The notes below the pieces were generated by a model. That model worked only from the letters and a program-made list of their open reading frames with translations. It did no database searches and had not been told where the DNA came from. From NCBI GenBank assembly GCA_937125475.1, contig CAKZLL010000319.1, positions 1 through 33,447 on the forward strand: a stretch of DNA of 33,447 nucleotides, given 5' to 3'. Made by a program: the position numbers and the translations under genes. The stretch is from an uncultured Saprospiraceae bacterium (GTDB taxonomy: Bacteria; Bacteroidota; Bacteroidia; Chitinophagales; Saprospiraceae). Below, piece by piece: positions 1 through 33,447 of this stretch (positions within the stretch are counted from its first letter, which is position 1; the number at the start of each line of letters is the position of its first letter).

Positions 1-451
1 TAAAGCCAGTTAAGAAACCAAAAATATAATAAACAATACTATAGCCTTTGGCAAATTCATTTTGTATTTGAAACTGTAAAAAAGCTAGAAAATAGATGAG
101 TAAAAAAAGAAGCGGTAATAAAGAATTATTGATACAATATTTAAAAAAAGGGCGATTGATTGAGGCTAAAAAAGGAAAGCGAAAACTATTCAAAATGTAA
201 GTCGTGATATTCCAAACCATCAGAAAACCACCAACCCCAAAACCCATAAATCCAAAACTCCAAAACGACACTTTTCCCATATATTCGGGATCTAAAAAAA
301 GATACATCACACCAAAACTTCGTCCGAACGAGCCTGTAATCAACAACATTACAAATACCCAAACACCCAATAACATCGTGTTTTTTTGTAAATGCATCAT
401 CATCAAACGGACAGGAAAGGAATAATAAAGTCGGTTGAATATCTGTTTCAT
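1..451 (-). CDS. multi-pass membrane protein, N-terminal part (possibly patatin-like phospholipase family)
   Basis: The minus strand is open from ATG at 451 to the left edge (150 codons, no stop), so only the N-terminal part is present. It begins MKQIFNRLYYSFPVRL. It then shows about four hydrophobic segments: near residues 28-42, 68-95 (including the motif MVWNITTYILNS), about 110-125 and near 140-150. From memory, this layout of a short basic start, helices and WNITTYIL resembles the membrane N-terminus of long Bacteroidota proteins that carry a patatin lipase domain further on. That domain would lie outside the window, so the call is tentative. The gene starts 15 bp after the SDR stop and is probably the last visible member of the engB operon. 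It could equally be another multi-pass inner-membrane protein. Confidence 0.6.
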   Translation of the reverse strand, partial: MKQIFNRLYYSFPVRLMMMHLQKNTMLLGVWVFVMLLITGSFGRSFGVMYLFLDPEYMGKVSFWSFGFMGFGVGGFLMVWNITTYILNSFRFPFLASINRPFFKYCINNSLLPLLFLLIYFLAFLQFQIQNEFAKGYSIVYYIFGFLTGF

Positions 452-466
452 TATGAAGTAGTTATG

Positions 467-1372
467 TTAAAAGTTCAACATTTTTTTTAATTCAGCATCA
501 ATACCTTTTGGTTGAAAATTAATCGCATTTTGCAATTTTTGAATACTTAAAGAAAGATCTTTTGGTCGCTTGGCATTCATGATTTTATCTTTTTGTAAAC
601 ATGGGATAATATTGGCGTTTTTGATTTGAAATACTTTTTCCATTTTAAATGCGAAATCAGCTCTCGAAAGTCGTTCACCTCCTCCCAAATGAAACAATTC
701 GCCTTTGATATTACTATTCAATAATTGAAATAAAATCGTTGCAGCTTCTTGCCCACTGGCAGGCGTTCGGATTTCATCCGTAAATACAAAAAGCGGTTCA
801 TTATTCTGCATTTTACCCAACCATTCACCAAAAAAATTAGCCGTTTTACCGTTAGCTTGACCATACATCAAAGGCATTCTCAAGATAATAATATTGGGAT
901 TAGCTTCGAAAGCGGCGTTTTCTGCGGCTAGTTTATGTTCCGCATAAATACTAATTGGATTTGGAATATCCGTTTCAGAATAAGGAGCATGATCGCCATC
1001 AAAGACTTGCGAACTTGATGTGAAAATCATTGGAATGCTATATTCTTTGGCTTTTTTGGCTAAATATTCTGTCCCTTTTACATTGATTTGATAAGATAAT
1101 TTAGGCGATTTTGCACAATGATTTGGGCTAGATAATGCCGCAGTATGAATAATTCCATCAAATTGAAAAGTATTAAATAACCGATCAATAGCTAATTTAT
1201 TTCTAATATCTAGACTTTGCCCTTGAATATCGGAATGAATATTAGTAGGATTGGTTAAATAAGTGCCAATAATATTCCAATTAGAGGCGTGTTCAGTTGG
1301 ATTATTTACGGTATAATGACCAATATTCCAACCCAAAAAACCTGATGCACCTGTTAATAATAATTGTTTCAT
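467..1372 (-). CDS. SDR-family NAD(P)-dependent reductase, RmlD-like
   Basis: A 301-residue extended short-chain dehydrogenase/reductase. The Rossmann glycine motif GASGFLG is at residues 8-14 and the catalytic Tyr-x3-Lys is Y143/K147, with the usual Ser/Thr-rich stretch before it (FTSSSQVF, 117-124). The text HTAALSSPNHC around residues 76-86 and QVFDGDHAPYSE resemble dTDP-4-dehydrorhamnose reductase (RmlD) and similar sugar-nucleotide reductases. The length is typical for the family. The substrate cannot be read from sequence: no rhamnose or O-antigen genes are nearby, so a true RmlD role is not supported. It lies 27 bp after the DUF434 gene and is probably co-transcribed with it. Confidence 0.85.
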   Translation of the reverse strand: MKQLLLTGASGFLGWNIGHYTVNNPTEHASNWNIIGTYLTNPTNIHSDIQGQSLDIRNKLAIDRLFNTFQFDGIIHTAALSSPNHCAKSPKLSYQINVKGTEYLAKKAKEYSIPMIFTSSSQVFDGDHAPYSETDIPNPISIYAEHKLAAENAAFEANPNIIILRMPLMYGQANGKTANFFGEWLGKMQNNEPLFVFTDEIRTPASGQEAATILFQLLNSNIKGELFHLGGGERLSRADFAFKMEKVFQIKNANIIPCLQKDKIMNAKRPKDLSLSIQKLQNAINFQPKGIDAELKKMLNF

Positions 1373-1399
1373 TGGCTGATATTCAGAAAAAATTATAAA

Positions 1400-2110
1400 T
1401 CAATCTGCTGCTACAATAAATTTCGGCTGCAAATGATGTTCAATTAAATAAGCACCAAAATTGAACCATTGTGCGCATTCATCTAAAATCCAAGCGTCAG
1501 AAGTGATGGCAATATGAGGGCTTTTTACTAATTCCATATCTGGATTATTGGATAAATGTACTTCCCATTCAAAATCGTGTTGAGTAGAAAGATCTAACAA
1601 CATACTTTTCATTCGACCGCTATTAGAAACGGGCGAATCGAAATACCAAATCACTTTTTTTACCCCTAAACCCTTTAATACATTTCCAGCCAAAATAATA
1701 GCTTCTTCTGTCTGACTGACCCGACGATACGAGCCATGAACGCTTGCCAAATCTCGATAATTCCCGTCTTGAGATTTAAAAATAAAAGCATCCGACAAAA
1801 TACTTTCTAGTAAAATTAACAAATTAAATCCATCAATCAAGACGGTTTGATCAGTGAGCTGCGTGGCGGTTTGTTCTTTGTCCTTTCGGATTTGAAGATT
1901 TTGCGTTGCCGCGCTCATTCTAGTCAGTGCTTTTTGTTGTCGGCTATTGAGGCGATATCTATTTCCAACCAATTCAGTAGCTGACTTTGAACCATAGCCC
2001 CGAGTAAGTAAAAAGGATAAATCCTTTACAGCTTCTTTAAAATTTAAGCTCCATTTTTTGCCAAATAATTTATCATCATTTGGATGTTTTCCTCGATTTT
2101 TTTGCGACAT
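1400..2110 (-). CDS. DUF434/DUF5616 domain protein, possible PIN/NYN-like nuclease
   Basis: A 236-residue protein of no known function. The N-terminal part (about 23-70: FKEAVKDLSFLLTRGYG, then ELVGNRYRLNSRQ) matches what I know of DUF434. The C-terminal part (about 88-230) matches the DUF5616 partner domain. The second domain opens with a beta-strand ending in an aspartate (VLIDGFNLLI, D93). It later has FDSPVSNSG (D158) and ITSDAWILDE (D205, D210). This spacing of acidic residues after hydrophobic strands is reminiscent of PIN/NYN ribonuclease folds; that is inference only. The gene follows the acyltransferase by 12 bp, so it is probably translated from the same message. There is no signal peptide, so it should be cytoplasmic. 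Confidence 0.85.
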   Translation of the reverse strand: MSQKNRGKHPNDDKLFGKKWSLNFKEAVKDLSFLLTRGYGSKSATELVGNRYRLNSRQQKALTRMSAATQNLQIRKDKEQTATQLTDQTVLIDGFNLLILLESILSDAFIFKSQDGNYRDLASVHGSYRRVSQTEEAIILAGNVLKGLGVKKVIWYFDSPVSNSGRMKSMLLDLSTQHDFEWEVHLSNNPDMELVKSPHIAITSDAWILDECAQWFNFGAYLIEHHLQPKFIVAAD

Positions 2111-2122
2111 ATTCTATTTATA

Positions 2123-3814
2123 TTATTGCCAATCTACCCGTTTTTCAATGCCATAACCCAACAAATGATTGTGATAATAGAGCAATAATCGCAAACTATG
2201 GGTTCGATAATATCCTTTCTTTTTATTATAAAAAAGCGGCTTTTGATCGTGCAAAATACCTAAGTTAGATAATCCGTTTTTGATTAAATTATCAAGATCA
2301 CCCGATACATTATCCGAAACTTTTAGCTCTCCTGTTTCACCAAATTCAAGGATTGTTTTTTGAACTTGTGCTAATAATTGATGAAAACGCTCTTTTTCAA
2401 AAATAACCGATTTGTAACTAATTCGGAGTAAGTTAAAAATATCTAAACCTTCATTCTCATGCTCAAGATATTTGAAAGCCGTGAATGCTAAAACATGGCT
2501 AGTCAGCACGACATTTTCTTTATATAATCGCTCGACAATTCGTTCTGAAACGATTTTAGTATATTCTGCTTCTCGTTGTAAATCTTGATTAATTTGACCT
2601 GTATGATCTACAAAATAATCTTTAGTATTAATCAGATTATTGTGTTTATCAAAACTTTTCCCTTCTTCATCCACAAAGTTCCCTAAAATATCGAACGGCT
2701 TCCCAAACGAAACAACAATCTCGGAACTTTGCCTGAAAAATTTCCAAATAAACTGAAAAACCTTAAATGGATTGCGAAACTCATCCTTAGAATAATACTG
2801 TTCTTTTCCTGTTTTTTTAAGATATTGTTCCATTAAACTCTTGGCTTCCAGTACAAAATGATAATCCAAAACAAGCGGAACAATATAGATTTTTTTATCG
2901 CTGCCCGATTCGTAATTTCGTCGTTGCGCCTCAACTGCCGTGCCTAGCAAGCCCATTTTTAACCGCTTTTCAATTTGCCCTGAGCGAGATCGTGTTCCGC
3001 CAGGAAAGAACAAACTATTTACGCCGCGTTCAATCGAAAGGCTAGAATATCCCTTTAAAGTCTCGATATAAATCGGACTTTTTTTGCGTCGATCAATGCG
3101 ATACGCACCCAATCTATTCATAAAATAAGAGACAAAACCAGAGTTAAACAAATTCAATCCAGCGCCATAAGAAAAGGCAGGTAAACCAACAAAATCCATC
3201 GTCAAACCAATCAAAATCGAATCGAGATTGCTAAAGTGAGTTGGCACTAAAACAACCGTACCTTTCTCAACTAAAGCCCGAACATGCTCTATTTCTCCCA
3301 CCGCTTGAATGCGTTCTTGAAGGCGATGGCGCATGCCCCAAATTTTGAAAAAATCTTTAGCGGAAGCTGCATTTAAGAGGCGAGTGAAGGCATTTGTCAA
3401 AAAACGACGCGCAAACCAATAGGTCTTGATATTAAAATTACCTGCAATTTCAGTGGCATACAATCGAATAATATCTTCTAAAATCTGTTCGTCACTTCTT
3501 TGAGAAGTTTTTTCATCCTTATCCAATGGGCGGCGCAACAAATCTTTTCTAACCTTTTTCCAGAATTTTTTATCACTTGTAGGATCAATTCGCCAAGGAT
3601 CTTCCTTCATTCGTTTGGTTTCCAAATACATCGTTCGCTCGATTTCTTCACTTAGCTGATCGCCCGTCATTGACGAAATCCGAGCTTTGGTAAAAGCAAC
3701 TAATTTTTCAATAAATGCTTCTTTATCTCGCGTTAACTGGACGATGGGCCAATCCTTTAAATCAGGAATGACAAAAGGATATTGCTCTTTTCTATATTTA
3801 GATTTTGACGGCAT
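2123..3814 (-). CDS. 1-acyl-glycerol-3-phosphate / glycerol-3-phosphate acyltransferase-like protein
   Basis: A 563-residue PlsB/PlsC-superfamily acyltransferase. The catalytic H-x4-D box is THFSNLDS (H193, D198). The glycerophosphate-binding block is FPGGTRSRSG at 270-279, preceded by the conserved NRLGAYRIDRR (about 233-243). It is much longer than PlsC (about 240 residues): there are about 180 residues before the catalytic box and about 280 after it. It is thus closer in size to PlsB-like enzymes. No clear transmembrane helix or signal peptide is seen, so it may be a peripheral membrane enzyme of phospholipid synthesis. It sits 27 bp downstream of engB. The substrate preference cannot be decided from the sequence. 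Confidence 0.88.
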   Translation of the reverse strand: MPSKSKYRKEQYPFVIPDLKDWPIVQLTRDKEAFIEKLVAFTKARISSMTGDQLSEEIERTMYLETKRMKEDPWRIDPTSDKKFWKKVRKDLLRRPLDKDEKTSQRSDEQILEDIIRLYATEIAGNFNIKTYWFARRFLTNAFTRLLNAASAKDFFKIWGMRHRLQERIQAVGEIEHVRALVEKGTVVLVPTHFSNLDSILIGLTMDFVGLPAFSYGAGLNLFNSGFVSYFMNRLGAYRIDRRKKSPIYIETLKGYSSLSIERGVNSLFFPGGTRSRSGQIEKRLKMGLLGTAVEAQRRNYESGSDKKIYIVPLVLDYHFVLEAKSLMEQYLKKTGKEQYYSKDEFRNPFKVFQFIWKFFRQSSEIVVSFGKPFDILGNFVDEEGKSFDKHNNLINTKDYFVDHTGQINQDLQREAEYTKIVSERIVERLYKENVVLTSHVLAFTAFKYLEHENEGLDIFNLLRISYKSVIFEKERFHQLLAQVQKTILEFGETGELKVSDNVSGDLDNLIKNGLSNLGILHDQKPLFYNKKKGYYRTHSLRLLLYYHNHLLGYGIEKRVDWQ

Positions 3815-3841
3815 ATTGGTTAGTTACGAACAGGAAATTAA

Positions 3842-4465
3842 TTACAAATTACGCTGAAATTCAAGATAATCTTCATTCAAAATATGAATGTATTCTAAGA
3901 CTTCTTCACGACCTATTTTTTTGGTAGCAGAGGTAATAAACTGTTTTGGTAAATCGGTCCAAGTTTTAAGCATTTCATCTTGAAAAAGCTTAATATTAGC
4001 ATGAACTTGCTCCATTTTGCGAGATTTATCTGCCTTCGTAAAGATAATTGAAAAAGGCACACGCATATCTCCCAAATCATTAATAAATTCAATATCTTTC
4101 TTTTGTGGTGGAATATTTGGGTCAACCAAAACAAAAGCACAAATCAATGAATCGCGATGTTTCAAGTAAGCTTGAATCATTTTTTGCCACTTACGTCGTT
4201 CGGTTTTTGAAATTTTAGCATAGCCATAACCAGGTAAATCAACGACATACCACGCGCCATTAATCATGTAATAATTCAAGGATTGCGTTTTCCCTGGTTT
4301 TCCAGAGGTACGCGCCAAACCCGTTCTGTCCAACAACATATTAATAAGTGAGGATTTCCCAACATTAGATCGACCAATAAAGGCATATTCTGGCTTATCG
4401 TCTTTCGGCGCAAGGGTGTGTTGAGGATAACTTCCTATATAATCAGCATATTTTATTTGCATCAT
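3842..4465 (-). CDS. engB: ribosome biogenesis GTP-binding protein YihA/YsxC (EngB)
   Basis: A 207-residue small GTPase with all the expected boxes. G1 is GRSNVGKS at 31-38, the G2 threonine lies in GKPGKTQS (about 60), G3 is DLPGYGYA from 76, G4 is TKAD at 143-146 and G5 is SAT at 179-181. The family is essential in many bacteria and helps assemble the 50S subunit. The start could be either of two adjacent ATG codons (MMQIK). It appears to be the first gene of a five-gene minus-strand run and is divergent from the EF-G gene, so two translation-related GTPases share one control region. Confidence 0.97.
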   Translation of the reverse strand: MMQIKYADYIGSYPQHTLAPKDDKPEYAFIGRSNVGKSSLINMLLDRTGLARTSGKPGKTQSLNYYMINGAWYVVDLPGYGYAKISKTERRKWQKMIQAYLKHRDSLICAFVLVDPNIPPQKKDIEFINDLGDMRVPFSIIFTKADKSRKMEQVHANIKLFQDEMLKTWTDLPKQFITSATKKIGREEVLEYIHILNEDYLEFQRNL

Positions 4466-4591
4466 TTTTTTATAAATTCAGTCGATTGAGTAAAATTTAT
4501 CGTATCAATTCTTTCTTTGACAATTTATCTTGTTAAACTTACATCTTGCTTTTATTTTAATTTTTAATAATAAAAGCAATCAAGTGTTCTG

Positions 4592-4599
4592 CAAATTTA
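4592..4599 (-). promoter_or_regulatory. possible -7 promoter box for the engB operon
   Basis: On the minus strand this reads TAAATTTG, a full match to the Bacteroidota -7 consensus TAnnTTTG. A TTTG lies only 14 bp upstream (4614-4617), shorter than the usual spacing of about 19, so the -33 element is weak. The predicted 5' UTR would be about 120 bases. Confidence 0.3.
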
Positions 4600-4772
4600 G
4601 TAAAACATTACTACAAAAAAGTAACATCGTTTTTTTGATAAAATTCCTTATTCAAAAAGTTAGTTTAAGTTTTCATAAAAAATAATTTAAAATGGAACTT
4701 TTTTTATAAAACTATCGTATTACAACCGTTCAAATCTTTTAACAGAAGATTTATTTACAAAAATCCTTATAC

Positions 4773-4869
4773 AATGAGACTTTTTATTACCAACATCTTC
4801 AAAGGAGCAACGACTCCCCTTATCTGTCACTTAGCTGCATAGGCTATTGTATTGATTCTTGGTCTCATT
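4773..4869 (+). ncRNA. candidate structured 5' leader of the EF-G gene
   Basis: The perfect 8-bp arms AATGAGAC (4773-4780) and GTCTCATT (4862-4869) would close a 97-nt element. Inside are two smaller stems: GGAG/CTCC at 4804-4807 and 4814-4817 with loop CAACGA, and TAGC/GCTA at 4832-4835 and 4843-4846. This forms a closing helix with two hairpins, a shape compatible with a riboswitch or attenuator. A 22-codon ORF (MRLFITNIF...HLAA, 4774-4842) also lies inside it and could be a leader peptide. I do not recognise a known RNA family. The element ends 137 bases before the EF-G start. The inner stems are short, so chance folding is possible. Confidence 0.3.
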
Positions 4870-4906
4870 ATTTCAATATTTTATTATTTGTTATTAATTA
4901 ATCATC

Positions 4907-4920
4907 GGACAATATTGTCC
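4907..4920. promoter_or_regulatory. perfect 14-bp palindrome, possible operator
   Basis: GGACAAT|ATTGTCC is a perfect inverted repeat with no spacer, 87 bp before the EF-G start codon. The form suits a dimeric regulator site. No regulator gene lies nearby to support the guess. Confidence 0.3.
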
Positions 4921-5006
4921 TAATGGATAATGAATCAACGAATCAATAACCAGTCGATAGCCACACAATTTTCAATATTATTTTTTGATCGTATCATTTT
5001 TTTATT

Positions 5007-7085
5007 ATGAAAATTAGAAATGTAGGCATTGCAGCACATAGTGACGCAGGTAAAACAACACTAACCGAGCGCATTCTTTATTTCTCAGGCAAAATTCACA
5101 AAATCGGGGAAACACATTCGGGCGATAGTCAAATGGATTCCAATAAACAAGAGAAGGCCAGAGGCATCACGATTTCATCAGCAGCAACGCAAATTGAATG
5201 GACTTGGCAAAATGAAGCCAACATAATTAACATCATTGACACACCAGGACACGTCGATTTCACGATTGAGGTCGAACGCGCCTTACGAGTTTTAGATGGT
5301 TTAGTGATGGTTTTTGATTCTGTTTCTGGCGTTGAACCGCAATCGGAAACGGTTTGGCAACAGGCGAATCGTTATAGCGTGCCGCGTATTGCTTTTGTCA
5401 ATAAAATGGATAAAAGTGGAGCGAATTTTGAACAAGTTGTATCGCAAATGAACGAGCAACTTCAAGCAAATGCCATTGCTTTACAATTGCCGATTGGTGA
5501 AGGAGATGATTTTGATGGTGTGATTGATTTGGTATGTTTGCAAGCGTTGGTTTGGGAAGGAAAAGCTGAACAACCAACTATTCAAGCTATTCCAGAAAGA
5601 TTACAAACATTAGCACAAGCAGCTAGAAATGAGTTGATTGAAACATTAGCAGAATATGATGATGAGTTGATTAATGCTTATTTTGAAGCACCCGAAACCA
5701 TTACTACAGCGATGTTAGAAAAGGTTATTCGAGAAGCAACTTTAGCGCGAGCAATTGTTCCTGTAATGATGGGCGCGGCTTATCGCAATAAAGGGGTTCA
5801 ACCGCTTTTAGATGCTATTGTTGCTTATTTGCCAAATCCTATTGATGCGAAAACGATTAGCGGTACGCATCCCGAAACGGAAGAACGAATTGAAATTCCT
5901 ATTGATATTAATGCGCCTTTTTCGGCATTGGTTTTCAAGGTGGTTTTGGATGAACGCAATCGCAGATTTGTTTTCATGCGTGTCTATACAGGACAACTGA
6001 AAGTGGGCGATGTAGTTTTGAATATGCGACTCGATGAGCAACAACGGATTAGCCATTTGTATCAAGTACATGCGAATAAACGAGAGCGCATCAAATATGT
6101 TCAAGCTGGGGATATTGTGGCGATTACAGGTGTGAAAAATTTGCGAACAGGCGATACGTTATCCGCTATTAATCAGCCGATTGTATTAGGAGATTTGCAT
6201 ATTCCTAAACCTGTTATTGGTGTGGCAATTGAAGTGAAACGTACGAAGGATTTAGACAAACTCGGTATTGCACTCCATCAATTGACGGAAGAAGATCCGA
6301 CGTTCAAGGTTGAATTTAATCATGAAACGGGGCAAACGATTATGCGAGGCATGGGCGAATTACATTTAGAAGTTTTGACGCAACGCCTCCAAGATGATTT
6401 TGATATTCCGTTGAATATTGGACAGCCAGAAGTAGCGTATCGAGAGGTTTTTACGCGGACGATTCGGCATCGGGAACGCTTGAAAAAATTTACAGGCGGA
6501 CCTGGTTTATTTGCCGAAATTGAAGTGGAAATTGGACCAGCAGATGAGGATTTTTTAGCAAGTGCTGCGTATTTGAAAGGGGAGAAACGCCTTCAATTTG
6601 TGGATGAAATTACTGGCGGTGTCATACCAAAAGAATATATTCCGAGTATTGAAAAGGGGTTTGTAGCCATGATGAATACTGGTATTTTGAAAGGTTATCC
6701 GATGCAACACCTCAAAGTTCGTTTACTTGATGGGAAAACGCACTCGAATGAGTCGAAGCCTTTAGCATTTGAGCTTGTCGCAAAAGAGGCATTCAAAAAT
6801 GCGGCTGTACTCGCTGCGCCACAAATACTAGAGCCTGTGATGTCGGTTCAAGTTACTACTCCAGAGGATTATTTGGGTAGTATTATTGGAGATATTCATC
6901 GTAGGCAAGGCATGGTTAACAATCAAACTACCGCGCACAATCGCATAACTGTTCATGCAGAAGTGCCTTTGGCAAATATGTTTGGTTATATTGCGCCGCT
7001 GCGTGGAATGAGCGCAGGACGTGCCGTTTTTAGTATGGTATTGAAAGGTTATGAACGAGTTAAGACTGGCGTTTTTGTTAGTTAA
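5007..7085 (+). CDS. translation elongation factor G (probably a second, divergent EF-G)
   Basis: A 692-residue EF-G with the full five-domain length (E. coli 704). G1 is AHSDAGKT (10-17) where the usual text is AHIDAGKT. The switch I region is MDSNKQEKARGITISSAAT (43-61) instead of the canonical MDWMEQEQERGITI. G3 is DTPGHVDF (78-85), G4 is NKMD (132-135), and GVEPQSETVW (108-117) is conserved. The C-terminal half has GGVIPKEYIPSIEKG and MFGYIAPLRGMSAGRA, typical of domains IV-V. In domain IV, GGPGLFAEIEVEI replaces the usual GGxGQYGDVxxEx. The gene stands alone, not in an rpsL-rpsG-fusA-tuf string. Together these suggest a paralogue beside a normal fusA elsewhere, which this window cannot show. 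It is not a tetracycline-protection protein by overall pattern. Confidence 0.9.
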   Translation: MKIRNVGIAAHSDAGKTTLTERILYFSGKIHKIGETHSGDSQMDSNKQEKARGITISSAATQIEWTWQNEANIINIIDTPGHVDFTIEVERALRVLDGLVMVFDSVSGVEPQSETVWQQANRYSVPRIAFVNKMDKSGANFEQVVSQMNEQLQANAIALQLPIGEGDDFDGVIDLVCLQALVWEGKAEQPTIQAIPERLQTLAQAARNELIETLAEYDDELINAYFEAPETITTAMLEKVIREATLARAIVPVMMGAAYRNKGVQPLLDAIVAYLPNPIDAKTISGTHPETEERIEIPIDINAPFSALVFKVVLDERNRRFVFMRVYTGQLKVGDVVLNMRLDEQQRISHLYQVHANKRERIKYVQAGDIVAITGVKNLRTGDTLSAINQPIVLGDLHIPKPVIGVAIEVKRTKDLDKLGIALHQLTEEDPTFKVEFNHETGQTIMRGMGELHLEVLTQRLQDDFDIPLNIGQPEVAYREVFTRTIRHRERLKKFTGGPGLFAEIEVEIGPADEDFLASAAYLKGEKRLQFVDEITGGVIPKEYIPSIEKGFVAMMNTGILKGYPMQHLKVRLLDGKTHSNESKPLAFELVAKEAFKNAAVLAAPQILEPVMSVQVTTPEDYLGSIIGDIHRRQGMVNNQTTAHNRITVHAEVPLANMFGYIAPLRGMSAGRAVFSMVLKGYERVKTGVFVS

Positions 7086-7111
7086 TTACTGATGTCCTGA
7101 TGTTATATGTG

Positions 7112-7133
7112 GGGCAAAGGCATGCCTTTGCCC
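7112..7133. repeat. 22-bp perfect palindrome, copy 1 of a pair flanking the ATPase gene
   Basis: GGGCAAAGGCA|TGCCTTTGCCC is a perfect, GC-rich palindrome in AT-rich DNA. It sits between the convergent 3' ends of the EF-G and ATPase genes and could stop transcription from both sides, although no clear T-run follows. The same core (GGGCAAAG...ATGCCTTTGCCCTAyGAATA) recurs at 8756-8786, so it is a dispersed element rather than a private terminator. Confidence 0.7.
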
Positions 7134-7149
7134 TACGAATATTTATATT

Positions 7150-8709
7150 TTACACCCAAATCGCAAATATTCTTTTTCCTTGAAAATTAATCCATTTTGA
7201 TGCCCAGTCTTTCTTTTTTCGATCATCAAAAATAATTAGAAAACCAGTATCAACATTATGAATAGTTAAATAATCAGCTAGTTGGACTAACCCTTTTTTA
7301 TGGGCTTCTTTCCCATACCAACGTTTCATTTCAATGATATAGCGATGCTGGAAATACGTCACAACAACATCCAAACGTTTTTCCAAAGAAACTTGAACTT
7401 CCTTAAAAGAATAACCTTGTCCATTCAAAATCGGTGCAAGAAATGCCAAAAACAACAATCGACCATGATTTTCTAAGAATTTTTCATTCTTCTGGCTATA
7501 TTCTTCTTTCATAAATTGCTGAAACTTCAATAAAGCACTTTCTAAATCTAAAGCATTATCATTTAATAAAAAATGAAGACCGTAAGTATTCGCAGAGGAA
7601 ATGTGATTGGTAATTGTTTTGGAGGTCATATAATTATAAATCAACTGCTCATATATTCGATTATGGATGCGTACACGCCCATTTGATTTAAAAACGCCAT
7701 AAATAATACCCTGATGAATCACAGGATTATGTTGATTAAATGGAACGTGATCACCATTCAAAATTATGCGATAAACCAATTGATATAAATCCGTATTATT
7801 TTCAAGATTTTTAATTAAACTATCAAAATTCGTGTTATTCTGTTTGAGTAATAAAAGTAAAGCCGCTTCGACATCCTCAATCGTCCAAACACCATTATTC
7901 CTTTTTGAAAAAATCTTCTCCGCAATAATCTGGCATAAGCGACTAATTAAAAATGGATAACCCGATGTATAATAATGTAATCGTTGGGCTATTTTAGCAA
8001 AATCCATTGTTACATTTTCGGCTTCGCTATACTGAACTAACATCGTTTCAATCTCATTAGGATGAAAACTCATATCAACCTCAAAATCAATAGCAATATT
8101 CCATGGGCTATTAAATTCTGCTGCTTCGGCATTAGATTTTTTGTATTTTAAAGATTTAATATCATGAACGCCAGCAAGGATAATGCTGTGAAATGTAGCG
8201 TTTTCAGGATTGAAACGCGCTAAATATTTAGTACGCAACATCGCCAAGAACTCCAAAAAAGAATAATAATTAGAATGCGCATCAACCTCATCAATCAATA
8301 AAACAATTTTTTGATTGACGCGGTGAGTAAATGTTGTAATGGCATCTGATAAAGTATCCATATTTTGGATGGAAGGCGTTAAATTATTTAAAAAATGAAA
8401 TAATTCTGTATTTTGATGTTTAATATGACTAGTCATTCTATTCCAAAACATTTTGGCGAAAGCCTCATTACTTTCTTGACCACCCGTAATTTCAAAGCTT
8501 AATCTAATAGAAAGGTATTCTTCGGAAGCTTTTAATTGCTTTTCTAAAAAAAACAAAGTCGTTGTTTTTCCAAATTGACGAGGACGATTGATTGTGAAGT
8601 ATTCTCCAAATTCAATAAGTTCCATTACTGATTCAAGTTGCCTTAAATTAATCATCATATAATGAACATGAGGATAACAAACACCAGTTGTATTAAATCT
8701 TTTTTTCAT
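7150..8709 (-). CDS. AAA-like ATPase with C-terminal PD-(D/E)XK nuclease-like domain (DUF1703 type)
   Basis: A 519-residue two-domain protein. The N-terminal ATPase has a Walker A-like loop NRPRQFGKTTT (41-51) and a Walker B strand VLLIDEVD (136-143). This is the AAA-ATPase_like pattern found in a family that is often multicopy in Bacteroidota and other gut or marine bacteria. The C-terminal part (about 416-519) carries a nuclease-like signature: D447 (RLDVVV), E460-x-K462 (IIEMK) and Q476...Y480 (QLADYL). The function of the family is unknown; defence or mobile-element roles have been suspected. A TATATTTG promoter box lies 18 bp before the start. Related palindromes flank the gene on both sides (7112-7133, 8756-8779), which hints that it may have arrived or moved as a unit. 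Confidence 0.85.
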   Translation of the reverse strand: MKKRFNTTGVCYPHVHYMMINLRQLESVMELIEFGEYFTINRPRQFGKTTTLFFLEKQLKASEEYLSIRLSFEITGGQESNEAFAKMFWNRMTSHIKHQNTELFHFLNNLTPSIQNMDTLSDAITTFTHRVNQKIVLLIDEVDAHSNYYSFLEFLAMLRTKYLARFNPENATFHSIILAGVHDIKSLKYKKSNAEAAEFNSPWNIAIDFEVDMSFHPNEIETMLVQYSEAENVTMDFAKIAQRLHYYTSGYPFLISRLCQIIAEKIFSKRNNGVWTIEDVEAALLLLLKQNNTNFDSLIKNLENNTDLYQLVYRIILNGDHVPFNQHNPVIHQGIIYGVFKSNGRVRIHNRIYEQLIYNYMTSKTITNHISSANTYGLHFLLNDNALDLESALLKFQQFMKEEYSQKNEKFLENHGRLLFLAFLAPILNGQGYSFKEVQVSLEKRLDVVVTYFQHRYIIEMKRWYGKEAHKKGLVQLADYLTIHNVDTGFLIIFDDRKKKDWASKWINFQGKRIFAIWV

Positions 8710-8726
8710 TTTGCCTTACTTTGATA

Positions 8727-8734
8727 CAAATATA
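8727..8734 (-). promoter_or_regulatory. -7 promoter box of the ATPase gene
   Basis: The minus strand reads TATATTTG, a full match to TAnnTTTG. It would place the transcript start only about 10 bases before the ATG at 8709. The nearest TTTG upstream (8760-8763) is 25 bp away, somewhat far, and lies in the flanking palindrome. Confidence 0.4.
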
Positions 8735-8755
8735 AGATAAATTCACGGAGGGAAA

Positions 8756-8779
8756 AGGGCAAAGAAATGCCTTTGCCCT
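8756..8779. repeat. palindromic repeat, copy 2 flanking the ATPase gene
   Basis: Arms AGGGCAAAG (8756-8764) and CTTTGCCCT (8771-8779) surround AAATGC. The right half and the following bases, TGCCTTTGCCCTATGAATA, match the copy at 7112-7143 with very few changes. This copy lies between the divergent ATPase and acetyltransferase genes. Confidence 0.7.
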
Positions 8780-8795
8780 ATGAATAAAATTATTT

Positions 8796-9272
8796 ATGAT
8801 AAAAAAATACGAACCAATTCATCGGGAACGCTGTCTTGAAATTTTTGAAAGTAACTGCCCTAAATTTTTTGATATAACAGAAAAAGAGAGCTTATTACAT
8901 TGGCTCGACGGACAAGAGAATAATCAAAATGCTTATGAAAATACGAATACTGAGTATTACTACGTCATTATGAATGAAAGTGAAATTATCGGTTGTGGCG
9001 GTTTTTATACTATGAAAGATGAGCTTTGCGCAAAAATATCTTGGGGAATGATCGACCGAAATTTCCATAAAAAAGGTTTTGGTCGCACCTTATCCTTGTT
9101 TAGATTAAAGGAAATTCAAGAAAAATACCCTAATCACGTCATTGCTTTAGACACATCTCAACATACTTTTCCTTTCTATGAAAAATTGGGTTTTATCACC
9201 AAAAAAATAACTCCAAATAGTTATGGAATAGGTTTAGATCGCTATGATATGATTATGAAAGCAAAACAATGA
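8796..9272 (+). CDS. GNAT-family N-acetyltransferase
   Basis: A 158-residue single-domain GNAT protein, the normal length. The acetyl-CoA loop is HKKGFGRTL (motif A, about 92-100, of the form Q/RxxGxG/A), preceded by the strand ISWGMIDRNF. The C-terminal motif B strand is HVIALDTSQHTFPFYEKLGF, where FYEKLGF is the classical end of the fold. The substrate is unknown. The gene is divergent from the ATPase gene and 53 bp upstream of the AddB-like gene, with which it may share a message. Confidence 0.9.
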   Translation: MIKKYEPIHRERCLEIFESNCPKFFDITEKESLLHWLDGQENNQNAYENTNTEYYYVIMNESEIIGCGGFYTMKDELCAKISWGMIDRNFHKKGFGRTLSLFRLKEIQEKYPNHVIALDTSQHTFPFYEKLGFITKKITPNSYGIGLDRYDMIMKAKQ

Positions 9273-9325
9273 AACTATTTTTGTATTTTTATGACCTTCA
9301 ATTTAATTAATTATATAAGTATTTG

Positions 9326-12049
9326 ATGACCATATATTTTGGATTAGAACTCGATCAGTTAGTGTATCCTGAACACGAAAATGGCGGATATTGGTATTGT
9401 GGCGCAAAGCGAATATTGACTTTTTTAGAAACACATTTAGGATTGGGTGGTTATCCAACTAATAATGAGTTTTTGAGAATTGAGCAATTTCGTCAAGCGA
9501 TTCAGAAACACCAAAGCTTTGATGAAAAGGCTTTTTATCTCGCTTCTTTTGAGGCTGATCCGCTCGCTACTGCAACGGCTTTGCTCGATCGCCGAGATGA
9601 ATTAGTATTGGGAAATTGGAATTTTATTCCTACTCCAAAAACGCCTGTTCGACTACGAACGCTTGCCGAAATCGAAAATATTGCTCAAACTGGTGAGAAT
9701 GGTTTAGGGCTAAGTATGGGCTTTTCGGATAGATGGTTGGCGGTAGAAAAGACATTGCCTACTCGCACTATTCCGCTCGAAAAAGTATGGATTAATGAAC
9801 CGTTTGATTTATTGCCAGATTATATCAAACGATTGATTTCTATTTTAAAAAAGAAGAATATCGCAGTAGAATCTGTTCATCATGATGTAAAAACAGAAGC
9901 GACAGATTTAGGCTTTTTTAAAAATAGCATTACTCAAAAAGCACAAAACGGCAAAGCTAAAGGAGATGGTTCGTTAGTGATCTTGAAATCGAAAAGAGGT
10001 CATGCTTTAGCGACATTTTTAGCCAAATTGTTCCAAAAAAATAGAAAATATCAGCCGCTTTGTCTTATTCCAGAAAAAAACCGCGCTTTAGATAATGCCT
10101 TGATTCAAGAAGGTTTGCCGAGTTTAGGCATTTTATCAGAATCATTGGCGCGTCCTTCTTTGCAAATTCTAAAACTTGCACCCGCCTTTTTGTGGAAACC
10201 GATTGATCCGTATAAAGTCATGGAGTTTGTTTCATTGACAGTCAAACCGCTTCGAGATGATTTGGCAAATATCATTGCAAATGAAATCGCTAGAACGCCT
10301 GGAATTAGAGGTGATCGTTGGCGTTTTATGATCAAAAATTACTTTGATGAACTAAAAGTACGCGCACTTTCTGATGAAGAAAAAAATATTGATGTGCTAG
10401 AAGTCCAGAATCAATATAGTTTTTGGTTTGGGCGAGATCGCTATGAAGTGACGGAAACTGTGCCGAAAGATATTGCCGCAGAGATTTTTGATTATGTTGG
10501 AAAATGGGCCAAAAAAGTCTATGAAAATGACAAGTCAAACCCTGCTTCTATGTTGGTTTTGAGTGAGCAGGCTTACCGAATTGTTGAATTAATTGAAACG
10601 TTGCCTATTCAAGAAGAGGCATTGAGTTATTTGCAATTGGAGCGAATTGTTCGGACGATTTACGAGCCGTCGCCAGTGAGTTTTAAAGAACGTGAAGTGG
10701 GCGATTTGAATTATATCCATCACAATAGTGCGATTATCGAGCCTGTTGATCAATTGCTTTGGTGGAATTTTTTGGATAATGAACCGCCTTATTTTTTTTC
10801 AAAATGGTATTTGCAAGAATATAATTATCTCGAAACGCTTCAAGTTTATTTGGATCGCCCGAAAATGCAAAATGATCGGTTACTTTGGCAGCGCATTCGT
10901 CCTGTGACTTATACGAACAAGCAGATTGTGTTCTGTTTGCCAGCAATGGTAGATGGAAGCACGGTTCATCCTCATCCTTTAATGGGAAATTTGGCGGCTT
11001 GCTTTGAAAACTTGGATGATTTGATTATTGATGTAGATGATTCGAATAATTTTGAATTGTTAGAAAAGTTAGGTTTAGCATTACCAAAAAAAGAGGCATT
11101 AAGTAATAAAACTTTTAATGAACCAAAGCCATTTTTGCGGATTTCACAAACGGAAATGCTCGAATCACGAGAAAGTGAATCATATACGAGTCTTGACGCA
11201 TTGATGTATTATCCTTACAAATGGGTTTTTCAATATAAGTTGAAACTCCGCAAATCGTCAATTTTGAGCATCGTTAAAGATTATACTTTAATGGGAAATC
11301 TGGCGCATAAGGTGTTTGAAAATATGTTTAGAAAAGAGGATGTGCTGGATTGGGACACGCCTAAAATTATGAATTGGATAGGAGCTGAGGCAAATTATGT
11401 GATGGAACGGGAAGGAGCCGTTTTGTTGATGTATGGTCGAGAGCCAGAACGCGCTTCTTTTGTCAATAAATTGAAATTCGCAGCTTCAACATTGATTAAA
11501 ATGATCAAAAACAACGGCTGGAAAATTCAAGCGACCGAAAAGAAGTTGGAAGATACTTTTATGGAAATTGAAATTAAAGGCGTTGCGGATTTGGTTTTGG
11601 AGAATGAAAAAGGAGAATTAGCAATTATAGATTTGAAATGGAGCGGAGCAGCAAAACGCTTTCAACTCATTCGTAATCAAGAGGATTTGCAATTAGTGAT
11701 GTATTCTAAATTGTTGACCAAAAATGATGATTGGGCGCATACGGCGTTTTTCATTATGGAACAAGGCAAGATGATTTCACGCAATAACTTAGCTTTTAAA
11801 GAAGCGATGGCAGTTGATCCAAATGCCGACCATGAAGCTATTAACTTATCGATTTGGGAAAAAATAAAAGCGACTTATCAATGGCGAATGAAGCAGCTTG
11901 AAGCAGGAAGTATTGAAATTCGTACCGAACAAACTTTACTTGATATTGAAGAACAAATGACTGCCGAAGAACTTATGGCGTTATTGGAAATGAAAAGTAA
12001 AAACGCCCGTTATGATGATTTCAAGGCTTTAATTGGTGTTTTGGAATAA
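9326..12049 (+). CDS. PD-(D/E)XK nuclease family protein, AddB-like
   Basis: A 907-residue protein whose C-terminal part has the RecB/AddB-type nuclease core. A histidine lies in MGNLAHKVFENMF (near residue 660), an aspartate in GVADLVL (about 756), D-x-K in IIDLKW (about 769-771), and QLVMYSKL supplies the Q-x3-Y motif. The N-terminal two thirds have no Walker A, as expected for the inactivated-helicase half of AddB-like proteins. Such proteins usually work with an AddA/UvrD-type helicase in double-strand break repair; none is in the window. ATG at 9326 is preferred to the TTG just before it. A TATTTTTG box at 9276-9283 could be its own -7 element, but no -33 partner is evident. Confidence is high for the nuclease domain and moderate for the AddB role. 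Confidence 0.85.
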   Translation: MTIYFGLELDQLVYPEHENGGYWYCGAKRILTFLETHLGLGGYPTNNEFLRIEQFRQAIQKHQSFDEKAFYLASFEADPLATATALLDRRDELVLGNWNFIPTPKTPVRLRTLAEIENIAQTGENGLGLSMGFSDRWLAVEKTLPTRTIPLEKVWINEPFDLLPDYIKRLISILKKKNIAVESVHHDVKTEATDLGFFKNSITQKAQNGKAKGDGSLVILKSKRGHALATFLAKLFQKNRKYQPLCLIPEKNRALDNALIQEGLPSLGILSESLARPSLQILKLAPAFLWKPIDPYKVMEFVSLTVKPLRDDLANIIANEIARTPGIRGDRWRFMIKNYFDELKVRALSDEEKNIDVLEVQNQYSFWFGRDRYEVTETVPKDIAAEIFDYVGKWAKKVYENDKSNPASMLVLSEQAYRIVELIETLPIQEEALSYLQLERIVRTIYEPSPVSFKEREVGDLNYIHHNSAIIEPVDQLLWWNFLDNEPPYFFSKWYLQEYNYLETLQVYLDRPKMQNDRLLWQRIRPVTYTNKQIVFCLPAMVDGSTVHPHPLMGNLAACFENLDDLIIDVDDSNNFELLEKLGLALPKKEALSNKTFNEPKPFLRISQTEMLESRESESYTSLDALMYYPYKWVFQYKLKLRKSSILSIVKDYTLMGNLAHKVFENMFRKEDVLDWDTPKIMNWIGAEANYVMEREGAVLLMYGREPERASFVNKLKFAASTLIKMIKNNGWKIQATEKKLEDTFMEIEIKGVADLVLENEKGELAIIDLKWSGAAKRFQLIRNQEDLQLVMYSKLLTKNDDWAHTAFFIMEQGKMISRNNLAFKEAMAVDPNADHEAINLSIWEKIKATYQWRMKQLEAGSIEIRTEQTLLDIEEQMTAEELMALLEMKSKNARYDDFKALIGVLE

Positions 12050-12052
12050 AAA

Positions 12053-12094
12053 GATTGTCATGATTGTTAGATTGTGCCGCTTCGCTGATTGTTA
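12053..12094. repeat. inverted copies of the 8-bp unit
   Basis: GATTGTCA (12053-12060), GATTGTTA followed by GATTGT (12062-12075) and GATTGTTA (12087-12094) are reverse complements of the TAACAATC unit in the array about 40 bp downstream. A transcript could pair 14 bases (12062-12075) with any register of the array. The stretch starts right after the AddB-like stop codon, so a terminator or mRNA 3'-end role is possible. Confidence 0.6.
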
Positions 12095-12133
12095 GAGTTT
12101 TATGAAACATTATTCAGTTTCTTTAGTAAAGAT

Positions 12134-12213
12134 TAACAATCTAACAATCTAACAATCTAACAATCTAACAATCTAACAATCTAACAATCTAACAATCTAA
12201 CAATCTAACAATA
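12134..12213. repeat. tandem array of nine TAACAATC units plus one degenerate unit
   Basis: Nine perfect 8-bp copies run from 12134 to 12205 and a tenth, TAACAATA, ends at 12213. Such perfect short arrays change length by slipped-strand replication. Eight is not a multiple of three, but the array is outside any ORF, so any effect would be on spacing or RNA structure. It is too short in unit length and lacks spacers, so it is not CRISPR. Confidence 0.9.
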
Positions 12214-12302
12214 CCTCTTTTAGTACTTTTCCATTAAATAACTAGTCATATAGGCCCAGTCTTGAATAATACCTTTTTTAAAATTAAAAAATCGGAGCTA
12301 TT

Positions 12303-12392
12303 ATACGCATTTCAATTAAATATGTCGCATATAAAAATTATCAATGAAACTAAAATTTTTATTTATATGCCATCGTCAATTGAAATGCGTAT
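12303..12392. repeat. 90-bp imperfect palindrome with 15-bp terminal inverted repeats (MITE-like)
   Basis: ATACGCATTTCAATT (12303-12317) is the exact reverse complement of 12378-12392. Inner segments also pair: GCATAT with ATATGC, and ATAAAAATT with AATTTTTAT. The whole block can therefore fold as one long hairpin. It has no coding capacity. The size, AT richness and terminal repeats suit a miniature inverted-repeat element or a large extragenic palindrome. No clear target-site duplication is visible. Confidence 0.6.
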
Positions 12393-12478
12393 GAGTATAA
12401 TTTTTTCGTTTAAATACCTAAAATAGTATAGAAATCTTCAGTTATATCTAGCCTGTCAAATGTTAAAGTTTGTTCTTT

Positions 12479-12524
12479 AACTAAATTTTTAGTTATAAAA
12501 ACTTGATTAACTAAGAATTTAGTT
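12479..12524. promoter_or_regulatory. two palindromic operator-like sites 30 bp apart
   Basis: AACTAA-N4-TTAGTT occurs at 12479-12494 and again at 12509-12524, inside a 23-bp direct repeat (12477-12499 and 12507-12529, four mismatches). The 30-bp spacing is close to three helical turns. The second site lies between the -33 and -7 boxes of the DUF1573 promoter, the position of a repressor or a tandem-bound regulator. Confidence 0.5.
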
Positions 12525-12533
12525 ATAGATTTG
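12503..12533 (+). promoter_or_regulatory. promoter of the DUF1573 gene
   Basis: TTG at 12503-12505 and TAGATTTG at 12526-12533 (full TAnnTTTG match) are separated by 20 bp, as expected for the Bacteroidota housekeeping sigma factor. The predicted transcript would start near 12540, giving a 5' UTR of about 54 bases. Confidence 0.5.
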
Positions 12534-12593
12534 TTTTAAGCAATTGAGAAGAAACAATTGTAATCATCAAAATTTATTTAAAATAATTCAACA

Positions 12594-13007
12594 ATGAAAA
12601 AATCAATGTTAATCACGTTTGCGTTATGCCTAATAATTGGTGTAGCAGCACAAGGACAAAGCCACAAAGTCAGTGCATTTGCAGGAGTTGTGCCGATGGC
12701 AAAAGCCTATTCTTTAGACAAAAAAGAAAATAATTTTGGTACAATAAAGAAGGGAACGCCTGTGAAAGCTAGTTTTGTTATTAAAAATACGAGCTTAACC
12801 GAGCCGTTGATTTTGAAAAAAGTCAAAGCAACTTGTGGTTGTACTGCTACGGGATATTCTAAAGAGCCAATTCCGCCAGGAGGCAGCACGATTATCAAAG
12901 CGACTTACAATGCTGCAAAAGCAGGGAGTTTTACAAAAAGCGTGATGGTTTATACTAATTTTAGTGACAAACCAGAGGTTTTGTATTTGAAAGGAAAAGT
13001 GCAATAA
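12594..13007 (+). CDS. exported DUF1573 domain protein
   Basis: A 137-residue protein with a signal peptide (MKKSMLITFALCLIIGVAAQGQS, cleavage near 20-23) and then one DUF1573 domain. The family hallmarks are visible: NFGTIKKG (about 47-54), FVIKNTS, the CGCT motif (KATCGCTATGYS, about 80-91), PPGGS and VYTNFSD. DUF1573 is an Ig-like extracytoplasmic fold very common in Bacteroidota, with no defined biochemical function. The gene is monocistronic, with its own promoter and a strong terminator five bases downstream. Tandem palindromes over its promoter suggest tight control. Confidence 0.95.
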   Translation: MKKSMLITFALCLIIGVAAQGQSHKVSAFAGVVPMAKAYSLDKKENNFGTIKKGTPVKASFVIKNTSLTEPLILKKVKATCGCTATGYSKEPIPPGGSTIIKATYNAAKAGSFTKSVMVYTNFSDKPEVLYLKGKVQ

Positions 13008-13011
13008 TAAA

Positions 13012-13044
13012 AAGGATTGGATCTCTTCAAGAGATCCAATCCTT
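13012..13044. terminator. bidirectional terminator between DUF1573 and GH3 genes
   Basis: Sixteen-base arms AAGGATTGGATCTCTT and its exact complement surround a single C (13028), so the real loop will be a few bases longer. A-rich bases precede it and AAATTCTAATT follows. It lies between two convergent genes and can serve both. Confidence 0.9.
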
Positions 13045-13068
13045 AAATTCTAATTAAATAATCACTCT

Positions 13069-15345
13069 TTATAATTGCGCTAAAATTTCTTGCAATTGTG
13101 CTTCTGAAATCCTACCATTAGAAACTGCTTCAATTTTATAAAAAGGCATATCATTGAAAATATACACAAAAAACTGTTTGATTTCCTGTTGTTTTTCTGG
13201 CTGATCGTCTGGAACACTTCTAGTCGCAAAGGCTAGTAAATCTTCATAAATCGGTTGCACAAGCGGTTGTCCTACTGGATGCGCCAAAAATTCCTTGATT
13301 GTAGAATATTGATCTAAAGGTGGTAATTGATTGTGAACTGTGTGAATATGAATGGTTTTTTGTAAACGAATATCCGTAGAAGACGCGCCAATCAATAGAT
13401 TAAAATTGCCTTTTTCTACTTTCCAGCTTTTAGAAATCGGATCATAGAAAGCAAAATCACGACGGTTCAATTCAAACTTGATTTCTTTTGTTTCGTTAGG
13501 AGCTAGAGCGATTTTTGCAAAGTGCTTTAGTTCTTTTTCTGGTCGAATGATAGATGATTCTACGTCTTGAATATATAGTTGAGCGCTCTCTTTCCCTGTT
13601 GTTTTTCCTGTATTGGTAATTGAAAATTGAACAATAAGAAGCCCATTATCAGCGATTTTACTATTAGAAACCATCAAATTACTATACTCAAAAGTCGTGT
13701 AAGACAAGCCATGACCGAAAGGAAAAAGTGGTTTGATTTTCTTTTTTTCAAAATAACGATAGCCAACAAAAATCCCCTCACTATACTTTACTTCCTTTGC
13801 CGTTCCTGGGAAATGTAAAAACGATGGACTATCTTCCAAGCGAATAGGAAAAGTTTCAGTCAATTTGCCAGAAGGATTAATTTTCCCTGTTAGAATATTT
13901 GCCATTGCTGCACCTCCACCTTGACCAAATAACCAACCTTCAACCACTGTCGATGCTTCATTAAGCCACGGCATTTCTACGGGTGAACCATTTGTTAATA
14001 TAACAATTGTATTGGGCTGAACCTTTAAAATTTGCTCAACTAAAGTGCGATGACTTTCTGGAAGTTTGATGTGTTTTCTATCGATGCCTTCTGTCTCGAA
14101 ACTTTCGGGCAAACCGACACAGATTATCGCTAATTCTGAATTTTGAGCTGTTTTAACTGCTTCCGAAATCAACTGATCATCAACTTTGTGGGCTTTGTCA
14201 TACCCTGCAGCATAGGTCAAATTACCGTTTGGCAATTGAGCCGAAAGGCTATCGAACAAATTATCAACGTCGGTCGGAATGACGCGCGAACTACCCGAAC
14301 CTTGAAAACGAGGTTGTTGAGAAAATTGCCCAATAACGGCAATTGAAGCCGTTTTTTGAGTGTCAAGTGGCAATAAATTCGCTTCATTTTTTAATAAAAC
14401 AATACCTTCACTTGCTGCTTCTTGCGCTAATTGATGATGTTCTTTTGTATTAAATGTGGCGTTTTCTTGTTTCGCATCCTGTAATGTTAAAATAATATTG
14501 AGCCATTCAGTAAGTACTTCATCTAATCGACTTTCGTCCAAATTTCCATTGCGAACAGCCTCGATGATTTTTCTATCATTCACGCCTTCATTCCCAGGCA
14601 TTTCTAGATGTAACCCAGCTTTAATTCCAGCGACACGATCATGCACCGCGTCCCAATCTGACATTACAATACCTTTATATTGCCATTCTTTTTTGAGAAT
14701 ATCATGCAATAAATAAGTATTTTCAGACCCAAAAACACCATTAATTTTATTATAAGCACACATCAAAGTGTACGGCTGTGCTTTCTTGACTGCGATTTCA
14801 AAACCAGCTAAATAAATCTCTCTTAATGCACGTTCATCGACTTGGGCATTGATCGACATTCGTTCAAATTCCTGATTATTAGCCACATAGTGCTTTAATG
14901 AAGTACCAACACCTTGGCTTTGAATACCCGAAATAAGCGCGGCAGCCATTTCGCCCGAAACAATCGGATCTTCACTGAAATATTCAAAATTTCGCCCATT
15001 GAGTGGAGAACGTTTTATGTTCGCGCCTGGTCCAAGAAGAATTTGAACGCCTTGTGTTTGACACTCTTTTCCAATCGCTTCACCTACGCGCGTCAATAAA
15101 TCGGTATTCCATGAAGAAGCCAAACACGCAGCCGTCGGAAAACAAGTTGCTGGAAGGCTATTTCCAAAACCATCATCAGCTTCTCTACGCAGCCCGTGCG
15201 GACCATCGGTCATATATATAGATGGAATATTGAGCCGTTCAATCGGCTGACTGCTCCAGTTATTTTGCCCTGAGCATAAAGCGGCTTTTTCTTCTAAAGT
15301 GAGTTGAGTTAATAGTGATTCAATACGCGTTTTCATCAATAGCAT
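13069..15345 (-). CDS. glycoside hydrolase family 3 (beta-glucosidase type)
   Basis: A 758-residue GH3 enzyme, normal three-domain size. The N-terminal TIM-barrel part has TDGPHGLRRE (46-55), GPGANIKRSPLNGRNFEYFSEDP (about 105-127), KHYVANNQE and the nucleophile region VMSDWDAVHD with D230. The middle alpha/beta sandwich includes GSGSSRV and GLPESFETEGIDR, where the acid/base loop lies. The C-terminal fibronectin-III-like domain includes FPFGHGLSYTTFEYS. It probably removes beta-linked glucose or a similar sugar from oligosaccharides. No signal peptide is visible, so it is probably cytoplasmic and acts on imported oligosaccharides. No SusC/SusD pair or other glycosidase is nearby, so this is not a visible PUL. 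The start may be the ATG at 15345 or the internal ATG at 15336. Confidence 0.95.
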   Translation of the reverse strand: MLLMKTRIESLLTQLTLEEKAALCSGQNNWSSQPIERLNIPSIYMTDGPHGLRREADDGFGNSLPATCFPTAACLASSWNTDLLTRVGEAIGKECQTQGVQILLGPGANIKRSPLNGRNFEYFSEDPIVSGEMAAALISGIQSQGVGTSLKHYVANNQEFERMSINAQVDERALREIYLAGFEIAVKKAQPYTLMCAYNKINGVFGSENTYLLHDILKKEWQYKGIVMSDWDAVHDRVAGIKAGLHLEMPGNEGVNDRKIIEAVRNGNLDESRLDEVLTEWLNIILTLQDAKQENATFNTKEHHQLAQEAASEGIVLLKNEANLLPLDTQKTASIAVIGQFSQQPRFQGSGSSRVIPTDVDNLFDSLSAQLPNGNLTYAAGYDKAHKVDDQLISEAVKTAQNSELAIICVGLPESFETEGIDRKHIKLPESHRTLVEQILKVQPNTIVILTNGSPVEMPWLNEASTVVEGWLFGQGGGAAMANILTGKINPSGKLTETFPIRLEDSPSFLHFPGTAKEVKYSEGIFVGYRYFEKKKIKPLFPFGHGLSYTTFEYSNLMVSNSKIADNGLLIVQFSITNTGKTTGKESAQLYIQDVESSIIRPEKELKHFAKIALAPNETKEIKFELNRRDFAFYDPISKSWKVEKGNFNLLIGASSTDIRLQKTIHIHTVHNQLPPLDQYSTIKEFLAHPVGQPLVQPIYEDLLAFATRSVPDDQPEKQQEIKQFFVYIFNDMPFYKIEAVSNGRISEAQLQEILAQL

Positions 15346-15452
15346 TTTCTACAAATATTATATTAGTAAAAATTATAATTTGACTACAAAGTAAGCATTT
15401 TAGATCATAACTATAAAATAAAATGGGTTTTATCATTCATGAGGTAGTCAAA

Positions 15453-15471
15453 AACGATTATAATAATCGTT
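15453..15471. promoter_or_regulatory. palindrome upstream of the T9SS-exported protein gene
   Basis: AACGATTAT-A-ATAATCGTT is a perfect 9-bp inverted repeat with a one-base centre, 41 bp before the ATG at 15513. It is a possible operator. No matching promoter boxes were identified with confidence. Confidence 0.35.
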
Positions 15472-15512
15472 ATTAAACGGAATAGATTTTTAACACTAAA
15501 AATGTTTTGATT

Positions 15513-17186
15513 ATGAAAAAAATGTTACTCTTATTGATTTTTTCTGTGTTTTATATTTTCGCGGAAGCGCAAATACCTCACTATTTTCCTTTTTTGACTA
15601 GCAGCCGATCCTGTTTGTCTGATACATCACTAATGCTGAATCAATACACGGATTGGGATATTTACAAAACCTTGAATGACGAATGGGATGGCGTTATTGA
15701 TTCGACTTTTTGTGGTGCGGTGATGGCTAATTCTCAGATTGATTTTAGTGGTTTGAATACAGGCGAAACGATTTTTATTCGCTATCATTTTACAGATAGT
15801 AATAAGGTACTCTTAGCATCAGATATGCTTTATATGGGAAGATTAGAGACAGATATATTTAATTATAGCATGTTTAATATAGGAACGAATTGCCCTAATA
15901 ATTTATGTTCAGGAGTGATCACAGGAGTAGAAATTCCAGATAGTGCTGGGACAGGAACAGCTATGCGATGGTATGAAACACCTTTATATGATAGCAATTT
16001 ATCTTATGATAGTCAGGGGAAATTTTGCTTGCCGACAGAATATTTTGCTAATAATTATTTGCGCGAAGTAATTATTAAACTAACAATTGATAGCGTTAAC
16101 AGTTCAGTAAGATTATATGATTTTGTTTTAGAAGAGGTTGAGCCTTTTTTATGGCATCAGATCAAGGATAGTATAAATATACCTTATCAATCGCAGCAAT
16201 CACAGTATATTTATTCTACTTATTTTGATCATTATTTAGTAATGAAATCAGATACTTTGATTTATCCGAATGCTAATGGAATGGAATATGTCGAATTAAA
16301 GCCTACTCCGAATGTGGATACAGTAGTGACAATGGAGGTTTATATTAACCCTGAAACTTCTTTGATTACTCAGCCTTTTGTTGAATTTCGAGGAGGAAAT
16401 TTACTTAATGATAGCACTCAACGACATTTATATAATATTGTGAATAATGGTGGAAATGTTTGTTTTCCTAATCAAGCAGAGGTGCGTTTTTCTGGTGGAA
16501 ATAATTATGTTCACCGTGCAGGTAGGGTTGATTTCGGTGGACAAATGGCTTGTATGCAGTTTGGAGAATCGAGTAAATTGATCGTTGGTGATGATGCAAA
16601 ATTTATTTGTGGCTCGAACGGAATGGGGATTATTGCATTACGATCAAGGTCTTCTATCGAAATTGGCAAAAATGCAGAATTAGTTATTAATAATAAGGTA
16701 TTGTTATTTGAATATCGCTACGATACAGCACCTGAGCAAATCTACATGACACTGAATGAAGGCAGTAAATTGAGCTTTGGCAAAAATGCGGAAATTTACA
16801 ATGGCTATAGTATAGATGGGCAAATGAAATTGAATATTTATATGAAAGGTGGAACAATTGATTTATCAAATTTGGACGCGGAATCTTATCAGGCTGTCAA
16901 TTTGATTTATGATGAAGTCGAGCCTGATTTTGTTGATAATATTAAAGTATTAGGAAATCCTACACGCGATGAAATTCGATTTTCGATTGTCGCGGAGGAT
17001 AATGATAAAGTGACTTATAGTTTATTTTCATTAGATGGAAAACAGGTGCAATCGGCTAATATTACTACACAAAAAGGGATTAATTATATCAAAATGCCTA
17101 TTCATCAATTAGCGAATGGTTTGTATTTATTAAATATTCAATCAGGAGAAAATACGTTTGTAAAGAAAATTATTATTACAAAATAG
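15513..17186 (+). CDS. secreted protein with T9SS type A C-terminal sorting domain
   Basis: A 557-residue protein starting at ATG 15513 (MKKMLLLLIFSVFYIFAEAQ; signal cleavage near 20). An in-frame TTG two codons earlier is less likely. No enzyme motif is recognised. Residues about 340-440 hold three similar turns (SKLIVGDDAKFI near 353, SSIEIGKNAELVI near 380, SKLSFGKNAEIYNG near 417), suggesting a short beta-solenoid. The last about 75 residues (VLGNPTRDEIRF, LFSLDGKQV, LANGLYLLNIQSGENTFVKKIIITK) are a standard T9SS type A sorting signal. The protein should therefore cross the outer membrane and be anchored at the surface or released. The function beyond that is unknown. It appears to be a single-gene unit. 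Confidence 0.88.
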   Translation: MKKMLLLLIFSVFYIFAEAQIPHYFPFLTSSRSCLSDTSLMLNQYTDWDIYKTLNDEWDGVIDSTFCGAVMANSQIDFSGLNTGETIFIRYHFTDSNKVLLASDMLYMGRLETDIFNYSMFNIGTNCPNNLCSGVITGVEIPDSAGTGTAMRWYETPLYDSNLSYDSQGKFCLPTEYFANNYLREVIIKLTIDSVNSSVRLYDFVLEEVEPFLWHQIKDSINIPYQSQQSQYIYSTYFDHYLVMKSDTLIYPNANGMEYVELKPTPNVDTVVTMEVYINPETSLITQPFVEFRGGNLLNDSTQRHLYNIVNNGGNVCFPNQAEVRFSGGNNYVHRAGRVDFGGQMACMQFGESSKLIVGDDAKFICGSNGMGIIALRSRSSIEIGKNAELVINNKVLLFEYRYDTAPEQIYMTLNEGSKLSFGKNAEIYNGYSIDGQMKLNIYMKGGTIDLSNLDAESYQAVNLIYDEVEPDFVDNIKVLGNPTRDEIRFSIVAEDNDKVTYSLFSLDGKQVQSANITTQKGINYIKMPIHQLANGLYLLNIQSGENTFVKKIIITK

Positions 17187-17947
17187 GAGATTTTATAATT
17201 TGATTAATTATTTGCCTTTTTTATTAGAAATTGATTTAATGAATACATATATTTGTTTCATGATACAAAAGATGAAAAAATAAATATTTGTATGGTTTTG
17301 ATAATGCTTTAGACAGAATGAGAAATTGAGGTATTAAAATGTTGGAAAGTATATAATATAGCTTTCGAGTGTTTTATTTTGATGAAAAATCCTGTCTTTA
17401 GCATTAACTTTTGAATGCTAATTTCTTTTTGATTTTTCCAAAACAATTACCAAAGAACCAAAATAAATAGCTTGTGCTTTTTAATATTCAATCGACTGAG
17501 AATATATTCATGTAGAAGGACATTGTTGGAAACAGAATGCTTTTAAAATATAGATAAGACAACAAGACATTTTTTTAAAGTAAAACAAAAAAAACATTAT
17601 TAGATTTAGTTTTGTTTTTTTATCTTGCAATGGTATTTATATCATAAAATAAAAATAAAGAGTATCTTTCAAAACGTTAAATACTGTTTCTTTTTTGAGA
17701 ATTATTGTTAGTTTTTTATTACTATTCAACTTCTTGAATGGTTACATTTTCTTATAAAATTAGTTCTATTCCATATCAAATTCAAAAATTGATTGCTTAA
17801 CACCTAAGCTACTTTTAAGTGTTGAGTAATTCTATTTAATTATTTTTTTACAAAAAAATAAGGAGGAGCCTGAAAATCCTAAAGAGTAAGGAGCACAAAC
17901 CGAAAAGCTTAAAGAGTAGGTATAAATCAAATCAATTCTATTTTACT
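17187..17947. other. long AT-rich intergenic region upstream of the TM2 gene
   Basis: A 761-bp stretch with no convincing ORF on either strand and no RNA gene I recognise. It contains a small hairpin (TAGCATT/AATGCTA, 17399-17405 and 17414-17420) followed by a T-rich run. An 8-bp stem with G-T pairs (CTTAACAC/GTGTTGAG) lies near 17796-17826, and a direct repeat just before the TM2 gene is listed separately. It may hold a decayed gene, but nothing identifiable remains. Confidence 0.6.
17872..17925 (+). repeat. 30-bp-period imperfect direct repeat in the TM2 gene leader
   Basis: GAAAATCCTAAAGAGTAAGG starting at 17872 is echoed by GAAAAGCTTAAAGAGTAGGT starting at 17902, exactly 30 bp later. A purine-rich AAGGAGGAG precedes the first copy. 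The block ends about 22 bases before the ATG at 17948, so it is probably in the 5' UTR or overlaps the promoter. It could be a pair of protein-binding sites or an mRNA element. Confidence 0.4.
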
Positions 17948-18367
17948 ATGAAAAAATTATTAAATTTTACATTAATTTTAGCGTTATTGTTTGCATTTAA
18001 CACAAGTTATGCAGTATCAGGTACATATGCTAGCTTAGGGAAAACAATAGATCAGACTTCTTTAGACCTGAAACAAGGTGCGAAAAAAAGCAAATTGAGT
18101 AAAAAGAAAATTAAGAGATTACAGAAAATACAGAAAAAAATAGCTAAGAAACAGGCAAAAGGTGGAAAGAGTCAAGTTGTAGCTTTATTACTAGTATTAT
18201 TTTTTGGTGTTTTAGGAATTCACCGTTTTTATTTAGGACATAACTTGATTGGAGTTCTTATGTTATTAACAGCAGGTCTTTTTGGCATTTTAGCTTTAAT
18301 AGATCTTGTTCGTATCATAATTGGTTCTTTGAAGCCTAAAGACGGAGATTACGAAACAAAACTTTAG
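17948..18367 (+). CDS. TM2 domain-containing protein
   Basis: A 139-residue protein. It has a signal peptide (MKKLLNFTLILALLFAFNTSYA, cleavage near 22), a very lysine-rich linker (about 40-72, KKSKLSKKKIKRLQKIQKKI), then a C-terminal TM2 domain of two helices (about 74-130). The family turn GVLGIHRFYLGH and the following LMLLTAGLFGILALIDLVRI are clear. TM2 proteins are small membrane proteins of unknown biochemical role; this signal-plus-linker form is common in Bacteroidota. The long upstream gap with repeats suggests its own regulation. A strong terminator follows 31 bp after the stop. Confidence 0.95.
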   Translation: MKKLLNFTLILALLFAFNTSYAVSGTYASLGKTIDQTSLDLKQGAKKSKLSKKKIKRLQKIQKKIAKKQAKGGKSQVVALLLVLFFGVLGIHRFYLGHNLIGVLMLLTAGLFGILALIDLVRIIIGSLKPKDGDYETKL

Positions 18368-18398
18368 TCAAAAAAATTGAGCTAGTTTCAATAAAAAC

Positions 18399-18450
18399 TA
18401 ATAAGAAAAGCCTCAGACTTCAATATTGAAGTCTGAGGCTTTTCTTATTA
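18399..18450. terminator. 52-bp perfect palindrome, bidirectional terminator
   Basis: Twenty-six bases on each side of the centre (between 18424 and 18425) are exact complements. The GC-rich middle GCCTCAGACTTC is flanked outward by an A-run and T-run (AAGAAAAG.../...CTTTTCTT), so both strands get a stem followed by T's. It lies between convergent TM2 and peroxidase genes. Confidence 0.92.
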
Positions 18451-18461
18451 ATAAAGTGTCT

Positions 18462-19484
18462 TTACTCTGAAAATTCAGAATTATTAATAAAGTCCCAATC
18501 GGTTAAGCTTTTCAAAAAAGCAATTAAATCTGATTTTTCTTGTTCTGAAAGTTGAAGTGATTGTATTAATGAACTTTGATTCGGATGACCGAAGCCGCCT
18601 TGATTGTATCTTTCTATAACCTCCTCTAAAGAATTATAAGTTCCATTGTGCATATAAGGCGCGGTAAGTTCAATATTACGAAGTGTAGGAACTTTAAATT
18701 TGCCAATATCTGAGCTATCTGCTGTAATTCTCGCCAAACCATGATCATCAAAAGAAGCAAAAGCACCATTATTAACAATAGCATATTCCGAAAAATCAAA
18801 ACCACCATGACAACTGCCACAGTTTAACCGAGTGCTAAAAAATAAAGACATCCCACGTTGTTCGGAAATAGTCAATGCTTCATTTTCTCCCCAATATTTG
18901 AAGCGATCATATTTTGAATTTGCGCTAATCAATGTTCTTTCAAATGCACTTAATGCTCGAACAATTACAAAGTTATCCAAAGATTTGCCAAAAGCTTGAT
19001 GAGATAAGGTTTGAATGTTTTCGTCATCCTTTAACCGTTCGATTATACCAATTGTTGAAAAATCCATTTCTCGATGATCTTCAATTGGTCCAAAAACTTG
19101 AGATTCTAATGAGTTATTCCCGCCTTCTCTAAAGAAATAGGGATGATAAGCGACATTAATTAAAGTAGGAGAATTTCGGAAACCAATTCGATTATCGATA
19201 CCGATAGAAATAGGATGATGATCCGCAAATCCTTCTGATTGTAAATGACAAGAACCACAAGAAATCGTTTCATTGCGCGAAAGTCGCTTATCATAAAACA
19301 ATTGTTTACCCAATGCGACACGCTCTAAAGTCACTGCCCGATCACTAGGAATAGGCGGGAAGGGAACACCCGCAGGTAAGTTGAATTCATAAGGTGTTTC
19401 GGTCATAGTAGGTGGAGCTTCATCAAAATCACAAGATATGATGAAGCTACACCAACATAAAATAAATAGTGTTTTTGATTTCAA
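18462..19484 (-). CDS. di-haem cytochrome c peroxidase / MauG-MbnH-like lipoprotein
   Basis: A 340-residue protein with two haem c sites, CGSCH at 76-80 and CGSCH at 222-226, and the conserved APYMHNG near residues 275-281. This is the bacterial di-haem peroxidase/MauG fold. The start codon is TTG (19484): no ATG or GTG lies in frame back to a stop near 19506. From it a lipoprotein signal reads through FIISC, with C18 as the lipidated residue. The protein is therefore periplasmic and membrane anchored. The gene begins 16 bp after the MbnP-like stop, so the two are surely co-transcribed. In methanotrophs the partner enzyme MbnH oxidises a tryptophan of MbnP; the pairing suggests the same here. 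A plain H2O2 peroxidase role remains possible. Confidence 0.92.
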   Translation of the reverse strand: MKSKTLFILCWCSFIISCDFDEAPPTMTETPYEFNLPAGVPFPPIPSDRAVTLERVALGKQLFYDKRLSRNETISCGSCHLQSEGFADHHPISIGIDNRIGFRNSPTLINVAYHPYFFREGGNNSLESQVFGPIEDHREMDFSTIGIIERLKDDENIQTLSHQAFGKSLDNFVIVRALSAFERTLISANSKYDRFKYWGENEALTISEQRGMSLFFSTRLNCGSCHGGFDFSEYAIVNNGAFASFDDHGLARITADSSDIGKFKVPTLRNIELTAPYMHNGTYNSLEEVIERYNQGGFGHPNQSSLIQSLQLSEQEKSDLIAFLKSLTDWDFINNSEFSE

Positions 19485-19500
19485 ATCACTTATTATTTGA

Positions 19501-20217
19501 TTACATTACAGAAAAAGCGTCTTTCAAATTATCCATCATTGTGGCACTCATACCATGAACTGTAGTATTATTTTTTAAGTCAATATCCTTGAATAAATTC
19601 GCGTAATCGACCTTAATCATAATTTCTTCTGTAGACTTTGTTAACTCTTGATGAGTCATTAAAGTAAGGTTACGAAGCATTTCATTTCTACCAATATGAT
19701 AAGCAAAAGGCGTTTCTGGTGTTCCGTCTCCATCCACATCAACTAGCCCTTCGATTTTTGCAAAAATATACCCTGAATTCCAGTTCCAGTGCATTTTAGG
19801 ATCTTGAATAGCTAAAGGATCTTCTGCATCACGAGCAGTAAAATTAGCCTCAGTTTGTGCATTATTAGTAGCATCAACACCGACACTAAAGGTTAATTCA
19901 TGTGCATGTAGTAACGAAGTTTCGCCCCATTCATACGTTCCATGACCTGCTTTGACTAGGAAATAATTGTCAATACTTTCCGATCCACCATCATCATCTG
20001 AAAGAGAAAAACCATGCGTGTAAAATTGCGCTAAAGTAAATTGAACAGGAAGAGTATCATTAATCGTATAAGTTTGATTGAAATTGAAATCTTCTGCTCC
20101 TACTTTTGGATGAAAGTGAAGGTTTAATGTTGTTTTTTCATCAGAATCGCATGAGCTTAATAAAAGTGCGCATAAAGCTAATGAGATTGATAAAAATTTT
20201 ATAGTTATTTTTTTCAT
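19501..20217 (-). CDS. MbnP-family lipoprotein, probable copper-binding protein
   Basis: A 238-residue lipoprotein (MKKITIKFLSISLALCALLLSSC, lipid-attached C23). The opening strand LNLHFHPKVG and the later KMHWNWNSGYIFAKIEG (141-157, with W144 and W146) match the MbnP family as I know it. In characterised MbnP a tryptophan is converted to kynurenine by the di-haem enzyme MbnH, producing a copper site. His-rich stretches here (H34, H36, H104, H106 and H143) are possible metal ligands. DVDGDGTPETPF (about 160-171) looks like a calcium-binding loop. The gene lies directly before the MauG-like gene in the same message. No mbnA/B/C genes are present, so this is not a methanobactin biosynthesis operon. 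Confidence 0.88.
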   Translation of the reverse strand: MKKITIKFLSISLALCALLLSSCDSDEKTTLNLHFHPKVGAEDFNFNQTYTINDTLPVQFTLAQFYTHGFSLSDDDGGSESIDNYFLVKAGHGTYEWGETSLLHAHELTFSVGVDATNNAQTEANFTARDAEDPLAIQDPKMHWNWNSGYIFAKIEGLVDVDGDGTPETPFAYHIGRNEMLRNLTLMTHQELTKSTEEIMIKVDYANLFKDIDLKNNTTVHGMSATMMDNLKDAFSVM

Positions 20218-20279
20218 AATTATTTAGTTTAAAATATTGTTCTGGTTCATTGATAATTTTTGTCTTTAAATCCAATGTA

Positions 20280-20325
20280 GGCTTGCCCCGTTGTTCTAAC
20301 TTATTGAAAAACAACGGGGCAAGCC
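20280..20325. repeat. GC-rich inverted repeat, 16-bp perfect arms
   Basis: GGCTTGCCCCGTTGTT (20280-20295) pairs exactly with 20310-20325 across a 14-base loop; flanking TCCA/TGGA extend it imperfectly. The GC content stands out from the AT-rich surroundings. The core resembles the GGGCAAAG palindromes at 7112 and 8756 in flavour but not base for base. Attenuator, terminator or REP-like element are all possible. Confidence 0.75.
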
Positions 20326-20389
20326 ACCACTGGACTAAAAAAATATTCATTTTGGCAAAAATTGTTAATGAACCATTGTTTTTTATTAG

Positions 20390-20446
20390 ACTTGTACGGC
20401 GGCTAGTGATTTAGTATGTAGCAAACTTAATAGCCGCTGTACAAGT
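20390..20446. repeat. second inverted repeat, 16-bp arms with one mismatch
   Basis: ACTTGTACGGCGGCTA (20390-20405) pairs with TAGCCGCTGTACAAGT (20431-20446) except for one position, with a 25-base loop. It lies 65 bp from the first hairpin in the same gap. Confidence 0.7.
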
Positions 20447-20543
20447 ATATTAACGATTATTAAATATTAATTAAGTACTCATAGTTCTCTGAATTATATG
20501 ATTTGTAATTTCAAAGACAATGAGTTATTTATAAAATTGAATT

Positions 20544-21440
20544 TTAGAAAATAAAAGATATTTGCCCCATATATCTACTTTTAGCACTCACTTCGTTCAG
20601 CGAATACATTTGAGAAAGAGGAGGTGTATAAGCAGTACTGAACAAGAGACTTTTCCATTTTAGGTTAATCCCTGTTGTTAAAAAAAGTCCCTTACCACTT
20701 GTTCCACTCACTAAAGCGCCATCATCAAAATGATCTTGAGCAATACTTTCGCCCAAAATTCCAAGATAAGGTGTGAGCGCTAATTCATTTTTTAAATCTT
20801 TCCGATAATAGAATAAAGCCTGCCCTGAAACCTGATTACCAAATTGATAACCAGATTTAGAAACGGCATTGCGCTGATAAGTACCATTCATGATTAACCC
20901 AAAGTTATTTTTATTGAGAATGATATTAGGTTGGAAGATAAAACTCCAAGTGCCTTTCCCAATATTGAAATTTTCAGGTAAATCCTTACTATGTAAATTG
21001 CTATCGTACTTACCGACAGGCAGTTGTGCGCCAGCTCCTAGTTCCATATATAGGTTGACCCCACCTATTTTTTTATCCCTAAGAATAGTATAATTAGCTA
21101 AAATTCGAGTATCACCAATGCCCTCCAAATTGCTCAATTCATCGTTTGTATTTCTGAAATTGAGTTTATAAGGTTGATGTACCAATAGTTTAAAATCCGT
21201 TGTGAAATGGTATCTCATAGATAATTCTAGCGTGTGAAATTGATCATAAGAACCTGCACCATGAAAGCGAGAGCCTTCAAAAGGTGTTAATTGCCAAGAC
21301 ATACTAATAAAATTGTAACGATAAGCCGAAACTAAGCCTAGACCTGTTCCACTAATACTACACCCACATACATCACAAGCATATGAAGGGATATTTAATA
21401 AGATGCCCAGCACAATAAGAACAATTGTTTTTCTTATCAT
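20544..21440 (-). CDS. outer-membrane beta-barrel protein with N-terminal CDVCGC motif
   Basis: A 298-residue protein starting at ATG 21440 (MIRKTIVLIVLGILLNIPSYA), preferred to an upstream ATG that would place 13 residues before the signal peptide. Predicted cleavage leaves CDVCGCSISG at the mature N-terminus, a CxxCxC cluster suited to metal binding. The rest alternates polar and apolar residues in strands (LSMRYHFTTDFKLLVHQPYKLNF, GVNLYMELGAGAQLPVGKY) and ends in IF. This is the pattern of the 'transporter' barrel family related to phenol-degradation MetA proteins. Such Cys-capped barrels accompany MbnP-like genes in Bacteroidota as I recall. The likely role is metal (copper) handling at the outer membrane. 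Confidence 0.8.
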   Translation of the reverse strand: MIRKTIVLIVLGILLNIPSYACDVCGCSISGTGLGLVSAYRYNFISMSWQLTPFEGSRFHGAGSYDQFHTLELSMRYHFTTDFKLLVHQPYKLNFRNTNDELSNLEGIGDTRILANYTILRDKKIGGVNLYMELGAGAQLPVGKYDSNLHSKDLPENFNIGKGTWSFIFQPNIILNKNNFGLIMNGTYQRNAVSKSGYQFGNQVSGQALFYYRKDLKNELALTPYLGILGESIAQDHFDDGALVSGTSGKGLFLTTGINLKWKSLLFSTAYTPPLSQMYSLNEVSAKSRYMGQISFIF

Positions 21441-21552
21441 GGCTTTTTTTTTGATAAAATAATAGATATAACCCTCCAATCGCCTAAAAAGACGGTTGAA
21501 AAATGATTAATAAAGTAATTTAAAAATTGTCTCTGAATGAATTTCTGAGACT

Positions 21553-21918
21553 TTAGGCATTCTTTGACTGTGGTGGTTGAAGAATTTTAGAAATGAAAGA
21601 TTGAGAAATAATATGGTTTTCCTTAATATTTACCTGATGTTGAGGTAATACAATTGAGATAGAATTAGCATCAATTGTATGAAGAAAAACAATTATTTCT
21701 TTATAATTTTCAGCAGTTTGATTTGGAGTATTTTTGTCATCTAATTGATCCGTTAAATAACATCGCCCAAAACACATCACATCTACTACATCATTATTTA
21801 CACAAATATTATCTGTTATGTAATCTTGATGAATAGTAAAAGAAACATAGAGCGCCACATCCTTCAAACTCATTGATAGGAATAAAAAACACATAAATAT
21901 GGCTAAACCTTGTTTCAT
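21553..21918 (-). CDS. small Cys-containing exported or membrane protein (copper-cassette associated)
   Basis: A 121-residue protein from ATG 21918 (MKQGLAIFMCFLFLSMSLKD); a longer version from 21966 would put charged residues before the signal-like helix. After the helix come CVNNDVVDVMCFGRCYL with three cysteines (C-x9-C-x3-C) and then a polar tail. I recognise the pattern C-x-N...CxGKCYLxKxL from small uncharacterised Bacteroidota proteins, but know no function. It is the first gene of the minus-strand run that leads into the barrel, MbnP-like and MauG-like genes (gap 112 bp). A role in metal binding or delivery is inferred from place and cysteines only. Confidence 0.7.
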   Translation of the reverse strand: MKQGLAIFMCFLFLSMSLKDVALYVSFTIHQDYITDNICVNNDVVDVMCFGRCYLTDQLDDKNTPNQTAENYKEIIVFLHTIDANSISIVLPQHQVNIKENHIISQSFISKILQPPQSKNA

Positions 21919-22140
21919 ACTGCAAACATCGGCTTTTTTTAAAAAAGTAATAGTAACAATAATCACTATCCAAAAGATTATTAGCAGGAAAACGCATAAA
22001 AAACAAAAAAAACGCAGATAAATGACTTTTTAACTTTTGGATGCAAAAAATAAGTCACATATTCGCGAAATTATTCATATTCCACAAATGACCTATTTTG
22101 AACTGAGATAGGAAAGGGAAAATCTAAGAAAAAATAACTA

Positions 22141-23322
22141 GTGTATACAAAAATATATTTAAAGAAAAATAAGTTAGCAGCAGTTAAACGTTTTCATCCG
22201 TGGATATTTTCTGGAGCAATTCAGCGGATTGAAAAACCAGTAGAAGATGGAGAACTAGTCGAAGTCTGTGCGCCTAATGGTAATTTCTTAGCTATTGGCT
22301 ACTATCAGGATAACACCATTGCTATTCGTGTACTTTCTTTTAAAAAAGAAGAAATAAATGCGAATTTTTGGAACGAAACGATCAAACGTGCGTACAATCT
22401 GCGAGAACAATTACAAATAACAACGGATCTCTCAACTAATGCCTATCGCTTATTTCATGCGGAGGGAGATCATATTCCAGGATTAATTATTGATATATAT
22501 GATAAAGTGGCGGTTGTTCAATGTCATTCGATTGGTATTCATCAACGAATTGAGCAGATAAAAAACGCACTTATTCACGTTTATGGCAATAAATTAGACG
22601 CGGTTTACGATAAGAGTAAAGGTACTTTACCAAAGGAATATGCTAAGGATAAAGAAAACCGATATTTGTTTGGAAAGACTGATAATCAAACAATTAAAGA
22701 AAATAAAAATATGTTTCAGGTCAATTGGGAAGAAGGTCAAAAAACGGGCTTTTTCTTAGATCAAAGAGACAATCGAAATTTACTCGCTCAATATGCTTCT
22801 GGCAAATCCGTTTTGAATACGTTTTGTTATTCTGGCGGTTTTTCTATCTACGCACTTAACGCAGGAGCAAGCCTAGTTCATTCTGTTGATGTGTCTAAAA
22901 AAGCCATCGAATGGACGAACGAAAATGCAGAAATAAATACATTTGAAGGAGGTCATGAAGCTTATGCAATGGATGTTTTAAAATTTTTGAAACAAACTGA
23001 TCAAAAGTATGATATTGTTGTCGTTGATCCGCCAGCTTATGCTAAAAGCCAAAAGGCACGACACAATGCTATTCAAGGTTATAAGCGATTGAATATAGCA
23101 GCATTCAAAAAGGTGAAAAAAGGCGGTTTGATGTTTACTTTTTCTTGTTCGCAAGTAGTAAATCGAGCTTTATTCAGCCATACTATTTTAGCGGCAGCTT
23201 TAGAAAGCGGGCGAAAAATTAGGGTATTGCACCACCTTTCACAACCTGCGGATCATCCTATGAATATCTTTCATCCAGAAGGAAACTATTTAAAAGGGTT
23301 AGTTTTGAGTGTAGATGATTAA
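22141..23322 (+). CDS. class I SAM-dependent rRNA methyltransferase, RlmI-like
   Basis: A 393-residue protein starting at GTG (22141), read as MYTKIYLKKNKL. The start agrees with the family, whose first strand (IYLKK...) is close to the N-terminus. An N-terminal PUA-like domain includes RRFHPWIFSGAI-type text (KRFHPWIFSGAI, about 17-28). The SAM-binding domain has NTFCYSGGFSIYAL (about 226-239) and the catalytic DPPAY at 296-300. E. coli RlmI makes m5C1962 in 23S rRNA; the same reaction is likely but the exact base is inferred. It appears to be a single-gene unit, divergent from the small Cys protein gene. Confidence 0.92.
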   Translation: MYTKIYLKKNKLAAVKRFHPWIFSGAIQRIEKPVEDGELVEVCAPNGNFLAIGYYQDNTIAIRVLSFKKEEINANFWNETIKRAYNLREQLQITTDLSTNAYRLFHAEGDHIPGLIIDIYDKVAVVQCHSIGIHQRIEQIKNALIHVYGNKLDAVYDKSKGTLPKEYAKDKENRYLFGKTDNQTIKENKNMFQVNWEEGQKTGFFLDQRDNRNLLAQYASGKSVLNTFCYSGGFSIYALNAGASLVHSVDVSKKAIEWTNENAEINTFEGGHEAYAMDVLKFLKQTDQKYDIVVVDPPAYAKSQKARHNAIQGYKRLNIAAFKKVKKGGLMFTFSCSQVVNRALFSHTILAAALESGRKIRVLHHLSQPADHPMNIFHPEGNYLKGLVLSVDD

Positions 23323-23372
23323 ATTTTACAAGAAAAAGCTATTTTTATACTTTTAATTATGTCACAATTAAG

Positions 23373-23424
23373 GGCTTTTAAATGTTAAAATTTTATATAA
23401 AATGGCTTTAATATGTTAAGATTT
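23373..23424. repeat. 21-bp imperfect direct repeat, 31-bp period
   Basis: GGCTTTTAAATGTTAAAATTT (23373-23393) recurs as GGCTTTAATATGTTAAGATTT (23404-23424), 18 of 21 identical. The spacing of about three helical turns fits binding of a regulator to one face of the DNA. Confidence 0.4.
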
Positions 23425-23558
23425 GTTTAGCACATTATGTAATTTTTTTTATGTAATGTTTATATATTATTTTTTGATTTTCAATTTTTTAAATATTATG
23501 AATTTTTTTAATTAAAGGATATTTTTTTAGAATTGTTGGAAATGTGATGGAAAAAATT

Positions 23559-23589
23559 ATATTAACTTATACGTAGTATAAGTTAATAT
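23559..23589. promoter_or_regulatory. 14-bp-arm perfect hairpin or operator
   Basis: ATATTAACTTATAC (23559-23572), GTA, then the exact complement at 23576-23589. A-runs lie on both sides, so on the plus strand no T-run follows the stem. It is therefore unlikely to be an ordinary terminator for the methyltransferase gene 237 bp upstream. It lies 120 bp before the porP/sprF-like start. Confidence 0.45.
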
Positions 23590-23708
23590 AAAAAAAATGC
23601 CGAAAAAAATAAAAAAAATTGTTACCCATTTTTTAGCGTCTTTTAAATCGTCACATTAATCCACTTGCTTTCATTTACTTTTTTCTTAAATGTAAATAGG
23701 TTGGGATT

Positions 23709-24833
23709 ATGAGAAGAAAAATACTGTTGCTATTAAGTTTACTACTATTATTATCATCGCAACTCATTACTGCACAAGATGCTGCTTTCTCGCAGTTCTA
23801 TGCAAATAAGTTGTATCTGAATCCTGCTTTTGCGGGACATCAGCAAGGTCTGACCATGACGAGTGCGTATCGTACTCAATGGAGTTATATTCCTGGAGGA
23901 TTTACGACTTACAGTTTTGGAGCAGATATTCAAGAGCCTTATCTCAACTCTACTTTTGGAGTATTGGCTTATAAAGATCAGGAAGGGGAAGGCTTTCTTT
24001 CCACAACTTCCATTGGTTTTATCTATGGCTATATTGTCCGATTAGGGAAGAAGAGTAATATTCATATTGCGCTTCAAACCAATTTTTTTCAAAAAGCCAT
24101 TGATTGGTCAAAATTAACTTTTACAGATCAATTGCATCCTGTTTTAGGCGTTGTCAGACCGACTAACGCTATTCCTATTCTAGAAACAAAGAGTTATGCT
24201 TCTTTTGATTTTGGAATGGTTTGGCGTGCACAGGGCGAGTTGTTTGGTATGAAAACTCATAATAATATGGGGTTTTCTATACATCACCTCAATCAACCTA
24301 ATGAGTCTATTCAAGAGCTAGGGAGCATTAATTCTAATTTACCAAGAAGATATACATTTCATGCAGGAACTATGTTTGAAGTGGTTTCTTTCGATTACGC
24401 TCAAAAGCGGGTCATTTACCTTTCTCCGAATTTCAAATTTGATTATCAAAAAAATATTAAGATTGTGACTTATGGTATTTATGCGATAAGTAATCCGCTT
24501 TATGCTGGTGTTTTTTACCAAAATAAAAACGGAATTATTGATTTTCAAAATACCAACTCCTTAATTTTAACAGGTGGTTTTGAAGGTCGTATGAATGATG
24601 ATTTGAAATTTACAGTCGGGTATAGTTATGATTTGAACACCACAGGTTTAGGCCCTCGAACAAATGGAGTGCATGAAGTAACCGTTATGTTCAATTTTGA
24701 AAAAGCATCGATTTTTGGATTGCCAAGTAATGGGAAATCTGGAAAACGATGGAGAGGTCGAAAAAACCGTAGAGGTCGAAATGCCATGAGTTGTTACAAA
24801 TTTGAAGGCGCGAGTTCCATCTCTATTTATTAA
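23709..24833 (+). CDS. PorP/SprF-family type IX secretion system membrane protein
   Basis: A 374-residue outer-membrane protein. It has a signal peptide (MRRKILLLLSLLLLLSSQLITAQ, cleavage near 22-23) followed directly by DAAFSQFYANKLYLNPAFAG (23-42), the defining start of PorP/SprF proteins (D-P-x-F-S-Q-F/Y...NPAF/YAG). The rest is a predicted beta-barrel of alternating strands. The C-terminal tail (about 342-374) is rich in Arg, Lys and Gly (GKRWRGRKNRRGRN) before SCYKF; this strong basic stretch is unusual to my eye. In Flavobacterium, SprF is needed to bring SprB to the surface, and T9SS type B substrates generally sit beside such a gene. Here the next gene, 171 bp on, is a giant repeat protein, its likely client. 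Confidence 0.95.
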   Translation: MRRKILLLLSLLLLLSSQLITAQDAAFSQFYANKLYLNPAFAGHQQGLTMTSAYRTQWSYIPGGFTTYSFGADIQEPYLNSTFGVLAYKDQEGEGFLSTTSIGFIYGYIVRLGKKSNIHIALQTNFFQKAIDWSKLTFTDQLHPVLGVVRPTNAIPILETKSYASFDFGMVWRAQGELFGMKTHNNMGFSIHHLNQPNESIQELGSINSNLPRRYTFHAGTMFEVVSFDYAQKRVIYLSPNFKFDYQKNIKIVTYGIYAISNPLYAGVFYQNKNGIIDFQNTNSLILTGGFEGRMNDDLKFTVGYSYDLNTTGLGPRTNGVHEVTVMFNFEKASIFGLPSNGKSGKRWRGRKNRRGRNAMSCYKFEGASSISIY

Positions 24834-24864
24834 AAATAGCATAACAGTATTTTACTATATAAAT

Positions 24865-24894
24865 ATAAAGTAAGTATAGCTATACTTGCTTTAT
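24865..24894. terminator. 30-bp palindrome between PorP/SprF-like and giant gene
   Basis: ATAAAGTAAGTATAG pairs with CTATACTTGCTTTAT with one mismatch and no loop beyond the centre. It lies 31 bp after the PorP/SprF stop. It may be a weak or partial terminator that sets the ratio of the two products; the absence of a clear T-run makes full termination doubtful. Confidence 0.4.
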
Positions 24895-25004
24895 AGATAA
24901 TTATAATAGTTATTATCCAGCTAAACATAAAAAGAATTGCCTAATTAATTAGTGGCAATTTTCAAAGAATAAAACTTCCATTTTCTCAAAATGTCTAAAG
25001 AATA

Positions 25005-28000
25005 ATGAGAATATATACCAACATATTTACACTATTTATAGGTCTATTAGGTCTATTTTCCTCTAATCATGTGCTGGCTCAGTGTCCTGTACCAGCATCA
25101 GCCGTGGCGTTTACCGCTTCAAATAATGTTGCGAGTTGTGCGCAAACGGCTATTACTTTTACTGTAACTAATCCTGATCCTGATTATACATATACTTGGG
25201 ATTTTGGAGATCCAGCTTCAGGTACGAGTAATACTGCAACAGGTACAACTGTTAGTCATTCCTTTTCTGCGACTACCGTAGGTGCTGCTCATAATGTAAA
25301 AGTTACTGCAACTGAAAGCACTGAGAATAATGTAGCTTGGACAACTGTTCATTCAAGGTTAACAGCTTTTGGTAATAGTGTTGCAAGAAACTTTGGAACA
25401 GGTTCTGGTTGGAATTCGGGCGCAGAATCTGCGGCATTAATTAATGATAACTCTTATGTAGAATTTATTGCAGGATTAACAAACAATCGTTTGGCTTGTG
25501 GATTAGGTAATAATACGAATAATAATGGTTTAGGTGGTATTGATTTTGCCATGGAAATGCGGAATGGTTCTATTCGAATTTATGAAAGTGGTCAATATAG
25601 AACTAATATTGGTAGTTATAATTATGGAGATACATTAAGGGTGGCTGCCGAAAATGGAACGGTTAACTATTATCAAAATGGAACATTAAAATATACAAGT
25701 AATGTTTCGCCTTCCTTTCCTATGTTTGCAGATGCTTCTATTAGAAATGCTGGTGATACATTGCACAATGCAGTCATTGGAGCATATTGTACTGCCTCGG
25801 ATTCTACGACAATTACAACTTTAGGAACACCTACAATAGACATACCTCAAGGCTGGGATAGATGTATTGCAGTAGATAATCAAGGCTTTACTAATGCTGT
25901 CTTTTTGAATAGTGGTATGATTCCAGGCATAACTTATAATTGGGATTTTGGTGATGGAGGTTCTACTTCTACGGTATATCCAGATAGTGTAACTGTTCAT
26001 CAATATGTAGGACATGGTATTTATCCTGTAACCGTAACAGCTAGTAACGGTACTTGTACCAGCACATATACTAATAATGTTTTATATTTAACTAGACCAT
26101 TAGCTGATATGGTTGTAGTAGGTACAGCCGATATTTGTGAAGGAGAAACTATTTATATTGCTAATAACACAGATACTTCGAATGTAGATTTCTTTGTAAT
26201 GGATTGGGGCGATGGTACACGAGATACTACCCTAACTACTGATACATTAACTCATGTTTATAATTTTTCTGATGCTTATGCTTGTACTATCACACAAGGA
26301 GGGCAGCCATACGATATAGTTTTATATGCAGTTAATTCATGTTTTGAACATACAAATGAATCTCCTATTACAGTAATTGCTTCTCCAAGATCTAACTTAG
26401 CGAATACACAAATTGTCTGTGAAGATATAAATACTACATCTGGAGTATCATTTTCTAATGCTATTTGTCCTCAACCGACTAGTATTTTTACAGATCAAAA
26501 TACATATGCATGGAACTTTGGAGATCCAAATTCTGGAGCAAGTAACACGGTTAATGGAACAGGATCTTCAACACATACTTTTTCCGACCCAGGGAATTAT
26601 ACGGTTGTATTAACCATTACAGATCCAACTTGTGGAAATTTTTATGATACAACCGAAGTAAGAATTATAGATAATCCCGAAGCTGGTTTTTCCTTCACGG
26701 TCTCTCCTGTATTAGGAAATACCGCGAATGGAGATGGTTGTGCGCCAATTGATGTGGCATTTGCTAATAATGTAAATGGAGATAGTGTTTCTTATCAATG
26801 GACGATTGCCACTGATGTAATTGGCGGCATGAATTTTATTAATAATACTTCGGATACGTCTACTAATCCTCAAATGGAATTTACAGAACCAGGGGATTAT
26901 TTTGTTACGCTTACCGCAACAAATCCTTGTACTTCTACGGTATTTGTAGATACAATTCGTGTTTTGGACGGTCCAAAAGTAACATTAAATCCAGCAAATC
27001 CAACTTGTGATAATTTCCTTTATACGCCAAGTGTTGTGTATGATGAAGGAGGAGGAGGGATAGATACTTATAGTTGGCAATTCCCAGGAGCAGTACCTGC
27101 GACATCAAGTGATGCTAATCCAACTAATATTTCATATACCTCATCAGGAACTTATCAGGTTATTGTACAAATCACCAATGAATGTACTATAACCTCAGAT
27201 ACTATATCTTTTTATGTTCCGCTCACTCCAACGCCAATAACGCTCTCCGCAAATGGCAATCAAAGTACTTGTATTGATGCCGCCTCCTTTAATCTGACAG
27301 CAGATTCAACGGGTGGTACTTGGTCTGGACAAGGTATTACAAATGCCTCACTTGGGACATTCAGTCCAGCAGGTGCAGGAGTTGGAACACATACCATTAC
27401 TTATACTTATAATCCGCGTGTTTGTCCAGCAACTGCCACAATCCAAATCACTGTCAACGATTTACCTACGGTTAACGCTAGTAATAATATGGCAATGTGT
27501 TTGAATGATGGCATTGTGACTTTGACAGGTGCAACGCCAGCAGGCGGAACATGGTCAGGAACGGGCGTTGATCCAGGAGCTGGTACTTTTGATCCGTCAG
27601 TAAGTGGTGCAGGTGTTTTTCCTGTAACTTACACTTATACAGATAATAATGGCTGTACTAATACGGATAGTCGAAATATTCGAGTTTTTGCATTACCAAA
27701 TTTAAATCTAGGAAATGATTTAACGGAATGTAATGGCCCAGATGATATTGCTTTAAGTGCAACACCAGCGGGCGGTACTTGGTCAGGAATTGGCGTGAAT
27801 AGTGGAAATAGCACATTCAACGCTGTTACCGCAGGCGGTGTGGGTACATATGTTGCAACTTATACTTATACCGATGGTAATGGTTGTACGAATACGGCTT
27901 CTATCAATATTGATGTGATTAATGGAACAGCGGTTACCGCAGGAAATGACACAACGCTTTGTGTGTCTGGAGATCCTGTAGAATTAACGGCTGGCTCGCC

Positions 28001-31000
28001 ATCGGGTGGTGTTTGGTCTGGAACAGGGGTATTTAGCAATGCAGGAAGCTATTATTTCTATCCATCAGTAGCTGGAACAGGTTCACATAATATTACTTAT
28101 AGTCGTGGTTCTGGTTCTTGTCAAGAAACTGATGTTTTCGTAGCAACGGTTATCCCAATCCCAGTAGTAGATGCAGGAGCTAATTTATCTTTATGTATTA
28201 GCGAACCAGCTTTCAATTTAACAGGAAATTCGCCTGTTGGCGGAACATGGTCAGGTACTGGTATTACTGATGCCAATGCAGGAACATTCGACCCAGCGAT
28301 AGGAACAGGTACTTATGTAATAACTTATTCTTATACTGATCCAATTACAGATTGTTCAAATACAGATACAAGACAAATTGTTATTCATGCACTCCCAACA
28401 GTCACAGCGACAGGCGCACAAGAAGAATGTAACAATCCTTTAGATTTACAATTGACAGGTTTTGCACCTGGCGGTGGTACTTGGACAGGAGCTGGTATTG
28501 CAAATGCTTCTTTAGGAACATTCAATTCTGTTGCAGCAGGTGGTTTATCTTGGGATGGTTCAGATACAACTTATACTTTAACTTATACTTATACAGATGG
28601 CAATGGTTGTATTGATAGTGCAAAAACCATTGTCACATTGATTTTTGGTGATACCGTCGAAGCTGGCCCAGATGATACTTTATGTATCAATGCAGGTGCT
28701 TATGCTTTATCTGGATTTTCGCCAGCAGGTGGTACTTGGACAGGAAACGGCGTTGCGGGTTCAACTTTCTTCCCAGCCGCCGCAGGTTTGGGCGATCATA
28801 CTTTGACTTATACTTATGGTACAGGGTCTTGTTTGAAAGAGGATACCAAAATAGTTACTGTAATTAGTATTCCTACGGTCAATGCAGGAAATGATACTTT
28901 AGTTTGTGAAGGTACAAATGCATTTACTTTAGTTCCTTATTCTCCAACAGGAGGAACATGGTCAGGAACAGGTGTAGTTGGAAATACTTTTGATCCAACA
29001 ATAGCAGGAACTGGTGTTCATGTTTTAACTTATGATTATACCAATACAACAACAGGTTGTACCAATACAGATAATATTAGTGTAACGGTTTCTGGATTAC
29101 CAGTCGTAACAACTAATGGCGCAGAAATGTATTGTATCACAACCGATAATATTACATTAACTAATTATAGTCCTGCTGGCGGGGTTTGGTCTGGAGCTGG
29201 TATTGTCAATGCAAATGGCGGTATTTTCAACGGAACAACTGCAGGCGGTTTAGGATATAATGATGCAGATACAACTTATCCAGTCATTTATACTTATACA
29301 GATGGCAATGGTTGTGCAAGTAGTGATGTTTTGACGATTTCCGTCGTGAGCGGTTTAACAGTTGAAGCTGGCGATATTGATACATTTTGTTTATATGATC
29401 CAGCATTTATTTTGCCAGGCTTTAGTCCTGCAAATGGTACTTGGACAGGAACAGGAATTGTAGATGCAAGCACAGGACAATTTAATCCAGCAACAGCAGG
29501 AGCAGGCACACATACTTTAATTTATAAAGTAGGAAATAGCACTTGTCAAAGATCGGATACAACATATATAACAGTTGGGGAAACGCCTAGCACACAAGCA
29601 GGATTAGACACTTTAGTCTGTGAAGGAACAACAACATTCACACTTTATGGGTTTTCGCCAGTAGGCGGAACTTGGACGGGGACAGGAATTACTGGAAACA
29701 CTTTTGATCCAGTAGCGGCAGGAACAGGCACTCACATTATTACTTACACTTACATCGATCCTTTTACTAAATGTCAAGCAGAAGATACTAAAACAGTAAC
29801 AGTTTCTGCATTACCGAATGTAATAACTACTGGACCAGTACAGGAATGTACTTCTCCAGATAATATTGCATTGACAGGCTTTTCGCCATTAGGTGGTTCT
29901 TGGTCTGGAGATGGAATTGTTAGTGCGGGTGGTGTTTTTAATGGAAATACGGCTGGCGGTGTTGGTGTGTATGATTTAGTCTATACTTATACGGATGGAA
30001 ATGGTTGTACAAATACGGACACGATGCAATTATCAGTTGTGGATAGTGTCAGCGTTGAGGCTGGACCTTTAGATACGGTTTGTGCTTATGATGCGCCATT
30101 CACTTTGCAAGGGTTTACTCCTGCGGCTGGTGTTTGGTCGGGTTCTGGTATTTCTAATGCAAATACAGGGCAGTTTGATCCAGGTTCAGTTGCTCCAGGT
30201 ACTTATCCTGTTGTTTATACAATTGGTTCTGGAACTTGTCAACGTTCAGATACAACTTCCGTTTTGATCGTTCCAACTCCAACTGTAAATGCAGGGCCGA
30301 ATATTGTAATTTGTGCGGATAGTTCAGCCTTTATTTTAACGGACTTTTCGCCAGTAGGCGGAACATGGTCAGGTACAGGAATTACAGATAGCATCAATGG
30401 TGTTTTTGATCCAAAAGTGGCAGGTGATGGACTATTTACATTGACTTATACTTACATAGAAAGTATTAATGGGTGTGAAAATTCAGCTACTAGAACGGTT
30501 AGAATTAATCCTTTACCATCGGTTACGATGCCAGATACACTTGAATATTGTAATAGTGGAGGTGATATTACCATTGCAGGATACACGCCTACGGGGGGTG
30601 TTTGGAGTGGAAATGGTATTACTGATGCTAATGCAGGTATTTTTAACACAGTAACAGCAGGCGGTATTGGATATAATAATGTAGATACAACTTATCCGTT
30701 AGTTTATATTTATACGGATGTTAATGGTTGTATTGATACAGCAGATTTAAATCTTACTTTAGTATTTGGTGATACAATCAATGCAGGGCCAGACTTGGCA
30801 ATGTGTGTAACGGATGATCCTGATACATTAATGAATTATATTCCGACAAGTGGCGGTTCTTGGTCAGGTCCAGGTATTGTCAATGCGTCAGTAGGTATTT
30901 TTGATCCATCAATTGGAGCAGGAACTTACACGATTACTTATACGCATGGTACTTCTACTTGTTTAAAACAGGATACAAGAGATATTTTAGTTGGAGATCT

Positions 31001-33447
31001 TCCTGCTGTTGAAGCAGGCTCGAACCTAGCTTACTGTATTAGTGAGCCACAAGATACCTTAACAGGAAATAGTCCTTCAAATGGTATTTGGAGTGGAACA
31101 GGTATTACAGATAGTTTGAATGGTCATTTCGACCCAGCAACTGCAACCGCAGGAACACATACAATTACATATACATTTACAAATTCAATAACAGGTTGTG
31201 TTAACTCTGATTCTCGATCTTTAGAAGTTAATTCATTACCAGTTATTAATGTGGGTGATACAGTAATTTATTGTAATAATCCAGATAATATAACGCTTTC
31301 AGGCTATTCGCCAGTAGGTGGAATTTGGTCTGGTACAGGCGTTATTGATCCGAATAATGGTATTTTCAATTCAGAAACAGCAGGTGGAGAAGGTTTTTAT
31401 AATCTAGTTTATACCGTTACAAGTAATAAAGGTTGTGTGGATACGGACACATTAGTTGTCAATGTTATTTACGGAGATACAGTTGATGCAGGTGCGCCAA
31501 TTGGTGTTTGTATTGATGATGGTATTGTGACTTTAAGCGGTTATACACCAACAACTGGCGGTACTTGGTCAGGACCTGGTATTGTGGATGGAAGTGCAGG
31601 AACTTTTGACCCAACAAATGTAGCAGCTACGAATACATCTTATACCTTAATATATACTTATGGTGTAGGAACTTGTCGCAAAACAGATGCAACAACGATT
31701 TATGTCGGTTCAATTCCATTTGTAGAAGCAGGTGCAAATGATACGGTTTGTAGCGCGGATGCAGCATTTGCATTGTCTGGATATGTTCCAGCTTCGGGCG
31801 GAACTTGGTCAGGCGATGGCATTACAGATGCATCAAACGGCATTTTCACGCCAAGTGTAGCAGGTGCAGGCACACATACTTTAACTTATACTTATCTCAA
31901 CGACTTTACAGGTTGTGAGAATTTCGATACTAAATTAATTACAGTTCGTCCAGCCCCAATTGTAGGCGCAGGAAACGACAGAACTGAATGTAATAGCGTC
32001 ACCGATTTAACCTTAACTGGATATAGTCCTTTGGGTGGTGTTTGGTCTGGGATTGGTATTATTGATGCCAATAATGGTATTTTCAATAGTATTATCGCGG
32101 GTGGTGTTGGTACTTATCAATTGACTTATACTTATACTGATAATATTGGTTGTTCTAATTTGGACACCGTGAATATGATTATCGAATATGGGGATACAGT
32201 CAAAGCAGGAGATGATTTTAATCTTTGTGAAGATGCAGGAAATCGCGTATTAGTTGGCTCTCCAGCAGGAGGTACATGGTCAGGAACAGGTATTATCAAT
32301 CCATCAGGAATTTTTGATCCTACCGTTCCAGCGCCTGGAGCATTCTACACATTGACTTATACTTATGGTGTTGGAACTTGTCAAAAAACGGATGATATCC
32401 AAGTATTTGTTAGTCCAGCTATCACTGTAAATGCAGGCCCAGACGAAACGGTTTGTTTATCTAATCCAGCTTATAATCTTACTGGAAATAGCCCAGCTTC
32501 GGGTGGTGTTTGGTCAGGAGATGGTATTACAGATGCTAATGCAGGAACATTTGACCCAGCAACAGCAGGAATAGGAAATCACGTTATTACTTTTAATTAT
32601 GTCAATGCCGTAACAGGTTGTGAAGGAACAGACACTCGTACAATTAGCGTCGTTTCTATTCCAATTGCAGAAGCAGGCGCACCAGTTACTTATTGTAATA
32701 ATACTGGAAATGTAACATTAACAGGCTATTCGCCATTAGGTGGTATTTGGTCTGGTACTGGTATTATTGATGGTATTAATGGTATTTTCAATAGTGTTTC
32801 GGCAGGTGGTTTAGGCTACAATAATGCAGATACAACTTATAAATTAGTTTATACTTATTCAAGTGGTTCTAATTGTAGTGCTACGGATACATTAGAAATT
32901 ACACTTATTTTTGGGGAAACCCTCGTAGCAGGAAGCAACGATACTTTATGTATTGATGATGCTCAATTGACTTTAACAGGTTATTCGCCAGCAGGCGGAG
33001 GCTGGTCTGGTACTGGTATTATTGATGGTATTAATGGTATTTTTGATCCATCAGTTGCAGGTGCAGGCACACATACTTTAACTTATACACATGGTTCTGG
33101 TACTTGCGAAAAAACAATTACTAAAACGGTTTATGTTGATCCATTACCTGTTATTAATCCAGGTGCAAACGAAACGTATTGTCTGGCGAATACAATAATA
33201 ACTTTATCTGGTTATAGCCCACAAGGCGGAGTTTGGTCTGGTACTGGCATTGTTGATGGAAATGCAGGAACATTCGATCTTTCAGTCGGAGTTGGAACGC
33301 ATACTTTGACTTATACTTATGCTAATTCAATTACAGGTTGTGAAAATTCAGCAACTAAAACGATCACAATTGATCCATTACCAGTAGTTGATGCAGGTGT
33401 TAATCAGAATGTTTGTATTGATGATCCACAATTGACGCTTGCTGGTT
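25005..33447 (+). CDS. giant surface protein with PKD-like, lectin-like and at least 26 repeat domains (3' end outside window)
   Basis: ATG 25005 opens a frame with no stop to the right edge: 2814 codons plus one base, so the protein is longer still. The signal peptide is MRIYTNIFTLFIGLLGLFSS...VLA, cut before Q26. Six PKD/Ig-like domains are marked by their core Trp: W65 (WDFGD), W313 (WDFGDGG), W401 (WGDGT), W503 (WNFGD), W599 and W691. Between the first two, residues about 112-262 form a different domain (IRIYESGQ, YGDTLRVAAENGTVNYYQNG) that resembles lectin-like beta-sandwich modules of secreted bacterial proteins. From residue 740 on is a uniform repeat array, described separately. The preceding PorP/SprF gene predicts a T9SS type B C-terminal domain. 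The role is probably adhesin, filament or gliding-type surface protein, like SprB by organisation only. Confidence 0.93.
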   Translation, partial: MRIYTNIFTLFIGLLGLFSSNHVLAQCPVPASAVAFTASNNVASCAQTAITFTVTNPDPDYTYTWDFGDPASGTSNTATGTTVSHSFSATTVGAAHNVKVTATESTENNVAWTTVHSRLTAFGNSVARNFGTGSGWNSGAESAALINDNSYVEFIAGLTNNRLACGLGNNTNNNGLGGIDFAMEMRNGSIRIYESGQYRTNIGSYNYGDTLRVAAENGTVNYYQNGTLKYTSNVSPSFPMFADASIRNAGDTLHNAVIGAYCTASDSTTITTLGTPTIDIPQGWDRCIAVDNQGFTNAVFLNSGMIPGITYNWDFGDGGSTSTVYPDSVTVHQYVGHGIYPVTVTASNGTCTSTYTNNVLYLTRPLADMVVVGTADICEGETIYIANNTDTSNVDFFVMDWGDGTRDTTLTTDTLTHVYNFSDAYACTITQGGQPYDIVLYAVNSCFEHTNESPITVIASPRSNLANTQIVCEDINTTSGVSFSNAICPQPTSIFTDQNTYAWNFGDPNSGASNTVNGTGSSTHTFSDPGNYTVVLTITDPTCGNFYDTTEVRIIDNPEAGFSFTVSPVLGNTANGDGCAPIDVAFANNVNGDSVSYQWTIATDVIGGMNFINNTSDTSTNPQMEFTEPGDYFVTLTATNPCTSTVFVDTIRVLDGPKVTLNPANPTCDNFLYTPSVVYDEGGGGIDTYSWQFPGAVPATSSDANPTNISYTSSGTYQVIVQITNECTITSDTISFYVPLTPTPITLSANGNQSTCIDAASFNLTADSTGGTWSGQGITNASLGTFSPAGAGVGTHTITYTYNPRVCPATATIQITVNDLPTVNASNNMAMCLNDGIVTLTGATPAGGTWSGTGVDPGAGTFDPSVSGAGVFPVTYTYTDNNGCTNTDSRNIRVFALPNLNLGNDLTECNGPDDIALSATPAGGTWSGIGVNSGNSTFNAVTAGGVGTYVATYTYTDGNGCTNTASINIDVINGTAVTAGNDTTLCVSGDPVELTAGSPSGGVWSGTGVFSNAGSYYFYPSVAGTGSHNITYSRGSGSCQETDVFVATVIPIPVVDAGANLSLCISEPAFNLTGNSPVGGTWSGTGITDANAGTFDPAIGTGTYVITYSYTDPITDCSNTDTRQIVIHALPTVTATGAQEECNNPLDLQLTGFAPGGGTWTGAGIANASLGTFNSVAAGGLSWDGSDTTYTLTYTYTDGNGCIDSAKTIVTLIFGDTVEAGPDDTLCINAGAYALSGFSPAGGTWTGNGVAGSTFFPAAAGLGDHTLTYTYGTGSCLKEDTKIVTVISIPTVNAGNDTLVCEGTNAFTLVPYSPTGGTWSGTGVVGNTFDPTIAGTGVHVLTYDYTNTTTGCTNTDNISVTVSGLPVVTTNGAEMYCITTDNITLTNYSPAGGVWSGAGIVNANGGIFNGTTAGGLGYNDADTTYPVIYTYTDGNGCASSDVLTISVVSGLTVEAGDIDTFCLYDPAFILPGFSPANGTWTGTGIVDASTGQFNPATAGAGTHTLIYKVGNSTCQRSDTTYITVGETPSTQAGLDTLVCEGTTTFTLYGFSPVGGTWTGTGITGNTFDPVAAGTGTHIITYTYIDPFTKCQAEDTKTVTVSALPNVITTGPVQECTSPDNIALTGFSPLGGSWSGDGIVSAGGVFNGNTAGGVGVYDLVYTYTDGNGCTNTDTMQLSVVDSVSVEAGPLDTVCAYDAPFTLQGFTPAAGVWSGSGISNANTGQFDPGSVAPGTYPVVYTIGSGTCQRSDTTSVLIVPTPTVNAGPNIVICADSSAFILTDFSPVGGTWSGTGITDSINGVFDPKVAGDGLFTLTYTYIESINGCENSATRTVRINPLPSVTMPDTLEYCNSGGDITIAGYTPTGGVWSGNGITDANAGIFNTVTAGGIGYNNVDTTYPLVYIYTDVNGCIDTADLNLTLVFGDTINAGPDLAMCVTDDPDTLMNYIPTSGGSWSGPGIVNASVGIFDPSIGAGTYTITYTHGTSTCLKQDTRDILVGDLPAVEAGSNLAYCISEPQDTLTGNSPSNGIWSGTGITDSLNGHFDPATATAGTHTITYTFTNSITGCVNSDSRSLEVNSLPVINVGDTVIYCNNPDNITLSGYSPVGGIWSGTGVIDPNNGIFNSETAGGEGFYNLVYTVTSNKGCVDTDTLVVNVIYGDTVDAGAPIGVCIDDGIVTLSGYTPTTGGTWSGPGIVDGSAGTFDPTNVAATNTSYTLIYTYGVGTCRKTDATTIYVGSIPFVEAGANDTVCSADAAFALSGYVPASGGTWSGDGITDASNGIFTPSVAGAGTHTLTYTYLNDFTGCENFDTKLITVRPAPIVGAGNDRTECNSVTDLTLTGYSPLGGVWSGIGIIDANNGIFNSIIAGGVGTYQLTYTYTDNIGCSNLDTVNMIIEYGDTVKAGDDFNLCEDAGNRVLVGSPAGGTWSGTGIINPSGIFDPTVPAPGAFYTLTYTYGVGTCQKTDDIQVFVSPAITVNAGPDETVCLSNPAYNLTGNSPASGGVWSGDGITDANAGTFDPATAGIGNHVITFNYVNAVTGCEGTDTRTISVVSIPIAEAGAPVTYCNNTGNVTLTGYSPLGGIWSGTGIIDGINGIFNSVSAGGLGYNNADTTYKLVYTYSSGSNCSATDTLEITLIFGETLVAGSNDTLCIDDAQLTLTGYSPAGGGWSGTGIIDGINGIFDPSVAGAGTHTLTYTHGSGTCEKTITKTVYVDPLPVINPGANETYCLANTIITLSGYSPQGGVWSGTGIVDGNAGTFDLSVGVGTHTLTYTYANSITGCENSATKTITIDPLPVVDAGVNQNVCIDDPQLTLAG
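27222..33447 (+). repeat. coding array of 26 complete units (plus one partial) arranged in an A-B-C super-repeat
   Basis: Unit starts: 27222, 27456, 27690, 27921, 28155, 28389, 28644, 28866, 29091, 29349, 29580, 29808, 30042, 30273, 30510, 30765, 30996, 31233, 31470, 31710, 31950, 32187, 32415, 32655, 32910, 33141 and 33375 (cut). Lengths are 222-258 bp. All 26 complete units have W[S/T]GxG[I/V] and two cysteines, one near unit residue 14 and one near residue 55-65. Three subtypes alternate. A ends in G-[S/T]-C (for example VGTCRK) and usually begins with GDTVEAG or a variant. B ends like NSITGCEN and begins with PVNAG-type text. C has [Y/E]CNxxDN at its first cysteine and TYTDGNGC at its second. 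Unit 3 is C, then A-B-C repeats from unit 4 to unit 26. The A-to-A distances are 723, 705, 693, 723, 705, 717 and 723 bp. Confidence 0.93.

Follow-up and report, generated by a model that had tools for sequence, protein, structure and literature searches.

A four-gene cassette of Saprospiraceae with an MbnP/MbnH pair, a cysteine-tailed barrel and a small cysteine protein: a candidate copper acquisition system sharing a gene with OprC-type receptors

Introduction

The closest described relative of the locus analysed here is the MbnP/MbnH "metallo-mystery pair" of Methylosinus trichosporium and other organisms (structures 7l6g and 6e1c). According to a 2021 paper on MbnP, the first tryptophan of its WxW motif is reportedly converted to kynurenine, and copper is said to be held by a histidine, a methionine and solvent. 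Pairs encoded outside methanobactin operons have been published before (PMC3621798; families TIGR04039 and TIGR04052) and we therefore rejected a pair without methanobactin as the novelty of our locus. MopE/SACCP and CorA/CorB of methanotrophs are described in the accessible part of PMC3912023 as copper-repressible surface proteins with kynurenine-bound Cu(I) and a MauG-like di-haem partner; that part gives a two-His site for MopE/CorA and mentions neither a barrel nor a small protein. The outer-membrane receptor OprC binds copper through a CxxxM-HxM site (PMC8610252), and an OprC-like receptor was noted earlier in the flavobacterium Bizionia (PMC11213822). In COG4313 channels, an N-terminal segment occludes the lumen and hydrophobic molecules have been proposed as cargo.

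Here, we describe a cassette found in a stretch of 33,447 nucleotides from an uncultured Saprospiraceae bacterium (the window). It resembles the metallo-mystery pair in gene adjacency, in the MbnP fold, in a WxW motif with invariant first tryptophan, in a di-haem partner with two CxxCH motifs and in a tyrosine aligning with the putative MauG-type ligand. In contrast, the window lacks methanobactin genes and the four-cysteine feature tested by TIGR04052, each partner is a lipoprotein whose signal resembles those for surface export, and the cassette contains a barrel and a small cysteine protein in addition. With MopE/CorA it would share a surface Cu(I)-kynurenine protein beside a MauG-like di-haem protein (accessible part of PMC3912023), whereas the fold differs and the PDB search with the window MbnP gave no sequence match to these proteins. 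OprC/NosA receptors (PMC8610252) are related to the cassette through the small gene, which they adjoin as alternative outer-membrane partner in relatives, but the window carries no such receptor and its barrel, with 12 predicted strands, has no plug. Compared with COG4313/FapF channels (4rl8, 5o67), the window barrel shows about 12% identity, carries an N-terminal CDxCGC cluster and has copper genes as its genetic context instead of genes for phenol or amyloid.

Results

Re-derivation of the coordinates (21918-18462) bore out the arrangement given in the initial annotation of this DNA. The four genes (Table 1) lie on the minus strand and are read in the order small protein, barrel, MbnP, MbnH with 16 bp between the last two, the mature barrel starts at ...SYA-CDVCGC, and the small protein carries C-x9-C-x3-C. 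The flanking genes encode a methyltransferase-like and a TM2 protein, which are unrelated by Pfam family. Barrel and MbnP genes are separated by 326 bp, and because a repeat lies in this gap, a single transcript for the four genes is not certain here. The palindromic repeat, about 105 bp long and present at least 40 times in the same genome with 87-94% identity, interrupts the cassette and probably plays no functional part in it; in relatives, the corresponding spacing is about 20-30 bp. The absence of methanobactin genes, also stated initially, held at the genome level: in a profile search with positive controls the 92% complete genome gave no match for MbnB/TglH/ChrH (PF05114), so that the MbnB-family biosynthesis gene by which a methanobactin operon is recognised was not found in it. 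This genome returned no OprC match, and haem-copper oxidase genes are present. Its second MbnP locus (L056, G000:C544, 3-1743) consists of two tandem MbnP genes, and the sequenced stretch contains no MauG-like gene; tandems of this kind were found in many relatives.

Table 1. Features of the cassette, in positions of the window
Feature	Coordinates	Strand	Properties
Small protein gene	21553..21918	-	121 aa; first of four
Barrel gene	20544..21440	-	298 aa; CDVCGC at predicted mature N-terminus
Interspersed palindromic repeat between barrel and MbnP genes	20271..20376	.	multicopy
MbnP-family lipoprotein gene	19501..20217	-	238 aa; C23 lipobox; HWNWNSGY
MbnH/MauG-like di-haem lipoprotein gene	18462..19484	-	340 aa; two CxxCH; Y293
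Terminator-like hairpin after MbnH gene	18402..18447	-	20 pairs

The MbnP-like protein matched Pfam PF20243 with 116.8 bits (E 1.4e-33, cut-off 27), and since HWNWNSGY occupies residues 143-150, the earlier numbering of W144 and W146 is right. Its predicted structure (pLDDT 91.2) retrieved below E 0.001 only chains of MbnP 7l6g from the PDB, with TM-scores of 0.55-0.57. It fell short of the four-cysteine equivalog TIGR04052 (43.7 bits, cut-off 140), as did other Bacteroidota MbnP members tested. W144 and H174 were invariant in 20 homologues, and among 51 MbnPs whose genes lie close to a small or barrel gene, 49 retained W144, 48 H174, 47 W146 and 42 M142. H174 and M142 align with a His and a Met of 7l6g and are putative ligand positions. 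A contig search with the MbnP alone gave no confirmed hit.

The di-haem protein matched CCP_MauG at 1.8e-49 and the MbnH family TIGR04039 of NCBIfam at 1.8e-84, where its 283.6 bits did not reach the equivalog cut-off of 362.85. Its top PDB match was 6e1c (E 1.5e-53), which is catalogued as "Di-heme enzyme" and which we take to be M. trichosporium MbnH. The haem motifs span C76-H80 and C222-H226, and both were kept in all 44 MbnHs of cassettes. Y293, which aligns with the tyrosine of 6e1c at the MauG-ligand position, is a putative axial ligand kept in 37 of these 44 proteins. Loss of the haem or tryptophan residues in close homologues, which the initial annotation had named as evidence against its reading, was thus not seen.

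MbnP, MbnH and a YtkA-like lipoprotein carry acidic residues at +4/+5, resembling the surface-export signal of Bacteroidetes; the fraction with an acid at +4 was 0.76-0.78 compared with 0.41 for other lipoproteins of the same loci. Moreover, four MbnPs of relatives bear type IX sorting tails, three of them above the cut-off. On the basis of these acids and tails we infer a site of action at the cell surface for the pair, as has been reported for MopE/SACCP; exposure on the surface seems more likely for both proteins than a periplasmic location. MbnP homologues fused to a type IX tail and lacking a lipobox are encoded at L071 1125-2084, L072 4736-5692, L032 1138-2109 and L033 233-1192; the tail-fused MbnPs come from relatives, among them the sister species G001.

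For the barrel, AlphaFold2 yielded a model with 12 strands (pLDDT 86.6; residues 12-34 at low confidence), and Foldseek matched it to FapF (5o67, E 2.2e-11) and to a COG4313 channel (4rl8, E 7e-9). A 12-strand COG4313/FapF fold is therefore predicted. At 298 aa and with no plug domain found by Pfam, the window barrel does not correspond to an OprC/NosA receptor. The first cysteine of CDVCGC was invariant in 19 barrel homologues; located at +1 of the mature protein, it might be lipidated rather than metal-binding. Because the N-terminal segment was modelled at low confidence, any position assigned to CDVCGC is presumptive.

For ALTERNATIVES in relatives, a barrel match was obtained in 22 of 60 related genomes. 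A small gene adjoins 18 of these 22 barrels (another barrel sits at a contig end) and an MbnP gene adjoins 11, and thus the cassette is not a chance assembly. Seven of the 60 genomes gave a strong OprC match (E < 1e-100), in each case beside a small gene, and OprC and barrel occurred together in a single genome (G031), each with its own small gene. In close relatives, OprC and the barrel are thus alternatives that rarely coexist. MbnH or the barrel is missing from some cassettes, and in two loci (L082, L084) MbnP has no MbnH nearby. Many others are arranged as small-MbnP-MbnH-barrel and not as small-barrel-MbnP-MbnH as in the window; this variable order points to a re-assembly of the unit, and such re-assembly speaks for a shared function. 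In this taxonomic order, a His-rich DUF4625-like lipoprotein of 128-147 aa, adjoining the barrel, is a frequent extra member (L077, L078, L087, L089-L093); its weak NCBIfam matches to fimbrial and toxin models reflect signal peptides only and were discarded.

No Pfam or NCBIfam model matched the small protein. It has one N-terminal hydrophobic segment with no visible cleavage site, the motif C-x-N-x7-C-x-G-x-C and a C-terminal PP, and in an alignment of 16 sequences C49, N51, C59, G61, C63 and P129 (reference numbering) were invariant. The exact C-x9-C-x3-C spacing was found in 148 of 165 members, and the protein occurred in 117 of 296 sampled Bacteroidota genomes. When named genomes were scanned with a degenerate DNA pattern, the small gene was almost confined to Bacteroidota among the matches listed, with one exception by title, Glaciecola. 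The complete small-MbnP-MbnH set of this gammaproteobacterium (classified by title; L126) suggests transfer between phyla. Upstream of small genes (L125-L204, L253-L312) we observed an enrichment of the CRP/FNR-like palindrome TGAYN4RTCA (43/141 vs 32/290, p 1.4e-6), with a distance to the start of mostly 27-85 bp; most loci and the window lack it, and we did not build upon it.

Neighbours of the small gene were counted in two sets, which may overlap in some species. In the 77 named loci among the matches listed, we found a TonB receptor in 51, a YtkA-like lipoprotein in 19, MbnP in 16, MbnH in 14 and the barrel in 9. The second set comprised 56 loci from 60 regions hand-picked across families out of a phylum-wide search, and its neighbour profiles were built from the 77-locus set. 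Here, 54 of the 56 loci had a partner from a short list beside the small gene and two had none; the neighbours were an OprC-like receptor (26), another TonB receptor (15), MbnP (13), MbnH (13), a CDxCGC-type barrel (12) and a YtkA-like lipoprotein (11). MbnP and MbnH stood together in 13 of the 56 loci. The survey of Bacteroidota genomes proposed by the initial annotation, with absence of a conserved neighbourhood as the outcome speaking against it, thus returned such a neighbourhood. Phylum-wide, the constant member is the small cysteine protein, and the MbnP/MbnH pair and the barrel are each optional. Consequently, the earlier view of the pair as core of a separate Bacteroidota system stands for the conserved set and needs revision as regards the pair.

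In 30 sequences of the OprC-like receptors, the C, M, H and M of the copper site (CxxxM-HxM) were invariant; the distance from C to H is about 181 residues compared with 180 in OprC, and one of these neighbours matched only OprC in the PDB. The 15 other TonB receptors lack this site, so that some partners of the small gene may carry non-copper cargo, and it is this lack that most weakens a reading confined to copper. Receptors of this class often precede a gene of about 400-450 codons (L268, L269, L278, L280 and similar loci).

Discussion

As the best-supported reading, we consider it moderately probable that the cassette serves copper acquisition from the surface to the periplasm, as an alternative to OprC. 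The copper link rests on gene neighbourhood and homology, and since the small gene also adjoins OprC-type copper receptors, the cassette is tied to copper independently of the kynurenine idea. For the small protein, we propose a role as envelope Cu(I) acceptor. The path that we infer includes a surface location, kynurenine formation, copper binding by both cysteine clusters and a direction and order of transfer. The surface lipoprotein MbnP would capture Cu(I) after MbnH has oxidised W144 to kynurenine, copper would pass the COG4313-like barrel with its CDVCGC tail inside the lumen or near the periplasmic opening, and it would then be handed to the three-cysteine site of the small protein, which is held by an N-terminal helix anchor and probably faces the periplasm. 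In this scheme the small protein would be the constant step; the stage before it in the transport path would be served by an OprC-type TonB receptor in some cells and by the barrel plus MbnP/MbnH in others. The copper role suggested in the initial annotation is thus backed by the OprC-type receptors that share the small gene, and a placement of the pair in the periplasm appears less apt than one at the surface. Points against acquisition are the hydrophobic cargo proposed for COG4313 channels, the receptors without OprC site, the TIGR04052 result, the incomplete cassettes and possible lipidation of the barrel cysteine.

Protection against copper, the other role considered initially, appears unlikely. 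The surface MbnP and the cysteine clusters would trap excess copper or the barrel would export it; cysteine-rich sites bind Cu(I) tightly and diverse roles of MbnP in copper homeostasis are possible. However, the interchangeable neighbour is an uptake receptor of OprC type, which makes protection less likely than acquisition, and among the neighbours read off in the cassettes inspected no efflux pump or copper ATPase recurred. Ranking below protection, and improbable in our view, is a cassette unrelated to copper: a small or hydrophobic molecule would cross the barrel, and the modification of MbnP by MbnH would serve some other end. This would agree with the cargo proposed for COG4313 channels, with the receptor class lacking the OprC site and with the differing substrates of MauG-like enzymes, but the commonest neighbour of the small gene is a receptor with that site, almost every cassette MbnP retains W144 and H174, and the MbnP fold matches copper MbnP only. 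We place last, as likewise improbable, the idea that, with copper uptake otherwise as described, the small protein acts not as a carrier but as a copper sensor in the membrane or as an assembly factor for the outer-membrane parts: its gene is nearly always first, a single helix holds it and a simple carrier would not need the invariant C-terminal PP, but Pfam and NCBIfam detected no known regulatory or chaperone domain and the C-x9-C-x3-C spacing is as tightly kept as expected of a metal site.

Within the acquisition reading, we tentatively put forward a wider possibility, which we hold with clear reserve: surface MbnP/MbnH and the cysteine-tailed barrel could form an outer-membrane copper route that works independently of a TonB receptor and converges with OprC import on the C-x9-C-x3-C acceptor, a protein present in about 40% of the sampled Bacteroidota genomes. 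The initial annotation had considered the combined set to lack an experimental description. The pair alone is known (PMC3621798), but the cassette and the small protein as its hub appear to be undescribed within the literature searched.

Since full cassettes occur in cultured genera such as Flavicella, Pedobacter and Chitinophaga (L133, L134, L174), tests are practical. Through gene context, the findings connect MbnP/MbnH pairs outside methanotrophs to copper, and the shared small gene offers a step that two uptake routes of the whole phylum have in common and that can be tested.

Follow-up and report, generated by a model that had tools for sequence, protein, structure and literature searches.

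Genetic environment and architecture of the locus

The window, that is, the whole stretch of 33,447 nucleotides analyzed here, corresponds to contig C319 in an assembly of 559 contigs (genome G000) from an uncultured Saprospiraceae bacterium. Its last quarter is occupied by the beginning of a giant open reading frame, which leads from a signal-peptide-like start through PKD domains into an array of 26 full repeat units and one partial unit, and which is preceded by a gene of the PorP/SprF family. The features relevant for this study are the following:

23709..24833, + strand: gene for a PorP/SprF-family outer-membrane partner, directly upstream of the fibre gene (PF11751, E 2.3e-42; TIGR03519, 197.6 bits vs cut-off 90.55)
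25005..33446, + strand: 5' portion of the gene for the giant surface protein (2814 aa), running off the contig end; remainder on contig C16 (4005 aa)
25005..25082, + strand: signal-peptide-like N-terminus MRIYTNIFTLFIGLLGLFSSNHVLAQ, recognized by sequence inspection, without a predictor
25083..27233, + strand: N-terminal head region with PKD domains (PF00801 and PF18911, 5-6 stretches)
27234..27692, + strand: array units 1 and 2, divergent, in A and B positions; unit 1 matches first units and unit 2 second units in other genera
27693..27923, + strand: unit 3, phase C (unit alignment, phase profiles)
27924..28646, + strand: A-B-C block, units 4-6 (unit alignment, phase profiles)
28647..29351, + strand: A-B-C block, units 7-9 (unit alignment, phase profiles)
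29352..30044, + strand: A-B-C block, units 10-12 (unit alignment, phase profiles)
30045..30767, + strand: A-B-C block, units 13-15 (unit alignment, phase profiles)
30768..31472, + strand: A-B-C block, units 16-18 (unit alignment, phase profiles)
31473..32189, + strand: A-B-C block, units 19-21 (AlphaFold2 model with three beta-sandwich domains, pLDDT 93.4, pTM 0.73)
32190..32912, + strand: A-B-C block, units 22-24 (phase profiles; part of a six-domain model of units 19-24)
32913..33374, + strand: units 25 (A) and 26 (B) (unit alignment, phase profiles)
33375..33446, + strand: incomplete unit 27, cut by the contig end; resembles B in a position due to C

A unit is about 78 residues long and contains two cysteines as well as the motif GGxWSGxG. 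No Pfam or NCBIfam family matched it above cut-off, the best being PF16403 with 18.3 bits against a cut-off of 27. Residues 223-743 of the head align with the corresponding protein of G033, a member of another genus of the Saprospiraceae, at 35% identity. Close to the N-terminus, a stretch of about 155 residues (25317-25790; GSGWNSGAESA...YYQNGTLKYTS...) has the look of a lectin-type jelly-roll insert; it has no match in Pfam, and the main alignment to the G033 protein starts only at residue 223. Further upstream, the 8-bp sequence TAACAATC is perfectly repeated in tandem (9.9 copies, 12134-12212) right behind a PDDEXK gene (9323-12049). Adjoining genes at 18462-20217 code for a di-heme enzyme of the MbnH/MauG type and a copper-binding protein of the MbnP type, with scores below the curated cut-offs in both cases.

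The units follow a strict three-phase order

An earlier note on this DNA had claimed that units 3 to 26 obey one rule, C followed by repeated A-B-C, and that the true period is therefore about 240 residues (693-723 bp). We aligned the units and assigned phase labels from position alone. The coordinates given for the ordered region turned out to be right, with unit 3 starting at 27693 and unit 26 ending at 33374, and leave-one-out profiles returned the expected phase for 24 of these 24 units. The rule, which had been limited to units 3-26, holds there but reaches further, as units 1 and 2 stand in A and B positions and the order carries on through the 40 units of contig C16, which is described below. 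When window and C16 were taken together, the phase was correct for 63 out of 63 units (24 and 39, respectively), and the same count was reached with gap-free core columns only. For all but one of the 63 (62/63), the nearest unit was of the same phase.

Mean protein identity at lags of one to six units amounted to 0.394, 0.377, 0.502, 0.402, 0.382, and 0.473 for units 3-26 of the window and to 0.368, 0.370, 0.564, 0.373, 0.369, and 0.542 for units Q1-Q39 of C16. Permutation of the unit order (10,000 shuffles) yielded z values of 7.4 for the window and 10.1 for C16, and in the window even the top shuffle attained only about half of the observed difference. At the DNA level, identity at lag 3 was 0.592 in the window and 0.634 in C16 as compared to about 0.50 at lags 1 and 2 (0.506 in the window), and the best self-offset was 705 bp in the window and 693 bp in C16. 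The order claimed in the earlier note is thereby confirmed, and it is stronger than had been claimed. Tandem Repeats Finder did not detect any repeat within the array because the units are too diverged and the longest period it considers is 500.

The earlier note had furthermore expected A, B, and C to form three clades. In the unrooted unit tree, phases A (97/95) and C (100/99) each occupy one side of a branch, but the B units are the remainder and do not form a clade of their own. The tree requires two changes of phase label, which is the minimum, whereas shuffled labels require 30. Thus, units do not group by neighbor, nor is identity equal at offsets of one, two, and three units.

The partial unit 27, which follows directly on the range considered in the earlier note, is the one unit of the window that does not fit the order. 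Its profile scores are -45.5 for A, -36.8 for B, and -51.9 for C, the phase that is due there, and at the DNA level it is closest to B units, both of C16 (50/70) and of a second genome of the same genus, G001 (49/70). It is either a misjoin at the contig end or the sole true break of phase. As a separate observation, an insert of 6-7 residues (YNNADTT-like) occurs in a subset of the units of G000 and G001, exclusively in phase C, e.g., in window units 6, 9, 15, and 24.

The gene continues on a second contig

Contig C16 of the same assembly opens in the middle of a reading frame of 4005 residues that contains 40 more units, which brings the stalk to more than 60, followed by about eight PKD domains and a tail similar to the type B signal of the type IX secretion system (T9SS), with scores below the curated cut-offs. 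In G001, window units 1-22 and C16 units Q07-Q13 both have their orthologues in a single reading frame on contig C714, and since orthologues of both contigs are joined there, C319 and C16 represent one gene. Contig C711 of G001 covers Q15-Q40 plus the end of a unit matching Q14. If C714 and C711 meet inside unit 39, as their sequences suggest, the array in G001 sums to 65 units. The arrays of G000 and G001 differ only in the middle.

In C16, neighboring blocks are nearly identical at an offset of 693 bp, the DNA identity being 95.4% for Q02/Q05, 87.8% for Q03/Q06, and 83.3% for Q04/Q07, and the region of these duplicated blocks is present in single copy in G001. These pairs are direct evidence of the duplication of three-unit blocks, and they may also be the reason why the assembly broke at this point. 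When the similarity matrices between blocks were compared among A, B, and C units by Mantel tests, they agreed only in C16 (r 0.33-0.58), whereas agreement was weak or absent elsewhere. The older history of the array has therefore not been cleanly block-wise.

Predicted fold and position of phase-specific residues

AlphaFold2 predicted six beta-sandwich domains for units 19-24 (pLDDT 93.5, pTM 0.51). Each unit is thus confidently predicted as one Ig-like domain, while the placement of the domains relative to each other is not confident. The two cysteines of a unit are likely to form a Cys-Cys bond. In combination with the fixed order, one predicted Ig-like domain per unit gives a sense in which the three-domain structural repeat envisaged in the earlier note holds. 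If an Ig-like domain is taken to be about 4 nm long, 5 to about 68 of them would make a stalk of roughly 20 to 270 nm.

The alignment columns that discriminate the phases lie in the linker (columns 1-2), in the loop after the first cysteine (10-17), at column 51, and in the last hairpin (58-61 and 64). According to the topology of the predicted fold, most of them would be located at the N-terminal pole and face the preceding domain. The earlier note had suggested that A, B, and C perhaps have different faces. The phase-specific residues, which are concentrated in the linker, the loop behind the first cysteine, and the final hairpin, instead point to junctions between domains, and not side faces, as the typed element.

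The partner gene and the proposed secretion and anchoring

A PorP/SprF gene is located upstream of the fibre gene at all nine loci inspected, i.e., in the window and at 8 of the 8 other loci tested. The host genome contains 12 PorP/SprF genes altogether and also encodes the SprA translocon (TIGR04189, 2498 bits, G000:C311). The tail of the C16 reading frame approaches the models for type B T9SS signals, with 25.9 bits for CHU_C (cut-off 27, E 1.1e-5) and 21.4 bits for TIGR04131 (cut-off 35).

All nine partner proteins (23709-24833 in the window and those at loci L050, L086, L087, L089, L094, L097, L100, and L053) end in a basic C-terminal tail with a single cysteine close to the end, and a Cys-Xaa-Cys motif is absent from the tail in 9/9. 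In Flavobacterium johnsoniae, the Cys-Xaa-Cys in the C-terminal tail of SprF is required for gliding and hence marks the gliding-type SprF and not type B anchoring; the partner encoded here has one cysteine instead. The tail cysteine was considered as a sign of gliding, an idea that we dropped because five of the seven further PorP/SprF paralogues checked in this genome have one too. SprB and PG1035 are each held by a PorP/SprF partner of their own (PMC9143113).

Distribution in the family and a rule for array length

A profile of the A-B-C block was searched against 298 genomes of the family from 112 genera. At least one block match with E < 1e-30 was obtained in 115 genomes and 59 genera. 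The array in G033 contains 44 units in strict order. When its units were combined with those of G000 and G001, a tree of 166 units again showed A and C as supported groups with two label changes, and a tree of 320 units from 13 genera needed three. For 304 of these 320 units, the nearest unit from another genus had the same register. Given this agreement of register across genera, the phases must be older than the genera themselves.

For the analysis of length, a strong unit was defined by a score of at least 40 bits and only complete arrays were counted. This cut-off was fixed post hoc, the first PKD domain behind the array scoring 6-38; the resulting boundary is independently supported by a C-terminal flank that is constant at about 838 aa and by C-terminal alignments that run end to end. 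Without exception, the 32 gap-free complete three-phase arrays, stemming from 17 genera, comprise 3n+2 units, start with A, and finish with B; none of the complete arrays counted begins with B or C. Twelve arrays consist of 5 units, nine of 8, four of 11, two of 14, four of 17, and one of 44. Since sampling proceeded through a match to the A-B-C profile, arrays of other kinds are under-counted in this set. An array in G175 was examined as a counter-example and rejected, as its 33 units are followed by a scaffold gap of 100 N that lies between the beginning of an A unit and the end of a B unit.

Lengths differ even within genera (5, 8, 11, and 17 units in genus g17, 11 and 14 in g110, and 5 and 8 in g100). 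We count at least seven independent changes of length, including those in g1 and g33, all of them by multiples of three, for which chance would be about one third each. The flanks are nearly constant, mostly with about 600 residues before the array and 838 after it, and the final 850 residues align end to end across genera with 36-44% identity. Moreover, when end units were compared between genera, 67 of 84 had their match at the identical end position, as against about 16 expected. With ends conserved and flanks constant, it follows that the arrays grow internally and by whole blocks. Growth by three-domain blocks had been deduced in the earlier note from the window alone; it is now backed by the recent 693-bp duplicates and by lengths that differ across 17 genera by multiples of three only. 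Stalk lengths that differ in whole three-unit steps suggest that the fibre grows and shrinks by three-domain blocks.

Related arrays that lack the order exist in the same family. They consist entirely or mostly of B-like units; examples are those in G196, where neighbors are 77% identical, and in G079, G073, and G076.

Proposed function and maintenance of the register

In our view, the gene whose 5' part lies in the window probably encodes a giant, type-IX-secreted and SprF-anchored Ig-like stalk, the length of which evolves by in-register steps of three domains. The T9SS would export the fibre protein, and the PorP/SprF protein encoded upstream would most likely hold it at the outer membrane via its C-terminal signal. 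The PKD head would then be positioned at the free end, about eight PKD domains near the membrane, and the Ig-like stalk, with the form (A-B-C)n-A-B throughout, between them. Unequal recombination or slippage between units of the same phase would change the length of the stalk. Because same-phase units pair, a whole A-B-C block of about 710 bp would be gained or lost at once and the register would survive. In-register duplication would also leave neighbors less than 40% identical and thirds alike, and protein identity is indeed 37-40% between neighbors and 50-56% between thirds.

As to why the register never slips, a preference in pairing, misfolding of like neighbors, and typed junctions would each fit. 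The register may be kept by DNA pairing that is best between units of the same phase, combined with selection against wrong junctions or against neighbors that are too similar. A further-reaching reading is a register-locked, extensible stalk, (A-B-C)n-A-B with n from 1 to about 22, kept throughout the bacterial family, the length of which could change only by three domains at a time because A-B, B-C, and C-A junctions are typed and arrays out of register are purged; we put this forward tentatively, as something that has somewhat less than an even chance of being correct.

The order could also be a frozen accident, in which an ancestral A-B-C-A-B array diverged by chance and has since persisted without selection, because only same-phase units are able to pair. 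A DNA identity of 59-63% at lag 3 versus 50% at lags 1 and 2 is in line with this, and so is the occurrence of the five-unit A-B-C-A-B form in many genera. At 50-63% identity, however, neither pairing is good, and yet not a single out-of-register event is seen in 32 arrays. In addition, single-phase arrays with neighbors that are 76% identical occur in the same family, and cross-unit events are therefore possible in this bacterial group. A purely accidental order is conceivable but doubtful.

Alternatively, each phase might possess an interface of its own towards the preceding domain, so that only C-A, A-B, and B-C contacts would work and the array would form a defined rod with a pitch of three domains. 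The phase-specific columns 1-2, 10-17, 58-61, and 64, which fold topology would place at the N-terminal pole, speak for such typed junctions. The predicted models do not help any further, as pTM drops from 0.73 for three domains to 0.51 for six and they therefore set no rod geometry. We regard a structural repeat of this kind as possible, with considerable reservation.

Long repeat proteins face a conflict, in that like units can recombine and change length, while like neighbors tend to misfold together. Three diverged types could serve to keep neighbors below about 40% identity and thus prevent domain swapping, while similar thirds would still allow changes in length. In three species with long arrays, units one or two positions apart show identities of 0.36-0.42, in agreement with the published rule that neighboring domains are less than 40-50% identical (PMC4647330, PMC8201768). 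On the other hand, related arrays of 82-aa units in the same family have neighbors with 76-77% identity, Periscope proteins violate the rule as well (PMC8201768), and two phases would suffice. Selection against misfolding appears rather unlikely as the explanation.

Homology to the grappling hook GhpA of Aureispira and a role in prey capture are much harder to reconcile with the data. In a fold search of the PDB, the A-B-C model retrieved Ig-like tandems, with GhpA fragments at the top (Z 9.6 and 8.7, 19% identity), and GhpA is likewise a giant T9SS-secreted protein with Ig-like domains. Yet cadherins, ICAM, and titin Ig tandems reach nearly equal scores, the array profile does not match any GhpA sequence at E values up to 10, and only the common PKD region matches (E 3.6e-6). 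Despite its lead in the fold search, we rejected membership in the GhpA group for want of a sequence match in the array and consider it very improbable. The GhpA hook is a heptamer (PMC11205867). The only solved protein that clearly matches the units by sequence is All3314 (Cis19) of Anabaena (7b5h, E 4.7e-13), which is encoded in a cluster for a contractile injection system (PMC8894136) and for which a three-phase array is not known.

Finally, that register and lengths are assembly artefacts has a negligible probability: assemblies do break within near-identical blocks in G000 and G175 and unit 27 is odd, but the same order and ends recur across 17 genera, the units of most arrays differ at about half of their residues and therefore assemble cleanly, and for short arrays this reading is already refuted.

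Returning to the stalk that evolves in register, a strict order of three types with unlike neighbors and similar thirds would resolve the conflict between recombination and misfolding. If the register-locked reading is true, alternation of three types would be a general answer to the misfolding of like neighbors in long, recombining repeat proteins. As the rule holds in 17 genera, it can be tested by counting units in any new long-read genome.

Comparison with known repeat proteins

Several elements of this picture are known from other systems, namely the super-repeats of titin (PMC10665226), a copied three-module block in BAP (PMC4647330), and the variable stalks of Periscope proteins. Titin and BAP come closest to the array studied here. 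The A-band of titin contains 11-domain and shorter super-repeats in which equal positions are more similar than neighbors, a pattern explained by recursive block duplication (PMC10665226). The array studied here shares the feature that units one super-repeat apart are more alike than neighbors, along its whole length. Titin, however, is a muscle protein of eukaryotes that is composed of Ig and FnIII domains and has a register tied to the thick filament, whereas here a single domain family occurs in three phases in a bacterial surface protein whose length varies widely between species.

BAP of Acinetobacter baumannii (modules A-G and Z) is a giant Ig-like surface protein with a three-module EFG block in two or four copies. 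It differs by a mixed module order and another secretion route, and the sections of the article considered do not describe a family-wide three-phase order or length rule (PMC4647330). Periscope proteins (SasG G5/E, Rib, SHIRT, CdrA) share a tandem stalk with a variable number of units that sets the projection of the head (PMC8201768). Their repeats are near-identical and vary between strains, whereas here units share 37-56% identity and their number changes by three-unit blocks. A variable number is seen here too, with 5 to 65 units between conserved ends and flanks, but between species and not strains; DNA identity is mostly 50-63% and reaches 75-95% only in Q01-Q08.

SprB, the gliding adhesin of F. 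johnsoniae, is a giant repetitive type B T9SS substrate encoded beside a PorP/SprF gene (PMC9143113, PMC12635249). The protein described here is likewise giant, repetitive, and encoded beside such a gene, and it is a probable T9SS substrate; we found no description of a three-phase order for SprB. No fixed three-phase order was found in the open-access journal literature searched. Within this literature, two findings are new, namely the fixed order of three phases that a bacterial surface fibre keeps across a family and the 3n+2 rule for the length of this fibre. They describe a widespread and so far uncatalogued family of Saprospiraceae surface fibres, built from an Ig-like unit for which there is no Pfam or NCBIfam model.

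Other repeat patterns in the family

Four further loci with giant or repetitive reading frames were noted. A 3150-aa reading frame at L075 (G051:C67) exhibits a different super-repeat with a period of 252 aa; it contains one recurring A-like unit, which the remaining parts do not resemble. The giant reading frame at L056 (G076:C1), with at least 4508 aa, resembles itself most strongly at 477 and 951 aa, which may reflect a super-repeat of six domains. At L072 (G055:C68:170001-190000), a reading frame of at least 6666 aa is built from repeats that measure about 77 aa and are very similar to each other, without a super-period. The 82-aa units at L103 (G257:C36) show an identity of 0.82 at lag 3 versus 0.76 at lags 1 and 2; this three-phase pattern in another family is weak and perhaps young.
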